Source: an uncultured Opitutaceae bacterium (lineage in GTDB: Bacteria; Verrucomicrobiota; Verrucomicrobiia; Opitutales; Opitutaceae). From it: a DNA stretch of 64,000 nucleotides. The position numbers and the translations under genes were made by a program. The stretch lies in contig CAIOZY010000036.1 of NCBI GenBank assembly GCA_903862935.1, positions 62,001-126,000 of the forward strand. Direction: 5' to 3'. Shown here piece by piece: positions 1 through 64,000 of this stretch (the stretch's first letter is position 1; the number at the start of each line of letters is the position of its first letter). Under the pieces are notes generated by a model. That model did not search any database. It worked only from the letters and a program-made list of their open reading frames with translations, and was not told the origin of the DNA.

Positions 1-938
1 CCGTCCTCGACCGAGTAGCGTTCGGAATGGCTATAGTACTTCCCGAGCACGTCGGCGCGGAAATGCACGGGCGTGAGATAGTTCGGTGCGTCCGGATTGG
101 CTCCGAAATTATTTTTTAGCTTCGTGTGATCGCAGGTGAATTCGACGTCGTGACCTTGCTCATCACGCCCAATGATAAAGGTCGGATATTTTTCGCCCGC
201 TGCGTCCTTGTACGGCCAAAAGCCGGATTCTTCTTTGGGCAGCGGAGCGAGGAGCTTCTTGCCGCAGAAGTAGGCGTGTGTGCGATATGGTTTCCGGAAG
301 TCGCAGTCCCGGACGCCCCAGTGAAAGGAATGGTCGGATTCGCGAACGATTCGCTCGTGCTCCTCGTCGGCGAGTTTCTCCAGCGGCGCTTCCGAATAGC
401 GGTTGATGTCGAGCTGGATCGAAAGGTGCATGTTTTTAATAGCGAGAAATTGCCGGATTTCCTTCGTCCGGACTTCCACCCGCGTTGGCAGGATCCGCGC
501 CACCACCTCCGGATTACCAGCCTCGTCGTCCTTGATGAACTCCTCGCGCTTCTTGCCTTGGTAAAGATTGTGAAAATGGCGGAATTCCTCAGAAATTTCG
601 CGGAAGCTTTCGGGTCCGGTGTGGAAACTTCGGCAAAATATCAGCGGTTCCACTCCCCCGAGAAAGCCATATTGATCATAGCTCACTTTCGCGCTTTTGC
701 CGTGGCCGGATTGCGAGGTTCCTGGCATCCCGCTTCCTGCCTGTAAATCCCAGCAGTGATCTTCGAGCGCTTTCTTCACCTGTTCGTCTGGAATGAGGGC
801 GCTGTAGATGAGGCCGTCCTCCTGTATGCTTTCGATCTGGCCGTAGACCGTCTGCCACGCCTCGCCGGCTAGATTCGCCGCGAAGAATTGGCGCCAGCCG
901 TCAAACCTGAGAAATTCAATGGAACCGGGCGTGTCCAT
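1..938 (-). CDS. Uncharacterised protein, C-terminus cut by window edge
   Basis: An open frame of 312 codons runs from an ATG at 938 to the left edge without a stop; I translated it through to check. It begins MDTPGSIEFLRFDGWRQFF. It is rich in aromatic and acidic residues, with segments such as GGVEPLIFCRSFH, SEEFRHFHNLYQGKKRE and SDHSFHWGVRDCDFRKPY, which read like a real folded protein. No signal peptide, membrane segment or family motif is recognised. Codon use (TTA, CTA, ATA, many A/T third positions) differs clearly from the GC-rich neighbours and suggests a recent arrival. No purine ribosome-binding site precedes the ATG. Function unknown. Confidence 0.75.
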   Translation of the reverse strand, partial: MDTPGSIEFLRFDGWRQFFAANLAGEAWQTVYGQIESIQEDGLIYSALIPDEQVKKALEDHCWDLQAGSGMPGTSQSGHGKSAKVSYDQYGFLGGVEPLIFCRSFHTGPESFREISEEFRHFHNLYQGKKREEFIKDDEAGNPEVVARILPTRVEVRTKEIRQFLAIKNMHLSIQLDINRYSEAPLEKLADEEHERIVRESDHSFHWGVRDCDFRKPYRTHAYFCGKKLLAPLPKEESGFWPYKDAAGEKYPTFIIGRDEQGHDVEFTCDHTKLKNNFGANPDAPNYLTPVHFRADVLGKYYSHSERYSVED

Positions 939-1325
939 AATGCGAACTGGAGTACACAGGCATTCGTAGTTCCGGGCAATCCTGAGCGGTGCCGAACCAG
1001 AATTGGGCGAGCTACCTAAATCATCGCTTATCATCGCGGAACGGAGATGTGGTTTACTCCGACCCTATCGCAAGACGCGTAAGCGGGGGCCAGAACCAGC
1101 GGTTCACGATTCGAGCTGGGACTCGATCATTGAAATGCCCCCGAGAGGTCCTGGAGGGGGAAGGCAATTTCGGGCGATTTCTATCGGCTGGGGCTAACCA
1201 ACTACCTCTCTCTCGAAGACTACGTCCTGAACTACGTCACCGCTTTCACGAAGTTGCCCCAAGTTGCCTGATGTTTCATTTCCAAAACTGCGTCAGATGG
1301 ACTTTCGCAACCCCCTGAAAACAAG
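939..1325. other. Intergenic stretch with possible coding remnants
   Basis: No intact gene is evident between the left-edge gene and the tRNA terminator. Short plus-strand frames contain protein-like stretches: EPAVHDSSWDSIIEMPPR around 1090-1145, and, in another frame with a stop between them, LTNYLSLEDYVLNYV around 1193-1240, ending at a TGA near 1270. They could be fragments of one frameshifted gene, but neither is recognisable. The small ATG-initiated frames here look spurious. Confidence 0.3.
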
Positions 1326-1351
1326 AAACCTCCAGAGGTTTCTGGAGGTTT
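1326..1351 (-). terminator. Rho-independent terminator of tRNA-fMet
   Basis: A perfect 11-bp stem, AAACCTCCAGA with TCTGGAGGTTT, has a 4-nt loop and lies just past the 3' end of the minus-strand tRNA. On the minus strand it is followed by a T-rich run (CTTGTTTT). Position and orientation fit termination of the tRNA transcript. Confidence 0.75.
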
Positions 1352-1356
1352 CAAAT

Positions 1357-1433
<77 letters not shown>

Positions 1434-1447
1434 ATAAAGGAAGGGTG

Positions 1448-1476
1448 AACGTTGGCACTCCCTCGGTCCCTGTCAA
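1448..1476 (-). promoter_or_regulatory. Candidate promoter of tRNA-fMet
   Basis: On the minus strand a perfect TTGACA (1476-1471) is followed after 17 nt by AACGTT (1453-1448), about 15 nt before the mature tRNA 5' end. The -35 is consensus and spacing is ideal, but the -10 is poor. Confidence 0.4.
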
Positions 1477-1543
1477 TGGGTTTTCCGGCGGATGACGGCG
1501 CGCGGCTGCCCCGGTCCATGCCCAGCCCCTTCTCGGGGCTCAA

Positions 1544-1573
1544 CTTCCCTCCAAAACGCTTCCCTCCAAAACG
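1544..1573. repeat. Perfect 15-bp tandem duplication
   Basis: CTTCCCTCCAAAACG occurs twice head to tail (1544-1558 and 1559-1573), directly upstream of the TTGACA of the rplM promoter candidate. A short hairpin (AGCCCC/GGGGCT, about 1524-1540) sits just before it. The duplication may be a slippage product or a paired binding site. Confidence 0.9.
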
Positions 1574-1577
1574 AGGG

Positions 1578-1605
1578 TTGACACCCCTTCCCAAAAGCCT
1601 AGCTG
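1578..1605 (+). promoter_or_regulatory. Candidate promoter of rplM-rpsI
   Basis: A consensus TTGACA at 1578-1583 is followed after 16 nt by TAGCTG at 1600-1605. Transcription would start about 8-10 nt before the rplM ATG, giving a nearly leaderless mRNA. The -35 and location support it; the -10 is only moderate. Confidence 0.45.
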
Positions 1606-1620
1606 TTAACCCCTTTTCCC

Positions 1621-2043
1621 ATGAAAACTTTCCTCGCCAAGAAGGAGACGGTGAAGCCCAATTGGTATCTTATTGATGCCGAAGGCCAGGTGCTGGGCCG
1701 TCTCGCGGTCAAGGCGGCCAACATTATCCGCGGACGCCACCGGCCGACCTACACCCCCCATGTGGACACCGGGGACTTCGTCGTGATCATCAACGCCGAC
1801 AAGGTCGTCCTGACCGGCAAGAAAGAGGAGCAGAATGAGTACATGTTCTTCTCCGGCTTTGTAGGCGGGGAGAGCGTCCGCAGCATCAAGTTAATGCGGG
1901 AGCACAACCCGGCCTTCATCATCAAGCACGCCGTCAAGGGGATGCTGCCGAAGAACCGGATCGCGGCCAAGATGCTCACAAAGCTCAAGGTCTTCGCCGG
2001 GCCGAAGCACACCCACGAGGCCCAGAACCCGGTCAAGATTTAA
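1621..2043 (+). CDS. rplM: Large ribosomal subunit protein uL13
   Basis: The 140-residue product is a full-length L13, an early-assembling protein of the 50S subunit. The N-terminus [19 protein letters not shown], the segment [17 protein letters not shown] and the internal [17 protein letters not shown] are typical of the family. rpsI follows after 14 bp, the conserved L13-S9 pairing, and a strong terminator closes the two-gene unit. The ATG is preceded by a pyrimidine run (ccccttttccc) with no Shine-Dalgarno sequence; the start is fixed by the conserved N-terminus. Confidence 0.97.
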
Positions 2044-2057
2044 GTCCGACAACGACC

Positions 2058-2459
2058 ATGACGACCACCCCCGCCACCATTTTCGCCGGAACCGGCCGCC
2101 GCAAGACCGCGGTTGCCCGGGTTCGCCTCCACGAGGGCACCGGAAAGCTTCTTGTGAACGGCCGCGAGTTCGAGCGCTACTTCAGCCACGAGAACTTCGC
2201 CAAGCAGGCCTACGCCCCTCTCCTCACTGTCAGCCTCCGGGACAAGATCGACGTCCTCGTGAACGTCACCGGCGGCGGCGTCTCCGGCCAGGCCGGGGCG
2301 GTGGCGCACGGGATCGCCCGGGCGCTCCAAAAGATGAACATGGAGCTGCGCCCGGCCCTGAAGAAGGCCGGCCACATCAAGCGCGATCCGAGGGAGAAGG
2401 AGCGCAAGAAGCCCGGACAGCCCGGCGCCCGCAAGCGCTTCCAGTTCTCAAAGCGCTAA
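2058..2459 (+). CDS. rpsI: Small ribosomal subunit protein uS9
   Basis: A 133-residue S9 of the 30S subunit head. It shows the family opening [19 protein letters not shown], a central glycine-rich [21 protein letters not shown], and the basic C-terminal tail ending in [11 protein letters not shown], the tail that in S9 proteins reaches toward P-site tRNA. It lies 14 bp after rplM and is followed by a rho-independent terminator, so the two are very likely co-transcribed. The spacer has no clear ribosome-binding site. Confidence 0.97.
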
Positions 2460-2485
2460 GCCTCGAAAGAGACTGTTTTTTCAAT

Positions 2486-2520
2486 GCCGCCGGCGCTCTG
2501 CAGCCCGGCGGCTTTTTTTT
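2486..2520 (+). terminator. Rho-independent terminator after rpsI
   Basis: A GCCGCCGG/CCGGCGGC stem (2486-2493, 2505-2512) is followed immediately by eight T residues. It lies 26 bp past the rpsI stop and is the clearest intrinsic terminator in the window. Confidence 0.9.
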
Positions 2521-2563
2521 GGCCTTCAAAAGCGGCTCGCGGTCCGACCTGCCTTGCCATGCA

Positions 2564-3346
2564 ATGACTCCCGTAATTTCCAACGCAAAATCCATGATCC
2601 TCGGGGTTGCCGCACTGTGCGCGGCCGCCTCGTCATCCCAAGCCCAGGCTCCCGTCTCGGTCTCGGTAATGACTTCGTACGCCTCCCAGTACGTCTTCCG
2701 GGGCGAGCGCCTGGGAGGACCCTCGTTCCAGCCCTGGGTCGAGGCGACCGCAGGAGACCTGAGTCTCGGGGTCTGGGCCAGCACCCCCATTTCAGCGAAG
2801 GTCCCGGGCCAGTCCGACCCGGAGCTCGACCCGTACGCTTCCTACTCGATCTCCCTCCCCGCACACCTCAGCCTCGTTCCGGGCTGCACGCTCTATACCT
2901 ATCCCCGGGCTCCGGTTGGGAAGGGGTTCTACCGGTCGAGGTTCGAGCCGAGCGTTGGCCTGACTTGGAGTGCCCTTGGAGTCCGGGTCACGCCGAAAGC
3001 CTACTACGACCTCGCCCGACGGGGCGCCACCTACGAACTGACCGCGGTCGCCGCGGTTCCCCTTTCCTCCCTAGGCACCGAGGCCGACGTCACGGCCACG
3101 GCCGGGGACACCCAGCTCAGCTCTGCGGTAAACGGCGCCTCACCGGCAATCGAGTCCCGGGGCGAGTACTGGCTTCTCGGCGTGACGGTGCCTGTTCAAC
3201 TTACCCGGCAGCTGCGCGCTTCCGTGGGCTGGGCCTACACGCAGGCAACGAGCTCCTACCTCAAGCAGGGGATCCTCCCCAGGATCTCCAACCCAGCCGC
3301 GGCGGGACGGGCGGTCCTGACCGTCGCGCTCGGGTTCTCTCTTTAA
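2564..3346 (+). CDS. TIGR02001-like outer membrane protein
   Basis: The 260-residue product begins with a signal peptide: a short polar stretch, then MILGVAALCAAASSS and a QAQA cleavage region. The mature part opens VSVSVMTSYASQYVFRGERLGG, shortened here to the key SQYVFRG, which is the hallmark start of the TIGR02001 (TorF) outer-membrane family. Alternating hydrophobic/polar strands continue to a C-terminal VLTVALGFSL, ending in an aromatic-hydrophobic residue pattern as in beta-barrels. The start at 2564 gives a normal leader; an ATG at 2519 would add 15 poor residues overlapping the terminator, and 2594 is an alternative. Substrate unknown. Confidence 0.7.
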   Translation: MTPVISNAKSMILGVAALCAAASSSQAQAPVSVSVMTSYASQYVFRGERLGGPSFQPWVEATAGDLSLGVWASTPISAKVPGQSDPELDPYASYSISLPAHLSLVPGCTLYTYPRAPVGKGFYRSRFEPSVGLTWSALGVRVTPKAYYDLARRGATYELTAVAAVPLSSLGTEADVTATAGDTQLSSAVNGASPAIESRGEYWLLGVTVPVQLTRQLRASVGWAYTQATSSYLKQGILPRISNPAAAGRAVLTVALGFSL

Positions 3347-3399
3347 CGCATAAATTCCAACTGGCGTCCTTTGCGACCGCTTGCGATCTTCTCAAAACT

Positions 3400-4425
3400 A
3401 TGAAAGTCGGCATCATCGGAGCATCCGGTTACGCGGGCGAGGTCTTGGTCAGGCTGCTGCTCAAGCACCCGAAGGCCGAACTCGCCGCAGTGACCTCCCG
3501 AACCCACGCGGGTAAGCCCCTGGCCCAGGTGATCCCCAGCGTCCGCGGGATAGACAAGGGAATCGTGTTCTCGGCCTCCGACCCCGTCGCCCTGGCGAAG
3601 GGGGACGTCCCGCTCTTCTTCCTCGCCCTCCCCCACGGTGCCTCGGCCGAGTTTGCGCGGGCCCTGGTCCCCGCGGGTAAGCGTATCATCGACTTGAGCG
3701 CCGACTTCCGAGTGGCGGACCTGGCCACCTACGAACGCTACTACGGCAAGCACCACGCCCCCGAGCTGCTCTCATGCGCCCGGTACGTACTGCCCGAGAT
3801 CACCCCGCCGTCCTGGAAGGCCGAGGCTAAGATCGTCGCCTCCCCCGGCTGCTACCCAACGAGCATCCTCGTGCCCCTGGTCCCGCTCCTCAAGGCGGGC
3901 CTGGTCACCCGGGAGCACATCGTCGCCAACAGCTTCAGCGGCGTTAGCGGTGCCGGCCGCAAGGTCGAGGAGACCTACCTCTATGTCGAGCGGGCCGAGA
4001 GCGCCAAGGCGTACGGCTTGGTCAGGCACCGGCACCTTTCAGAGATCGAGGAGCAGCTCGAGCTCCACACCGGGGCCAAGACCGTGATCCAGTTCAACCC
4101 GCACCTGGCGCCGATGCGCTTCGGAATCGCGACGACGATCACGGTCCCCGGGACCCCGGGGACGACCATCGAGGCTATCTACGCCTGCTGGAAACGGGCG
4201 TACGGCTCGGCCCCCTTCGTCCAGATCCTGCCGAGCGGGGAGACCCCGGACACGGCCCACGTCGTGGGGACGAACCGGATCGACATTTCCGCAGTGCTCG
4301 ACCCGAGAACGGGCAACGCGGTCATCACCTCCGCCGAGGACAATCTCATCAAGGGGACGGGCGGCCAGGCAGTGCAGACCCTCAACCTGTGGCAGGGTTG
4401 GGACGAGACCGCGGGGCTTGTTTAA
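3400..4425 (+). CDS. argC: N-acetyl-gamma-glutamyl-phosphate reductase
   Basis: ArgC carries out the third step of arginine synthesis, the NADPH-dependent reduction of N-acetylglutamyl-5-phosphate to the semialdehyde. The 341-residue product has the Rossmann motif GIIGASGYAGE near residue 4 and the catalytic cysteine at 151 in SPGCYPTS, with LPHG and IDLSADFR also conserved. The start at 3400 is set by the conserved MKVGIIGASGYAG; an upstream extension in the same open frame is a high-GC artefact that would overlap the preceding gene. It opens the arginine cluster and is followed 51 bp later by homospermidine synthase on the same strand. Confidence 0.96.
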   Translation: MKVGIIGASGYAGEVLVRLLLKHPKAELAAVTSRTHAGKPLAQVIPSVRGIDKGIVFSASDPVALAKGDVPLFFLALPHGASAEFARALVPAGKRIIDLSADFRVADLATYERYYGKHHAPELLSCARYVLPEITPPSWKAEAKIVASPGCYPTSILVPLVPLLKAGLVTREHIVANSFSGVSGAGRKVEETYLYVERAESAKAYGLVRHRHLSEIEEQLELHTGAKTVIQFNPHLAPMRFGIATTITVPGTPGTTIEAIYACWKRAYGSAPFVQILPSGETPDTAHVVGTNRIDISAVLDPRTGNAVITSAEDNLIKGTGGQAVQTLNLWQGWDETAGLV

Positions 4426-4476
4426 ACTGCTTGTCAGCGGAGCGATTCCGCCGAACCTAAGTCACACACACCACCC

Positions 4477-5934
4477 ATGATCAACTTCGACAAAAAGATC
4501 CTCTTTGTAGGCTACGGCGCGGTCGCCGAGTGCACGCTGCCCATCCTGCTCAAGTCCATCCGGGTTCCCGCGCAGAACATAACCGTCATGGACTTCGAAA
4601 ACCGGGCCGCGAAGCTGAAGCCCTGGACAAGCAAGGGCGTCCGGTTCGTCCGCGACCGGGTGACCCGGGCGAACATGGGCCGGCTTCTGGGCAAGCACCT
4701 CGCGGCGGGCGACCTGCTGATCGACCTGGCCTGGAACATCGACGCCTGCGAGATCCTCCAGTGGTGCCACGACCACGGGATCATGTACGTCAACACGTCG
4801 ACCGAGCTGTGGGACCCGTACGCCGGCGCCCCGAACAAGCACCCGACGGAGAAAACCCTGTACTGGCGGCACATGAAGGTGCGCCAGATGACCGCCAAGT
4901 GGAAGGAGAAGGGTCCGACAGCCGTCATCGAGCACGGGGCGAACCCCGGGCTTATCTCCCACTTCACCAAGCAGGGCCTGATCGACATCGGCGAGAGCAT
5001 GCTCGAGGACAAGCTGGTCAAGGGACGGGCCGCCGAGGAGGTCCGCGACCTGATCCGCACCTGGTCCTTCAACCGCCTGGCCCGCAAGCTCGGGGTGAAG
5101 GTGATCCACTGCAGCGAGCGGGACACCCAGATCACCGACCAGCCAAAGCAGGTGGACGAGTTCGTCAACACCTGGAGCATCGAGGGCTTCCGCGAGGAGG
5201 GGACAACCACGGCCGAGATGGGCTGGGGCACCCACGAGAAGACGCTCCCCGCCCTGGCCTACAGCCACAAGACTGGCCCGAAGAACCAGATCTGCCTTGC
5301 CAGGATGGGGATCAATACCTGGGTCCGCTCGTGGGTTCCGAACTACAGCATCCTTGGGATGGTGGTCCGCCACGGCGAGGCCTTCACGATCTCGGACAAG
5401 CTGACCGTCTGGGAGAAGGGCCGGGCAGTCTACCGGCCCACAGTCCACTACGCCTACTGCCCGTGCGACAGCGCGATCGCCTCTCTGAACGAGATGCGCG
5501 GCTACGGCTACCGCCTGGTCGAGAACCAGCGGATTATGAACGACGAGATCACGAGCGGCGCCGACATTCTCGGGGCGCTCCTGATGGGTCACCCGTACAA
5601 CTCCTGGTGGGTCGGAAGCGACCTGTCGATCGAGCAGTCCCGCCGCCTGGTGCCCCACCAGAACGCGACGACGATGCAGGTCGCCATCTCGGTCGTGGCA
5701 GCCTCAATGTGGATGATCGAGAACCCCGACCAGGGGCTGCGCGTCCCTGACGACCTGCCTCACGATTACGTGCTTAAGGTCTCCAAGCCGTACCTCGGCA
5801 AGTGGATCTCGAAGGCCTCCGACTGGACACCCCTCAAGGGCCAGGCCAGCGCCTTCAAGGGCTACAACAAGCCGGGGCTGGATCTCAAGGATCCGTGGCA
5901 GTTCCAGAACTTCCTCGTCACGGCAAACGACTAG
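4477..5934 (+). CDS. hss: Homospermidine synthase
   Basis: The 485-residue protein matches bacterial homospermidine synthases (about 475 residues), NAD-dependent enzymes that join two aminobutyl groups, from two putrescines, to give sym-homospermidine. Visible marks are an N-terminal nucleotide-binding segment FVGYGAVAECTLP (residues 10-22), the region VNTSTELWDPY near 105-115, and the family motif HGANPGLISHF near 153-163. It belongs to the saccharopine-dehydrogenase-like fold. An ornithine decarboxylase-like gene follows after 15 bp, which would provide putrescine. The ATG is preceded by cacaccaccc rather than a Shine-Dalgarno site. Saccharopine dehydrogenase or carboxynorspermidine synthase are less likely given length and motifs. 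Confidence 0.9.
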   Translation: MINFDKKILFVGYGAVAECTLPILLKSIRVPAQNITVMDFENRAAKLKPWTSKGVRFVRDRVTRANMGRLLGKHLAAGDLLIDLAWNIDACEILQWCHDHGIMYVNTSTELWDPYAGAPNKHPTEKTLYWRHMKVRQMTAKWKEKGPTAVIEHGANPGLISHFTKQGLIDIGESMLEDKLVKGRAAEEVRDLIRTWSFNRLARKLGVKVIHCSERDTQITDQPKQVDEFVNTWSIEGFREEGTTTAEMGWGTHEKTLPALAYSHKTGPKNQICLARMGINTWVRSWVPNYSILGMVVRHGEAFTISDKLTVWEKGRAVYRPTVHYAYCPCDSAIASLNEMRGYGYRLVENQRIMNDEITSGADILGALLMGHPYNSWWVGSDLSIEQSRRLVPHQNATTMQVAISVVAASMWMIENPDQGLRVPDDLPHDYVLKVSKPYLGKWISKASDWTPLKGQASAFKGYNKPGLDLKDPWQFQNFLVTAND

Positions 5935-5949
5935 ACCCACACACACCCG

Positions 5950-7089
5950 ATGATCGCGCCAGCGCGGCTCAAGAAACTCGCCAAGGAGCACGGAACCCCG
6001 CTTTTCGTGATCGACCACGAGGAGCTGCGCCGGAACTACCGCCAGTTCCGCCGCTACCTGCCCCGCGTGCAGGTGTATTACGCGGTCAAGGCAAACCCCG
6101 ACCCCGCGATCGTCCGGACCCTCTTCAAGGAGGGCTCGAGCTTCGACGTCGCCTCGATGCCGGAGTTCATGATCGTCCACGAGAACATCAAGGGGATGCC
6201 GGCAAAGCAGCGGCAGGACTGGATCTGGGACAAGATCATCTACGCCAACCCCACGAAGCCGACCGATACGCTCGAGCAGCTGAACCGCTACAAGCCCCTG
6301 GTCACCTTCGACAACCTCGAGGAGATCCGGAAGATCAAGAAGCACGCCCCGAACGCGGGGCTAGCCCTTCGGCTCAAGGTTCCGAACACGGGCGCAATGG
6401 TTGAGCTCTCCTCGAAGTTCGGCGCTGCGCCCGGGGAGGCGGTGGACCTGATCCTCGAAGCTGACAAGGTCGGTCTCACCGTCGAGGGGATCAGCTTCCA
6501 CGTGGGGAGCCAGACCACCAACTTCGAGAACTACGTCCAGGCCCTTAACCTCACGGCGAACGTCTTCAAGGAGGCCGCCGACCGCGGCTACAAGAAGATG
6601 TTCCTGATCGACATCGGGGGAGGTTTCCCCGCGCCGTACGACGCGACGGTGAAGCCCTTCCGGGAGCTGGCGAAGGTGATCCGCACCGAGATCGAGCGGC
6701 TGTTTTCCCCGGACATCCAGATTCTAGCCGAGCCGGGCCGGTTCCTCGTGGCCTCCGCGGGCTACGCCGTCTCCGAGATCATCGGCAAGGCGGTCCGGGA
6801 CGGGAAGAGCTGCTACTACATCAACGACGGTGTCTACCACACCTACTCCGGGGTCATCTTCGACCACTGCAAGTACCCGATCCTCTCCTTCGAAAAGGGC
6901 CCGACCCAGATCTGCTCGGTGTTCGGGCCGACCTGCGACGCCCTGGACGTGGTGTCGATGGCCGAGAACCTGCCCAACCTGGAGCGCGGGGATTTCGTCT
7001 ACAGCGTCAACATCGGGGCCTACAGCCACGCGTCGGCGACCTACTTCAACGGCTTCCCTCCGGCGAAGGTGGTTCACGTGAACCAGTAG
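5950..7089 (+). CDS. Fold-III PLP decarboxylase, probably ornithine decarboxylase
   Basis: A 379-residue alanine-racemase-fold decarboxylase. The PLP lysine is K47 in YYAVKANP; GGGFP (223-227) and EPGR (261-264) are phosphate-binding motifs; the catalytic cysteine is C329 in GPTCD, and the C-terminal NIGAYSHASATYFNGF matches ornithine decarboxylases. An insertion around residues 78-97 (HENIKGMPAKQRQDWIWDKI) lengthens the loop after the first domain. It directly follows homospermidine synthase, so conversion of ornithine to putrescine is the best reading. Lysine or carboxynorspermidine decarboxylase is possible; the residues that separate these activities cannot be judged with certainty here. 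Confidence 0.85.
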   Translation: MIAPARLKKLAKEHGTPLFVIDHEELRRNYRQFRRYLPRVQVYYAVKANPDPAIVRTLFKEGSSFDVASMPEFMIVHENIKGMPAKQRQDWIWDKIIYANPTKPTDTLEQLNRYKPLVTFDNLEEIRKIKKHAPNAGLALRLKVPNTGAMVELSSKFGAAPGEAVDLILEADKVGLTVEGISFHVGSQTTNFENYVQALNLTANVFKEAADRGYKKMFLIDIGGGFPAPYDATVKPFRELAKVIRTEIERLFSPDIQILAEPGRFLVASAGYAVSEIIGKAVRDGKSCYYINDGVYHTYSGVIFDHCKYPILSFEKGPTQICSVFGPTCDALDVVSMAENLPNLERGDFVYSVNIGAYSHASATYFNGFPPAKVVHVNQ

Positions 7090-7112
7090 CCGCCGCCGCA
7101 GACGGGCCCCGG

Positions 7113-8429
7113 CTAGCTGCGGTAGTCGGCGTTCTCGCTCACGTACTCGTGGGTGAGGTCGCCCCCCAGGATCGTGGCCCCCGCGGAGCCCGCTCCCAAC
7201 TCGACCTCGATCTCGACGCAGCGCTCGTGCCGCGGAAAATCGATGGGCGGTGAGAAGACCCCGTCCTTCGGCGGGGCGCTCTGGTAGAGCTCGGCCGACC
7301 GCAGGTGAGCGGCGAGCGCCTTCTCCTTCTCGGGGTTAAGCTGGAAGACACCGCCTGAAAAGATCTCCACGCCCCCCATCTTGATCCGCAGACGCGACAG
7401 GTCGGCCCCGGGGGCGGACGGGCCGACATACTTTCCGACGGCCGAGACAAGCCGGCCAACGTTCGGGTCGTTTCCAGCGACGGCGCACTTGAAAAGCGGG
7501 GCGTTCACGATCGACTTGCCGATCCCCCGGGCGAGAGCCGCATCCGGAGCCCCGGTCACCCTGACCCGGATCACGTGGCGGACCCCCTCGCCATTCCGGA
7601 CGATGTCCTCGGCCAGGTCCGAGCAGACCTGCCCCAGGGCCCTTCCGAAGGCCGCCGTGTCCGGGCACGGGACCCGGCCCGACGAGGCGAGGATCACGGT
7701 GTCGGAGGTGCTCATGTCGCTGTCGATGCTGATCGAGTTGAAGCTGCCCTCGACGGCCTCCCGGAGTATTTCCCTCAGCTTCGCCCTCGGGACGGCAAGG
7801 TCGGTCAGGATGAAGACCAGCATCGTCGCGAGGTTCGGCTCGATCATTCCGGCCCCCTTGGCAATCGCCACGATCGAGCCTTCGCCGACCTGGGCGCGGC
7901 GAATCTTTGGGTAGAGGTCGGTTGTCACGATCCCCTCGGCGGCAGGCAGGATCGAATCGCCCCTGAGCGCCGCGACCGCACTCGGGAGCGCCGCGACCAT
8001 GGCCCCTTCGGGAAGCCCCCAGCCGATGACCCCGGTAGAGCTCGGCCAGATCTCCTTCGGGCCGAACCCCACAAGCCTTGCCGCCTCGCCGCAGATCCGC
8101 TCGGCCACCTCCACCCCGCCCGGTGCGCAAACGTTGGAAATCTTGTTGTTGATGACGATTGCGCCGAGTGCGGGCTCCTCAAGTCGCCTGCGCCCAATGA
8201 TCACCGGGGCCCCGGGGAACGCGTTTTTCGTGAAGACGGCGGCAAAGTCGGCCGTCGGCTTGTCGAGGGCGATCACGGTCAGCGCCATCTTCGCCGGCAG
8301 CGGGGCCTCCCGGGGCGTGAACTCGAAGCGGGCCGTGCCGGTGCGGAAGCCCGCGGGCAGCGCCGCTTGGCCGGCAAGCCACGCGCGGTGTTCGGCGCGG
8401 GATTTAAACGAGGATGCGGTGCTCGGCAC
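7113..8429 (-). CDS. argJ: Bifunctional glutamate N-acetyltransferase / amino-acid acetyltransferase
   Basis: ArgJ moves the acetyl group from N-acetylornithine to glutamate, closing the cyclic arginine pathway, and in bifunctional forms also uses acetyl-CoA. The 438-residue precursor has the self-cleavage site in KGAGMIEPNLATML, with T202 expected to become the nucleophile of the beta chain, an STG oxyanion segment near 131-133, and the standard C-terminal YVSENADYRS. The start is GTG at 8429. It is convergent with the decarboxylase gene and divergent from argB, with a 192-bp A/T-rich shared upstream region. Whether it also makes acetylglutamate from acetyl-CoA cannot be read directly. Confidence 0.95.
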   Translation of the reverse strand: MPSTASSFKSRAEHRAWLAGQAALPAGFRTGTARFEFTPREAPLPAKMALTVIALDKPTADFAAVFTKNAFPGAPVIIGRRRLEEPALGAIVINNKISNVCAPGGVEVAERICGEAARLVGFGPKEIWPSSTGVIGWGLPEGAMVAALPSAVAALRGDSILPAAEGIVTTDLYPKIRRAQVGEGSIVAIAKGAGMIEPNLATMLVFILTDLAVPRAKLREILREAVEGSFNSISIDSDMSTSDTVILASSGRVPCPDTAAFGRALGQVCSDLAEDIVRNGEGVRHVIRVRVTGAPDAALARGIGKSIVNAPLFKCAVAGNDPNVGRLVSAVGKYVGPSAPGADLSRLRIKMGGVEIFSGGVFQLNPEKEKALAAHLRSAELYQSAPPKDGVFSPPIDFPRHERCVEIEVELGAGSAGATILGGDLTHEYVSENADYRS

Positions 8430-8621
8430 GGTGAGAAGAAGTGAGGCTCCGGGGCTTCGGAGTGAAGCCGAATTTTTCCCCGCGAAGCTGATGCCTCATC
8501 ATTTTTGTGGAAATTTTCCCGTAGAGCGCGTTATTAATTCATTCTGCACCAAGAAAACGTGAGCGCTGTCATCTTCTTCTCCCACCTCGGCGCGGCCCTC
8601 GGCCGCGCGGGCTGACCTGCC
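8430..8621. promoter_or_regulatory. Divergent argJ/argB upstream region
   Basis: These 192 bp separate divergent argJ and argB and must hold promoters for both. The centre (about 8465-8565) is A/T-rich, with a palindrome GGAAATTTTCC near 8510 and TTATTAATTCATT near 8531. The latter resembles one half of an ArgR-type box, but no full dyad is present. No hexamer pair is convincing enough to fix a promoter. Confidence 0.4.
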
Positions 8622-9503
8622 ATGGACATCGCTGAGGTCACTGCCAAGGCCAAGGTCCTGCTCGAGGCCCTTCCCTACATCCAGGATTTCCGGGGCTCGA
8701 TTTTCGTCGTCAAATACGGCGGCAGCTTCATGGACGACCCAGACCCGGTGATCCACACGAGGGTCGCCTACGACATCGCGTTCCTCGCCGCGGTGGGGAT
8801 AAGCGTCGTCGTGGTCCACGGCGGAGGAAAGGCGATCACGAAGGCCATGGAGGGCTCCGGGCTTCAGGCGAAGTTCTTAAACGGCATGCGGGTGACCGAC
8901 GAGGCGACGGTTGCGATCGTCAAGAGGACTCTGGACGAGATCGTGAACAAGGACGTCTGCGACGCAATCGCCACAGCGAAGGGCAAACCGAAGGGAATGC
9001 CGGGCGACAGCGTTCTCGTCTGCGAGAAGCTGACAGTTGATGACGACGGGAACCAGGTTGACCTGGGCTACGTGGGCGAGGTGACCGAGGTGAAGGTAAA
9101 GCTCATCAAGAAGGAGATTGCCGAGGGATTCGTACCGGTCATCTCCCCGGTCGCCGAGGGGCTGGACGGACGGCCCTACAACGTGAATGCGGATCTGGTA
9201 GCCGGGCGGGTGGCGAGCGCCCTGCGAGCCAGGCGGCTTGTTTACATGAGTGACGTGCCCGGGCTCCTTTCGGCGCCTCCCGACCCGGCCTCGCTGATCT
9301 CAACCCTCAAGATAAGCCAAGTCGATGACCTGAAGAAAAAGGGCGTGATCGACAAGGGGATGAGACCAAAGGTCATGAGCGCCGTGCGGGCCCTCCAGGA
9401 GGGTGTCCAGAGGGTGCACTTTGTCGACGGGCGCCTGGCGCACAGTCTTTTGCTTGAGATCTTCACGGAAAAAGGCATCGGAACGGAGATCGTCCATGGA
9501 TAA
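8622..9503 (+). CDS. argB: Acetylglutamate kinase
   Basis: ArgB phosphorylates N-acetylglutamate. The 293-residue protein has the amino-acid-kinase signature VVKYGGSFM (K31), VVHGGGKAI for ATP/substrate binding, and [12 protein letters not shown]. About 25 residues ([14 protein letters not shown]) precede the catalytic lysine; in this family such an N-terminal helix goes with the hexameric, arginine-inhibited type, so feedback control by arginine is likely. It overlaps argD by 8 bp, indicating translational coupling. No Shine-Dalgarno sequence is seen. Confidence 0.96.
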
Positions 9504-10722
9504 CCCACCCTCCATAGCGAGGACTAGCGCGGCCGAGCTCTACGACGCGCATGTCCTCAAGAGCTACGCCCGGGCCCCCTTGACCCTGGTACGCGGCCGG
9601 GGATCCCGGGTCTGGGACGACCAAGGCAACCGGTACCTCGACTTTACCTCGGGGATCGCGGTCTCCGCCCTGGGCCACTGCCACCCCGACTGGGTCGCCG
9701 CGGTGCAGCGCCAGGCGGCCGAGCTCATCCATACGAGCAATCTCTTCAGGAACCCCAACCAGGGCGAACTCGCCCGGAGGATCGTCGGCTATGCGGGCCC
9801 CGGCCGGGTGTTCTTCTGCAACAGCGGGGCCGAGGCGAACGAGGCCCTGATCAAGCTCGCCCGGCTCCATGGGGTGAAAAAATCAAACGGCGAGGAAGGC
9901 AAGTGCTACACCGTCCTGTGCGCCAAGCAGGCTTTCCACGGGAGGACCTTCGGCGGGATGAGCGCCACTCCCCAGGAGAAGATCCAGCACGGCTTCCGGC
10001 CGATGACCCCGGGGTTCGAGTTCGCGGAGCTCAACAACCTCAGAAGCTTCGCGGACCTGGTCAACGCCGGGACGGCGGCGATCCTGGTCGAGACGATCCA
10101 GGGCGAGGGTGGCATCCACGCCTGCACGCCGGACTTCCTAAAGGGGCTGAGGGAACTTTGCGACAAGAACAACCTCCTGCTCATGCTCGACGAGGTCCAG
10201 TGCGGGATCGGCCGGACCGGGCGGTTCTTCGCCTTCGAGTCCGCAGGGATCCGGCCGGATGCGATCGGGATGGCTAAGGGCCTGGGCGGAGGATTCCCGA
10301 TCGGCGCAATGTGGGTCGGGGAGCGCTCGGCGGAGCTCTTCCAGCCCGGGATGCACGGGACGACCTTCGGTGGGACTCCGCTCGCCTGTGCGGCGGCCCT
10401 GTCGGTGCTTGACGTGCTGGAGAGGGAGAACCTGTTCACCCATGTAGCCAAGGAGAGCGCCCCCTGGCTCGAGGCCCTCGGCAAGTTGCCCAAGGACTTT
10501 CCGCAGCACATCTCGGGGTTGCGGGGTTCCGGCTTCCTCGTCGGGCTGCAGATGGTGGGAGACCCTGCGCGGTACGTGACGGCCCTCCGGGAGCGGGGCC
10601 TCCTGGCAGTTTCGGCGGGAGGCAATGTGATCCGGCTGCTTCCGCCGCTCAATGCGACGGCGGCCGAACTTGCAGAGTCGGTCTCGATCATCAGGACGGC
10701 GTTGGGCACGCTTGGGGCCTGA
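9496..10722 (+). CDS. argD: Acetylornithine aminotransferase
   Basis: A 408-residue class III aminotransferase that converts N-acetylglutamate semialdehyde to N-acetylornithine. It has GCNSGAEAN-like cofactor contacts ([15 protein letters not shown], 107-120), the aspartate of [12 protein letters not shown] (231-242), and the PLP lysine K261 in [13 protein letters not shown]. The start at 9496 lies inside the end of argB; the same frame is open further upstream but [10 protein letters not shown] is the natural beginning. argF follows after a 333-bp gap, so argBD may form their own transcript. Confidence 0.95.
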
Positions 10723-11055
10723 GAAGGCCTGCCAGGCCCCAACACCTGCCGGCTTCCTGCAGTTGGACCGGCAACAGCTTCCCCGAGAGAGCTGGGCCCT
10801 CTGGTGGATCAATCGCGAGACGGTCTATGTCTCTTGTTATTGCATAAAAACAAGATACATAACAAAGCGACAATGAAATGTCTGCGAAGTCCAATCATTG
10901 AGATTCGCATGACGATAGATACAGAGCATTATTTCTATCTGATTATAAGATACTTATGACATGCGCTGTTATCGCAAAAAATAGGCGTTTATGCCGGAAA
11001 GCTTTTTCCTCTCGTCTGGAGCGGGCCAAAGTCTTTAATTTTCACCTTTTCCCCG
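10723..11055. promoter_or_regulatory. A/T-rich argD-argF intergenic region with inverted repeats
   Basis: No gene is seen. From about 10825 to 10985 the sequence turns strongly A/T-rich in GC-rich surroundings. It contains nested inverted repeats: CTTGTT/AACAAG (10833-10838, 10849-10854), TTGTTAT/ATAACAA (10834-10840, 10859-10865) and GATAGA/TCTATC (about 10913 and 10933). A TATAAT on the minus strand lies near 10943. This is probably the argF promoter/operator, possibly for an arginine repressor, but no consensus box is proven. Confidence 0.5.
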
Positions 11056-12003
11056 ATGAAACACTTCCTCAAGGAGACCGACTTCCTGCCGCATGAGGTC
11101 GGCGAGGTCTTCGCGCTAGCCCGGGATCTGAAGCGCGACCGGGGACAAAGCGGCCAGACGCCCCTGGCGGGCCAGACCTGGGCCCTAATCTTCTCCAAGG
11201 CCAGCACCCGCACCCGGGTTTCCTTTGAGGTCGGCATCCGGGAACTCGGCGGAAGTCCGCTCTTCCTGAATAAAAACGACCTGCAGCTGGGCCGGGGTGA
11301 GTCGATTGAGGACACGGCACGAGTCCTGTCCCGTTACGTCCACGGGCTAGTCGTGCGCACCTACGACCATCGGGAAATCGAACGCCTGGCCGCCTCGGGA
11401 AGCGTTCCCGTCATCAATGCGCTGACCGACTTCCTTCATCCCTGCCAGGTGTATTCCGACGCATTCACCGCAGCGGAGCGCTGGGCCGGCCCCAAGGGAG
11501 ACCTGCTTGCCTCGCTCAAGGGCCGAAAGGTGGCCTTCCTGGGCGACACATCCTTCAACATGGCCAATTCCTGGATCCTGGGCGGAAGCCTATTCGGGAT
11601 GAAGGTGACCCTGTCCGGGCCGGTCAACCACGCACCGGGTCCGAGGATCCGGACGCTTCTCGAAGCCGAGAAGCGGGGAATCGACTTCCAGTTCACGACC
11701 GACCCCATGGAGGCGGTCCGGGGCGCCGATCTGGTCTATACGGATGTCTGGGCCAGCATGGGCAAGGAGGAAGAGGCCTCGGCCCGGAAGACCCTCATGG
11801 GTCCCTACTCCGTCACCTCCAAGCTCTTTGCGGCGGCCAAGCCCGAAGCCCTGTTCATGCACTGCCTGCCCGCCCACCCTGGCGAGGAGGTTGAGCAGTG
11901 CGTTCTCGACCACCCTCGTTCGGTAATCTTCGACGAGGCGGAGAACCGCCTTCACATCCAGAAGGCAGTGATGGCAAAGCTCGCCCAAGCGGCCCGGAGG
12001 TAG
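11056..12003 (+). CDS. argF: Ornithine carbamoyltransferase
   Basis: ArgF makes citrulline from ornithine and carbamoyl phosphate. The 315-residue protein has the carbamoyl-phosphate motif STRTR (50-54), HPCQ (128-131) and the ornithine-site HCLP (269-272). These match ornithine rather than N-acetylornithine or aspartate carbamoyltransferase. The ATG follows a pyrimidine run (ttttccccg). Ornithine is also the substrate of the decarboxylase at 5950-7089, so this enzyme and polyamine synthesis would compete. Two opposite-strand glycosyltransferases separate it from argG. Confidence 0.96.
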   Translation: MKHFLKETDFLPHEVGEVFALARDLKRDRGQSGQTPLAGQTWALIFSKASTRTRVSFEVGIRELGGSPLFLNKNDLQLGRGESIEDTARVLSRYVHGLVVRTYDHREIERLAASGSVPVINALTDFLHPCQVYSDAFTAAERWAGPKGDLLASLKGRKVAFLGDTSFNMANSWILGGSLFGMKVTLSGPVNHAPGPRIRTLLEAEKRGIDFQFTTDPMEAVRGADLVYTDVWASMGKEEEASARKTLMGPYSVTSKLFAAAKPEALFMHCLPAHPGEEVEQCVLDHPRSVIFDEAENRLHIQKAVMAKLAQAARR

Positions 12004-12216
12004 GGTTACACGCTGGTTCCCGGCTGTTGGATCTGGTCCAGCCCCAGTTTATTACAGCGCCCCATGTGCGCTAAGCCGGGACGGCACATTGATGCCCCCG
12101 CTGCCGTTGTACCTGTACCGGTGGAGGGATGTCGACTGAGGGGATCACAACGCGCAGGGGACGACCGGCGCCAATAGGTCGCCGCACGGCCCGGTCCGCA
12201 CGCGAAGATCCAGAGA

Positions 12217-13155
12217 CTAGGTCACCTTCTGTTCGCTGGAACTTCGGATGAGCGCCCATGCCCGCGCTTCGCCGCGGCGCTTCGCATCATGTATCTTGAG
12301 AGCTATGGGGCTAAGGGCACGGCGCAACCGGGTCTCCCTCACCCATGACAACAGGTTGCGGCGCGGTGGGCGAGCGGTCGGATCGCGCAGGGCATGAAGG
12401 ATCACGGAAGAACACGCGTGCCCATCGACAAGACGCAGCAGATAGGATTCAGCGACCCTCCCGCGGGGCATCAGATGGACCAGCGAGAGGCTCTTGAAGA
12501 CTCCCGTCCCCAGACCGGTGTCGATTGCGGTAAAGGCGAGGTCATGGTCCTCGCAGCCGCTGAGGGAGGCTCCGGTGCGGCCGAGGAGCTTGCGCCGGGG
12601 ATCGGTCCGGACCTTCGCCGCATAGGCCTGGGCGACCGGGGCCCTGACGCAAATGCCTGCACCCGCGGGAGTGGCGTCGTAGTCGAAGAGTCGGTTCGAC
12701 CACCGGTCCCGCGGTATCTGCTGGACGGCGAGGTAGGCCAGGTACGGCGCGAATTCCGCCGGGGGCTCCTGCTCCCACTCGGGCGTGTAGGTGCCGCTTC
12801 CCCAGACCCCCAGCATGGGCCACAGCGCCGCCAGGGAAAGCGCCCTCTTGAGGTAGTCGGCCGACAGGACATTGTCGTCATCCACGAAGACCAGCAGGGG
12901 GGCTGAGGCTTCGGAGATCCCGCGGAGCCGGGCTGCAGTAAGGCCCATCTCGGGCTCCACGACAACCCGCGCCCGGGGGTGCCAGCCCAGGTCGAACCTG
13001 GGTGCGACGGGTTCGGGCGAGGCGTTGTCCACAAGCACCAGCTCCCATTCTCCCGCGGACAATTCCTGGCTGCGGAGGCCGTCGAGCGTGCGGCCTAGGT
13101 AGTCTGCTCTCGGGTTGTGCGTGCAGATGATGACCGAAATTTGGGGCGGATTCAT
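12217..13155 (-). CDS. Family 2 glycosyltransferase
   Basis: A 312-residue GT-A type glycosyltransferase. The start PQISVIICTHNPR, the VLVDNAS segment and the metal-binding VFVDDDNVLS (DxD) are clear family 2 marks. The product lacks membrane segments and probably acts at the cytoplasmic face on a surface glycan or glycolipid. It overlaps the upstream family 4 glycosyltransferase by four bases (ATGA), so the two are translated together. Donor and acceptor are unknown. Confidence 0.9.
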   Translation of the reverse strand: MNPPQISVIICTHNPRADYLGRTLDGLRSQELSAGEWELVLVDNASPEPVAPRFDLGWHPRARVVVEPEMGLTAARLRGISEASAPLLVFVDDDNVLSADYLKRALSLAALWPMLGVWGSGTYTPEWEQEPPAEFAPYLAYLAVQQIPRDRWSNRLFDYDATPAGAGICVRAPVAQAYAAKVRTDPRRKLLGRTGASLSGCEDHDLAFTAIDTGLGTGVFKSLSLVHLMPRGRVAESYLLRLVDGHACSSVILHALRDPTARPPRRNLLSWVRETRLRRALSPIALKIHDAKRRGEARAWALIRSSSEQKVT

Positions 13156-14363
13156 GGGTGTGATTTCACGGTGCTATAGAACGCGGCGCTTGAGCGCGCA
13201 AACCTGGCGGCGGAGAAGCGCTCGAGAAAGTCGCTTCGGGCAGCGGCGGAGAACCGGTCCCGCAGCAGTGGATCCGTGCCCAGCCGAATCATCGCAGCGG
13301 CAAGCGAGTCGGGGTCACCCGGGGCAGCCAGAAGGCCCGTCACGCCATCTCTGACGACCTCGGGCACGCCTCCCGTCCGGCAACCCACCACGGGCCTCCC
13401 CCGAGCCATCGCCTCGACGTAGATCAGTCCGAACGACTCGTACCGCGACGGGGCAACAAACACCGAGCACCTTCGATAAAGCCGATCCAGCTCCCCCTCC
13501 GGAATGCGCCCCGGGGCCGAGACCCGCCTCGGGACCAGATCGGAATGGGATGCGCAGAAAGCCCTCCACTCCTGGCCGCCGTCCTGGTCGCCCGCCAGGA
13601 CAAAGGTGGCCTCCGGGCAGGCGGCAGCCACCTTCGGTATTGCGGAGAGCAGGATGTCGACTCCCTTTCGGGAAGTGAACCGGCCGACGAAGAAAAACTC
13701 CAGCGCCGGGCCTGCAGGACCCCCGGCGACGAATCCCGGGTCCGCTATGCCCAGCGGCACAATGCCAAACCGCCGGGGGTCGTAGCCCTCAAGGCTGCAG
13801 ATTTGATCCCGGTGTGCCTCGCTGTGGGTGAGCAACGCGTCACTGGTCCGGGTCGCCCGGATTTCGGCCCAGGCCAGCAGGCGAATCGCCCGCGAGTATT
13901 CTCCGGAGCTGCGCAGCATCTGGGAGGTGGTGGTTGCAACTCTCGAGACGACCGGCGGGCGCCTTCTCCTACAGAGGAAGAAAAGTGCGGGTGCGGCGAA
14001 CGTGTGGGTCTCGATGATCTCGAGGTCCTTCGCGGCGCACGCTCGGGCAAGCGCTCGGCTGGTCGCGGCGGCTGCCCAGAATCTCTCGAAGAGAGCCTGC
14101 CGCTGCCAGGAGCCACTCGCCGCCATGCGGCGCACCACCCGGGGCAAGGCAGCCGGGACTATGTCGCAGGTCCACTTCGGGGCAAGTTCCCGGTGGGCTT
14201 TGGCCGCCACGGCAGGCTGGGTCGTTGGATGGACAACGTGCACGGCGTGGCCCTGTTCGACCAATGCATCGGCAAGCGCCCGGTACAGGAGCCCGATTCC
14301 GCTGTCGCTGATGGGATCAAGCTTGAGAAAAGTGGTCAGAATACCGATCCGCATAACAGCCAT
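13152..14363 (-). CDS. Family 4 glycosyltransferase
   Basis: A 403-residue GT-B glycosyltransferase. The N-terminal MRIGILTTFLKLDPISDSGI, the mid-protein FFVGRFTSRKGVDILLSA and the C-terminal PSRYESFGLIYVEAMARG, with the E-x7-E nucleotide-sugar motif, place it in the GT4/WcaA-like group. A start at 14363 or 14354 (MRIG) fits the family; an in-frame extension to 14447 has unlikely composition. It is the first gene of a two-gene minus-strand unit set between argF and argG and is probably for exopolysaccharide or lipopolysaccharide. Confidence 0.9.
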   Translation of the reverse strand: MAVMRIGILTTFLKLDPISDSGIGLLYRALADALVEQGHAVHVVHPTTQPAVAAKAHRELAPKWTCDIVPAALPRVVRRMAASGSWQRQALFERFWAAAATSRALARACAAKDLEIIETHTFAAPALFFLCRRRRPPVVSRVATTTSQMLRSSGEYSRAIRLLAWAEIRATRTSDALLTHSEAHRDQICSLEGYDPRRFGIVPLGIADPGFVAGGPAGPALEFFFVGRFTSRKGVDILLSAIPKVAAACPEATFVLAGDQDGGQEWRAFCASHSDLVPRRVSAPGRIPEGELDRLYRRCSVFVAPSRYESFGLIYVEAMARGRPVVGCRTGGVPEVVRDGVTGLLAAPGDPDSLAAAMIRLGTDPLLRDRFSAAARSDFLERFSAARFARSSAAFYSTVKSHP

Positions 14364-14717
14364 TCTTTCACCCGCGGGCTTGGAGCGGATGCTGGGTTTC
14401 CAGACCGACAAAAGCCTCCGGAGACGCTCCAACGAGCATTGTCCCATTCAAGGCGGCGCCCGTTTCTTAGCAACGCAATTGCATATCAGACGGCCCGCCT
14501 GGCGGTGCGCAGAGGCGGACGGTCCCGGGACGCAGCCAAAGCCAGTCCCTTTCTGATCGCGACACGGGTGTTTTCTGTCTCGCAAAAAAGGCCCCTTCGC
14601 GGTGTAAGTCTTGGCTTCGCGTCTGCAAACGCCCCCCTGTTCTTTCCTGCCGCAACACAGGTCTAGGCTCCCAGGGGCCATCATCAATATTTCGTTAAAA
14701 TTCCAAGGGAAAAACTC

Positions 14718-15944
14718 ATGAAAATCGTTCTCGCCTACTCGGGCGGCCTCGACACGTCCGTCATCGTCAAGTGGCTCCGCGAAACCTACGACGCGGAGAT
14801 CGTCACCTTCGCAGCCGACATCGGCCAGGAGGAGGAGTTGAAGGGGCTGCCGAAGAAGGCCCGCCAGACCGGGGCCTCCAAGCACTACACCCTGGATCTT
14901 GTCGAGGAGTTCGCCCGCGATTTCATCTACCCGATGATTCGTGCGAACGCGGTGTACGAGGAGCAGTATCACCTCGGGACCTCGATTGCCCGGCCCCTGA
15001 TCGCCAAGGCGCAGATCGAGGTCGCCCGCAAGGAGAAGGCCGACACAGTCGCCCACGGGGCGACCGGCAAGGGCAACGACCAGTGCCGCTTCGAGCTCAC
15101 CTACCTCGCCCTGGCGCCGAACCTGCAGATCATAGCCCCGTGGAGGATCGACTCGTTCCGGGAGAAGTTCCCCGGACGGGCCGAGATGATCGCCTATTGC
15201 CAGGAGCACCGGATCCCCGTGGCCGCATCGATGAAGAAGCCCTACTCGATGGACCGCAACCTCCTGCACATCTCCTACGAGGCCGGCATCCTTGAGGACC
15301 CCTGGTTCGACCCGACGACCCCGAAGAACCGGGGCATGTTCAAGCTTTCGGTCTCGCCCGAGGACGCTCCGAACCGCGCCGAGTACGTGGAGCTGGAATT
15401 CCGCAGGGGCGACTGCGTCGCCGTGAATGGCAAAAAGCTCACTCCGGCCGGCGTCTTGAAGGAGTTAAACCGGCTCGGCGGCAAGCACGGGATCGGCCGG
15501 GTCGATCTCGTTGAGAACCGCTTTGTCGGCATGAAGTCCCGCGGGGTCTACGAGACCCCGGGCGGCACTATCCTCATGCACGGCCACCGCCAGATCGAGT
15601 CGATCACGATGGACCGCGAGGTCATGCACCTGCGCGACTCCCTGGTGCCCAAGTACGCGGAGCTGGTCTACTACGGATTCTGGTTCGCCCCCGAGAGGGA
15701 GGCCCTGCAGGCCCTGGTCGACGAGAGCCAGAAGCACGTCTCGGGCATCGTCCGCCTCAAGCTCTACAAGGGCAATGTCACCACCTGCGGGCGCAAGTCC
15801 CGGTACTCGCTCTACGACCCGAAGGTAGCCTCGATGGAGGGCGTCAAGAGCTGGTACAACCAAGGCGACGCCACGGGTTTCATCCGGCTTAACGGCCTGC
15901 GCCTGAGGGCCCGGTACTTCGCGCAAGGCGGCCCGAAGGTCTGA
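14718..15944 (+). CDS. argG: Argininosuccinate synthase
   Basis: ArgG condenses citrulline and aspartate using ATP. The 408-residue enzyme begins [15 protein letters not shown], the PP-loop signature, and has the conserved [12 protein letters not shown] and [10 protein letters not shown] segments. Unusually for this window, its ATG has a recognisable ribosome-binding site, AAGGGA about 10 nt upstream. argH, the next enzyme, is not in the window. The 270 bp upstream carry an A/T-rich stretch near 14685-14705, a likely promoter. Confidence 0.97.
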
Positions 15945-16085
15945 GGCGATCCAAGGCTCCTGTTCCAGAACCGGCCGGGCCCTACCGGCCTGGCTGGTGT
16001 TGTCCGCTCCTTGCGGAAGGACAGGGTATTCAAAGGGGCCAGCAAGAACCTGCCACAATGCATATCCATTGTTCATACGTCTGAA

Positions 16086-16187
16086 ATGAAGGTCGCAGCC
16101 CAGCTCTGGGGGAACAGCCTTGGCCTCAGAATACCCGCGCAGGGCGTGTCGATGATGCCGTACTTGATGGAGTCTGCGGCAGGCTAG
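16086..16187 (+). pseudogene. Orphan MazE/AbrB-type antitoxin N-terminal fragment
   Basis: A 33-codon frame starts at ATG 16086 and ends with TAG at 16185. It opens MKVAAQLWGNSLGLRIP, matching the swapped-hairpin DNA-binding N-terminus of MazE-type antitoxins (typically KWGNSLAVRIP). The rest of the antitoxin and any MazF-like toxin are absent, so this looks like the stump of a lost toxin-antitoxin module. The remainder of the 15945-16260 gap shows only short hairpins. Confidence 0.6.
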
Positions 16188-16260
16188 CTGCGTTTAGTGG
16201 CGAAGACTGATCCCCTCAAGGCGGCTTCCTGATTGCCGCCGGCAATAGCAAAAAAAATTC

Positions 16261-16722
16261 CTACTCGAACCGCAGGGTGACCTGGATCTCAACGGTTGCG
16301 TTTCTCGGAAGCCCCGAGACGCCTACCGCCGCCCGGGCGTGCTTTCCTGCCTCGCCGTAGAGCTTCACGAACAGGTCGCTCGCTCCGTTGATCACCTGGG
16401 GGCTCTGCTCGAAGCCCGCGACCGCGTTCACAAATCCGTTCACCAGCAAAATCTCCCTCACGCGTCCGAGGCTTCCCAGGGCTGCCTTGGCCGAGGCCAG
16501 GGCGTTCAGCGCGCAGACCTGCGCCGCCGCGTAGCCCGACTCCACCGTCTGGTCCTTGCCCACGGGGCCCGCGTGGGTCAGAGCGCCATCCCGGACGCTC
16601 AGGACCCCTGAAAGGTACAGGGTGTTGCCGCTCATCCGGTATGGCACATAGCTGCCGATCGGGACTGCGGGAGCTGGAAGGGCCAAGCCTAGTTCCTGGA
16701 GCATTTTCTCGATGGTGTCCAT
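16261..16722 (-). CDS. RidA/YjgF family protein
   Basis: A 153-residue member of the RidA (YjgF/YER057c/UK114) superfamily, which often hydrolyses reactive enamines and imines made by PLP enzymes. Segments YRMSGNTLYLSGVLS, DQTVESGYAAAQVCALNALA and the end TVEIQVTLRFE fit the family; the length is on the longer side, like the YjgH/atu1-type subgroup. The canonical catalytic arginine seems to be missing from the VNGFVNAVAGF region, so imine deaminase activity is uncertain. The start at MDTIEKMLQELG is preferred over an upstream ATG at 16761. It lies 62 bp after the purine permease. Confidence 0.85.
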   Translation of the reverse strand: MDTIEKMLQELGLALPAPAVPIGSYVPYRMSGNTLYLSGVLSVRDGALTHAGPVGKDQTVESGYAAAQVCALNALASAKAALGSLGRVREILLVNGFVNAVAGFEQSPQVINGASDLFVKLYGEAGKHARAAVGVSGLPRNATVEIQVTLRFE

Positions 16723-16784
16723 GGCGGCGCCATTCATCCCCGGACCGGGAGCCGCGCTCAACCATAAAGCGCAGGAATCGCCCG

Positions 16785-18119
16785 CTATTTTCCGAAGGGG
16801 AAGATTCCCAGAAACTGGGCGAGAAAGATAGCCGCGATCGCGTAGCCAAAGGCCGGAAAACTCCTGGCCCGCCCCGTGCCCAGGGCGATCAGGGCGGCGG
16901 CGATGAGCCCGAGGCCGATCCCCGAGGCTATGCTGAAGCAGAGCGGGATCGCCAGGATTGTCAGGACCGCCGGGGCCGCCTCCCTGAAGTCCCCCATGGG
17001 AATCTCCGCGATCGACTGCATCATGAAGATTCCGACCGCGACCAGGGCGGGGGCCGTGGCGACCGCGGGTACGGCGAGGATCAGCGGCGTTAGGACAAGG
17101 GAGAGGAGCAGGCAGGCCGCGGTGACCAGGGTTGTCAGGCCGGTGCGCCCTCCCGCCTCGACACCAGCCGCGGACTCAATGTAGCTGGTGACGGTGGAGG
17201 TGCCCATGAGGGAACTCAAGATCGTGGCCACCGAGTCGGCTACTAGGGCCCGGCCCGCGCGCGGGAGCCTGCCGTCGGGGCCGAGGTACCCGGCGCGTTT
17301 GGTGACCCCGATCAGGGTCCCGATGTTGTCGAACATGTCCACTAGGAGCAGGGTCAGGATGATCGGCACGGCCTGCCGGAACTGAGCCCAACTCCCGAGG
17401 AACCCGAACCTCAGGTGCAAAAAGAGCGGGGCCGGGCTCTGGGGCCAGGACAAAAGCGAGCCGGGCCTGCGCGTGATGGTCCCGCCGGCGCCGTCCGGAA
17501 TGAAGAGCCCGGCAACCGTGACGGCCGTGATCGTTAGGACGATGGCTCCGGGCACCCGGCGGATCACGAGAACCGCGGTCAGGACGATCCCGGCCAGGCA
17601 CAGGGCGACCGGGGGCGAGGAAAAGTCCCCGTGGGTCACGTAGGTTGCCGGATCGGAGACGATGACGCCGCCGTTCTTGAGCCCGATGAACGCGATGAAA
17701 AGCCCGATCCCGCAGGTGATCGCAAGCTTCAGAGAATAGGGGATCGCCCCGATGATCCTCTCCCGGACCCCGGTGGCGGAAAGCACCAGAAAGATAACCC
17801 CGTTCACAAACACCATGCCCAGGGCCTCGGGCCAGGGGACCTTGAGCCCCACGCACACCGTGAAGGCGAAGAAGGCGTTGATCCCCATGCCCGGGGCGAG
17901 CGCGAGCGGATAGTTGGAGAGCAGCGCCATCAGCGCCGTGGCCATGGCGGACGTGAGCGCGGTCACGGTCACCAGGGCCCCCTTGTCCATCCCGGTCACA
18001 GCGAGGATCGCCGGGTTGACGGCCAGGATGTAGGCCATGGCCGCGAAGGTCGTCACGCCCGCGGCGAGTTCGCGGGGCACGGTCGTCTGGTTCTCGGAGA
18101 GCTTGAAGAAGCGCTTCAC
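16785..18119 (-). CDS. AzgA-type NCS2 purine permease
   Basis: A 444-residue inner-membrane transporter with about a dozen hydrophobic segments. The start MKRFFKLSENQTTVPRELAAG, AGVTTFAAMAYILAVNPAIL, LAPGMGINAFFAF and the SSLMGTSTVTSYIESAAGVEAGGRTG signature (given here in part: TSTVTSYIESAAG) are diagnostic for the AzgA/GhxP branch that imports guanine, hypoxanthine or adenine. It shares orientation with the RidA-family gene downstream. The exact purine cannot be told from sequence. Confidence 0.92.
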   Translation of the reverse strand: MKRFFKLSENQTTVPRELAAGVTTFAAMAYILAVNPAILAVTGMDKGALVTVTALTSAMATALMALLSNYPLALAPGMGINAFFAFTVCVGLKVPWPEALGMVFVNGVIFLVLSATGVRERIIGAIPYSLKLAITCGIGLFIAFIGLKNGGVIVSDPATYVTHGDFSSPPVALCLAGIVLTAVLVIRRVPGAIVLTITAVTVAGLFIPDGAGGTITRRPGSLLSWPQSPAPLFLHLRFGFLGSWAQFRQAVPIILTLLLVDMFDNIGTLIGVTKRAGYLGPDGRLPRAGRALVADSVATILSSLMGTSTVTSYIESAAGVEAGGRTGLTTLVTAACLLLSLVLTPLILAVPAVATAPALVAVGIFMMQSIAEIPMGDFREAAPAVLTILAIPLCFSIASGIGLGLIAAALIALGTGRARSFPAFGYAIAAIFLAQFLGIFPFGK

Positions 18120-18319
18120 GCTGCAAGGCGGCGGTCGCAGACGCCAGTCGGCGAGAACCGGGCCGCGGGCGCAAGGCGGAAAAATCCTGCGCTCCGCCGT
18201 CGCCGAGCCGGCCGGATCGACGGCCTGGAAATCATGCGGGCCGGGGCTCTTTAAACCCCCGGGCCGCGATGGAGCCTGCTATCGTCCCGGCCGCCCTGGG
18301 GGCAGGCCGTGACCCGGGT

Positions 18320-19192
18320 TCAGGAGGTGTAGAGCCGGTACAGGGCCTGGGTGCCGCAGTCGTCCCAGCCTCTCGCCGACACCTGGTCGTAAAGCCTCTT
18401 CGCGCAGGCAAGCCCCGGCAGGTCGAGCTTGAGCTCTGCCGCCGAGTCGAGCGCGATTCTCATGTCCTTGAGGATGTGTTTTACGTAAAAGCCCGGGGCG
18501 TAGTCCTCCCGGAAGACCCTTAAGGGAAGGTGCGTCATCGCCCAGCTTCCGGCCGCCCCGCCGCTGATAGACGCGTGGACCGCAGCCGGGTCCAGCCCGG
18601 CCTTCCTCGCATAGGCAAGGGACTCGACCCAGGCGACCATGCCGATGGCGACCGCGATCTGGTTTGCCATTTTGCAGTGCTGCCCCGAGCCCGCGGGCCC
18701 GAGCCGGGCAACATTCTTGCCCATGAGGTCCAGGATGGGCTTCGCCCGGGTGAAGGCCTCCTCGTCGCCACCCACCATGATGACCAGCCTCGCCTCCCGC
18801 GCCCCGACGTCCCCTCCCGAAACCGGGGCGTCGAGGGCAGACAGGCCCCGCGTCGCCGCGGCCGCGGCAATCCTGCGGGCGAGGACCGGGCTTGAGGTCG
18901 TCATGTCGATCAGGACCGTTCCCGGGCGGGATCTCTCGACGATGCCCCCGGCGCCGAGATAGGTCGCCTCGACGTCCGCCGGATAGCCGAGGATCGTGAT
19001 CACGAAATCCGCCTCGGCCGCGGCGGAGCCTGCGGAGTCGTGCCAGCGGGCTCCGGCGTCAACCAGGGCCCGGGCCTTGTCCTTGGTGCGATTGTGCACA
19101 TGCAGGACGTGCCCGGCGCGCTGGAGGTGCCCGGCCATGCTGCGGCCCATGACTCCGGTGCCGATGAACGCAATCGAAAGGGAATGTGCCAT
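18320..19192 (-). CDS. NAD-binding beta-hydroxyacid dehydrogenase
   Basis: A 290-residue protein of the 3-hydroxyisobutyrate dehydrogenase family, which includes tartronate-semialdehyde and glyoxylate/succinic-semialdehyde reductases. It has the Rossmann GTGVMG (11-16), the substrate motif DAPVSGGDVGA (121-131), and catalytic K174 in GQHCKMANQ. Divergently facing is an MFS transporter, then the glycolate oxidase genes, so a role in handling glyoxylate or a related aldehyde is an attractive inference, not proof. The HNRT segment after the second strand suggests NADP preference. Confidence 0.85.
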   Translation of the reverse strand: MAHSLSIAFIGTGVMGRSMAGHLQRAGHVLHVHNRTKDKARALVDAGARWHDSAGSAAAEADFVITILGYPADVEATYLGAGGIVERSRPGTVLIDMTTSSPVLARRIAAAAATRGLSALDAPVSGGDVGAREARLVIMVGGDEEAFTRAKPILDLMGKNVARLGPAGSGQHCKMANQIAVAIGMVAWVESLAYARKAGLDPAAVHASISGGAAGSWAMTHLPLRVFREDYAPGFYVKHILKDMRIALDSAAELKLDLPGLACAKRLYDQVSARGWDDCGTQALYRLYTS

Positions 19193-19369
19193 GGGTAAAC
19201 CCTAGGGTGCCGGTCCAGCTGAGCGCAATCCTTGCGGAAAAAGTCCGGGGCGCGGGGCCCGATGCCCCGCCCGGGGCGAGGTTCGAGGCTTCCCTCTGCT
19301 CGATTTCTTCAGCGCGGCCTTGCCATCGGCGGAACCCCTCCGGTTGAATGGCGCCCCCGCTTCACCCCT

Positions 19370-20608
19370 ATGCACCCCAACTCCGACCGACGGAACGGGA
19401 ATATCTTCGTCTGGTCCTTTCTGCTGGTCTACCTGTCGGCTCCGGTGCGCTACATCGGGATCGCCCAGGCGGCGCTGTGCGACAAGCTGGGGTCCTCCGC
19501 GCTGGTGTCGAACCTGCCGACGGCGGGATACTTCTTCGCGGCCATCGGACCGATCTTCTTCGCCTACCTGGTGCCCAACCGCTGGCAGCTGAAGGCCGTG
19601 ATCTGGTCCGGCTGGGGGATCACGGTCCTTTCGGGGCTCGCCGCCGCGGTCCTCTTCCTGCCCTTCCCCAACGAAGTCCGGGTCGCAGTGATCGTTGTGC
19701 AGAGCCTGCTCTTGGGGATCCTCAGCTCCGGCCAGCAGCTTTTCCTCCTGCAGTGCCTGGGCCGCGGGACGACCGACAACGGGAGGGCCCGGGCCCTGAA
19801 GCTCGCCTTCAGCCTGGGGCCGCTCGGCGCGGTTGCCGGCTCCCTCGGGGCGCAGTTCATCCTGAACGGAGGGTTTCACTGGCTGTCCTTCCCGAGGGAC
19901 TTCGGGGTCCTGTACCTCGTCGGGTCGGTCTGCTCGGTTGCGATGCTGTGGAAGTGCACCGAGTTCGACCTGCCCCCGATTGTCGACGTCGCGCCGACCC
20001 GGTTCTTCTTATTTCTCAAGGAGAGCATCGGGCGCTTCGTCCACTCCCGAGACATGGCCTACCTTTGGCTCGCGTACTTCATGTGGTACGCAACCTTCCT
20101 TGTCCTGCCGAACCTGACGCTCTTCGCCCGGCATGCGATGGGCAGGGAGCCCGCCGACTTCTCGGGGCTCATGATGGCGATCCAGTTCGGCTCGAAGGCT
20201 GTGGCGGGCTACGCCTGCGGAGTCCTGTACCAGAGGTACGGGGTGAGGGCGCCGCTGGTGGCAACCGTGATGGCCCTGGGGGGAAGCCTGCTGTGGGCCT
20301 GGGCCGTTCCCGGCTACTATTACCTCGCCGCATTTGCCCTGATGGGCGCTGGCCAGCTGGGCGGGTTCTATTTCCCGAACGTGCTGCTGTCCTGGTCCAG
20401 TTCGGCCAACGCCGCGCGGGATATGGCGGTCCTCAACCTCTCGGTCGTGGTCGCAAGCCCGGCGCCCGCGTTACACGGCTGGGTGACCGACCGCTGGGGG
20501 TTCCCCGCGAGCTTCGTCCTGGGAATCCTGACGGCGGTCATGGGGCTTGTGCTCGTCCTGAGGCTTTCAACCCGGCGCGACCGGGAGGTCAGCCTGCCGC
20601 CGGCTTGA
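19370..20608 (+). CDS. Major facilitator superfamily transporter
   Basis: A 412-residue membrane protein with about 12 hydrophobic segments, beginning MHPNSDRRNGNIFVWSFLLVY. Its first transmembrane segments read as an MFS N-terminal bundle, with GLLSSGQQ-like and LGPLGAVAGSLGAQF repeats in the second half of that bundle. The start at 19370 was chosen because the 46 in-frame codons before it are basic, proline-rich and unlike a membrane-protein start. The gene is convergent with glcF (25-bp gap) and divergent from the hydroxyacid dehydrogenase. Substrate unknown; an organic acid is possible from context. Confidence 0.85.
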   Translation: MHPNSDRRNGNIFVWSFLLVYLSAPVRYIGIAQAALCDKLGSSALVSNLPTAGYFFAAIGPIFFAYLVPNRWQLKAVIWSGWGITVLSGLAAAVLFLPFPNEVRVAVIVVQSLLLGILSSGQQLFLLQCLGRGTTDNGRARALKLAFSLGPLGAVAGSLGAQFILNGGFHWLSFPRDFGVLYLVGSVCSVAMLWKCTEFDLPPIVDVAPTRFFLFLKESIGRFVHSRDMAYLWLAYFMWYATFLVLPNLTLFARHAMGREPADFSGLMMAIQFGSKAVAGYACGVLYQRYGVRAPLVATVMALGGSLLWAWAVPGYYYLAAFALMGAGQLGGFYFPNVLLSWSSSANAARDMAVLNLSVVVASPAPALHGWVTDRWGFPASFVLGILTAVMGLVLVLRLSTRRDREVSLPPA

Positions 20609-20633
20609 TTCCCTCCTGGCCTTCCAAGCCCCC

Positions 20634-21899
20634 TCAGACCAGGGTCCGGCTGTAGGCCCGCTCGAGGATCTCGAGGGTGTGCAGGATCGGAATCGGGCGG
20701 CCGAGCCGCTTGAGGTGCGCGTCGATCTGGGTCAGGCAGCCGATGTTTCCGGTCGCAACAAACTCGGCCCCGTTCGCCAGGAGGTTCTCGGCCTTGCGCC
20801 GGCCCAGGGAGGCAGCCACCTGGGGCTGCTCCAGGTTGTACGTTCCCGCAGAGCCGCAGCAGATCTCCCACTCGGCCGGCTCGACGAGCTCAAGGCCGGG
20901 GATGAGGGCCAGGAGCCGGCGCGGGGCCGCCCGGACCTGCTGCGCGTGCGCAAGATGACAGGGGTCGTGGTAGGCGACCCGGACCTTGCGCGGCAGGGCT
21001 GGCGGCGGGACGGCCCCTAGCCGCTCAAGAAAGGCGCAGATGTCGCTGGACAGCTCTGCAAACTGCTCGGCCCGCCCCTCCTCGGGCAGGCCCCTGAAGA
21101 GCAAAGGGTACTCCTTCAGTCCCGACCCGCAGCCGGCCGCGGTTGTGAGGATCGCGTCCACGTCCCGGGGAAAAACCTCGAGGTTTCTCCGCGCGGTCCG
21201 ACAGGCCGCCTGACCCTCGCCAATGTGCATTGCGAGGGCCCCGCAGCAGGCTTGGCCCCGGGGAACCACGACCTCGACCCCGTTTGCGTTGAGGACCCTC
21301 TGTGCCGCCCGGTTGATCCCGGGCGCGAGGACCTGCTGGGCGCAGCCGGACAGAAGCGCGATCCGAGCCCGGCGCGGCCCGTTGGGGGCTGAGAAAGCCG
21401 GAAGCGGGTCGGAGGGAGGGACCGTTCTCGGGGCCAGTTCGAGCATCGGGCGCAGCGCCCCCGGCAGGAGCGCGCGCACCGGTCGCGCCATCCGGGCGAG
21501 CGCCACGGCAGCCTTGAAGCGGCCCGGAAATGGAAGGGTCAGAAGGATAACGCGGCGCCGCAGCCTCTCGATCCAACTGCGGCTCCGCCGCGGCTCGGAC
21601 CAGGCCCGGTAGGGCATCAGGAGCTCCCCGTAGCGCACTCCCGACGGGCAGGCCGTCTCGCAGGCGAGGCAGCCCAGGCAGCGGTCCACGAAGGGCTTCA
21701 CCTCGTCGGCCGAGAGCCGCCCCTCCAGGGCCTGCTTCATCAGAACGATCCGTCCCCGGGGGGAGTTCATCTCCTCGCCAAGCTCCGCGTAGGTGGGGCA
21801 CGTCGGCAGGCAGAACCCGCAGTGGACGCAGGAGGCGACCGCGTGCGCCATCGCCTCGGTGCGGGGGCCCGCGCTGTCCTTTTTGATCTCGTGGAGCAT
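20634..21899 (-). CDS. glcF: Glycolate oxidase iron-sulfur subunit
   Basis: GlcF carries electrons from the flavin subunits of glycolate dehydrogenase to the membrane quinone pool. The 421-residue protein has two 4Fe-4S ferredoxin motifs, CVHCGFCLPTCP (C24, 27, 30, 34) and CLGCLACETACP (C74, 77, 80, 84), and two CCG domains (ACCGALAMHIGE and ICCGSAGTYN). The start at 21899 (MLHEIKK) has a weak AGGA upstream and leaves 10 bp after glcE. It is last in the glcD-glcE-glcF unit. Confidence 0.93.
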   Translation of the reverse strand: MLHEIKKDSAGPRTEAMAHAVASCVHCGFCLPTCPTYAELGEEMNSPRGRIVLMKQALEGRLSADEVKPFVDRCLGCLACETACPSGVRYGELLMPYRAWSEPRRSRSWIERLRRRVILLTLPFPGRFKAAVALARMARPVRALLPGALRPMLELAPRTVPPSDPLPAFSAPNGPRRARIALLSGCAQQVLAPGINRAAQRVLNANGVEVVVPRGQACCGALAMHIGEGQAACRTARRNLEVFPRDVDAILTTAAGCGSGLKEYPLLFRGLPEEGRAEQFAELSSDICAFLERLGAVPPPALPRKVRVAYHDPCHLAHAQQVRAAPRRLLALIPGLELVEPAEWEICCGSAGTYNLEQPQVAASLGRRKAENLLANGAEFVATGNIGCLTQIDAHLKRLGRPIPILHTLEILERAYSRTLV

Positions 21900-21909
21900 C
21901 GTCGTGGTC

Positions 21910-22992
21910 CTAGAAGTCAGGAAAGCGACCGGCCGGGTCCATGGCGGCCTTGACCCGGGACCGGAAGAGGTCGCCACGGGTCCTGCCGATCAGGGGGGTC
22001 TGGCAGTCTCCGCGGATGACGAGCCCGGCGAGCCCCCGTGCGGCTAGAAGTCCGGCGAGTTCGCCGGCGGGCGCGGGCCAGTCGACCCAGGCGACGCTTC
22101 CCCCGGCCGAGTACCGCCGGGCCGCTCCGGCGGCCCCGAGGTCCCGGTCCAACTCGGCGATCGCTCGCGGGGTCACGGGAACCTTTGCGAGGACCCGGGA
22201 CGGGGTTTCGGGCATCCGGGGGGCCAGGCCCCTCCAGAGTTCCTCCTCTTCCCCACCGGTTACCCGGCGGGCGCGGCCGCCCACAAATCCCTCCAGCCGG
22301 GGAAGGCGCTCAGCGAAGGTCTCCGCACTGCCACCGATGCGGACCGAGAGGGTTCCCGGCGGCTCGAGTTCGAGGCCCTCGATGTCAAAAGGCGACGTCA
22401 CCAGCCGGGCCATCGCTTCCAGGGCGGCCGGCATGTCCGGAAACTGAGCGACCACGGTCGCATGGGCCCACTGCTGGGGAAAGACCTTGAAGCTCGCCTC
22501 AACGATCACGCCCAACCGGCCGAGGCTTCCCGTAAACAATTTCGGCAGGTCGAACCCTGCGGCATTCTTGACGACCCTGCCTCCGGCCAGCGCGAGCTCC
22601 CCCAAGCCCGTGACGTAGCGGACCCCGAGGATAAAGTCGCGCAGGCCCCCGTAGCGGTACCGGCCCGGGCCGCTCAACCCCGAGGCGATCGCCCCGCCCA
22701 GCGTGGCCCCGGAGTCGGCGAACGGGGGGTCGAAAGGAAGGTGCTGGCCGTTTCGGGCCAGGGCCGAGGCGATCTCCGAAAGGGGCGTCCCGGCGAGGGC
22801 CGTGAAGGTATACTCCCCGGGCTCGTAGGCGACGATGCCGGTGAGCCCGCGCAGGTCCAAGACGGCGAAACCCGGCGGGGGCTGCGACAGCCGCGGCTTG
22901 GTTCCCGCGCCCGCGGGAATCAGGTGCGGGGTATCCCGCACGGCGGAGGCGACCTCCTGTGGAGTCCGGGGGCTGTTGGGGGCGGCGCTCAT
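21910..22992 (-). CDS. glcE: Glycolate oxidase FAD-binding subunit
   Basis: A 360-residue, shortened relative of GlcD with a PCMH-type FAD-binding fold: [12 protein letters not shown] near residue 23, [25 protein letters not shown] reduced here to [29 protein letters not shown] and [12 protein letters not shown]. It forms the second flavin subunit of glycolate oxidase. Its ATG overlaps the glcD stop by four bases (ATGA), and glcF follows closely, so the three are one operon. Confidence 0.93.
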
Positions 22993-24473
22993 TCCCGAGA
23001 GATTAACCCCGCCTTTTCCAGGGGATGGGCTCCGCGCTGCCCCGGGACCGGCGCAGAGGCGCCCGCCACAAACATCTTGCCCGGGTTCGACAGGCCCAGG
23101 GGGTCAATCGCGCGGTGCAGCCGCCGCATCACGCCCAAGTCGGTCTCGCCAAACATCTCCGGAAGATAGGCCTTCTTCTCCAGGCCCACGCCGTGTTCGC
23201 CGGTGATGGAGCCGCCGAGCCTGAGGCACAGCCTGAGAATCTCCCCGGCGAGGACCTCGGCCCGGTCCAAGGCCCCGGGCTCGCGGCCATCGTACAGGAT
23301 CAGCGGGTGGAGGTTTCCGTCCCCTGCGTGGAAGACGTTCGCGACCCGGATCCCGTGGGAACGGCTCAATTTCTCGATCTCGCCCAGGGCCTCGCTCAGC
23401 CGGCTCCTGGGGACGACGCCGTCCTGCACGAGGAAGTCCGGCGAGATCCGTCCCACGGCGGAAAACGCGCTCTTCCTGCCCTTCCAGAAGAGCATCCGCT
23501 CCTCGGGCGTGCGGGCGATCCGGACCTCCCGAGCCCCTGAGGCGCGGATCACCTCGCCCAGCCTCGCGAAGTCGGACTCCACCCCGGCCTTCTCCCCCTC
23601 AAGTTCCACGAGGAGCACCGCGTTCGCGTCCTTCGGGTAGCCCGGGTGCACGGCAGCCTCCGCGGCCTCCAGGGCCAGCCTGTCCATGATCTCCATCGCT
23701 CCGGGGAGAATCCCGGTGGCCACCACGCTTGCGACTGCCGAGCCCGCGTCCTCGATCCGTTCGTATGCGGCAAGAATCGTGCGGTAGGTCTCCGGCATCG
23801 GGACCAGCCTCAACACAAACTCCACCGCCACCCCGAACAGGCCCTCGTTGCCCGTATAGACCCCGGTCAGGTCGGGGCCCACGGACTCGAGGCTTTCGCC
23901 GCCGAGTTCGACCAGCTCCCCGTCGGGCAGAACGGCGGTAATCCCCAGGACGTGGTTCGAGGTCATCCCGTGCTTCAGGCAGTGGGCCCCACCGGCGTTG
24001 AAGGCGACGTTCCCGCCGATCGTGCAGATGGGCTGGCTCGAGGGGTCCGGAGCGTAATAGAGCCGGTGGGGGGCGGCCGCGCGGGAGACCGCGGAATTCA
24101 CCGCGCCCGGCTCGACGATCGCGATTCTCTGCACGGGGTCGACCTTGAGGATCCGATCAAGCCGGTTCATGGCGATCAGCAGCCCCCCGGCGACGGGAAC
24201 GGAGCCGCCCGACAGGCTGGTCCCGCTCCCGCGGGCTACAAAGGGGATCCGGTGGCGGTGGCAGAGCCTGACGGCCGCAACAACCTCATCCTTGGAAATC
24301 GGGATCACGACCGCAAGCGGGCTCACCCGGAAGGCCGTAAGCCCGTCGGACTCGAACGGGGCGAGTTCGGCGGGGGAGCTCAGAAGCCTCGCGCGCGGGA
24401 ATGTGCCCTCCAGCGCGGACAGGAATTCGCGCGAGGCGGCCGGCAGCGGGGCGGGAGGCGCGGCTCTCGTCAT
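22989..24473 (-). CDS. glcD: Glycolate oxidase catalytic FAD-linked subunit
   Basis: GlcD oxidises glycolate, or a related 2-hydroxy acid, to glyoxylate. The 494-residue protein shows the FAD-binding [32 protein letters not shown], the catalytic-domain [13 protein letters not shown] and the terminal [13 protein letters not shown] and SNPGKMF. The start at 24473 (MTRAAPPAP) is preferred; two ATGs further up (24530, 24524) are in a poorly conserved leader and overlap the palindrome region. Lactate dehydrogenase of the same family is an alternative, but glcE and glcF alongside favour glycolate. Confidence 0.93.
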
Positions 24474-24534
24474 GGACGGTCCCGATCTTGGGCGATCCCG
24501 GCCGGCGAGAACAGCGCAATCCATCTTCAAAATC

Positions 24535-24550
24535 TTTGACCACGGTCAAA
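24535..24550. promoter_or_regulatory. Perfect palindrome between glcDEF and plsY
   Basis: TTTGACC-AC-GGTCAAA forms a 7+7 bp perfect dyad with a 2-bp centre. It sits in the 102-bp divergent region between glcD and the plsY-like gene, about 26 bp before the plsY start. It is a candidate operator for a dimeric regulator of one or both operons; no regulator gene is adjacent. Confidence 0.6.
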
Positions 24551-24575
24551 CGCAGCCCCAAGCTCTCCCATTCCC

Positions 24576-25163
24576 ATGCCGAACCCCGCATCGACGCCGG
24601 ACTGGCTTGTTCCCGCGCTGGTGGTCGCCTCCTACCTGCTCGGAAGCCTTTCTCCGGGATGGTGGCTCGCCCGGAGGGCCGGCGTTGACTTGAGACAGAA
24701 GGGAAGCGGGGTCACGGGGGCGAGCAACGCCGGCCGGGTGCTTGGCATGAAGGGCTACGTCGCGGTCCTTATCCTGGACACGGCAAAGGCCATGGCCGCC
24801 GTGTATGCCGCGCACTGGCTCGCCCCGGAGGCTCCATGGGGCCTGCTCGTCGTCCCGGCGGTGGTTGCCGGCCACATCTGGCCCGTATGGCTGGGCTTCA
24901 AGGGCGGTCGCGGGGCGGCCCCGCTCCTGGGGGCGTTCCTCGCCGTCAATTTCTGGATCGTCCTTTACGCGTTTATCCCGGGCGCAGTGGCCTGGGCGAT
25001 CCTGCGCAAGGGCTTCGCAACGAAGGCCGCCGCGTTCGCCTCAAGCCTGCCGATCGCCTGCTGGCTTGTGCCCGCAGCGCCGGGGCGCGCGGCCCTGGTC
25101 CTGGCCTGGCTCCTCGTCCTGCTTGCGCACCGCCAGTATTTTGGTAAAACCTTAACCCGCTGA
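24576..25163 (+). CDS. plsY: Divergent PlsY-type glycerol-3-phosphate acyltransferase
   Basis: A 195-residue membrane protein with about five hydrophobic segments. PlsY uses acyl phosphate to acylate glycerol-3-phosphate, the first step in phospholipid synthesis. Family landmarks are YLLGSLSPGWWLAR at the start, GSGVTGASNAGR where canonical motif 1 reads GSGNIGATN, GHIWPVWLGFKGGRGAAP for motif 2, and a SLPIACWL end segment. The changes in motif 1 (V for N, S for T) and R for K in GGKG are notable; substrate could have shifted. It is followed 19 bp later by the acyltransferase-aminotransferase fusion gene, suggesting one transcript. The start has a pyrimidine leader (ctcccattccc). Confidence 0.8.
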   Translation: MPNPASTPDWLVPALVVASYLLGSLSPGWWLARRAGVDLRQKGSGVTGASNAGRVLGMKGYVAVLILDTAKAMAAVYAAHWLAPEAPWGLLVVPAVVAGHIWPVWLGFKGGRGAAPLLGAFLAVNFWIVLYAFIPGAVAWAILRKGFATKAAAFASSLPIACWLVPAAPGRAALVLAWLLVLLAHRQYFGKTLTR

Positions 25164-25182
25164 CCCTTTCGAGGCAGATTAG

Positions 25183-26820
25183 ATGGAACCGACCACGGTT
25201 TTCAAAATAGCAACGACTCCCGACGAGTTCGAGCAGATCCACCGGCTGAACCACCAGACGTTCGCCGAGGAGATTCCTCAGCACGCCTCCTCCCCCGAGG
25301 GACGTCTCGTCGACAAGTTCCACGCCGAGAACACGTACCTGATCGGTGTGCGCGACGGGCGGGTGATTGCGATGATGGCGATCCGCCGGCGCCGGCCGTT
25401 CTCGCTCGACGCGAAGCTGCCCGACCTCGACCGGTGGCTCCCGCCCGGCCGCAAGCCCGTGGAGCTGCGGCTGCTCGCGGTCCTGCCCACCCACAGGAAC
25501 GGGCCGGTTCCCGCACAGTTGCTTCACTTCACCGCAAGGCACTGCCTGGAACTCGGCGACGACGTCGCCGTCATCTCGGGGCTCGCGCGCCGCAAGCAGC
25601 TGTACCGCGCGATGGGCTTCGAGCCGTTCGGCCCGGTCGTGGGGACGCCGGAAGCTCTGTACCAGCCGATGCTGCTTACCCTCGAGAATTTTGCCCGGGC
25701 TTCCGGGCTGCGCCGCAGCCTCCGGGGCGCCGCCGTGGAGAGCCCCAGCCCCCGCGAACCTGTGAACCTCATGCCTGGGCCGGTGGCCGTCAGCCCGGCC
25801 GTCCGCGCCGCCTTCGCCCGGCCACCGGTCTCTCACCGATCCCGGGAGTTCATGGGCGAGCTGAGCGCGCTGCGGCGCAGGCTCGCCGCGCTCGCCAAGG
25901 CCCAGAATGTCCAGGTGCTTCCGGGCAGCGGATCCCTCGCAAACGACCTTGTCGCAGCCCAACTTGCCGGGCTGAACCAGCCCGGGGTCGTCGTGTCGAC
26001 CGGGGAGTTTGGGGAGAGGCTGGCCGACCACGCGCGCCGCGCGGGGCTTGAGTTTCACTGGGCGAGGCTTCCGTGGGGGGCCGTGCCCGCGCAGTCCGAC
26101 ATCGAGGAGGCTCTCTCCCAGGCCCGTTCCCCGGGCTGGCTGTGGATGGTCCACCACGAGACTTCGACCGGGGTCTTGCACGATCTCGAGCCGCTGAAGG
26201 CTCTGGCGGCCGCCCGCGGGGCAAAACTCTGCCTGGACTGCATCAGCTCGATCGGCGCCGTGCCGGTGGACCTTACAGGCGTCTTCCTTGCGACCGGCAC
26301 GAGCGGCAAGGCCCTGGCGGGCTTCCCCGGCCTAGCCCTTGTCTTTCACGGGGAGGATCCGGCGCAGAGGCCCGACCTGCCCCGCTACCTCGACCTGGGG
26401 TTGTGGGCCGCAAGCGAAAGCTCGCCCTTCACCCATTCCTCGAACCTCGTGGCCGCCCTGGACGTGGCGCTGGCGGAGGTGGAGAGACTTCCGGCGGGTC
26501 GGTGCGGCGACGGAACCCTTGCGGTGTGGCTTCGCGCGGAACTGAGGACCGCCGGCTTCACGCTGATCGCTCCGGAGACCCACGCCTCCCCCATCATCGT
26601 GTCCGTTCAGCTGCCTCCGGGCGTGCTGGCGGAGGACGTTGGCTTGGCGCTGGAGCAACTGGGGTTTCTGACCAGCTACCGGAGCGGTTACCTGCTCGCC
26701 CGGAACTGGATCCAGGTGAGCCTCATGGTCGGTCCCTCCAAGGACGACCTTGCCGGGATGATCGCCCACCTGTGCGAACTCTCGGGGATGGCGGCCTACC
26801 GTTCCGCGGCAGCGGGCTGA
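25183..26820 (+). CDS. GNAT-like acyltransferase fused to class V aminotransferase
   Basis: A 545-residue two-domain protein. Residues about 6-170 look like a GNAT acyltransferase of the autoinducer/N-acyl-amino-acid synthase style: EFEQIHRLNHQTFAEEIPQ, then YLIGVRDGRVIAMMAI, then an LRLLAVLPTHRNGPVPAQLL segment at the acyl-CoA/ACP site and a closing LYRAMGFEPFGP. After a linker (172-195) a class V PLP aminotransferase begins at VNLMPGPVAVS, with HETSTGV (325-331), D352 in LDCISSIG and the PLP lysine K376 in GTSGKALAGFPG; this half resembles alanine/serine-glyoxylate aminotransferases. Both domains look intact. Co-occurrence with a PlsY-type gene hints at an acylated amino product; the true reaction is unknown. 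Confidence 0.8.
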   Translation: MEPTTVFKIATTPDEFEQIHRLNHQTFAEEIPQHASSPEGRLVDKFHAENTYLIGVRDGRVIAMMAIRRRRPFSLDAKLPDLDRWLPPGRKPVELRLLAVLPTHRNGPVPAQLLHFTARHCLELGDDVAVISGLARRKQLYRAMGFEPFGPVVGTPEALYQPMLLTLENFARASGLRRSLRGAAVESPSPREPVNLMPGPVAVSPAVRAAFARPPVSHRSREFMGELSALRRRLAALAKAQNVQVLPGSGSLANDLVAAQLAGLNQPGVVVSTGEFGERLADHARRAGLEFHWARLPWGAVPAQSDIEEALSQARSPGWLWMVHHETSTGVLHDLEPLKALAAARGAKLCLDCISSIGAVPVDLTGVFLATGTSGKALAGFPGLALVFHGEDPAQRPDLPRYLDLGLWAASESSPFTHSSNLVAALDVALAEVERLPAGRCGDGTLAVWLRAELRTAGFTLIAPETHASPIIVSVQLPPGVLAEDVGLALEQLGFLTSYRSGYLLARNWIQVSLMVGPSKDDLAGMIAHLCELSGMAAYRSAAAG

Positions 26821-26856
26821 GGAGCCTTTCTTAGAACCGGCCGCCGGAAAAAAAAG

Positions 26857-26888
26857 GAGCCGCCGCGGGCTGCTATCCGCGGCGGCTC
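26857..26888. terminator. Strong 12-bp GC hairpin with upstream A-tract
   Basis: GAGCCGCCGCGG (26857-26868) pairs perfectly with CCGCGGCGGCTC (26877-26888) around an 8-nt loop. An eight-A run (26848-26855) precedes it, so the T-tract is on the minus strand and a canonical terminator would act on leftward transcripts, although no minus-strand gene ends here. On the plus strand it follows the fusion gene by 37 bp without a T-tract and may still slow polymerase. Confidence 0.6.
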
Positions 26889-26915
26889 TCACACTAACCC
26901 CTGACAAAACCAAGC

Positions 26916-26936
26916 GGACCGGTAACCACCCGGTCC
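26916..26936. other. Second short hairpin upstream of ABC operon
   Basis: GGACCGG and CCGGTCC (26916-26922, 26930-26936) can form a 7-bp stem with a 7-nt loop in the 209-bp gap before the ABC transporter genes. It has no T-tract and may be an mRNA structure or a protein site. Confidence 0.4.
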
Positions 26937-27029
26937 CGATCAGATAAGACGGCCCAGTTCAAGAACGGTTACGCAGAAATCGTCTCATCCCGCTTGCCGA
27001 CCGGCCCAAGGAGTCCGAGAATTTTCCCC

Positions 27030-27761
27030 ATGATTGAGGTTCAAGATCTTACGAAACGGTACGGGGACTTCACCGCCGTGAAATCCCTGTCGTTCACGGT
27101 CCGTCCCGGCGAGGTCCTGGGGCTGGTGGGGCCGAACGGTGCCGGAAAGACGAGCACACTGAGGTGCCTTTCGGGGATCATCCCCACAAATGGCGGGGCG
27201 GTCGTGATCGGCGGGTGCGACCTGGCCCGGGATCCGGTGGGCGCCAAGCGCCAGCTCGCGTTCTTTCCCGACGAGCCGAGGCTGTTCGACTACCTGACCG
27301 TGCGCCAGCACCTGGCCTTCGTGGCCCGCATCTACGGGATCGGGGGCCACGAGGCCGCGGCCCGCCCGCTGCTGGAGGAGTTTGAGATCGCCGACAAGGC
27401 CGATTCGCTTCCCGCACAGCTCTCCCGCGGAATGAAGCAGAAGCTCGTGATCGCCTGCGGTCTGCTGCACTCGCCCCGGATCCTTTTTTTCGACGAGCCG
27501 CTGACCGGGTTGGACCCGCTCGGCATCCGCCGGATGAAGGACTCGATCGTGCGCCGCGCGAGGGAGGGGGCTGCGATCGTCCTAAGCTCCCACCTGCTTC
27601 ACCTGCTCGAGGAGGTCTGCTCCCACGTCCTTATCCTCAAGCAGGGCGAGAAGATCGCCGACGGCACCCTTGCGGAGGTGGTCTCGCGTTTCAGCGGGGG
27701 CGATGCAAACGCGAACCTTGAGGAGATCTTCCTCCGGGCAACCGGCGGATCCGAGACGTGA
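27030..27761 (+). CDS. ABC transporter ATP-binding protein
   Basis: A 243-residue ATPase with Walker A GPNGAGKTS (34-42), signature LSRGMKQ (131-137) and Walker B ILFFDEP (151-157), plus a D-loop and a switch histidine in VLSSHLLHL. The layout is that of drug/lipid/bacteriocin-type ABC exporters. Its end overlaps the following permease gene (GTGA), so they are coupled. The start at 27030 (MIEVQDLTKRYG) is family-standard; the codons before it back to 26994 do not fit. Confidence 0.93.
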   Translation: MIEVQDLTKRYGDFTAVKSLSFTVRPGEVLGLVGPNGAGKTSTLRCLSGIIPTNGGAVVIGGCDLARDPVGAKRQLAFFPDEPRLFDYLTVRQHLAFVARIYGIGGHEAAARPLLEEFEIADKADSLPAQLSRGMKQKLVIACGLLHSPRILFFDEPLTGLDPLGIRRMKDSIVRRAREGAAIVLSSHLLHLLEEVCSHVLILKQGEKIADGTLAEVVSRFSGGDANANLEEIFLRATGGSET

Positions 27762-29566
27762 TCGCGGCCCTCGCCTACCTCAGGCTCACCTCGCTTGGCA
27801 ACCGGGTCGCCTCGGCGGTCAGGCGCCTGCGCGAGCCGAAGTACCTAGCCGGGGCCCTCGCGGGGGTCGCTTACTTCTATTTCTTCCTGTTCCGGCCGAT
27901 GGGGGTGGCCCGGGGGCCCCTCCTTTTAGGGGACCCGGCCGGCGCCCTGCGGCAGTCTGGGGCCGCTCTGGCCGCGGCGGGCTCGGCGATCCTCCTCGGG
28001 CTCTTTCTGGGCAGGCAGGCTCTCGCCTGGATCACGCCTGCGGATAACCCGGGACTGCGCTTCTGCGAGGCCGAGATTGCGTTTTTGTTTCCCGCGCCGC
28101 TCACCCGCAGGAGGCTTGTCCACTTCAACCTGCTGAGCGCCCAGGCAACGATCCTGCTGTCCTCCCTGATCCTGACGGTCCTGTCGCAGCGCTGGAGACT
28201 CCTGGGAGGCAGCCCGGTGGCGCGGGCCGTCGGCTGGTGGGTGATCCTCTCAACCTTAAGCCTGCATTCGACCGCCGTCGGCCTTGTCGTCGCACGCCGT
28301 TCCGGGCCCGGGTTCGCGCGGGTGCGCGCGGCCGCCCTCGCGACGATCGCACTGCTTGGGGCTGCGGTAGCGTGGTCCGTGTGGCGTCGGGCTGGAACCC
28401 TGGAGCCGATGGGCCCAAACCCGGGACTGGGCGCTTTGGTGGCTTGGGTGACCGAGCTTCTCGACTCGGGGGTCCTCCACTGGATCCTCTGGCCCTTCCG
28501 CTGGACGGTCGCGCCATTCCTCTCTGCGGACCTCAGGTCGTTCCTCCTGGCCCTGGGCCCGGCCCTCGCCCTTCCGGCAGCCCTCTATGCCTGGATCGTC
28601 CGCACGGAGGCCCCCTTTGAGGAGGGGTCGATCGCCCTTTCCGAGAAGCGCGCGGCGGCCCGGGCGGCCCGCTCCTCCGGCAGCGACTACGCGGCCTCCG
28701 GCCCGACGCGGCCCAGGGCCCGGCGGGAGCCGTTCCGGCTTGCGGGGACCGGCCGACCCGAACTGGCCTTCCTGTGGAAGAACCTGATCGCGATCCAGTC
28801 GTGGTTCAACCTGCGGGTGGTCGCGGCAGCGGTGGCCATGGTGGCGATCGTCGGGGCCGCGGACCTCAGGCCTGCGGCGGGATCGGGGCGCTGGGAGGTC
28901 ATCGCCGCCGCGGTCGCGGTCGGTTCGGGAATCGTCGCCTTTTACACGGTCCTGATCGGCCCCCAGCTCCTGCGCCAGGACATCCGCCACGACCTTCAGA
29001 ACGCGGACATCCTCAAGACCTATCCCCTCGCCGGCTGGCAGGTGATCCTGGGGGAGATGCTGACGCCGGTCGCAATCCTCTCCGGGATCCTCTGGCTGTG
29101 TCTGCTGTGCGCGGCTTGGGCCGCCACGCGCCTGGGCGGGCCCGACTTCCTGGGCGGGGCCGCTCGGCCCGTTGTGATCGTGGCGGCTGCGGCAGTGGTG
29201 CCCCCCCTGTCGGCCCTGCAGCTGGTTATTCCCAACGCGGCGGCGCTTGTCTTTCCCGCCTGGTTTCAGGCGGCGCGAACCCGGGGCGGGAGCATAGAAT
29301 TGATCGGCCAGCGCCTCATCTTTGCCGCGGGCCAGTGGCTCGCGATCGCCCTTGCTGTCTTGCCCGCTCTGATTCTCGCGCCGTCCTTTTTTGTCGCCAC
29401 CCAGTTCTGGGTGGGACTTTTCGCCCCGGACCCGGTGGCGGTCGCGGCCGCGGCGGTCGCCGGGGCTGCGGCCGCCCTGGTCATCCTCTGCGGCGAGGTC
29501 TGGGTCGGAGTCTGGTGGCTCGGGTTGAGGTTCGAGAAGCTTGACCTGACGAGCGCCTCGCGCTGA
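27758..29566 (+). CDS. Putative ABC exporter membrane subunit
   Basis: A 602-residue membrane protein starting with GTG in the stop of the ATPase gene. It begins MIAALAYLRLTSLGNRVASAV and has about a dozen hydrophobic segments, in two groups separated by a basic cytoplasmic stretch around residues 290-345 (EKRAAARAARSSGS and RPRARREPFRLAG). This resembles the 'putative ABC exporter' family (PF16962). With the ATPase it would form an inner-membrane exporter; substrate unknown. Confidence 0.8.
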   Translation: MIAALAYLRLTSLGNRVASAVRRLREPKYLAGALAGVAYFYFFLFRPMGVARGPLLLGDPAGALRQSGAALAAAGSAILLGLFLGRQALAWITPADNPGLRFCEAEIAFLFPAPLTRRRLVHFNLLSAQATILLSSLILTVLSQRWRLLGGSPVARAVGWWVILSTLSLHSTAVGLVVARRSGPGFARVRAAALATIALLGAAVAWSVWRRAGTLEPMGPNPGLGALVAWVTELLDSGVLHWILWPFRWTVAPFLSADLRSFLLALGPALALPAALYAWIVRTEAPFEEGSIALSEKRAAARAARSSGSDYAASGPTRPRARREPFRLAGTGRPELAFLWKNLIAIQSWFNLRVVAAAVAMVAIVGAADLRPAAGSGRWEVIAAAVAVGSGIVAFYTVLIGPQLLRQDIRHDLQNADILKTYPLAGWQVILGEMLTPVAILSGILWLCLLCAAWAATRLGGPDFLGGAARPVVIVAAAAVVPPLSALQLVIPNAAALVFPAWFQAARTRGGSIELIGQRLIFAAGQWLAIALAVLPALILAPSFFVATQFWVGLFAPDPVAVAAAAVAGAAAALVILCGEVWVGVWWLGLRFEKLDLTSASR

Positions 29567-29602
29567 GGCGCGGGCGCTCGCAGATCGGTCAGTCTTAAGG
29601 GA

Positions 29603-30073
29603 TCAGGACTGCTCGGACGGAGGAGGGGGAGGAGGCGGGGGAGCGTCTTCGCCGCGGGGCTTGTGCCCGCCCGGGCGCGGGCCCGCGGGCATCGTGTCGA
29701 AGATCTTCTGCTGGTCCGCGGTGAGCAGGGCGCGGATCTGATCGTGGGTCGCCTTGCCCACGGCCTGCATCTTCGCGTGCCGGTCCTCGCGGGACAGGGA
29801 CTCGTCCTTGCGGATCGCCTGGCCCTGGGTCATCTGGTCCTTGAGGATCGCCTCGACCTTCGTCACCTGGTCGGCGGTGAGGCTGAGCTTGGCCTTCAGG
29901 TTATCGAGCATGTGCTTTCCGGGATTGCCGCGGGGGGGCCGGGCCCCGTCGGGCTTTACATCCCCAGCCGGGGGCGGCGGGGGCGCGCTGTTGTCCTGGG
30001 CGCGGGAGAGCGGATAGGAGGCGGCCAGGGCGAGGGCCATGGCGCAGAGTTGTAATCGGATCGTTGTTTTCAT
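29603..30073 (-). CDS. Spy/CpxP-like periplasmic protein with proline-rich tail
   Basis: A 156-residue secreted protein. MKTTIRLQLCAMALALAASYPLSRAQ is a signal peptide (given in part: LCAMALALAASYPLS). The mature helical part has two LTxxQ-like motifs, LSLTADQVTKVEAIL and ALLTADQQKIFDTM, characteristic of Spy/CpxP/LTXXQ proteins that bind unfolded proteins or sense metals. Proline runs flank it on both sides, including eight consecutive prolines near the C-terminus. The start at 30073 is preferred over an ATG two codons earlier. Confidence 0.75.
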   Translation of the reverse strand: MKTTIRLQLCAMALALAASYPLSRAQDNSAPPPPPAGDVKPDGARPPRGNPGKHMLDNLKAKLSLTADQVTKVEAILKDQMTQGQAIRKDESLSREDRHAKMQAVGKATHDQIRALLTADQQKIFDTMPAGPRPGGHKPRGEDAPPPPPPPPSEQS

Positions 30074-30189
30074 GGGCAAATTGGGATAATAGGTACTGTT
30101 GAAAGCCTAGGACGCCGGGGCCAGGCAATGGTTGCGCGGAATCTGTTCTGGCGCGCCCCGCACCCCCGCCCAACGGTCCGACCCTGACG

Positions 30190-30561
30190 ATGAAATTCTC
30201 CCAGCTGGCCGCGCTCGCCTCCGAGACGGTCGCAGCCACGCAGAAAAAATTTCCCGCCGACATCCGCGAGGCGGCGCTCGCCGTTCCCGTGCACTGCGAG
30301 GCCCAGGTCGATCCGTCGGTCCTCACGGAGGGCTTTGAGCCCGATCTGCTGGGGCTTTTCACAGGGAGTTCCCACGGCACCGAGCTGGCGCATGACAACC
30401 CAGCACCACCGCAGATCATACTCTACATCAACAATCTGTGGGATTATGCGGAAGGGGACGAGGCCGTCTTTCGCGATGAAGTGCGTCTGACCTATCTGCA
30501 CGAACTGGGCCACTATTTCGGATGGGACGAAGACCAGGTCGCGGCCCGGGGCCTTGAATAG
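30190..30561 (+). CDS. Zincin-like metallopeptidase family protein
   Basis: A 123-residue small protein with the zinc motif HELGHYFGWDED (H104, E105, H108), preceded by PDLLGLFTG and PPQIILYINNLWDY. These features match the PF06262 'possible zinc metallopeptidase' family of compact minigluzincin-like proteins. It has no signal peptide, so it is probably cytoplasmic. Substrate unknown. It is divergent from the Spy-like gene. Confidence 0.85.
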   Translation: MKFSQLAALASETVAATQKKFPADIREAALAVPVHCEAQVDPSVLTEGFEPDLLGLFTGSSHGTELAHDNPAPPQIILYINNLWDYAEGDEAVFRDEVRLTYLHELGHYFGWDEDQVAARGLE

Positions 30562-30645
30562 CCTGGAACCGTCCTCATTCCGCACTTTCCAATTCCCCGC
30601 AGTGCTGATTAAATGACCCTTTAAGATCTGACACCTTTATACTCC

Positions 30646-31329
30646 ATGAAGAAGTTTCTTCCGCTTGCCCTGTTAGCGTTCGCCTGCTTCGCCGCGACCC
30701 GCGGCTCGGCCGCCCCGTCCCGAGAGGACCTGGTCTCCGAGGTCGAGTCCTGCGAGGCGATCCTGCAGGATTTCATGTTCAATCCGTCGACCGCCATCCC
30801 GCCCGCGGTCCTGCGCCAAGCCCATGCCGTCTTGATCGTGAACCAGTTCAAAGCCGGTTTCATCTTCGGCGTGAAAGGGGGCTACGGCGTCGTCATGGTG
30901 AAGAAGCCCAGCGGCCGCTGGAGCCTGCCGGTGCTCGTTTCAGCCAATGAGACAAGCCTCGGTCTGCAGATCGGCGCCAAGTCGGTCGAGACGATCTACG
31001 TGATCACCGACGACCAGACCCCGAAGTTGCTCTTCCACCAGCGGTTCAACATCGGGGTGGATGCGAAGGCCCTGATCGGGCCAAAAGCGGCCGAGGCGGA
31101 AAAGGACAACCGCCCGCTCCTGTCGGCGCCGGTCCTGATATACACAAAGCAGGCCGGACTCTACGCCGGGGCCACGATCAAGGCGGCCCAGGTGTCGAGG
31201 AACGACCCCGCAAACTTCACCCTCTACAACACGGCCTACACGCTTCCGGAGCTGCTCTACAGCGACTGGGTGCAGCCGTGCTCCGAAGTGCAGCCGCTGA
31301 TGAACTATATGCAGCGGCTAGCTCCCTGA
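30646..31329 (+). CDS. SYLF-domain lipid-binding protein
   Basis: A 227-residue secreted protein with signal peptide MKKFLPLALLAFACFAATRGSA (core LPLALLAFACFAA). The rest is a SYLF/Ysc84 domain: EAILQDFMFNPSTAIPPAVL, AHAVLIVNQFKAGFIFGVKGGYG shortened to GFIFGVKGGYG, GLQIGAKSVETIYVI and a C-terminal YAGATIKAAQVSRND. Eukaryotic SYLF proteins bind phosphoinositides; bacterial ones are periplasmic and poorly studied. Its 3' end overlaps the convergent CinA-like gene by 12 bp. Confidence 0.88.
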   Translation: MKKFLPLALLAFACFAATRGSAAPSREDLVSEVESCEAILQDFMFNPSTAIPPAVLRQAHAVLIVNQFKAGFIFGVKGGYGVVMVKKPSGRWSLPVLVSANETSLGLQIGAKSVETIYVITDDQTPKLLFHQRFNIGVDAKALIGPKAAEAEKDNRPLLSAPVLIYTKQAGLYAGATIKAAQVSRNDPANFTLYNTAYTLPELLYSDWVQPCSEVQPLMNYMQRLAP

Positions 31330-31818
31330 CCGGGAGGTAAGCGATTCCAGGAGCGCCGCGAGGACCTCGTCGGTCACGCGATCCTGAGCTTGGGTGCGCG
31401 TGAGTCCGGGGCAGTCGGTGCGTCCGCTTGCGACCTCGAATTTGTCGTCGCCGACCCGTCGGGCTATCGCCCACCAAGCGAAGGCCTCGGGCGCCCCCTG
31501 GGCGGGGCTCGGCTCCGCGTATCCGGTCGTCCCCAGCCCCACGTCTGAGCCGAACAGGCGGCAGGCCCCCCGGGCCATCTGCTCAGCCACCTGGGCCGAC
31601 ACGCTGTTCACCCGCTTGGCCGCCGCGCGGTTGACGCCCAGATGTTTGACCTTCTGGTCGATCGCGTACGCGGTGATCCCGCCCAGGAAGAAGTCGGAGG
31701 CCCCGGAGATGGCCCCGATGCGGGCCTGGACCCTTCCGCAGGTCATGCTTTCGGCCACCGCAAGGGTCAGGCGGGGGGAGCTCAGCATCAGTTCCTTCAA
31801 GTCGGCCATGGTTTTCAT
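31318..31818 (-). CDS. CinA-family nicotinamide-nucleotide amidohydrolase
   Basis: A 166-residue stand-alone CinA C-terminal domain (PncC type), which deamidates NMN in pyridine-nucleotide recycling. Marks are LAVAESMTCGRVQARIGAISGAS, shortened to AESMTCG (the usual AESxTGG has G in place of C), GGITAYAIDQKVKHLGV and GLGTTGYAEP. The cysteine substitution in the active-site loop is worth noting. It follows exonuclease III by 6 bp and ends inside the SYLF gene's 3' end. Confidence 0.82.
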   Translation of the reverse strand: MKTMADLKELMLSSPRLTLAVAESMTCGRVQARIGAISGASDFFLGGITAYAIDQKVKHLGVNRAAAKRVNSVSAQVAEQMARGACRLFGSDVGLGTTGYAEPSPAQGAPEAFAWWAIARRVGDDKFEVASGRTDCPGLTRTQAQDRVTDEVLAALLESLTSRSGS

Positions 31819-31824
31819 GTGGGC

Positions 31825-32586
31825 TCAGCTTAACTCCAACCCGACCGGGCAATGGTCGCTTTCCATGACCTGCGGGCTGATCCAGGCACCCGTGAGGGCG
31901 CCCCGGAGCTTCTCGCTAACGACAAAGTAGTCGACGCGCCACCCGATGTTGCGGGTCCGGCAGTCCCCCATCTGGCTCCACCACGAATAGTGGCCCGGGC
32001 CCTTCTCGAACTCCCGGAACGTGTCGACGAAGCCGCGGCTGAGCACGCGGGTGAAATTATCCCTCTCCTCGTCGGTGAAGCCCGCGTTGCGTCGGTTCGT
32101 CTTCGGGTTGGCGAGGTCGATCTCCGTGTGGGCCACGTTCAGGTCCCCGCAGAAGACGACCGGCTTGCCCTTCCGCTCAAGTCTCTTCAGGAAGGCGAGG
32201 AAGGCCGGATCCCATTCCTGCGCGCGGTAGGCAAGCCGGGTGAGCCCCCGCTGGGAGTTGGGCTGGTAGACGTTGACGAGCCTGAACTCGGGAAACTCCA
32301 GGGTCAGGACCCTTCCTTCCTGGTCATGCGCCTCTGAGCCGATGCCGGGGGTGACCGAAAGGGGCTCTCGGCGGGTGAGGATCGCCGTCCCGCTATAGCC
32401 TTTCTTCTGCGCGCTGTTCCAGTAGGGACGGTACCCCGCCGGCCAGGGGACGTGCGCGACATCCCCGGGGTGGGCCTTCGTCTCCTGCAGGCAAACAGCG
32501 TCGGCTCCGCACCCCTCGAGGTACTCGAGCAGGCCCTTCTTCAGGGCGGCGCGCACGCCGTTCACGTTCCACGAGACGAGCTTCAT
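31825..32586 (-). CDS. xth: Exodeoxyribonuclease III
   Basis: A 253-residue AP endonuclease/3'-5' exonuclease of base excision repair. It has MKLVSWNVNGVRAALKKG, catalytic E35 in LQETKAHP, GDLNVAHTEIDLANPK (D/N pair) and the terminal SDHCPVGLEL histidine motif, all as in ExoA/XthA. The 6-bp distance to the CinA-like gene suggests they are co-transcribed. Confidence 0.95.
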   Translation of the reverse strand: MKLVSWNVNGVRAALKKGLLEYLEGCGADAVCLQETKAHPGDVAHVPWPAGYRPYWNSAQKKGYSGTAILTRREPLSVTPGIGSEAHDQEGRVLTLEFPEFRLVNVYQPNSQRGLTRLAYRAQEWDPAFLAFLKRLERKGKPVVFCGDLNVAHTEIDLANPKTNRRNAGFTDEERDNFTRVLSRGFVDTFREFEKGPGHYSWWSQMGDCRTRNIGWRVDYFVVSEKLRGALTGAWISPQVMESDHCPVGLELS

Positions 32587-32623
32587 TGCGATCGGCCCAA
32601 TCTCGCGGACCAGACGGCTCTTG

Positions 32624-33034
32624 TCAGTGCCAAACCGCGAGGAGCGCCCCTTGGAGGGCGAAGAGCGCCACCTCGTGCCCTACGTTGATCGCCATGAGCC
32701 TCGACGAGGTCCGCTCCCAGACTCCGGAGTTGAGCTTGCGGGCGCCGACGATCAGCAATCCGACCGCAGCCCCGAGGAGCGCCCCGCGGTACCAGGTGTC
32801 GGTCCCATGCGAGACGATGACCAGCGCCAGGCCCCAGGTGGAGACCAGGGTGTAGAGGAACCCGCGGATCATCAACGGAGCCATGGGGGGCCTCGGCTCC
32901 GCGGGTTCGATCTTCATCTCGGCCATCCAGGCGTTGCCGAACAGGAGCGAATACCAGAGCGATCCGAAGCCGAAGCCGACCAACGCGACGCCGATCAGCC
33001 GGAGGTAATTCAGTGTGTGGAACGCGTCTATCAT
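32624..33034 (-). CDS. DUF1761 membrane protein
   Basis: A 136-residue protein with four hydrophobic segments, starting with MIDAFHTLNYLRLIGVALVGF. The FGSLWYSLLFGNAWMAEM segment early on, and the short loop of EPAEPRPPMAP before the second helix, match the DUF1761 family of small membrane proteins of unknown function. It lies 37 bp upstream of xth on the same strand. Confidence 0.75.
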   Translation of the reverse strand: MIDAFHTLNYLRLIGVALVGFGFGSLWYSLLFGNAWMAEMKIEPAEPRPPMAPLMIRGFLYTLVSTWGLALVIVSHGTDTWYRGALLGAAVGLLIVGARKLNSGVWERTSSRLMAINVGHEVALFALQGALLAVWH

Positions 33035-33177
33035 AGGGTGCAGGGGTTGGGGTTTAAGAAACCGGGGGCCACCCGGTGCGCACGCCGGCAGGTTAGCGGG
33101 TCACCCGCCCAAGGAAAGCCTGAAGCTTCCGATTGCCAACGCGGCCGGCGTCGCAAGACTAGCCGGCCAAAGCAGCG

Positions 33178-34677
33178 ATGAGCGCCTTCTCCGCAATCCC
33201 GCTGGGCCGGCCGATCCCGGACTCCCCCCACGCCGTGTCGTGCAGCCTGCCCACGATGCACGCAGTGCGGGGATACGAGGAGCGGTCCCCCGACGTCATG
33301 GACCACATCGCCTCCGGCTACCCGCGGTTTGTCGTGCACGCCTTCTCCCGCCGGCTCGCCGACCGGGTCGCGGCCGAGGCGGGCCTTTCGGGGCAGCGGC
33401 TCTGGCTTGTCTCCTCGGAGAGGATGGCCGAGGGGCTCGAATCCCACCTGGAAGGCTCCGGGGCGGCGCGGGTGTCGTTCCGGGGAATCTGGGGCGTCGC
33501 ACACCCCGAGTCGGCACCGGTCTCATCCCGGGCAAAGCTTTATCTGCAGCATGTCGGCGGATTCATCTCTTCGCGGGAGGCCGAGGACCACCTGGTCAGG
33601 CTCGGGCTCGAAGCCGCCGCCCGCCCCGAGGCGCAGTTTGCCGGGGACAGCGGGGCCGAGGTCCGCCGGCGCCTCGCGCCGGCCTTCCCGGGCCTGCGGC
33701 CGGAGGAGCTCATGCTGGCAAACTCCGGCATGAACGCCATTCACGCGGCCTTCCGCGCCGTGAGTGAGGTCCAGGCCTGTCGGGGCCGCACAGCCTGGGT
33801 GCAGCTGGGATGGCTGTACCTCGACACGATAGCGCTGCTGAAGAAGTTCACGGCCGGCCCGGGAGACTACCTCCACCAGAGGGACGTGTTCGACCTGGGC
33901 TCACTCGAGCGGCTGTTCGCCTCGCACCCCGGAAGGATAGCCGGGCTCATCACCGAGGTGCCCACAAATCCCCTGGTCCAGACCCCCGACGTCGGCGCCC
34001 TGGCGGCCTTGTGCCGCAGGCACGGGGTCCGGCTCGTCCTTGACCCGACCGTCTCCTCGGCCTTCAGCGTCGAGGTCATGCCCCATGCGGATGTCGTGGT
34101 GACAAGCCTAACCAAGTACGCCGGCAACGAGGGCGACATCATCGCAGGCCTCGCCGCGGTGAATCCCGCCGGGGCCGACGCCCCGGCGCTTCGGGCCGGG
34201 ATCGCCGCACACCTGGAATCGCCTTATCCGAGAGACCTTGCTCGCCTGGCCTCCCAGATCGGCAAGGCCAGCGAGGTCCTGGCCCGGATCGAGGAGAGCA
34301 CCCCCAGGGTCGCCCAGTTCCTGTCGGGGCACCCGGGGGTGCGCGAGGTCTTCTGGGCCCAGGCCCCGGCCTCATGGGAAAACTACGCGCGGATCGCCCG
34401 CCTGCCCGGCTCGGTCGGCGGCATGATCTCGTTCTCCCTCAAGGGGCCGCTCGAGCCCTTCTATGACCGGCTTCGCCTGCCCAAGGGGCCGAGTTTCGGC
34501 ATGAGGACGACCCTCATCTGCCCCTTCATGTACCTCGCCCACTACGACCTGGTCACGACCCCGGAGGGCCGGGCCGAGCTCGCCGCAAGCGGACTCGATC
34601 CCGAGCTCCTGCGCCTGTGCGTCGGAGCCGAGTCCGGAGGGGACATCATCGCCGCCCTGGACGAGGCGCTGGCCTGA
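33178..34677 (+). CDS. Cys/Met-metabolism-type PLP enzyme
   Basis: A 499-residue fold-type I PLP protein of the cystathionine gamma-synthase family. The PLP lysine is K313 in TSLTKYAGNEGD, with VLDPTVSSAF and ITEVPTNPLVQTPD as cofactor-site segments. About 130 residues precede the usual start of the family (SCSLPTMHAVRGYEERSPDV then MDHIASGYPRF), longer than typical for these enzymes (about 400). The substrate could be O-acyl-homoserine or another gamma-substituted amino acid. It is convergent with the LptF/LptG gene, with a 3-bp gap. Confidence 0.85.
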   Translation: MSAFSAIPLGRPIPDSPHAVSCSLPTMHAVRGYEERSPDVMDHIASGYPRFVVHAFSRRLADRVAAEAGLSGQRLWLVSSERMAEGLESHLEGSGAARVSFRGIWGVAHPESAPVSSRAKLYLQHVGGFISSREAEDHLVRLGLEAAARPEAQFAGDSGAEVRRRLAPAFPGLRPEELMLANSGMNAIHAAFRAVSEVQACRGRTAWVQLGWLYLDTIALLKKFTAGPGDYLHQRDVFDLGSLERLFASHPGRIAGLITEVPTNPLVQTPDVGALAALCRRHGVRLVLDPTVSSAFSVEVMPHADVVVTSLTKYAGNEGDIIAGLAAVNPAGADAPALRAGIAAHLESPYPRDLARLASQIGKASEVLARIEESTPRVAQFLSGHPGVREVFWAQAPASWENYARIARLPGSVGGMISFSLKGPLEPFYDRLRLPKGPSFGMRTTLICPFMYLAHYDLVTTPEGRAELAASGLDPELLRLCVGAESGGDIIAALDEALA

Positions 34678-34680
34678 AGG

Positions 34681-35796
34681 CTAGCGCAGGCGCGCGAACA
34701 GCCAGGTCGCGAGGCCCGCCATCCCTATATTGGGGAGCCAGGCCGCGACCGCGGGCTCGATCAATTGCTTGGTCGCGAGGGAGGCCGCGATCGTGCTCAA
34801 GACGTAGTACAGGAAGAACAGTCCGATCGACTTCGAGACTCCGACCGCCGGATTCACCCGGACGCCGGTCACGGCAAAGGGGATGGCAATCGCGATCACG
34901 ACCAGCGGGGCAAGCGTGTCGGCAAGGATCGAGAAATAGCGGACCGCATAGGGAACGGCCTTGGGATTGTTCTCCACAGCGTAATAGGTTATCAGCCGCC
35001 GGAGTTCGAAGAACGAAAGGTCACGCGGCCGCTGGTCGGTGAGCAGCATGAGCCCGGGGTCCTCGCGGAAGCCTGGCTCGTACCTCTCGATGAACGGGGC
35101 CGACGCCATGAGGATTCCGTTCTCCGGCTCAAACCGCAGCTCCCGGCCGTCCCGGAAGACCCAGCCCCCCCTGCCCTCGTCATGCCAGGCCTGGGCGGCG
35201 ACGATCCGCGTCGTCTCCCGGCGCAGGGGGTCCATCTCCGAAACGGAAACCCCGTAGCCGCGCGCCGGCGCAGCCTTCCGATACCGGTTGAAGAACCAGG
35301 TCCTGCGGGCGTCCGGATTGTCAAAGGCGACGCTGTAGACCGCCCCGACGCGATCCGGGGGGAGGACCTTCTCCTGCCTTCGGTGCTGCATCGACTCCTC
35401 GAGAAGCCGCGACTGTTCGACCGACCACGGGACGATGGTGGAGTTGAGCCACCAGACGATCCCGCAGGCGACCAGCCCCACCGCCCAGACCGGGGCGGTA
35501 AGCCTGAGGAACCCCACGCCCGCGACCCGCATCGCCGTCAGCTCGTTCGAGCGGTGAAATTTTGTGAGCGTGTACAAAAGCGAGATCAGCAGGGCCAGCG
35601 GAAGCACCACCCCGAGGAAGCTCGGCATCGTTACCAGGACATACCTCCAGAAGTCCGACGCCGGGGCCCCCACCTCGAGGAGCTGGCGGAAGTCGTCGTA
35701 GCAGATCTGGACGAAGAGAAGCCCGCAAAGCGTGGCCAGCACAAGAAAGAGGATCTGGATCCACTCCCGGAGGAGGTGCCGGTCGAACGTGTTCAC
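34681..35796 (-). CDS. LptF/LptG-family permease
   Basis: A 371-residue inner-membrane protein of the LptF/LptG (YjgP/YjgQ) family, which with LptB extracts lipopolysaccharide for transport. It starts with GTG (MNTFDRHLLREWIQILFLVL), has three N-terminal membrane helices with the conserved TKFHRSNELTAMRVAGVG coupling segment, a periplasmic beta-jellyroll-like middle, and three C-terminal helices. Only one paralogue is present here; the partner is elsewhere. Confidence 0.9.
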   Translation of the reverse strand: MNTFDRHLLREWIQILFLVLATLCGLLFVQICYDDFRQLLEVGAPASDFWRYVLVTMPSFLGVVLPLALLISLLYTLTKFHRSNELTAMRVAGVGFLRLTAPVWAVGLVACGIVWWLNSTIVPWSVEQSRLLEESMQHRRQEKVLPPDRVGAVYSVAFDNPDARRTWFFNRYRKAAPARGYGVSVSEMDPLRRETTRIVAAQAWHDEGRGGWVFRDGRELRFEPENGILMASAPFIERYEPGFREDPGLMLLTDQRPRDLSFFELRRLITYYAVENNPKAVPYAVRYFSILADTLAPLVVIAIAIPFAVTGVRVNPAVGVSKSIGLFFLYYVLSTIAASLATKQLIEPAVAAWLPNIGMAGLATWLFARLR

Positions 35797-35897
35797 CGCC
35801 GGGGATCAAAGCAGGGGGTCCGGCGAAGGCAATCCCAGGGGCTTCGCACCCTTCCCCGCCGCTTGCCAAGATGTCTGAAGGCTTGGTCTTCCTCCCG

Positions 35898-35925
35898 TTG
35901 ACATCAACTCATCAGATGCTATGAT
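35898..35925 (+). promoter_or_regulatory. Near-consensus promoter of vapBC-type pair
   Basis: TTGACA (35898-35903) is spaced 16 nt from TATGAT (35920-35925), the best promoter in the window. The -10 overlaps a CATcagATG inverted repeat (around 35910-35918), a possible autorepressor site. The antitoxin ATG is 8 nt past the -10, implying a leaderless transcript. Confidence 0.75.
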
Positions 35926-35932
35926 TCATCCC

Positions 35933-36181
35933 ATGAGGACAACCCTCGACATCGACGATGTGATCCTCGCCGCCGCCAAGGAGGTGGCGGAGTCAAGCCG
36001 CTCCTCCGCCGGGGCCGTCATCTCCGAATGGGCCCGAAACGGGCTCTCGCGCGCCTCCGGCAGGTCAGCCCGCAGCAAGTCGGGCTTTCCGGTGTTCGCG
36101 GTTCCGACGGGGGCGAAGCCCCTGACCTCGGCCTTGGTAAAGTCCGTCCTCTCCGATGAAGGGCTACCTGCTCGACGTTAA
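35933..36181 (+). CDS. VapB-type antitoxin
   Basis: An 82-residue protein starting MRTTLDIDDVILAAAKEVA, a ribbon-helix-helix-like start common in CopG/DUF2191 antitoxins that autoregulate their operon. The C-terminal half, SGFPVFAVPTGAKPLTSALVKSVL, is the expected toxin-blocking tail. It overlaps the toxin gene by 26 bp. A start at 35933 fits the motif better than 35921. Confidence 0.82.
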   Translation: MRTTLDIDDVILAAAKEVAESSRSSAGAVISEWARNGLSRASGRSARSKSGFPVFAVPTGAKPLTSALVKSVLSDEGLPARR

Positions 36182-36584
36182 CCTGCTCCTCGCCCTGGCG
36201 TGGCCCAACCATCCGCAGCACGCAAAGGCGGACGCATGGTTTGAGCGGCAGCGCCACAGGGGCTGGGCCACCTGCACGGTAACCCAGCTCGGGTTTGTGC
36301 GGGTCAGCTCACACCCGGCGGTCGAGCCCCACGTCTCCACACAGGAGGCGCTGCGAAAGCTCATCGAGATCGTCGAGACTCCGGGCCACTCCTTCTGGAG
36401 CGAGCCCCCGGGCGGCTATCTCAACGCCAGGTTCGCCGAGACCCTTCCCAACACGTTGATCCACGGCGCCGTCACCGACGGCTACCTGGCAACGGTCGCG
36501 CTGAACAACGGCGGAAAGCTCGCCACGCTCGACAGGACGCTCACCCGGCTTTTTGGCAGCATGACCGTTCTTGTCGGCGACTGA
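36156..36584 (+). CDS. VapC-type PIN-domain toxin
   Basis: A 142-residue PIN ribonuclease opening MKGYLLDVNLLLALAWPNH. Acidic residues D7, D108 (TDGYLA) and D126 (LATLDRTL) fit the metal site. The internal glutamate of many PIN domains is not evident; TQLGFVRVSSHP occupies that region, as in the mycobacterial-type VapC subgroup. The 26-bp overlap with the antitoxin and shared promoter make a toxin-antitoxin operon very likely. Expected target is tRNA or rRNA. Confidence 0.88.
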   Translation: MKGYLLDVNLLLALAWPNHPQHAKADAWFERQRHRGWATCTVTQLGFVRVSSHPAVEPHVSTQEALRKLIEIVETPGHSFWSEPPGGYLNARFAETLPNTLIHGAVTDGYLATVALNNGGKLATLDRTLTRLFGSMTVLVGD

Positions 36585-36637
36585 CCCCTTCGCCTTCAGT
36601 CTCAGGACGATTTCAACCGGTCCACACCCCACAGGCC

Positions 36638-37789
36638 ATGACTACAACCTTTTCGACCCCAGGCAGAATTCTCTTCGGCCCCGGACGGATCCAGGAGTTG
36701 AAGACCGTGCTCGGCGAGATCGCCTGCCACCGCCCGATGATCGTCACCGACCCGGGCATCAGGGCCTCGGGGACCCTCGACACGGTCCTGGGGATCCTCG
36801 GGGGCGCAGGCGTCCGGGCTTCGGCATTTTCGGGGGTCCAGGCCGATCCGCCCGAGGCGGTTGTCTCGGAGGCCGTCGCCCGGGCCCTGGCGGAGGGCGC
36901 CGACGGGGTCGTCGGGATCGGAGGCGGGAGTTCGCTCGACACCGCAAAGCTGGTCGCCCTGTTCGCCCGAAGCCCCCAACCCTTCGCGCAGGCCTACGGC
37001 GTGGGGCGGGCCCAGGGCCCGCGGCTGCCGCTGGTCCTCGCGCCAACGACGGCAGGTACCGGCTCCGAGGTCACCCCGATCGCCGTCGTCACGACACCCA
37101 CCCTGGAGAAACAGGGGATCGTTGCCGCGCAGCTCCTGCCCGATGTGGCCATTCTCGATCCCGATCTCACCCTGAGCCTGCCCCCGCATGTGACTGCGGC
37201 GACCGGGATCGACGCCATGGTGCACGCGATCGAGTCCTACACCTCGAAGCTCCTCAAAAATCCGATCTCCGACGCCCTGGCCGTCCAGGGCCTGAGGCTC
37301 CTTCACGGGAACCTGCTCAAGGCCGTGTCCCATGGGGACGACCGGCAGGCCCGCGAGGCGATGCTTCTGGGCTCGATGATGGCGGGGATGGCCTTTGCGA
37401 ACGCCCCCGTGGCCGCGGTCCATGCCCTGGCCTACCCCCTGGGGACGCGCTTCCACCTGCCCCACGGGCTCACCAACGCGCTCGTCCTCGCACCCGTGCT
37501 GGAATTCAACGCGGAGGCCTGCGCCGGGCTCTACGCCGAGCTGGCTGCGGCGGTCGTTCCCGGCGCGGCGGGGCTCGGGCGGGACCAGGCCTCGAGGGCC
37601 TTCATCGCCGACCTGCAGCACCTGATCGGGTCGGCCGGCCTCTCCCTGCGCCTGCGCGACCACGGAGTCCCCGAGTCGATCCTTCCCGTTCTCGCCTCCG
37701 AAGCCGTCAAGATCGAGCGCCTCATGAGGAACAACCCCAGGCCGGTCTCGGTCGAGGACGCGCTCCGGCTGTACCGGAAGGCCTGGTAG
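36638..37789 (+). CDS. Iron-containing alcohol dehydrogenase
   Basis: A 383-residue type III alcohol dehydrogenase. NAD-binding GIGGGSSLDTAK (about 95-106), TTAGTGSEVTP, and metal ligands in HAIESYT and HALAYPLGTRFHLPHG are visible. It is followed after 14 bp by a succinate-semialdehyde-type dehydrogenase, suggesting an alcohol-aldehyde-acid route, for example 4-hydroxybutyrate to succinate. Other short-chain alcohols are possible. Confidence 0.9.
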   Translation: MTTTFSTPGRILFGPGRIQELKTVLGEIACHRPMIVTDPGIRASGTLDTVLGILGGAGVRASAFSGVQADPPEAVVSEAVARALAEGADGVVGIGGGSSLDTAKLVALFARSPQPFAQAYGVGRAQGPRLPLVLAPTTAGTGSEVTPIAVVTTPTLEKQGIVAAQLLPDVAILDPDLTLSLPPHVTAATGIDAMVHAIESYTSKLLKNPISDALAVQGLRLLHGNLLKAVSHGDDRQAREAMLLGSMMAGMAFANAPVAAVHALAYPLGTRFHLPHGLTNALVLAPVLEFNAEACAGLYAELAAAVVPGAAGLGRDQASRAFIADLQHLIGSAGLSLRLRDHGVPESILPVLASEAVKIERLMRNNPRPVSVEDALRLYRKAW

Positions 37790-37803
37790 TCTCCCCTTAC
37801 CCT

Positions 37804-39291
37804 ATGCAGAACCAAGAACCCACCGCCTGCCCGGTCCCGGGCCTGAGGCAAACGCGGCTTTTCCGCACGCAGTGCTATCTTGACGGGCGCTGGTGCGGCG
37901 CAGACTCAGGGGCCGCGAGGGCCGTCTTTAACCCGTCGACCGGGGTTCTTCTCGCCAGCGTTCCCGCAATGGGGGGGGCGGAGGCGCGACGGGCGATCGA
38001 GGCCGCCGACCGGGCCCTTCCCGCCTGGCGGGCCAGACCGGCCTTCGAGCGGGCCGCTATCCTTCGCCGGTGGTTTGACCTGATGACGGCCCACCGCGAG
38101 GACCTCGCGCGCATCATGACCGCCGAACAGGGAAAACCCCTCTCGGAGTCCCTGGGCGAGATCGCCTACGCGGCATCCTTCATCGAGTGGTTCTCCGAGG
38201 AGGCCAAACGGGTCTACGGCGACGTGATCCCGACCAAGGCGGGCGACCGGCGCCTGATCGTCCTCAAGCAGCCGGTCGGGGTCTGCGCCTCGATCACCCC
38301 CTGGAATTTTCCGGCGGCCATGATCACGCGCAAGGTGGGACCGGCGCTTGCCGCCGGCTGCACGATGGTGTCGCGGCCCGCAAGCCAGACCCCCTTCTCG
38401 GCCCTGGCCCTGGCGGCTCTCGCCGAGGAGGCGGGCGTGCCCGCGGGGGTCTTCTCCGTCATCACCGGGCCGGCGGAGGGGATCGTCGGCGAGATGACGG
38501 GGAACCCGCTGGTCCGGAAGATCACCTTCACCGGCTCGACCGAGGTCGGACGCTCGCTCATGGCCCGCTGCGCCCCGTCGGTGAAGAAGCTCTCGCTCGA
38601 ACTGGGCGGGAACGCCCCCTTCATTGTCTTCGCCGACGCCGACCTGGCCGCCGCGGTCCAGGGCGCGATTGCCTCCAAGTTCCGGAACATGGGGCAGACC
38701 TGCGTGTGCACGAACCGGATGCTGGTCCAGGACAAGGTCTATGATGCGTTCGCCTCGAAGCTCGCCTCCGCAGTCGGGAGCCTGAAGGTGGGCGACGGAT
38801 TCGAGCCCGGCGTCCAGCAGGGGCCGCTCATCGACCCTGCGGCGGTCGAGAAGGTCGAGTCCCACATCGCCGACGCGAGGGCCAAGGGGGCCCGGGTCCT
38901 GACCGGAGGATCCCGCCACGCCCTGGGCGGGAACTTCTTCCAGCCGACCGTGCTCGCCGACGCTAACCCCGGGATGCTGATCGCCCGCGACGAGACCTTC
39001 GGGCCGGTCGCCCCCCTGTTCCGGTTCTCGACCGAGGCGGAGGCGGTGGCCCTCGCTAACGCGACCGAATACGGCCTGGCGGCCTACTTCTACGGGCGCG
39101 ATGTCGGACTCATCTGGCGGGTCGCCGAGGCCCTCGACTACGGTATGGTCGGGATCAACACCGGCGCGATCTCCAGCGAGAACATTCCCTTCGGGGGGAT
39201 GAAGCAGTCGGGCATGGGGCGCGAAGGCTCCAAGTACGGGATCGAGTCCTACCTGGAGATCAAGTACCTCTGCCTGGCCGGCCTCTCCTGA
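37804..39291 (+). CDS. Succinate-semialdehyde-type aldehyde dehydrogenase
   Basis: A 495-residue NAD(P) aldehyde dehydrogenase with catalytic C300 in GQTCVCTNR, the glutamate of LELGGNAPFIVF, TPWNFPAAM for the cofactor and the end IPFGGMKQSGMGREGSKYGIE (core GGMKQSGMGREG). These match GabD/GabT-associated succinate-semialdehyde dehydrogenase best. The true start is 37804; the same frame is open upstream through the alcohol dehydrogenase, a high-GC artefact. It is co-directional with that gene. Confidence 0.9.
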   Translation: MQNQEPTACPVPGLRQTRLFRTQCYLDGRWCGADSGAARAVFNPSTGVLLASVPAMGGAEARRAIEAADRALPAWRARPAFERAAILRRWFDLMTAHREDLARIMTAEQGKPLSESLGEIAYAASFIEWFSEEAKRVYGDVIPTKAGDRRLIVLKQPVGVCASITPWNFPAAMITRKVGPALAAGCTMVSRPASQTPFSALALAALAEEAGVPAGVFSVITGPAEGIVGEMTGNPLVRKITFTGSTEVGRSLMARCAPSVKKLSLELGGNAPFIVFADADLAAAVQGAIASKFRNMGQTCVCTNRMLVQDKVYDAFASKLASAVGSLKVGDGFEPGVQQGPLIDPAAVEKVESHIADARAKGARVLTGGSRHALGGNFFQPTVLADANPGMLIARDETFGPVAPLFRFSTEAEAVALANATEYGLAAYFYGRDVGLIWRVAEALDYGMVGINTGAISSENIPFGGMKQSGMGREGSKYGIESYLEIKYLCLAGLS

Positions 39292-39331
39292 GAGGCCGGG
39301 CTCGAACGGCCGCATCGCCCCTGTCTGAGCG

Positions 39332-40519
39332 CTAGGTCTGCCCGAGGGCGGCGGCCAGGGTCTCGTACTGGGCCCGGCGATTGTAGAGCTGGGCTGAGAC
39401 CCGGATCATGCGGCGGGGCGGCGCGGGCCAAGCGAACACCGGCACCTCGATGCGGTGGGCGTTCCACAACCTTTCCTGGACGGGGTCCCTGCCCAGGGGT
39501 CCCGGGGTCTCCTCCCCTTTTCCGGAATCGGAGAGCGGCAGGGATGCCATGGAACCCAGAAGTTCGTCCGGGCACGGGGGCTTCGCACCGAGGGCCGCGC
39601 AGAGGGTTTTCCGGGCCTCGACGGCCATGGCGTGGTTTTTGCCCATGACCTCGGGCCAGCCGCCGGGCAGAAGTGCCCCCACGGCGCGGATCGCCTCGGG
39701 AACGCACAGGAACGCGCAGGGGTCGGCCGTCCCGGTCCAGCCAAACTCGAGTTCGAAGCGCGACCGGTCGGTTCGGGGGGAGTTTGCCCCGTGGCTGATT
39801 GCAAGCGGCCGGACGCGCTCCTGCCGGTCCCTGCAGACATGGAGGAACGCAGCGCCCTTCGGCGCGCACAGCCACTTGTGGCAGTTTCCCGTGTAGTAGG
39901 CCGCGCCGAGAGCCTCCAGGTTGAGCGGCACCATACCCGGGGCGTGGGCCCCGTCGACCAGGGTGTCGATTCCGCGTCCGGCGAGTGCGCGGACGATCTC
40001 CTCCACGGGAAGGACGATCGCAGTCGGGCTGGTCACGTGGTCAACCAGGGCAAGGCGCGTGCGGGGTCCGGCGGCCCCGAGGATGGCATCACGGATCTCG
40101 CCTGCGGACCGCGCTGGGAAGGGGACGGTTGCCACTACGACGCGAGCCCCGGCCCGGGCGGCGGCAGCGTCGAGGGCGTTGCGGCAGGCGTTGTACTCGT
40201 GGTCGGTCACGAGGAGTTCGTCCCCGGGCTGGAAGGGGAGCGACCGAAGAATCGTGTTCACTCCGGCCGTAGCGTTGGGGACGAAGGCCAAGTCCCTGCC
40301 CGAGGCCCCTAGGAACTCGGCCAAGGCCCCCCGCGCCCCCTCGAGAAGCGGCTCGAGCTCCCGGGCGAGAAACCGCACGGGGTTTGCCTCCATACGGTCC
40401 CGCAGCTCCCTTTGGAGCTCCAGGACCGGGCGGGGGCAGCTTCCGAACGAGCCGTGGTTCAGGAAAACCACGCCCGGATCCAGCATCCAGAAGCGCGGGT
40501 CGCTCTCGGGCGGGCCCAT
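39332..40519 (-). CDS. Class V aminotransferase, isopenicillin-N-epimerase-like
   Basis: A 395-residue fold-type I PLP enzyme. It has [12 protein letters not shown] at the start, the PLP lysine K215 in [12 protein letters not shown], and VDGAHAPG for the cofactor aspartate. This pattern is shared by isopenicillin-N epimerase-like, EgtE-like and cysteine-desulfurase-related proteins, so epimerase or C-S lyase activity is possible. It is convergent with the aldehyde dehydrogenase and 16 bp from the oligoendopeptidase stop. Confidence 0.85.
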
Positions 40520-40535
40520 CGGTGTCGGGGAAGGC

Positions 40536-42398
40536 TTAGTGCTTGCGCGCGAGGATCGCCTCGATCTGGTCCATGATGGAGTTCATCCGCTCCGCGATCG
40601 CCTGGTAGGGGACCGGGGTGGCGAGGTCGACTCCGGCCCTCTTGACGATGTCGTAGGGATGGTCCGATCCGCCGGCCTTGAGGACCCCGAGGTAGTTCTC
40701 CACGGCACCCGGCTCCCCCTTGAGGATCCGGCCCGCGAAGGTGCTCCCGGCCGCGATCGATGTGGCGTACTGGTAGACGTAGAAGTCCCGGTAGAAGTGG
40801 GGAATGTAGGCCCACTCGGCGGTCACCATGGGGTCGATCGTCATGACGCCCTCCTTCTGGCCGTGGTGGCGCCGGAGGATCTCGCCGTACATCTGGCTCA
40901 TCTTGGCGCCGCTCAGGGCCCCGCCCTTCTCGACGACCTCGTGGATCGCGAGCTCGAACTCCGCAAACATCGCCTGCCGGAAGAACGTGGCGCGCATCCG
41001 CTCGAGGGAGGAGCCCAGGTAGTACAGGCGCTCGTCGTCGCTCTGGGCGACCTTGAGCATGTGGTCAAGGAGCAGAACCTCGTTCGTCGTCGAGGCGATC
41101 TCGGCGATGAATAGGCTGTAGTCGGCGAGCGGGAAGGGCTGCGCGTGGTTGGCCAGCAGCGAGTGCATCCCGTGCCCCCATTCGTGGGCGATCGTGGACA
41201 CCGAGTCATAGCCGTCGGTGTAGTTCATCAGGACGTAGGGGTGCACGTCGTAGGCGGCGCCGTCCATGTACGCTCCGGACACCTTTCCGGGCCGCGGGTA
41301 GACGCTCGTGTAGCGGCCGTTCACACAGGAGGCGAACTGGGCGGCGTAGTCCTTGCCGAGCGGCTGGACCGCGGCGATCGCCAGCGCCTTGCCCTCCGCC
41401 AGGGGGAAGGCCTTGTCCGACTTCACGATCGGAGGGTAGATGTCCCAGTACTGCAGGTCGGAGATGCCGAGCATGCGGCCGCGCAGCCGAAAGTACCGGT
41501 GAAGGGTCGGCAGGTTCGCGTTGGTCTGAGTGATCAGGGTGCGGTAGACCGACTCGGGGATGTCGTTGCCATCGAGGGCGGCCGCCAGGGAACTCGGGTA
41601 CTTGCGCACGCTCGCGTTGAACCAGTCGGCCTTGACCTGGGCGAAGAGCGCGACCCCGAAGGTGCGCTCGTACTCGTGGAACGTGCTCCAGAAGGCCTTG
41701 AAGACGGCCTGCCGGTCGGCCCGGTTCGGCGTCGCGCGCCACTTTCCGTATCCAGCCTGGTCGAGCAGCACCGAGGTCCCGTCGGACAACTTGATCGACG
41801 GCCAGGGCATGTCGGCGTTCGCGAGGATCTGGTAGAAGGAGGCAGGGGCGTCGGTCACCAGACCGGTCGAGGCGAGCACCCCCTCGGCCTCGGCCCCGAG
41901 CGTGTGCGGGGCGGCGCGGACGATCTCAAGCAGCGGGAAGCGGTACTGGGCCAGGCCCGGGTCGGCGGCGATCAGGGCTTTGACCTTCGCCTCGCCGAGG
42001 GCGATTACCTCCGGGTTAACGAAGCTCGTCGCCTGGGCAAAGGTGGACTCCATGAGTCCGATTTCCTGGGCCCGCTCGAGGGATGGCGTGTCCCGGGTGT
42101 TCTCGTCGCGGTTCAGGAAGGAGTACACGGCCAGCCGGTAGAAGTCCTTCTTCAGGCTGAACATGAGGTCCATCGCCTGGCGCAGGGTGGCCGCGCTCTC
42201 CCCAAGCCGACCCTGGAAGGCCTTCATCTTGGGGATCTCTGCGTTGAGGTGGTCCTTGGCCGCCTGCCAGGAGGCCGTAGAGGCGTACAGGGGCGTCAGG
42301 TCCCAGTTGGCCGCCGGATCGGCGGCGGGCTGCGGCGCGGCGGGAACAGCCGAGGCGAGTAGCCCGAGGGTGAGGGCTGCAATGAGGGGCAGTTTCAT
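40536..42398 (-). CDS. pepF: Secreted oligoendopeptidase F (M3 family)
   Basis: A 620-residue M3B peptidase with zinc motif HEWGH (405-409), preceded by [22 protein letters not shown] (core [11 protein letters not shown]), and a downstream EIAST glutamate ligand region. Unlike most cytoplasmic PepF enzymes it begins with a signal peptide, [21 protein letters not shown], so it should act outside the cytoplasm. The start at 42398 was chosen for that leader; the open frame continues upstream into the SDR remnant region but with unlikely composition. Confidence 0.9.
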
Positions 42399-42532
42399 AT
42401 GGGAAGAAGGAAAGTGCGAAGCGGCCCGATTTACGAGCGCCAAAGGGGCCCCTAGAGGGCCCGGCCGTCCCATGGGCTGGCGGACGAGAAAGTCGGCCCG
42501 CACCTCAGCGGACGACCGGCTGCTTGCGCGGG

Positions 42533-42625
42533 CCTGCGCGCGGGAAACATCTCCACGCAGGCGAGCCCGATGCCGCTTGCTGCGGCGGTTACCCCGGCGA
42601 TCTCCTCGGCAAGGCGCCCGGCCAT
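42533..42625 (-). pseudogene. Remnant of a short-chain dehydrogenase N-terminus
   Basis: From an ATG at 42625 the minus strand reads MAGRLAEEIAGVTAAASGIG, then LACVEMFPARR. This closely follows the SDR opening MxGRLxGKxAxVTGAASGIGxAC. The expected second glycine of the cofactor motif is altered (VTAAASG), and similarity stops after about 31 residues in arginine/proline-rich nonsense. It is probably a decayed SDR gene. The rest of the 42399-42798 gap shows no other gene. Confidence 0.6.
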
Positions 42626-42798
42626 AGGGGAAAAATGCCACCGTATTGCCGATCCGTCGAGGCAGGACCTGTGAAAGCCGGGCTTGCCTGCGGCGGACGC
42701 CACAGGATGATCCGCAGGAAGCCTCCCTCCAAGGGCCAGCACCCTTGATTTTTTCCCGGGAGCGTTATCATAGCCACTCTCCCATCACGCATCGCACT

Positions 42799-44640
42799 AT
42801 GTCCCAGCCCTCCCCCCAGACCTTTGAATTCCAGGCCGAGATCAAGCAGCTGCTCGATATCGTCATCCACTCGCTCTACACGGAGAAGGAGATCTTCGTG
42901 CGGGAGCTCGTGTCCAACGCCTCGGACGCCCTTGAGAAGCTCCGGCATCTGAGGCTGACGGAGAAGGAGATCTTCGACGACCGGCTCGACCTCGAGATCA
43001 ACATCACGACCGACGACAAGGCGAAGACCCTGACCATCCAGGATTTCGGGGTCGGCATGACCCAGGCCGAGCTGATCGAAAACCTGGGCACGATCGCCCA
43101 CTCCGGCTCCAAGGCCTTCCTCAAGGCCCTCGGCGAGGGCAACCGCAAGGACGCGAGCCTGATCGGCCAGTTCGGGGTGGGCTTCTACGCCGCATTCATG
43201 GTCGCCAAGTCGGTCAAGGTCTACAGCCACTCCTGGCGGTCCGCCGAGCCCGGGCACCTGTGGACAAGCGACGGTGGCGGCAGCTATTCGATCGAGGAAT
43301 CCCCCGGCCAGCGCCGCGGGGCGAAGATCGTCGTGGAGCTGAAGGACGATTGCTCGGAGTTCAGCCAGGAGTGGCAGGTCTCGGAGATCGTCAAGCGCTA
43401 CAGCTCGTTTGTCTCCTTCCCAATCAACCTGAACGGGAAGCGGGTCAACACGGTCCAGGCCGTGTGGCTGCGGGGAAAGAGCGAGATCAAGGAGGAGGAG
43501 TACACGGAGTTCTACAAGTTCCAGGCGCACACCCAGGAGGAGCCCCGGCTGCGGCTGCACTTCAGCGCCGACGCGCCTCTGGCGATCAACGCGCTGCTCT
43601 TCGTCCCGAAGGAAAACCCCGAGAAGCTCGGGCTCGCGCGCAGCGAGCACTCGGTGTCGCTGTACTGCCGCAAGGTCTTGATCGACGCCCGGCCCAAGGA
43701 CCTTCTGCCCGAGTGGCTGCGGTTCCTCAAGGGGGTCGTCGACAGCGAGGACCTGCCGCTCAACATCTCGCGGGAGACGATGCAGGACCGCTCTCTCCTG
43801 GAGAAGCTGGGCCGGGTCATCTCGAAGCGCTTCCTCAAGTTCCTGGAGGAGGAGGCCAAGGGCCGGCCGGACTCCTATGCGGAGTTCTACAAAGAGTTTG
43901 GGATCTTCCTGAAGGAGGGTGCAGCTCTGGACTTCTCCCACAAGGACCAGCTGGTTAAGCTCTTGCGTTTCGAGTCCTCGCTCACCGAAAAAGGGAAGAC
44001 GACCTCGCTCGCCGACTACGTATCCCGGATGGCGGGCGACCACAGGGAGATCTACTACCTGATAGGACCCAGCCGCGAGGCGATCGAGGCGGGCCCGTAT
44101 TTGGAGGGTTTCCGCGCGCGCAACCTCGAGGTGCTCCTGTGCTACGAGGCTGTCGACGAGTACGTGATGAACAACGTCCACGAGTTCGAGGGGAAGAAGA
44201 TCCAGGCCGCCGACCACGCTGACGTGAAGCTCTCCGAGGTGGCGGCCCCCGAGGGGGCCCTGGGCGAGGCCGAGACAAAGAAGCTCGTTTCGTGGCTCAA
44301 GGAGACCCTGGGGTCCCGGGTGGCCGACGTCCGGGCAAGCTCGCGGCTGGTGGGCTCCCCAGCCCTGGCGCTGAACGCCGACAAGGGAATGTCGCCCCAC
44401 CTGAGGCGCATGATGAAGGCCCTGCAAAAGGACGCCAAGGACTCCCCCCTCCGGGTGACCCTCGAAATCAACCCGGCGCACGCAGTCATGAAGCGCCTGG
44501 CCCTGAGTTCGTCCGAGTCCCCGGAGAAGGCCCGGCTCGTCGCCGAGCAGATTCTGGACAATGCGCTCATATCGGCGGGCCTCCTTGAGGACACGACCGG
44601 GATGGTGCAGCGCCTGTACAAGATCCTGGAGTCGGTCTAG
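42799..44640 (+). CDS. htpG: Molecular chaperone HtpG (Hsp90)
   Basis: A 613-residue cytosolic Hsp90. The N-terminal ATPase domain has EFQAEIKQLLDIVIHSLY, the ATP-binding ELVSNASDALEKLR, DFGVGMT and GQFGVGFYAAFMVA; the C-terminal part ends TGMVQRLYKILESV. Length is normal for bacterial HtpG. No heat-shock element (CIRCE) is seen upstream. The start at 42799 is fixed by conservation. Confidence 0.97.
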   Translation: MSQPSPQTFEFQAEIKQLLDIVIHSLYTEKEIFVRELVSNASDALEKLRHLRLTEKEIFDDRLDLEINITTDDKAKTLTIQDFGVGMTQAELIENLGTIAHSGSKAFLKALGEGNRKDASLIGQFGVGFYAAFMVAKSVKVYSHSWRSAEPGHLWTSDGGGSYSIEESPGQRRGAKIVVELKDDCSEFSQEWQVSEIVKRYSSFVSFPINLNGKRVNTVQAVWLRGKSEIKEEEYTEFYKFQAHTQEEPRLRLHFSADAPLAINALLFVPKENPEKLGLARSEHSVSLYCRKVLIDARPKDLLPEWLRFLKGVVDSEDLPLNISRETMQDRSLLEKLGRVISKRFLKFLEEEAKGRPDSYAEFYKEFGIFLKEGAALDFSHKDQLVKLLRFESSLTEKGKTTSLADYVSRMAGDHREIYYLIGPSREAIEAGPYLEGFRARNLEVLLCYEAVDEYVMNNVHEFEGKKIQAADHADVKLSEVAAPEGALGEAETKKLVSWLKETLGSRVADVRASSRLVGSPALALNADKGMSPHLRRMMKALQKDAKDSPLRVTLEINPAHAVMKRLALSSSESPEKARLVAEQILDNALISAGLLEDTTGMVQRLYKILESV

Positions 44641-44723
44641 GCGGCAGCGGGCCCGTTGGGCTTGCCCGGGGTCCGCAGTGCGGCCCCGGGCGGAAGATCC
44701 CGTTCCTGGAAAATCATTTTACA

Positions 44724-44748
44724 CCCCGCCCTTTCCGGGAGGGCGGGG
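44724..44748. other. Perfect hairpin after htpG
   Basis: CCCCGCCCT (44724-44732) and AGGGCGGGG (44740-44748) pair perfectly over a 7-nt loop, 84 bp past the htpG stop. There is no T-tract, so it may act as a weak or factor-dependent terminator or protect an mRNA end. Confidence 0.45.
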
Positions 44749-44819
44749 GCCGCCCTAGGCCGGGAGCGCGCGCTTTCCCCCTTGCCGCCCCGCCTGTTTT
44801 TTCCTCCATCAAAGGGCCA

Positions 44820-45854
44820 ATGCTCCCCACCCCATCCGGTTCGCCCACCCCGGCCGCCGCCCACCTCCCCCGCGTCGTCAACATCGACTGCAACTTTGAC
44901 TACGCTTACGAGCGCGGCCGCCTCGAGGCGATCGGCGCCGAGCTGGTGCTCGCCAAGTCGCGGACCGAGGACGAGATCATCCGCGCCGCCGCCCAAGCCG
45001 ACATCCTTGTCGTCGAGGGGCCGCGCACGCCCGTGACGGGCCGCGTGATTGCCGCGCTCAGCAGGTGCCGGGCGATCGTCAAGTATTCGGTCGGAGTCGA
45101 CAATATCGACGTTGAGGCGGCCACCCGAAGCGGGATTGTCGTGGCCAATGCGGCCGACTACTGCACCGAGGAGGTCTCGGACCACGCGGTCGCGCTGCTG
45201 CTTGCGAGCGCGCGGCAGGTGATGTCCATGGACCGCCGGATCCGGGCGGGGGGCTGGAACGACTTCCCCTCGGCGCGGCCCATGCGCCGGATGAGCGAAC
45301 TGACCCTGGGGCTCGTCGGGCTCGGCCGGATCGCCCGGGCGACAGCGCGGAAGATGGGGGGCTTCCGGATGCGGATCCTGGCCTCGGACCCCTACCTCGC
45401 CCCCGGATTCCCCGAGCCGGGGATCGAGGTCGTGCCGCTGGACCGTCTCCTGCGCGAGGCGGACCTGGTCTCGGTCCATGTCCCCCTCACGGCGGAAACC
45501 CGGGGATTCATCGGGGAACAGGCCTTCGGGCTCATGAAGCCCACGGCCATTCTCGTCAATACGAGCCGCGGCGGGGTCGTCGACGAGGCGGCGCTGGGTC
45601 GGGCGCTCGGTGAGAAGCGGATCGCGGGCGCGGCGCTCGACGTCATGGCTGAGGAGCCGCTTCCTGCATCGAGCCCCCTGCGGGGTTTCGACCAGGTGAT
45701 CCTGACTCCGCACCAGGGTTCTGTGTCGACGGACGCGATGGACCATGTGCGCCGGACCGTGACCGACTCGATCGAGGCCGTTCTAAGCGGGCGGTGGCCG
45801 CCGTTTCCGGTCAATCCGCAGGTATCGCCGCGGGTGCCCCTCAGGCGCACTTAG
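44820..45854 (+). CDS. D-2-hydroxyacid dehydrogenase (phosphoglycerate dehydrogenase-like)
   Basis: A 344-residue NAD-linked dehydrogenase of the SerA/C-terminal-binding-protein family. The coenzyme motif is GLVGLGRIARA; catalytic R, E and H are in NTSRGG, DVMAEEP and TPHQGS. There is no ACT regulatory domain, so it is a short form; substrate could be a 2-hydroxy acid other than phosphoglycerate. The N-terminal 17 residues (LPTPSGSPTPAAAHLP) are low-complexity. It precedes ppk by 135 bp. Confidence 0.88.
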   Translation: MLPTPSGSPTPAAAHLPRVVNIDCNFDYAYERGRLEAIGAELVLAKSRTEDEIIRAAAQADILVVEGPRTPVTGRVIAALSRCRAIVKYSVGVDNIDVEAATRSGIVVANAADYCTEEVSDHAVALLLASARQVMSMDRRIRAGGWNDFPSARPMRRMSELTLGLVGLGRIARATARKMGGFRMRILASDPYLAPGFPEPGIEVVPLDRLLREADLVSVHVPLTAETRGFIGEQAFGLMKPTAILVNTSRGGVVDEAALGRALGEKRIAGAALDVMAEEPLPASSPLRGFDQVILTPHQGSVSTDAMDHVRRTVTDSIEAVLSGRWPPFPVNPQVSPRVPLRRT

Positions 45855-45989
45855 CCTCCAGATCTTATAGAGACCGGGCTCAGCAACCTCTTAGAGGTGT
45901 GACAATTAGGTTACGGGCGATTTGCGGCTGGTTTTGGGTACCGGGAGATGTAGTCTGGTCGGTCCTCCATCCCACAGCCGATCCGAAGC

Positions 45990-48110
45990 ATGGCCTCCCG
46001 ATCCAAAAGGGCAAAGCGTCCCCCTTCTGCAGCTATCGCCCCGTTGAAGGCCGCCTACTTCAACCGGGAGCTCAGCTGGCTTGCCTTCAACCGGCGCGTT
46101 CTGGAACAGGCGATGGAGCCGCGCAACCCGCTCCTGGAGCGCGTGCGTTTTCTTTCGATTGTAAGCTCCAACCTGGACGAATTCTTCGAGATCCGAGTCG
46201 CCGGGCTCATGCAGCAGATGGATTCGGGGGTGACAGAGCCGGGCCCGGACGGGCTGGGGCCGCGGGAGCAGTTGCGGCGGATCCACTCGGTTGTCGCCTC
46301 CCTCGTCGAGGATCAGTACCACTGCTGGCACGAGGAGCTGAGGCCGGCCCTCGCGACCGAGGGGATCCACTTCCGGACCGCGGCTGAGCTCACGGGTCCC
46401 GAGGCCAACTGGGTGAGAGCGTACTTCCGGGAGCAAGTGTACCCGGTCCTAACCCCCCTCGCCCTGGACCAGGCCCACCCCTTTCCCCAGCTTGGAAACA
46501 AGACCCTGAATATCGTCGTTTCCCTCCGGAACCCCGACGCCCCGGGTTCCGACCCCCTTGTGGCGATCCTGCCGGTACCCCGGATCCTCCCGCGGTTCGT
46601 CGAGATCGCCCCCGCCGGTACCGGGCCGCGGCGCCACATCTTTCTCAGCGAGGCGATCAAGCTCTGCGCCGCGGAGCTCTTTCCGGGATACGCGCTCGCC
46701 TCGGCCCACGCCTTCCGGGTGACCCGCAACTCCGACCTGTACATCGACGAGGAGGAGGCCGCCAATCTGCTCGTCAAGATCGAGGAGGAGCTGAGGAATC
46801 TCCGGCGGGGCGCCGCTGTGCGGCTCGAGGTCGAGACGGGGATCGACGAGGCCGTGTTCTCGATGCTGTGCAACCACCTGGAGCTCGCACACGAGTACGT
46901 CTTTCGCCTCCCTCCCCCGATCAACCTGCTCAGGCTCCAGAGTATCGCGGAACTGGACCGACCCGAGCTCAAATTCCCGCCCTTCGACCCGGCGCAGGGT
47001 TCGGCCCTGGCGGACCCCGCGCGGATCTTCGAAGTGTTGAGGTCCCAGGAGGTCCTTCTCCACCATCCCTACGACTCCTTCACGCCAGTCGTGGATTTTG
47101 TCGAGCAGGCGGCCCGCGATCCCCAGGTCTTTGCGATCAAGCAGACGCTTTACCGGACGAGCGGCGACTCGCCCATCGTGAGGGCCCTGATCGAGGCGTC
47201 ACGCAACGGCAAGCAAGTGACCGCCCTCGTGGAATTAAAGGCCCGCTTTGACGAGGCTAATAACATTCAGTGGGCAAAGCAGTTGGAGGAGGCCGGCGTG
47301 CATGTTGTCTACGGCTTGGTCGGCCACAAGACCCACTGCAAGATATGCCTGGTGGTGCGCCAGGAGGGTTCGCGGATGCGCCACTACGCGCACTTCGGAA
47401 CCGGCAACTACAACCAGCGCACAGCCCGGCTCTACACCGACCTGAGCCTCTTCACCTCCCGGACGGCCCTCACCAGCGATGCCGCCCGGGTCTTCAACGC
47501 CCTCACTGGGTTCGGGCGCTCCCCATCCTTCCGCAACCTATTGGTCGCCCCCTACAACCTCCACCGCCGGATTATCGAGCTGATCGGCCGCGAGGCCGCC
47601 AACGCAGCGGCAGGCAGGCCCGCCAGGATCGTCGCAAAGATGAACGCACTCGTGGACAAGGCCGTCATCGACGCCCTCTACGCGGCCTCCCGGGCCGGGG
47701 TGAAGATCGACCTCATCGTCCGCGGGATCTGCTGCCTTGTGCCCGGGATGCCGGGCTTGAGCGAGAACATCCGGGTCCGGAGCATCGTCGGCCGGTTCCT
47801 CGAGCACGCTCGGATCGCCTATTTCGAGAACGCGGGGGGCGAGCCCCTGATCTATGCGGGAAGCGCCGACTGGATGCCCCGGAACTTCTTTCGGAGGGTG
47901 GAGGTTCTCTTTCCGATCGTGGACCCGGTCCTGCGAAGGAGGATCGCCCGCGATCTCATTCCCGCCGAGCTCCGGGACAACCTGAACGCCCAGGAACTGG
48001 GCAACAACGGCGCCTACAGGCCCGTGGCACGCAGGCCCAATGAGCGGGCCTTCTCAGTCCATGCCCACTTCATCTCGGCAGCCCACGGCCGGCGTAGCGC
48101 CGGGCCGTGA
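45990..48110 (+). CDS. ppk: Polyphosphate kinase 1
   Basis: A 706-residue Ppk1 that reversibly makes polyphosphate from ATP. It shows the start YFNRELSWLAFNRRVLEQA, EARFDEANNIQWAKQLEEAG-type phospholipase-D-like folding (core RFDEANNIQWA), the phosphohistidine segment YAHFGTGNYN (H468), and a second site in RGICCLVPG. The length and motifs indicate a complete enzyme. The 135-bp upstream region has no clear Pho box. It is convergent with the repeat-protein gene. Confidence 0.96.
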   Translation: MASRSKRAKRPPSAAIAPLKAAYFNRELSWLAFNRRVLEQAMEPRNPLLERVRFLSIVSSNLDEFFEIRVAGLMQQMDSGVTEPGPDGLGPREQLRRIHSVVASLVEDQYHCWHEELRPALATEGIHFRTAAELTGPEANWVRAYFREQVYPVLTPLALDQAHPFPQLGNKTLNIVVSLRNPDAPGSDPLVAILPVPRILPRFVEIAPAGTGPRRHIFLSEAIKLCAAELFPGYALASAHAFRVTRNSDLYIDEEEAANLLVKIEEELRNLRRGAAVRLEVETGIDEAVFSMLCNHLELAHEYVFRLPPPINLLRLQSIAELDRPELKFPPFDPAQGSALADPARIFEVLRSQEVLLHHPYDSFTPVVDFVEQAARDPQVFAIKQTLYRTSGDSPIVRALIEASRNGKQVTALVELKARFDEANNIQWAKQLEEAGVHVVYGLVGHKTHCKICLVVRQEGSRMRHYAHFGTGNYNQRTARLYTDLSLFTSRTALTSDAARVFNALTGFGRSPSFRNLLVAPYNLHRRIIELIGREAANAAAGRPARIVAKMNALVDKAVIDALYAASRAGVKIDLIVRGICCLVPGMPGLSENIRVRSIVGRFLEHARIAYFENAGGEPLIYAGSADWMPRNFFRRVEVLFPIVDPVLRRRIARDLIPAELRDNLNAQELGNNGAYRPVARRPNERAFSVHAHFISAAHGRRSAGP

Positions 48111-48131
48111 GCCTTCCGTGCTCTTGGGGGT

Positions 48132-51100
48132 TTAGGGCACCTCGTAGATATCCAGGAGCACGTTTCCGGCGACGCCACTCACGCTGGTGGCGACGGCCGT
48201 GTAGGAGCCGGGCGGAAGCGTAACGAGGATTACTGAGTCACCCGTGGCTGGCGGATTTGGTGTGGCATAGACCGCAGTCATAGCCGCCGTCAGCTGCGCA
48301 TACCCGCCCCATCCCGCGTTTGTGGCAATCGCCGTGGAGCTACTGTAGAGGGTTATCTGCGGATCCTGCATTGCCCCGCTGACCCCATACTGCGTCAGGC
48401 CAGGTCCGATCGCCCTGATGAGCAGGGTCTTCGACGTCGTCCCCCCGATGTAGAAGCCGTCGGTGAGGCTGCCGTTGGCCGGAACCGTGATCCGGCACGA
48501 CAGATTCACCAGCCGCGGGGTTGTGAGGGCGTAGGTGCCCAAGGGCGTGTTGTCGTAGACCTCCGCCAGGGTCTGGCCGGAGTCCCCGCTCTTGCCGTCA
48601 ACGTGGACCGTGTAGCCTGGGTTGGGAGCGAGCGACAGGACGACCGCCGAGTCGAGGCTTGCGGTGTTTGTGTAGACCAGTCCGGCAAACGTGTTGGCCT
48701 GCGCCGCGTTGACCAGGGCCACGTTGCTCGATGGCGTCCCCCAGCCCGCGTTGTTGGCGATCGAGGTCGATCCGTTGTAGGCCGTTAGTTCGGGATCCGG
48801 CAGCACTCCTGTTACTCCGTAGGAGGAGAGCGTGGGGCCCGCGGCCCGAATCATCAGGGATTGTGATCCGCTGGTGCCGGAACCTCCGGTCACAAAGCCC
48901 ATGATCAGCTCGGGCGTGCCGACCGCGGGATTGAGCTTGGCGTTGACGGAGAGATTCACCAGGCGGCCGGGATTGCTGGTCGAACTGACCGTAAGGGTAG
49001 CCGCGTTGCTCACGATGGAGCCCGTGGAGTTCTTGATAAGGCAGCTGTATGACCCGGCGGTGGCAGTCGTTGCCTTGATTACCAAAATCGAATTCGTGGC
49101 CCCTGCGATCACGTTCCCGTTGAAGTACCACTGGTAGGTCGTGGCCGATCCGGCCAGAGCCTCCAGCGACTGGGCACGCAGCCCGCCGGACGGATCCGAC
49201 GAGGTCTGGATTACCCCGGATGGGGTCACGCTGAAGACCACGGTTCCCCCTGTGGCGACCGTCTGCGAAAGCGGCTGGGCCGTAACGACAGGTCCGCCTG
49301 ACGGGGCGGTGACCGACAGGATGCCTCCCGAGCTTGTCACCGTGCTGACGGCATTCGTCGCAACGACCGAGTAGCTGCCCGAGTTAGACAGCTGGGCGCT
49401 CGCGATAGAGTACGAAGAGGATGTCGCCCCAGAAATTGCCGTCCCGTTGAAGTACCACTGGTAGCTGATGGGGCTGGCTCCCGTCGCGACGAGGGTAAAC
49501 GTCACGCTGCCTCCCGGCGCGACGCTCTGGTTGGCCGGCTGGGTTGTGATCGAAACAGACCCGACGGCCGGGGTTACTGTCAGGGTCGCCGCCGAGCTCG
49601 TCGCCGAGCCGATGTAGTTGGTTACGACGACCGCATAGCTTCCCGCGTCAGAGGCCTGGACAGACGCGATTCCATAGCTCGATGACGTCGCACCCAAAAT
49701 CGCCACCCCGTTCTTCTGCCACTGGTAAGACAGGGTCCCAGAGCCGCTGGCGGTGACGCTGAACGTTACACTCGTGCCCGCAGGTCCGCTCTGGCTTGCG
49801 GGCTGGACGCTGACTGTCACCGGCGCGGCCGGTCCGACGGTGAGCGTGGCCGTCGAGCTCGTCACTGAGCCGGCCGAGTTGGTTACGACCACCGAGTAGC
49901 TCCCGGCATCGGATGCCTGGACCGAAGCGATCGCATAGGAGGCCAAGGTCGCCCCCGAGATTGCCACCCCGTTCTTCTGCCACTGGTAGGACAGGGTCCC
50001 GGAGCCGCTGGCAACAACGGAAAACGTTGCGCTTGTTGCCAGGGGGGAGGTCAGGCTCGCAGGCTGGGTCGTGATCGAGACCGGAGTCACAATCGCTAGG
50101 ACGGTCAGCGTAGCGCTCAAACTCGTCGCGGTGCCGGCGGAGTTCGAGACGACCACCGAATAGCTTCCCGCGTCCGAGGCTTGAGCTGAAGTGATCGTGT
50201 AGATGGAGCCGGTGGCTCCGTTTATCGATATCCCGTTCTTCCTCCACTGGTACGTCAGCGGGCCAGTGCCGACCGCCGAAACACTGAAGCTGGCGTTGTT
50301 GCCTGCGGTCACGCTCACGTTCGAGGGCTGGCCGCCTGACAGGATGCTCGGAGCTGTCACTCCGCCGCCACCGCCTCCTCCTCCTGCCGCGGCTACGGTC
50401 AGTGTGACCGACGCCGGAGCTCCGGTCCCGGTTGCGTTGTTAGCACTCACGGTCAGTGTGTATGTTCCTGCGGAGGCCGGGGTTCCCGAGATGATGCCGG
50501 TCGACGTGTCGACCGTCAGCCCGGAGGGCAGTCCGCTCACGTTGAAGCTCACCGGGGAATTGGTGGCCGCGAGCTGCATACTCGCGCTCTGCCCCGCCGT
50601 TGCCGACAGGGTCGACGTCGTCACAACCGATAGGGTGCCCACGGTCAGAGTCAGGTTTGTTGCGCCGCCCGTGCCGTTCGCGTTGGAGGCCGTGAGAGCC
50701 ACCGTGTAAACACCGGCCACCGTCGGCGTCCCGGTGATGTTTCCACTCGAGGTGTTGAGCGACAGGCCCAGCGGCAGGCCCGAGGCCGCGAAGGACGTCG
50801 GGGTATAGCTCCCGGTGATCGTGTACGTGAAAGCCGCGTTTAGGGCGGCAGTCGCACTTGTGGCGCTCGTGATCGCCGGCACGGGGCCCGGTGGCGCGAT
50901 TGTGATCGTCAGGGTCGAGGAGGGCCCGGTGCCGCTCGCGTTGTTCGCGCTCACCGTCACTGCATAGGTTCCTGCCGTAGTCGGGGTTCCCGAGATCGAC
51001 GGGTTGTTCACGTCATTCGTAAACGACAGCCCCGCCGGCAGCGCCCCGATGTTGTAACTTGTCGGACCGTTGCTCGCCGTGAGGGTGAAGAAGAACGACT

Positions 51101-51476
51101 GGTTCACCGTGCCCGAGGCCGTAGCCGAACTTGTGATCGACGGCGTACCGCTCGCTGCGACCACGGTCAGGGTATAGCTGAAGTTGTTTGTCGTTGCCCC
51201 GGAGGTCAGCGACAGCGTCCCGGTCGCAGTTCCCGGCGTCGTGGGCGTGCCGCTGATCGTCCCGGATGATGAGTTGATGGACAGCCCTGAGGGCAGGTTG
51301 GTGGCCCCGTAGACTGTTCCGGAAGGTGCGGCAGGACTCGTCGTTATCGTGAAGCTGTAGGCCTGCCCTACGGTGGCATTGGGCAGGGTCGCCTGGGCCC
51401 GGGCTACAAGCGCCAGGGCGACGAAGCCGAAGAGGCCGGCCAGGAGCCGGATCGCGCCGAAAAAGCGGTGGTTCAT
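48132..51476 (-). CDS. Secreted Ig/He_PIG repeat protein
   Basis: A 1114-residue protein with signal peptide (core LLAGLFGFVALALVARAQ). Next come about four He_PIG domains (pattern GLPSGLTVDTSTGIISGTP), a glycine run near residue 365, about five Ig-like domains (pattern YQWQKNG...ASDAGSYSVVVTN), and two copies of a C-terminal cassette with LMIRAAGPTLSSYGVTG and LLIRAIGPGLTQYGVSG. No membrane anchor or sorting motif is recognised. It is probably surface-attached or adhesive. A much larger relative begins 20 bp upstream on the same strand. Confidence 0.9.
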   Translation of the reverse strand: MNHRFFGAIRLLAGLFGFVALALVARAQATLPNATVGQAYSFTITTSPAAPSGTVYGATNLPSGLSINSSSGTISGTPTTPGTATGTLSLTSGATTNNFSYTLTVVAASGTPSITSSATASGTVNQSFFFTLTASNGPTSYNIGALPAGLSFTNDVNNPSISGTPTTAGTYAVTVSANNASGTGPSSTLTITIAPPGPVPAITSATSATAALNAAFTYTITGSYTPTSFAASGLPLGLSLNTSSGNITGTPTVAGVYTVALTASNANGTGGATNLTLTVGTLSVVTTSTLSATAGQSASMQLAATNSPVSFNVSGLPSGLTVDTSTGIISGTPASAGTYTLTVSANNATGTGAPASVTLTVAAAGGGGGGGGVTAPSILSGGQPSNVSVTAGNNASFSVSAVGTGPLTYQWRKNGISINGATGSIYTITSAQASDAGSYSVVVSNSAGTATSLSATLTVLAIVTPVSITTQPASLTSPLATSATFSVVASGSGTLSYQWQKNGVAISGATLASYAIASVQASDAGSYSVVVTNSAGSVTSSTATLTVGPAAPVTVSVQPASQSGPAGTSVTFSVTASGSGTLSYQWQKNGVAILGATSSSYGIASVQASDAGSYAVVVTNYIGSATSSAATLTVTPAVGSVSITTQPANQSVAPGGSVTFTLVATGASPISYQWYFNGTAISGATSSSYSIASAQLSNSGSYSVVATNAVSTVTSSGGILSVTAPSGGPVVTAQPLSQTVATGGTVVFSVTPSGVIQTSSDPSGGLRAQSLEALAGSATTYQWYFNGNVIAGATNSILVIKATTATAGSYSCLIKNSTGSIVSNAATLTVSSTSNPGRLVNLSVNAKLNPAVGTPELIMGFVTGGSGTSGSQSLMIRAAGPTLSSYGVTGVLPDPELTAYNGSTSIANNAGWGTPSSNVALVNAAQANTFAGLVYTNTASLDSAVVLSLAPNPGYTVHVDGKSGDSGQTLAEVYDNTPLGTYALTTPRLVNLSCRITVPANGSLTDGFYIGGTTSKTLLIRAIGPGLTQYGVSGAMQDPQITLYSSSTAIATNAGWGGYAQLTAAMTAVYATPNPPATGDSVILVTLPPGSYTAVATSVSGVAGNVLLDIYEVP

Positions 51477-51495
51477 GGTGGGAGGGTGGGCTTTG

Positions 51496-54400
51496 TTAGA
51501 ATCCGAGTTGCAGGCTGGGCTGGATGGTAATCGAGACGGTCACCGATGCGCCCTGCCCATTGGAGTTCACGGCGGATACCGAGACCGGGTACGTGCCGGA
51601 CGAACTCGGCGTCCCGGAGATGGCTCCGGTCGCTGCGTTAAGCGTCAAACCCGGCGGCAGGCCCTTGGCAAGGTAGGAGGTTGGCGAGCCGGTGGCCGCT
51701 ATCTGGTAGGTGAAGCTCGTTCCAATCTGGCCTGAGGCCGTCTGGCTGCTGGTCACAATCGGTGTGTTGGCCGCAGGCGCGACCGCGATCGCGAGGGTGA
51801 CCGGGCTGCTGTCTCCGCCCGCGTTGCTGGCGACCATCTGCACCGTGAGCGACCCTGGGGCGCTCGGCACGCCGCTGATGACTCCGGTCTGGTTATTGAC
51901 CGACATCCAATAGGGAGTGCCCAGAACCTCGAACGAGGACGGACTGTTTGTGGCCGTGATCTGGTAGGTGAAGCCCGTGCCGACCTGAGCCGAGACCGAA
52001 ATCCCACTGTTGATGACCGGCGCCGACGGCGCCGGCTGGATGATGATCGTCAGCGAGCTGATTGGGCCCTGTCCGGCCGCATTGGTGCCAACAGCGCTCG
52101 CGAAGAACGTGCCCGCCTGGGTCGGGTTCCCCGAGATGACGCCCGTGGACGGATTGACGCCCAGTCCGGGGGCCAGGTTCACCGCATCCAAGGTGATCGA
52201 GGCCGGGTATGGCGTCGCAGCGGGCATGTTGGAGGCGGTCAGTGTGAAGTTGAACGCCACGCCCACCGTGCCGACGGCATATAGGCCGCTGCTGATGACC
52301 GGCACGTTGGCAGCCGGATTGATCGCGATCAGGATCGACTGCGGCAGGCTCGAGCCCGCGGCATTGATCGCCGTCAGGCTGATCGAGTAGAGGCCGGGAT
52401 TGGCCGGGTTGCCGCTGAGAAGGCCCGTGGACGTATTGAACGTCAGCCCTGGCGGCAACGAGCCCGTGACGTTGTACCCGGTGATCGGGCCTGGCGAGGC
52501 CACCGTCTGGTAGCTGAACGCCACCCCGACCTGCCCGGTCGTTGCAGCCGAGCTTGTGATCGCCGGTGCCTGCGGGGCGGGGATGATTGTGATCACGAGG
52601 TCAGCGGCCGCGCCCAGCCCGCCGATGTTGCCGGCCTGCAGGCTCGCCGTGTACGTTCCAGCAAGAGTAGGTGTCCCGGAGATCAAGCCGGTCGCCGGGT
52701 TAGCCGATAGTCCCGCCGGCAGGCTTGTGGCACTGTATGATGTCGGGCTGTTGCTTGCCGTGATTTGGTAGCTGAAGGCTGAGCCCACCTGCCCTCCGGC
52801 AATCGCGGCGCTCGTGATGTCCGGGGTAGCCGGGGCCGGCACGATCGACAGCAGCAGAATCTTCGGGTTTCCGGTCCCGCCGCCGTTGGTCGCCGTCAGG
52901 CTGACCGAGATCGGCTGAACAGTCGCCGAGGCCGGGATGCCCGTGATGACGCCAGAGGAGGCATCAAGCGTCAGGCCGGTCGGCAGTCCAGAGGCTGTGA
53001 ACGAGGTGGGGCTGTTGGTCGCGGTGATCACATAGCTGAACGGCTGGCCAACCTGGCCGTTGGCCGTCCCGTTGCTCGTGATGACCGGGGTCGTCGGAGC
53101 GGGCAGGATCGTGAAGAGAACCCCCAGCGACGGCCCGATGCCGTTTGCATTGGTCCCGGCGATCCAGACTGTCGTGGTTCCCGCATCGGTCGGGGTTCCT
53201 GTGATGGCGCCGCTCGTGGCGTCCATCGACAGACCCGAGGGCAGGGTGCCCGCGGTGATCGAGAAGCCCGTCGGGGCATTCGTGCCTGTGACTTGGAAGC
53301 TGAATGCGCTCTGGGCCGTACCGGCAACCGAGCCCGCGCTGGTGATGACCGGCGCATTAGGCGACGGGCTGACAGTGAGGATAAGGAGGCCCGTCGGGCC
53401 CGTGCCGACCGCGTTCGTGGCCGTGATGCCGATGTTGTAGGTGCCGGGTCCGACCGGGATCCCGCTGATGACACCGGTTCCCGCGTTGATCGACAGGCCC
53501 GCCGGCAGTCCGGAGGCCGCAAACGAGGTCGCCGGTGTGCTGACGGTCGTCGTGTACGTGAAGGTCACGCCCACGGTCGCGTTAGCCGTGCTTGCACTCG
53601 TGACCTTTGGCGCTGTCGGGGCCGGATTGATGGTCAGGGTCAGGTACGCTGTCGCCGAGCCGCCGCTACCGGTTGCCTGGAGGGCAAGACTGAAAGTCCC
53701 AACCTGGGTCGGGGTCCCGCTGATGACGCCGGTGTTGGCGTCGAGGCTGAGCCCGGTCGGCAGGGTCGACGGGGTCACCCCGTCGGCGAGGTTGACCAAG
53801 GCGTAGCCTGCCGTCGCATTGACGTTATTGGCAAAGGTCGGCGTGTACGTGAAGACGCTGCCCCGGGTGCCGCTCGGCGTGGCGTTTCCTGTGAAGACCG
53901 GAGCCAGCGGAGCGGGCGCGATCGACAGGGACAGCGGCAGCGACACCGACCCGGTGCCGTTTGCGACCGTAAGGGTCACGAAGAAGAAACCCGACTGGGT
54001 CGGGGTCCCGGAAATGATCCCGGTTGCCGGATCGAGACTGAGACCGGAGGGCAGCGTTCCGGAGGTGATCGCGTAGCTCGTCGGATTGTTGGAGGCCTGG
54101 GTTGTGTAGGTGAAGACGCTGTTGACCTGGCCACTTGCAGCCGCCGCGCTCGTGATGACAGGCGGCGGGCTTTGGACCGTCAGGACGAGCGTCCTGGAGT
54201 CCGCACCCGTCACGTTGGCGGCCGTGATCGTCACGTTGAAGATGCCCATCTGCGACGGCGAGCCCGTGATGTTGCCGCCGGCGGACACCGTCAGACCGGT
54301 CGGCAGTCCCGTTGCGCTGAAGCTGGTCGCGGCCGGGTTGGCGGCGATCAGGTAGCTGAAGGTTGTCCCCATGACCGCGCTCGCAGCGAGCGGACTGGTG

Positions 54401-57400
54401 ATCGCCGGGGCAGTCGGGTTGACGGTGAGGACAGCCGGCGCGCTCGTCACCGAGTTCAGGCTGTTCGTCACGATGACCGTGTAGTTGCCAGCGATTGCAA
54501 ACTGCGCGTTACCAAGCGTGAGCGTGGTTCCCGTGGCGCCGGGGATGGCCGCGCCGCTGTAGTACCACTGGTAGGTCGGCGTGGGATTACCCGCGGCCGC
54601 CACGGTGAACGTCGCCGTCTGGCCCTGGACCACGGTCGCCGAGGCCGGCTGGGTTGTGATCGTCGGCGCGGCGAGCGCCGGCAGGACGTTTAGAGTCGCC
54701 GCTGTGCTTGTGGCAGACCCGCCGGAATTGGTGACCGTCACAGTGTAGCTCCCCGCATCGGAGGACTGGATCGAGGCGAGCGAGAGCTGGGCCGAGGTGG
54801 CCCCCGTGATCGCCACGCCCCCCTTCATCCACTGATAGGTCGGGGCCGGGTTAGCCACGGCGACGACGCCGAAGCTGGCCGGCTGGCTAGCCGGGATGGA
54901 GAGGGACACCGGGTGGGCGACGATCGCCGGGGTGATAGCCGCAGCGCGCTGGGAGTCGACCTCGATGATTTCAAGCAAGGCGAGACCCGTCGACGCCCCC
55001 ACCCCGCTCACCTGGACCGTGTAGGCTCCAGCGGAGGCCGGGGTGAAGCTGATTGCGGCGTCGAGGCTTCCGGCCGCAAGCGGCTGGGCCCCGACGGAAG
55101 CCGCCATGGCTGCCAGAGCCGCGCTATTGTTCCAACCCGCATTGCTCGCAACGGCAGAGCCGCCCGAGTTGTAGATGGTGAGCTGCGGGGTGGCCAGGGC
55201 GCCCGGAGTGCCCAATGCCGGACCAAGGGCGCGGATGAGATAGCTGCGGCCCGAGGACAGGGCGTTCACGATGAAGCCCTCGATCAGGATCCTGTTGCCC
55301 TGGCCGACCTGGGCCTCCGTCGAGAGGTACACCAGACGCGGGGTCGTGTCGGCGTCGTAGACCTCGAGGAGCACGGCTCCCGTGGTCCCGCCCGCGCCGG
55401 TGACCTTCACATTATAGGTTCCGGGGGCGAAATTGGCCAGAACCGCCGCGTCGGCACTTCCGCTTGTCAGCGCAAATGCGCCGACCTGCGTGGAGACGGT
55501 GGCGATCTGGGCCGCGTTACCCGCGGCGCTCCAACCCGAATTTGTGGCAACCACCGCTCCGGTGGAGGCGTTGTCGATCTCAAGCTGCGGGTTGGTGAGA
55601 ACTCCGGTCAGGCCGTAGTTCGCAAGCGCGGGGCCGATCGCGCGGACAAGCATCTGCTTGGACGCAAGGCCCTCGACCGTGAAGGATCCGGTCGCAACCG
55701 CCCCGGCCGTCGCGATGAACGACCGGCCCGAACCCTCAACCAGGCCCCGGACGGGGGCCGGGTTCACGGTCAGGGTCGCCGTCGAACTCGTCACCGAGCT
55801 AGCGGCGTTGGAGACAACCACGTCGTAAGCTCCAGAGTCGCTCGTCTGCGTGGTGGATATCGTATAGGTGCTATTGGTAGCCCCCGAGATGTCGGTTCCA
55901 CCCTTCTGCCACTGGTAGGCGAGCGGCGCCGTACCTCCCGCGACCACTGTGAAGGTAACGCTCGCGCCCGCAGTAACCGTCTGCGACTGCGGCTGGGTCG
56001 ATATGGTCACGCCGTCGCTCACCGTCAGAACGGCCGCGTTCGAAGTCACAGCCGAGCCAATTCCGTTGCTCGCAACAACCGTGTAACTGCCGGCGTCCGT
56101 GAGGGCGACATTGCTCAAAACGAGCGAGGCGCTCGTGGCGCCGGGAATGTCGGTTCCGGCCTTCTTCCACTGGAAACTCGGAACCGGGTTGCCGGTCGCG
56201 GCCGCGGTGAATGTGACGTTGGTTCCGGTCCCCACCGACTGCGACAGCGGCTGAGTCGTGATCGCCGGGGGCGTGTTCACGGTCAGCGCCGCAACGCTCG
56301 ATGTCACGCTGCCCACAGAGTTGGACACGACAACCGCGTAGTTGCCCGCGCTAGCGAGCGCGACCGGGTTAACGGTCAGGCTCGAGGAGGTGGCGCCCGC
56401 AATCGCCGCACCGTTTTTCGTCCACTGGTAGGTCGGCGTCGGGTTGCCGCTCGCGGTTACGCTATAGGTCACGCTCGCTCCCGCGGTGACTGTCTGCGAG
56501 GCGGGCGACGGCTGCACCGAGATAGTCGGAGCCGTGTTGACCGTGAGGACTGCAGCGTTCGAAGTCGCCGCAGGGCTCACGCCGTTGCTGACGACAACCG
56601 TGTAGCTGCCCGCCGATGCGCTCGTCACGCCGGCCAGGCTCAGCGTGGCCGATGTGGCCCCGCCGATGGCACTGCCGCCCTTCTGCCACTGGTAGGTGAA
56701 GGTGTTGGGCACGCCGGAGGCCGCCACCGTGAAGCTGACATTCTGGCCCGAATTGACCGTCGTGCTGATCGGCTGGGCCGTGATGGTCGGCGGAGCACTG
56801 ACCGTCAGGGTGGCCGAGGCCGGCACGCTGCCTGCTGCGTTCGTCACGATGACCGTGTAGGTTCCGGCATCCGAGAGCTGGATGTTCGTCAGGATCAGCG
56901 AGGATGAGGTCGCCCCGGCGATGTTCAGGCCGTTCTTCCTCCACTGGAAGGTCGGGGCCGGCGTGCCAGATGCAGAAGCCGAGAAGGTGACACTCGCAGC
57001 GCCAACGGTGACTGACTGGTTAGCTGGGGTAGTAAGGAGTACCGGCAGAACGTTGACAGTAAGGGTGGCCGCATTCGAGGTCGCGGGGGTACCGACCCCA
57101 TTCGACGCGATCGCTGTGTAGCTTCCGGCCGAACCCACCCCCACCCCGGTCAGGGTCAGTGTGGCGGTTGCCGATCCGCTGATTCCGGCTCCGTCAGAAA
57201 GCGGAGTCCCGTTAAGGCTCCACTGGTACGTGACGGCCGGGATGCCGCTCGCGGCAACCGTGAAGGTGGCGTTTGACCCGGAGAGCACGGTCTGGCTGAC
57301 CGGCTGGGTCGTGATCGCCGGTGCGGTGTTGACGCCGAGTAGCGCCGAGACCGACGTCCCATGACCAACCGGGTTGTTCGCAATCGCCGTGTAGGTTCCG

Positions 57401-60400
57401 GCATCGCTCAGCTGGGCGGAGGCGATCGTGTAGGTGGAACTCATTGCGCCTGAGATGTTTGCGCCGTTCTTCTGCCACTGGTAGGTCGGGGCAGGCACAG
57501 CGGTTGCGACTGCCGTGAAGCTCACGGGCTGGCCGGCTGTCAGGGTCTGACTCACAGGCTGGGTCGTGAAGATCGGCAGGGTGTTAACCGTGAGCGTCTC
57601 GGCGTTGGACGTCACCGAGCTAACCGAGTTGGTGATGACAACGCGGTATGTTCCGGAATTCGAACCCTGGGCGTTCGAGAAGGTCAGCGTGGGCCCAGTC
57701 GCCCCGGTGACATCCACCCAGGTGGCCGGCGCCGTTTGTACCTGCCACTGGTAAGTCGGGGCCGGTACGCCTGCGGCTGCGACGGAAAGGGTCGCCGTCT
57801 GGCCCTGGTTCACGGTGAGGCTCACGGCCGGCTGCGAGTTGATTGTCGGCGCAGAGTTGACGATGAGAGCTGCCAAGGTCGAGGTCGCGATTCCCACCGA
57901 ATTGCTCGCCACGACCGAGTACGAACCCGCATCGGTCAGGGTTACCGGGTTGATCGGGTAGCTTGAGGCCGTAGCCCCGGGTATCGCCGTTCCGTTCTTC
58001 TTCCACTGGAAGGTTGGCGCCGGAGACCCGGTTGCAGTGACCGCAAATGTCACGCTTCCACCCACGGTGACCGTCTGCGAGGCAGCCGGCTGCAGCGTGA
58101 TCTGCGGAACCGAGTTGATTGTGAGGACCGCGGTAGTCGAGGTCACCGAGCCCGACGAGTTGGTCACCACGACCGTGTAGCTTCCGGCATTGCCCACCTG
58201 GGCGTTAGGAATACTCAGGGTCGGGTTGGTTGCGCCCGCGATTGCGGTCCCGTTGAATTTCCACTGGAAGGTCGGCGCCGGAACGCCCGTGGCCGCCACG
58301 GTGAATCCCGTGATCTGGCCCTGGCTGACCGCGACGCTCGCGGGCTGGACCGTGATTGCGGGGGCTGCAGCCGCCGCGCCGCCGACCAGGATTTGGTAGA
58401 TCTTGTTCGTGGCGGTGTCGGACGCGTACAGGGCACCGTTGGCGAAAACCAGGCCTGTGATGTTCACGTACGCCGATCCGGTCACGAGGGCCGCCGGGGT
58501 GCCGCCGGAAAGCGGCATCTCCCAGATCGTGCTGCTCGTTGGGATTGGGATGGCCCCCGAGACATCGTAGACTTGGTCAGCAACGTAGACCATCCCGTTG
58601 CCCACGGCGATCGCGAGCGGGCTCGAGAGCACGGTGTTCGGCGAGTCGTTGTAGAGCGTCGTGAACGTGTTGGAGCCGCTCGTCGGCACGCTGACGACAG
58701 AGGGCGGAGTGAGGGTGCTCTGTCCCGAGTCAGCGATGTAGACCGTTCCGCCGCTCACCGCGACCGAGTTGGGCTGTCCCCCATCGGTCGGATAACGTGC
58801 GCTTCCGAGCTGAGTCAGTCCGGAGCCGTCGCTGTTCATCTTGTACAACGTTCCCTGGTGCTGCTCCAGGAGGTAGAGCGAGGTTCCGTCCGTAGCCAGG
58901 CCGTCGCCACCGTTCACCGCCGGAGTCGAGGGCTGGCTGAGGATTGCCGCCACGGTTCCACCACCCGCCTTGGCGGCCTGCAGGACCTGGGTCGTTCCGC
59001 CGGTTCCAGATTGCGGGTCGATCCAGTCGACGTTGCCGCCAAGTACGACCAGCTGTTGCGGCATGGAGGCCGCATAGAGCGAAGTCGCGGTGCCGCCCAC
59101 GAGCGGTACCTTAAAGATTGCCCCGCCGGTTGTCGCATTGCGGATCGGGTCGGTGCCGTTCGAATTCACGCCTGCGACGTAAAGGTTCGTCCCATCGCTC
59201 GCCAGGCCGCCCGGCTTGGTAAGCTTCGGGTCCGCCGAGACGAGGACTGAGACCTGCGCTGCCGGGGTTACCGTGAGAATCGCGGCCGAGCTGGTCACCG
59301 TGTTGCTTGCGCTGTCGGTCACCCGGATCGTGTAGCCGCCGCCCGTTCGCGACAGGGTGACGTTGGAAAGGCTCAGGGCGGTGGTTACCGAGCCGGAAAC
59401 CACGGTGCCGTCGGATTGCGCCCCGTCGGCAAGCGCCGTTCCATTCAGGTACCACCTGACGGCGAGGCCCGGACCGCCGCTCGTTCCTGCCGTAAACTGG
59501 GCGTTTCCTCCAGCAATGGCCGTCTGGTTGACGGGCTGGTTGGAGATGCTTGCCGCAAGGGACAGGTTCTTGAGGAAGTTGGCCGGGAAGGTGGCGACCC
59601 ATCCCTCGTAGTAGCCGGACGGATCCAGGGCCTGTCCCGACAGCACGTTGCCGTTTCGAGAGATCCCGAGGATTTCAAACTGGGACCAGCCTGCGGTATC
59701 GAAGCCCGCGGCGGCGATCACCTGCTTCACGTTCATGAACCCGTTCGAGTTGTGCACGTAGCCGCCGCCCGCCGTGACCAACCCGTCAGCAGTGATTCCG
59801 CCGAGGATGTTGACGTCGTACGGATCGGCCACACCCATCGGGGCGATCACCCAGTTGCCGCCGGTCAGGGTCCAGGTGACATACTGGCCGTTGGGATACC
59901 CGGGGCTGTCGGCGAGGCCGACGACCTTCGTGCCGTCAGGGGTGATCCCGGTCACCATGGACCAGGAGCCGCCCGGCAGGTAGCCGAGAGCGCGCATGCT
60001 GCCGCCACCGGATGCGTAGGTGTAGACGAACGCCGTTTGGCCAGATCCGAAACCGCCGACGTTGCTCACACTTGAGGAGGCGTTGCCGATCATGACCGAG
60101 CCGTCGGCAGAGGCGCCGCGCCCCGCGGGCATGCTCGCGCCATCCGTGGCATTGAGGAAGCCCAGGGGCACCGTGCCCGTGGCCGCCGTCCAGCGAAACG
60201 CCTGCCATTTTCCGGAGACCGCGTCCTGGGACCATCCATAGACGACTGAGCCGTCGGCTGAGAGAGCCACCGCCGCGCCGCGCCGGTCGGTATAGCCGGC
60301 GATCGACGGAATGACCGTGAGGGTCTTCCCTCCGTTGGTCCAGATCGCGGCCTGCCGCCAGTTGTTGGTCCCGTTGGTCCGCACCCGTCCTGCGATCACC

Positions 60401-63400
60401 GAGCCATCGGCTGTGATGTCCGAGGCCGTGAGGAAGAGGTACCCGCTCGTGATGGTCACGGGCTCGGGCAGTTCCCTGATCCCGTTTGTGGAGGTCCAGA
60501 TGAACGGACGGTCGCCCGAATTGAGGGCCGGGTACGGCATGATGACGCTGCCCGATCCCACGGCGATCTGGCCGTCCTCGGTGGTGGCCCGCACGGCGCT
60601 GCTGAAGGCGCCCCCCGGCAGGTCTCCCGTGCCCATGAAGGTGCTCGAGCCCGCGCCGGCCGGGCGCAGCGAAAGTACCGCCGCCGAACTCCTCACGGTG
60701 CCCGAGGCGTTGGTGAGCGTGACCGTGAAGGTCCCGGCGCTCTCCGCGCCGGTGGCCCCGGAGAGCTTCAGGGTCGCCGTGTTAGCCCCCGACACGATGC
60801 TCCCGTCGGCCTGGGTGCCATTTCCGAGCGCAACGCCGTTGAGGAACCACTGGAAGGTCGGCGCCGGGAGTCCCGGGGTGGTAACCGAGAAGGTCGCCGT
60901 GCCGCCTGCGCTGATCGTCTGGGACTGGGGTTGGGTGACGATGACCGGAGCGGCGATCGAGCCCTTGCGGATCGTGTTGTTGCCGCTTTCGGCGATGTAC
61001 AGATTCCCGGAGCTGTCGATAGCCAGTCCGTACGGCGCGTAGAACCTGGCCGCGGAGCCGGCCCCGTCCGAGCTGCCCTGGATCCCGACCATTCCGCCGA
61101 TCGTGATCACCGTGCCCTGCGCCGTGATCATGCGGATCGTGTTGCTGGTGGCATCCGTGAGGTAGCCGTTGCCTGCGGCGTCGACGACGAGACCGTAGGG
61201 GAAGTTGCTCTTCGCACCCTGGGTCTGGCCGTCACTGTATCCGGCAGATCCGCCAAACACGGTCGACACAGCGCCGGTTGCCGGATCGAGCTGGCGGAGC
61301 GCGTAGTTGTTGCCGTCCGTGATGTAGAGCTTTCCGCCGGTCATCGCCATCTGGAGCGGCGAGTTGAACTGGGCGGCGGAGCCCATGGCGTCCACGCCGC
61401 CGGCCACACCCGCGGTCCCCGCGAACGTCGAGACAGTCCCGGACGAAATCACGATCTTGCGGATCGTGTTGTTCCCGCTGTCCGCGACCCAGAGGTTGCC
61501 CGAGCCGTCAAGGAGAAGGCCCTTCGGGCCCTTGAACCGTGCCGCGGAGCTGGCGCCGTCCGTGGACCCGGGCGTGCCTGCGGCGCCGGCGAAGGTCGAA
61601 ACGGTGCCGGTGGAGACGACCACCTTGCGGATCGTGTGGCTTCCCGTGTCGGCAACATAGAGGTTGCCGCTCGCATCGGCCACCACGGCTGAGGGCGTAT
61701 TGAATTGGGCTCCGGTGCCGATTCCGTCGGTAGTTCCCGGATAGCCCGCCTGGCCGGCGAGCGTCGACACGGCCCCGGTCGCCAGAACGATCTTGCGGAT
61801 CGTGTGGTTGTTGGCGTCGGCGACGAAGAGGTTGCCGGAGCCGTCTACCGCGACGGAGCGCGGGCTTTCGAAGCGGGCCGCAGCGCCAGGGCCGTCCGCG
61901 CTTCCCGCGGAGCCGGCTATCGTCGTGACCGCGCCCGTGGAGACCACGATCTTGCGTAGGGTCTGGGTTCCGACGTCGGTCACGTAGAGGTTACCTGAGC
62001 CGTCCAAGGCGACACCGACCGGCTCGCCGAAGAGCGCGCCCGTCCCGGTCCCATCCCTGAAGCCCGTGGATCCGTTGCCCGCAAGGGTGCTCACCGTGCC
62101 GGTTGAAATCACGATCTTGCGGACCGCATCACTGAGCCCATCGGCCACATAGAGGATTCCGTTCACGCCATCGATCGCCATGTGGAACGGCGCCTTGAAC
62201 TCGGCCGCGGCACTGGCCCCGTCAACGTACGCCGGCAGGCCGGCCTTTCCTGCGAGGGTGCTTACAGCACCGGTGGCGATCACGATCTTGCGGATCGTGT
62301 AGTTGAGCCGCTCGGAGACGTAGAGGTTGGCGCCGGCGGCGTCGACCACGATAGCCGAGGGTTCGTTGAAGAGCGCTGCGCTCGCCGTCCCATCGGCGTA
62401 CCCGGCGACACCCGGGGTTCCAGCCAGCGTTGTGACCGTTCCGGCCGGGGTCGCCATGCGGACCGTCTGGTTGTACTCGTCCGTGAAGTAGATGTTGCCG
62501 GTCCCGTCGACCGCCATCTGGCCCACCTGCCCGATGCGGGCAGTCGAGCTCGTTCCGTCGACGCTGCCCGACTGTCCGGAAACGCCCACCAGCGTGCTCA
62601 CCGTCCCGGTGGACAGGTCAATCTTGCGGATCGTGTAGTCGCCGCGGTCGGCGACGTACATCGTCGTGTAGCCGCTGTCGAAGGCCACCGAGCCGGGAAT
62701 GTTGAAGCGGGCCACCGAAAGAGAGCCGTCGGTTCCGCCCGGCTGTCCCGCGGCCCCGGCAAAGGTTGAAACGACCCCCGCGGGCGTGATCTTGCGGATC
62801 GTGTGGTTGTTCTCATCGGTCACGTAGACATTGCCCGAGCCGTCTGTCGCGATGCCGAAGAGATTCGAGAACTGCGCCGCCACGCCCGTGCCGTCCGCGC
62901 TGCCGCGGCCGGCCTGACCCGCGAGCGTTGTGAAGTTCCACGCGGCCGCAGAGACAACGTTCAGCGTGGAACTCCCGCTCGTCACCGCGCCCTGGGAATT
63001 GTTGATGACAACCCGATACTGGCTGCCGTTCTGGCTGGCCGCGATCCCGGTGAGGGTAAGCGCCGCGGTGGCGGACCCCGTCGCGCCGGTCCCATCCGTG
63101 AGATTCGTCCAGGTCGCCGATCCCGGCGCCAGAACCTGCCACTGGAATGTGGGCGCGGGCACGCCGGAGGCGGCCACGCTCAGGGTCGCATTCTCGCCCG
63201 CCGTGGCGGTGAAGTTCGGGAGGATCGAGGAGGCGGTCAGGACGGGGGCCTCGGCCGGAGCCAGGGTCGCGGCCAGGATCGCCGCGTTGAACGGAGTCCC
63301 GGTGTTGCTGCCGCTGCCGACCGCGATTGCCTGGGTGCCGTTGGCTGCGACGTCCCAGAGGTTGTCCGCCGAGCCGTGGAACTGCGCCGCCCAGCTGATC

Positions 63401-64000
63401 CCGTCGGAGGAGACATAGTACGTGCTTCCCGTCGCCATCGCGACGAAGCTGCTCCCGACATAGGAGACGCACCTGAGGTTCTCGCCGGAAAGGACCGTGC
63501 CGGTGAGCCAGAAGTTGCCGTCCGTCGAGTAGGTCGCCATGCCGCTGTTGCTCACGGCGACAAGCGTGCCGTTACCATAGGTGATGTCCGTCAGGGTCGG
63601 CCCCCCGGGCAGCACGGTGCCCCGGTTTGTCCAGTTGATTCCGTCGGCCGAGAGGATCAAGTCTGCGCTGGTGCCGACGGCGGCGTAGAAGCCCGATCCG
63701 TAGGTAACGCCGTAAAGGCCCTGGGTGGTTACGGCTGTCTGCTTGGTCCAGGTACCGCCATCGGGCGAGGTGAGAACGGTTCCGAAATCACCCACCGCAA
63801 CAAAACGGCCCCTGAGGAAGTCAACGTCCCTTAGGGTGTTCGTCGTGTTGGATGTCTGCGAGGTCCAGGTGGCCCCGTCGGGCGAGGTGACGATGGTTCC
63901 GTTCGCGCCCACTGCAACAAAGAGGCCAGCTCCATAACCGGCCCGCTGCAGGTCCTGGGTCGTGCCGGAGGTACGCGCCGTCCAAGTGAGGCCGTCGAGG
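51496..64000 (-). CDS. Giant mosaic surface/secreted repeat protein, N-terminus cut by window edge
   Basis: The frame is open from the right edge to a stop at 51496, more than 4160 residues; no start lies in the window, and the internal GTG at 63912 is within the reading frame, which continues to 64000. From N to C: SxDGxxWT propeller repeats (about 63240-64000); one Ig domain; 12 NHL-type propeller repeats (about 60960-62930, pattern NHTIRKI); Ig; a HAF-type segment with ADGSVVYGWS and TPDGTKVVG (about 59590-60650); Ig; a further propeller (about 58380-59270); about ten Ig domains (55745-58380); two RAIGPAL cassettes (54920-55745); two Ig; about eleven He_PIG domains to the C-terminal VSITIQPSLQLGF. 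Most likely a very large adhesin; role unknown. Confidence 0.9.
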   Translation of the reverse strand, partial: LDGLTWTARTSGTTQDLQRAGYGAGLFVAVGANGTIVTSPDGATWTSQTSNTTNTLRDVDFLRGRFVAVGDFGTVLTSPDGGTWTKQTAVTTQGLYGVTYGSGFYAAVGTSADLILSADGINWTNRGTVLPGGPTLTDITYGNGTLVAVSNSGMATYSTDGNFWLTGTVLSGENLRCVSYVGSSFVAMATGSTYYVSSDGISWAAQFHGSADNLWDVAANGTQAIAVGSGSNTGTPFNAAILAATLAPAEAPVLTASSILPNFTATAGENATLSVAASGVPAPTFQWQVLAPGSATWTNLTDGTGATGSATAALTLTGIAASQNGSQYRVVINNSQGAVTSGSSTLNVVSAAAWNFTTLAGQAGRGSADGTGVAAQFSNLFGIATDGSGNVYVTDENNHTIRKITPAGVVSTFAGAAGQPGGTDGSLSVARFNIPGSVAFDSGYTTMYVADRGDYTIRKIDLSTGTVSTLVGVSGQSGSVDGTSSTARIGQVGQMAVDGTGNIYFTDEYNQTVRMATPAGTVTTLAGTPGVAGYADGTASAALFNEPSAIVVDAAGANLYVSERLNYTIRKIVIATGAVSTLAGKAGLPAYVDGASAAAEFKAPFHMAIDGVNGILYVADGLSDAVRKIVISTGTVSTLAGNGSTGFRDGTGTGALFGEPVGVALDGSGNLYVTDVGTQTLRKIVVSTGAVTTIAGSAGSADGPGAAARFESPRSVAVDGSGNLFVADANNHTIRKIVLATGAVSTLAGQAGYPGTTDGIGTGAQFNTPSAVVADASGNLYVADTGSHTIRKVVVSTGTVSTFAGAAGTPGSTDGASSAARFKGPKGLLLDGSGNLWVADSGNNTIRKIVISSGTVSTFAGTAGVAGGVDAMGSAAQFNSPLQMAMTGGKLYITDGNNYALRQLDPATGAVSTVFGGSAGYSDGQTQGAKSNFPYGLVVDAAGNGYLTDATSNTIRMITAQGTVITIGGMVGIQGSSDGAGSAARFYAPYGLAIDSSGNLYIAESGNNTIRKGSIAAPVIVTQPQSQTISAGGTATFSVTTPGLPAPTFQWFLNGVALGNGTQADGSIVSGANTATLKLSGATGAESAGTFTVTLTNASGTVRSSAAVLSLRPAGAGSSTFMGTGDLPGGAFSSAVRATTEDGQIAVGSGSVIMPYPALNSGDRPFIWTSTNGIRELPEPVTITSGYLFLTASDITADGSVIAGRVRTNGTNNWRQAAIWTNGGKTLTVIPSIAGYTDRRGAAVALSADGSVVYGWSQDAVSGKWQAFRWTAATGTVPLGFLNATDGASMPAGRGASADGSVMIGNASSSVSNVGGFGSGQTAFVYTYASGGGSMRALGYLPGGSWSMVTGITPDGTKVVGLADSPGYPNGQYVTWTLTGGNWVIAPMGVADPYDVNILGGITADGLVTAGGGYVHNSNGFMNVKQVIAAAGFDTAGWSQFEILGISRNGNVLSGQALDPSGYYEGWVATFPANFLKNLSLAASISNQPVNQTAIAGGNAQFTAGTSGGPGLAVRWYLNGTALADGAQSDGTVVSGSVTTALSLSNVTLSRTGGGYTIRVTDSASNTVTSSAAILTVTPAAQVSVLVSADPKLTKPGGLASDGTNLYVAGVNSNGTDPIRNATTGGAIFKVPLVGGTATSLYAASMPQQLVVLGGNVDWIDPQSGTGGTTQVLQAAKAGGGTVAAILSQPSTPAVNGGDGLATDGTSLYLLEQHQGTLYKMNSDGSGLTQLGSARYPTDGGQPNSVAVSGGTVYIADSGQSTLTPPSVVSVPTSGSNTFTTLYNDSPNTVLSSPLAIAVGNGMVYVADQVYDVSGAIPIPTSSTIWEMPLSGGTPAALVTGSAYVNITGLVFANGALYASDTATNKIYQILVGGAAAAAPAITVQPASVAVSQGQITGFTVAATGVPAPTFQWKFNGTAIAGATNPTLSIPNAQVGNAGSYTVVVTNSSGSVTSTTAVLTINSVPQITLQPAASQTVTVGGSVTFAVTATGSPAPTFQWKKNGTAIPGATASSYPINPVTLTDAGSYSVVASNSVGIATSTLAALIVNSAPTINSQPAVSLTVNQGQTATLSVAAAGVPAPTYQWQVQTAPATWVDVTGATGPTLTFSNAQGSNSGTYRVVITNSVSSVTSNAETLTVNTLPIFTTQPVSQTLTAGQPVSFTAVATAVPAPTYQWQKNGANISGAMSSTYTIASAQLSDAGTYTAIANNPVGHGTSVSALLGVNTAPAITTQPVSQTVLSGSNATFTVAASGIPAVTYQWSLNGTPLSDGAGISGSATATLTLTGVGVGSAGSYTAIASNGVGTPATSNAATLTVNVLPVLLTTPANQSVTVGAASVTFSASASGTPAPTFQWRKNGLNIAGATSSSLILTNIQLSDAGTYTVIVTNAAGSVPASATLTVSAPPTITAQPISTTVNSGQNVSFTVAASGVPNTFTYQWQKGGSAIGGATSATLSLAGVTSASAGSYTVVVSNGVSPAATSNAAVLTVNTAPTISVQPSPASQTVTAGASVTYSVTASGNPTPTYQWTKNGAAIAGATSSSLTVNPVALASAGNYAVVVSNSVGSVTSSVAALTVNTPPAITTQPLSQSVGTGTNVTFTAAATGNPVPSFQWKKAGTDIPGATSASLVLSNVALTDAGSYTVVASNGIGSAVTSNAAVLTVSDGVTISTQPQSQTVTAGASVTFTVVAGGTAPLAYQWQKGGTDISGATNSTYTISTTQTSDSGAYDVVVSNAASSVTSSTATLTVNPAPVRGLVEGSGRSFIATAGAVATGSFTVEGLASKQMLVRAIGPALANYGLTGVLTNPQLEIDNASTGAVVATNSGWSAAGNAAQIATVSTQVGAFALTSGSADAAVLANFAPGTYNVKVTGAGGTTGAVLLEVYDADTTPRLVYLSTEAQVGQGNRILIEGFIVNALSSGRSYLIRALGPALGTPGALATPQLTIYNSGGSAVASNAGWNNSAALAAMAASVGAQPLAAGSLDAAISFTPASAGAYTVQVSGVGASTGLALLEIIEVDSQRAAAITPAIVAHPVSLSIPASQPASFGVVAVANPAPTYQWMKGGVAITGATSAQLSLASIQSSDAGSYTVTVTNSGGSATSTAATLNVLPALAAPTITTQPASATVVQGQTATFTVAAAGNPTPTYQWYYSGAAIPGATGTTLTLGNAQFAIAGNYTVIVTNSLNSVTSAPAVLTVNPTAPAITSPLAASAVMGTTFSYLIAANPAATSFSATGLPTGLTVSAGGNITGSPSQMGIFNVTITAANVTGADSRTLVLTVQSPPPVITSAAAASGQVNSVFTYTTQASNNPTSYAITSGTLPSGLSLDPATGIISGTPTQSGFFFVTLTVANGTGSVSLPLSLSIAPAPLAPVFTGNATPSGTRGSVFTYTPTFANNVNATAGYALVNLADGVTPSTLPTGLSLDANTGVISGTPTQVGTFSLALQATGSGGSATAYLTLTINPAPTAPKVTSASTANATVGVTFTYTTTVSTPATSFAASGLPAGLSINAGTGVISGIPVGPGTYNIGITATNAVGTGPTGLLILTVSPSPNAPVITSAGSVAGTAQSAFSFQVTGTNAPTGFSITAGTLPSGLSMDATSGAITGTPTDAGTTTVWIAGTNANGIGPSLGVLFTILPAPTTPVITSNGTANGQVGQPFSYVITATNSPTSFTASGLPTGLTLDASSGVITGIPASATVQPISVSLTATNGGGTGNPKILLLSIVPAPATPDITSAAIAGGQVGSAFSYQITASNSPTSYSATSLPAGLSANPATGLISGTPTLAGTYTASLQAGNIGGLGAAADLVITIIPAPQAPAITSSAATTGQVGVAFSYQTVASPGPITGYNVTGSLPPGLTFNTSTGLLSGNPANPGLYSISLTAINAAGSSLPQSILIAINPAANVPVISSGLYAVGTVGVAFNFTLTASNMPAATPYPASITLDAVNLAPGLGVNPSTGVISGNPTQAGTFFASAVGTNAAGQGPISSLTIIIQPAPSAPVINSGISVSAQVGTGFTYQITATNSPSSFEVLGTPYWMSVNNQTGVISGVPSAPGSLTVQMVASNAGGDSSPVTLAIAVAPAANTPIVTSSQTASGQIGTSFTYQIAATGSPTSYLAKGLPPGLTLNAATGAISGTPSSSGTYPVSVSAVNSNGQGASVTVSITIQPSLQLGF

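Follow-up and report, generated by a model that had tools for sequence, protein, structure and literature searches.

A PlsY-type acyltransferase gene paired with a FeeM–aminotransferase fusion and a candidate route to an amide-linked phospholipid

Locus and domain architecture

The window (the whole stretch of DNA analysed here, 64,000 nucleotides) carries a gene pair on the + strand, in which a PlsY-like membrane acyltransferase gene is followed 19 bp later by a gene for an N-acyltransferase fused to an aminotransferase. This arrangement had been put forward in an original prediction from the DNA alone, and both open reading frames lie where it had placed them. The features of the locus are:

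24576..25163, + strand: PlsY-like gene, 195 aa (PF02660, 113.3 bits), in the paired-PlsY clade; proposed O-acyltransferase of N-acyl serinol phosphate
25171..25174, + strand: GAGG, possible ribosome-binding site of the fusion gene, 8 bases before its ATG, by eye
25183..26820, + strand: FeeM-type N-acyltransferase/class V aminotransferase fusion, 545 aa; proposed N-acyl serinol (phosphate) synthase
25237..25677, + strand: FeeM/LuxI-like GNAT domain, residues 19–165 (PF21926, 40.1 bits); model matches FeeM 2g0b
25711..25749, + strand: linker, residues 177–189 (pLDDT under 50)
25759..26772, + strand: class V (PhnW/AGT-like) aminotransferase domain, approximately residues 193–530 (TIGR03301, 140.8 bits; Foldseek best matches)
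26308..26310, + strand: codon of the PLP lysine K376, invariant in 60/60 aligned sequences
26713..26715, + strand: codon of Q511, at the place of the PhnW C-terminal arginine; Q in 60/60, facing R in the 7e7g and 1m32 alignments

The source genome of the window (G000; 3.35 Mb, 62 contigs) also encodes PlsX and a second PlsY (G000:C53).

Profile and structure comparisons agreed on the two domains of the fusion. Residues 19–165 matched PF21926, the family of the N-acyl amino acid synthase FeeM (40.1 bits; cut-off, 27), and residues 215–387 matched the class V aminotransferase family PF00266 (29 bits; cut-off, 21.5). A LuxI-type autoinducer synthase identity was rejected, as PF00765 reached 17.2 bits, below its cut-off of 24. 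The model of the whole fusion had a mean pLDDT of 91, with a low-confidence linker at residues 177–189, and PhnW and alanine-glyoxylate aminotransferases topped its Foldseek list. Modeled separately (pLDDT 91), residues 1–176 matched GNAT structures: a plain GNAT, 5jph, ranked first by E-value and FeeM 2g0b third, followed by BjaI and LasI, while FeeM and BjaI, at 0.77, had the best TM-score on the query of all 50 matches listed. By profile and predicted fold, the N-terminal domain is thus a FeeM-type N-acyltransferase, bearing out a GNAT/N-acyl synthase assignment that had been made by eye. The 2g0b chains comprise 170–189 residues and therefore lack the attached aminotransferase that distinguishes the present protein.

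The original call of a class V aminotransferase with catalytic lysine K376 was likewise confirmed. Residues invariant across 60 aligned fusions include N23, D44, R71, E94 and R96 of the FeeM domain, along with D352, K376 and Q511 of the aminotransferase domain. PhnW (2-aminoethylphosphonate:pyruvate aminotransferase) is the nearest relative of the C-terminal domain in both fold and profile, but the fusion scored 140.8 bits against the TIGR03301 cut-off of 360.8, and it carries glutamine in place of the C-terminal arginine with which PhnW binds its substrate. A plain phosphonate pathway was rejected on these two grounds as too simple. The invariance of Q511 at this place would suit a substrate different from the customary keto acid or phosphonate, but does not account for the amino donor and its binding.

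Distribution of the fusion and its PlsY neighbor

A full-length fusion was found in 8 of the 57 genomes searched, the source genome included, the other seven copies being 50 to 73 percent identical to the window protein. Beyond these, 291 candidate stretches of a named genome collection code for related proteins. Of these, the 80 best were retained, many of them from metagenome assemblies; each spans both domains, which argues against a chance product. Their titles name Verrucomicrobia, Firmicutes, Proteobacteria, Acidobacteria, Actinobacteria (Catellatospora), Planctomycetes, Nitrospirae, Dehalococcoidia, Gemmatimonadaceae, Dadabacteria and Sumerlaeaceae. A sample of the window's class, 189 genomes at least 90 percent complete, contained nine with the full fusion and two with the FeeM part alone. 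A near-full-length match occurs in 49 of 398 sampled Bacilli genomes (two with an internal stop), and the family of Desulfosporosinus lacus has the fusion in 6 of 45 genomes, two of the proteins being 47 and 49 percent identical to that of the window. The fusion is a broad, widespread family. It is not unusual in itself, as originally supposed, since in addition to this breadth a product, N-palmitoyl serinol, is stated for N-acyl synthase genes in the available extracts of PMC9605164. Of the two findings named beforehand as counting against the prediction, the lack of any acyltransferase fold did not materialize, a GNAT fold having been found; the other, a common protein of known function, applies in part.

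The prediction had also proposed looking for the same fusion with a plsY neighbor in other genomes, and the pair recurs widely. Across 81 loci (the 80 kept plus the window), a same-strand PlsY gene lies directly upstream of the fusion or overlaps it in 62, two of which are partial (L076 at a contig end, L101 as a short ORF); because close relatives are present among the loci, these are not 62 independent events. The two genes overlap by 4 bases in 17 loci, with ORF starts set mechanically. In L060, the PlsY, FeeM and aminotransferase parts share one 776-aa reading frame, possibly through an assembly error. PlsY lay upstream in 18 of the 30 Bacilli loci examined, within 1.5 kb of upstream sequence, and directly upstream at all six fusion loci of the Desulfosporosinus lacus family, interrupted in one.

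An upstream PlsY is absent from 19 of the 81 loci, two of them (L051 and L091) at contig ends, and inspection by eye of the ORFs next to the fusion, covering 17 of these 19 loci, revealed no obvious other acyltransferase. In 4 of the 81 loci, the gene immediately preceding the fusion combines PlsC and acyl-ACP-synthetase-like parts, assigned by Pfam for L086 and L103 and by similarity for L089 and L036; these genes come from different lineages, and three include an MFS part. On a FastTree phylogeny of 60 fusions (41 with PlsY, 16 without, 3 unassigned), presence of PlsY changed 11 times against a mean of 14 after shuffling, a value as low as 11 arising in 14 to 15 of 500 shuffles. This mild clustering suggests that the linkage was lost or gained repeatedly.

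Fusion genomes also tend to hold an additional PlsY copy. In the window's family, where the search covered 18 of the 57 genomes, two PlsY genes were present in 8/8 fusion genomes and in 0/10 fusion-less genomes, which have one each (Fisher p 2e-5, ignoring kinship, as do the p values that follow). The class sample gave two PlsY genes in 8/9 fusion genomes versus 4/178 genomes without a fusion match (p 1e-10), six of the latter having no PlsY at all, and in Bacilli two or more copies were found in 29/29 fusion genomes versus 5/20 controls (p 1e-8). We also examined PlsY number in 26 genomes behind the named loci. Two or more copies were present in 14 of the 15 with an adjacent PlsY, whereas among the 11 without one, a single genome has two, five have one (Saezia, two termite-gut betaproteobacterial assemblies, L044 and L056, and the genomes of L083 and L088) and five have none (three Catellatospora and two Dadabacteria). 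The fusion can therefore do without an extra PlsY, as is also seen in one genome of the class sample (G187), with a full fusion and a single PlsY located away from it. Chance pairing of unrelated genes was rejected in view of the 62 of 81 loci and the genome-level co-occurrence.

The paired PlsY clade and its active site

A maximum-likelihood phylogeny of 100 PlsY rows placed all 60 paired rows on one branch apart from housekeeping PlsY (support 100/99), although the bootstrap had yet to converge and six long branches were flagged. The paired rows carry labels from nine phyla (Verrucomicrobiota, Bacillota, Chloroflexota, Acidobacteriota, Nitrospirota, Gemmatimonadota, Planctomycetota, Myxococcota and Thermodesulfobacteriota), two rows being unlabelled. 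The sole other row in the clade is L174, the second PlsY of a Planococcus genome, which does not adjoin its fusion; it is among the flagged long branches, and its score with the paired profile exceeds that with the housekeeping profile by 6.5 bits. This association extends to unlinked copies. Six of 12 Bacilli genomes with an unlinked fusion were scored, and five have a PlsY copy favoring the paired over the housekeeping profile by 24 to 40 bits; the 1.5 bits in the same direction in the sixth (G369) decide nothing. As controls, the extra PlsY copies of 4 of the 5 multi-PlsY Bacilli genomes all favor the housekeeping profile. Given its presence upstream in 62 of 81 loci, its separate clade, the additional copies in most fusion genomes tested and the three-domain reading frame, the paired PlsY is not incidental to the fusion. 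The earlier suggestion that a paired membrane acyltransferase hints at a lipid-like product is supported.

The window PlsY scored 113.3 bits with PF02660 G3P_acyltransf (cut-off, 24.1) but 93.2 bits with the TIGR00023 equivalog, below its cut-off of 137.2. The only solved structure it matched is 5xj5, with same-sequence entries (E 1.6e-18). According to the available extracts of PMC5700162, Ser35, Arg45, Lys104 and Asn180 of the Aquifex enzyme clamp the phosphate of glycerol-3-phosphate (G3P), Ser142 and His177 touch its 2-OH, and the side chains of Thr41 and His92 bind the acyl phosphate; the K104R enzyme retains 25 percent of the activity, and the Asn180 substitutions covered there are damaging. 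Sites were mapped through the 5xj5 alignment, with its numbering taken as one ahead of that paper, and counted in 60 paired and 39 housekeeping rows, a few of which are fragmentary.

Several of these positions are retained in the paired proteins. Ser35 and Arg45 are each present in 58 paired and 36 housekeeping rows, and His177 in 60 and 38. Lys104 occurs in 52 paired rows, the remaining eight having arginine, versus 38 housekeeping rows, and Asn180 in 46 versus 38. Ser142, in contrast, is kept in 1 paired row (42 Gly, 13 Ala) versus 33 of 38 readable housekeeping rows, although its loss is not diagnostic because four housekeeping rows have alanine there. Thr41 is kept in 18 paired versus 36 housekeeping rows; since arginine (34) or lysine (6) replaces it in 40 of the 60 paired PlsYs, even the acyl donor could differ. 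The pattern is suggestive only, pointing to an acceptor that may still be phosphorylated but different at C2.

The window protein is among the most changed of the paired rows. It keeps Ser35 and Arg45 and has arginine for Lys104 and tyrosine for Asn180, so that the full phosphate clamp is not retained; nor was the 2-OH contact pair found, the Ser142 position being lysine in the alignment, possibly with a one-residue shift. Paired PlsYs share with acyl-phosphate:glycerol-3-phosphate acyltransferase the Pfam family, Ser35, Arg45, His92, His177 and the GGKG/GGRG loop, and differ from it as a separate clade with Ser142 and Thr41 changed in most members.

Proposed pathway and alternatives

N-Acyl serinol is a gut-microbial ligand of GPR119. 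Available extracts of PMC9605164, citing Cohen et al. 2017, state that an N-acyl synthase gene, from Desulfitobacterium hafniense DP7 as well as from Bacillus sp. 2_A_57_CT2, yields N-palmitoyl serinol in E. coli; two reviews, in the portions available, name Gemella instead as the N-acyl serinol maker. The Bacillus cluster is MIBiG BGC0001683, whose similarity to two phosphonate clusters is put at a low 0.16 in the extracts of PMC12795557. The amine itself has precedents, as extracts of three papers describe transamination of dihydroxyacetone phosphate (DHAP) to serinol phosphate by RtxA (PMC3222319), by Cj1437 (PMC11800397) and, slowly, by human PSAT1 (PMC9283133).

Architecture and taxonomy suggest that the window fusion belongs to the N-acyl serinol synthase family. 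The D. hafniense and Bacillus synthases presumably carry an aminotransferase domain as well. These hm-NAS enzymes resemble the fusion as N-acyl synthases; their stated product, N-palmitoyl serinol, is unphosphorylated and has one acyl chain, and the source extracts mention no dedicated PlsY.

We propose that the gene pair encodes a short lipid pathway. The aminotransferase domain would convert DHAP and an amino donor into serinol phosphate, and the FeeM domain of the same chain would transfer an acyl group, probably from acyl-ACP, onto the new amine to give N-acyl serinol phosphate. The dedicated PlsY would then place a second acyl group, from PlsX-made acyl phosphate, on the free hydroxyl. 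The resulting N,O-diacyl serinol phosphate would be an amide analogue of phosphatidic acid and could enter phospholipid synthesis, with N-acyl serinol as a dephosphorylated by-product. This order was chosen as the simplest pathway using all three activities. It draws on what is shown above: the domain make-up with its predicted folds, the residue conservation, the order and co-occurrence of the genes, and the separate PlsY clade. PlsX in the source genome and the PlsC/acyl-ACP-synthetase-like gene at four loci add supporting context. We infer that the window protein makes a serinol compound and that the phosphate is retained, as well as the whole of the PlsY step.

Confidence differs between the parts. 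The first two steps are likely, and to that extent the original idea of one protein both producing an amine and acylating it finds support, by inference. Acylation of N-acyl serinol phosphate by PlsY stands at about even, and the lipid pathway as a whole seems to us marginally probable. A more specific form, in which the native product is a phospholipid class with its sn-2-equivalent acyl group amide-bound on serinol phosphate, made by a dedicated PlsY subfamily, and N-acyl serinol is a dephosphorylated shunt or breakdown product, is advanced tentatively, as somewhat short of an even prospect.

The fusion could instead release free N-acyl serinol as a signal or surfactant, with PlsY as a second ordinary glycerol-3-phosphate acyltransferase that balances acyl supply. 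The stated N-palmitoyl serinol product in E. coli carrying the synthase gene (PMC9605164, extracts) is in keeping with this, as are the 58, 58 and 60 of 60 paired PlsYs that keep Ser35, Arg45 and His177 and the several fusion lineages that lack a paired PlsY. But the separate PlsY clade accompanies the fusion from phylum to phylum, and does so in most of the cases checked where the two are unlinked, the PlsY pocket residues are changed, and one locus (L060) joins all three domains in a single reading frame. A joint product fits these three observations better, and we regard separate roles as unlikely, though by no means negligible. A third possibility draws on aminolipid synthesis. In the OlsB/OlsA and GlsB/GlsA pathways an N-acyltransferase and then an O-acyltransferase act on an amine, and by analogy the aminotransferase could supply an amino acid or aminophosphonate, which FeeM would N-acylate and PlsY O-acylate on its chain, giving an N-acyl amino acid or ornithine-lipid-like product. 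PhnW, as the nearest aminotransferase, speaks for this reading; the glutamine facing its C-terminal arginine in 60/60 fusions and the PhnW model score far under cut-off speak against it, and OlsA is of the PlsC rather than the PlsY type. Its chances appear slim.

The same final lipid could also be reached in the opposite order, with PlsY acylating DHAP and the fusion then transaminating and N-acylating acyl-DHAP. Loss of the 2-OH contact Ser142 would suit a 2-keto acceptor equally, and plsY is the first gene of the pair. Against this, a 1-acyl-2-amine would tend to rearrange, and the PMC9605164 extracts, in stating that E. coli given the synthase gene forms N-palmitoyl serinol, suggest that PlsY need not act first; we give this order a slimmer chance still.

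Among the literature matches listed, in which PlsY and serinol were queried together once, none dealt with PlsY in connection with N-acyl serinol synthases, and the sole listed paper with both words uses "serinolysis". As far as these matches show, the dedicated PlsY and the implied lipid look new, and the kind of enzyme is already known. Extracts of PMC12594153 do contain a related proposal, that the host might acylate N-acyl serinols to phospholipid-like species, which concerns host metabolism.

Should the proposed N,O-diacyl serinol phosphate pathway be correct, an amide-linked phospholipid would be added to bacterial membranes, in lineages as diverse as the nine phyla spanned by the paired PlsY rows, and both the separate PlsY subfamily and the N-acyl serinol synthases would gain a function for the bacteria that carry them. 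Such a lipid should withstand mild alkali and probably many lipases as well. The nearest parallel, the successive N- and O-acylation of an amine by OlsB/OlsA and GlsB/GlsA, differs in two respects: in the proposed pathway the N-acylating chain would itself supply the amine, and the O-acyltransferase would be of the PlsY type.

Domain arrangements of the fusion and its structural match

At one locus (L060:7326-9656), PlsY, FeeM-like and aminotransferase domains are combined in a single ORF of 776 aa, and at another (L136, genome G133) a PlsY ORF is followed by a FeeM-like domain devoid of the aminotransferase part. A relative of the FeeM-like domain also stands on its own in genome G126 (L137:9227-9835; 222 bits), adjoining what appear by eye to be genes for a lipoyl-domain acyltransferase and Hsp70. 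In one fusion locus from the family of Desulfosporosinus lacus, the plsY 5' of the fusion (L216:6513-7118) is broken by a stop codon.

The aminotransferase part of the fusion family is matched by residues 189-510 of a 555-aa chain in PDB 9os7. This entry is titled methionine--tRNA ligase, a title that looks out of place.

Genes flanking the paired plsY

The following ORFs were assigned by eye in the window and point away from plsY:
20634-24530, minus strand: three ORFs, apparent glycolate oxidase subunits GlcF, GlcE and GlcD

At four loci of relatives (L036, L086, L089 and L103), a gene containing a PlsC acyltransferase part and an acyl-ACP/CoA synthetase-like part lies directly 5' of the paired plsY; in L086, L089 and L103, this gene also contains an MFS part.

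Additional PlsY copies

Several fusion-bearing Bacilli carry a third PlsY (L221, L224, L226, L228, L231 and L237), which scores better with the profile of the housekeeping PlsY than with that of the paired copy. This third PlsY is a further PlsY type. The Dehalococcoidia genome G243, from which locus L073 derives, harbors five PlsY-family matches, three of which (L176-L178) form long branches in the PlsY tree.
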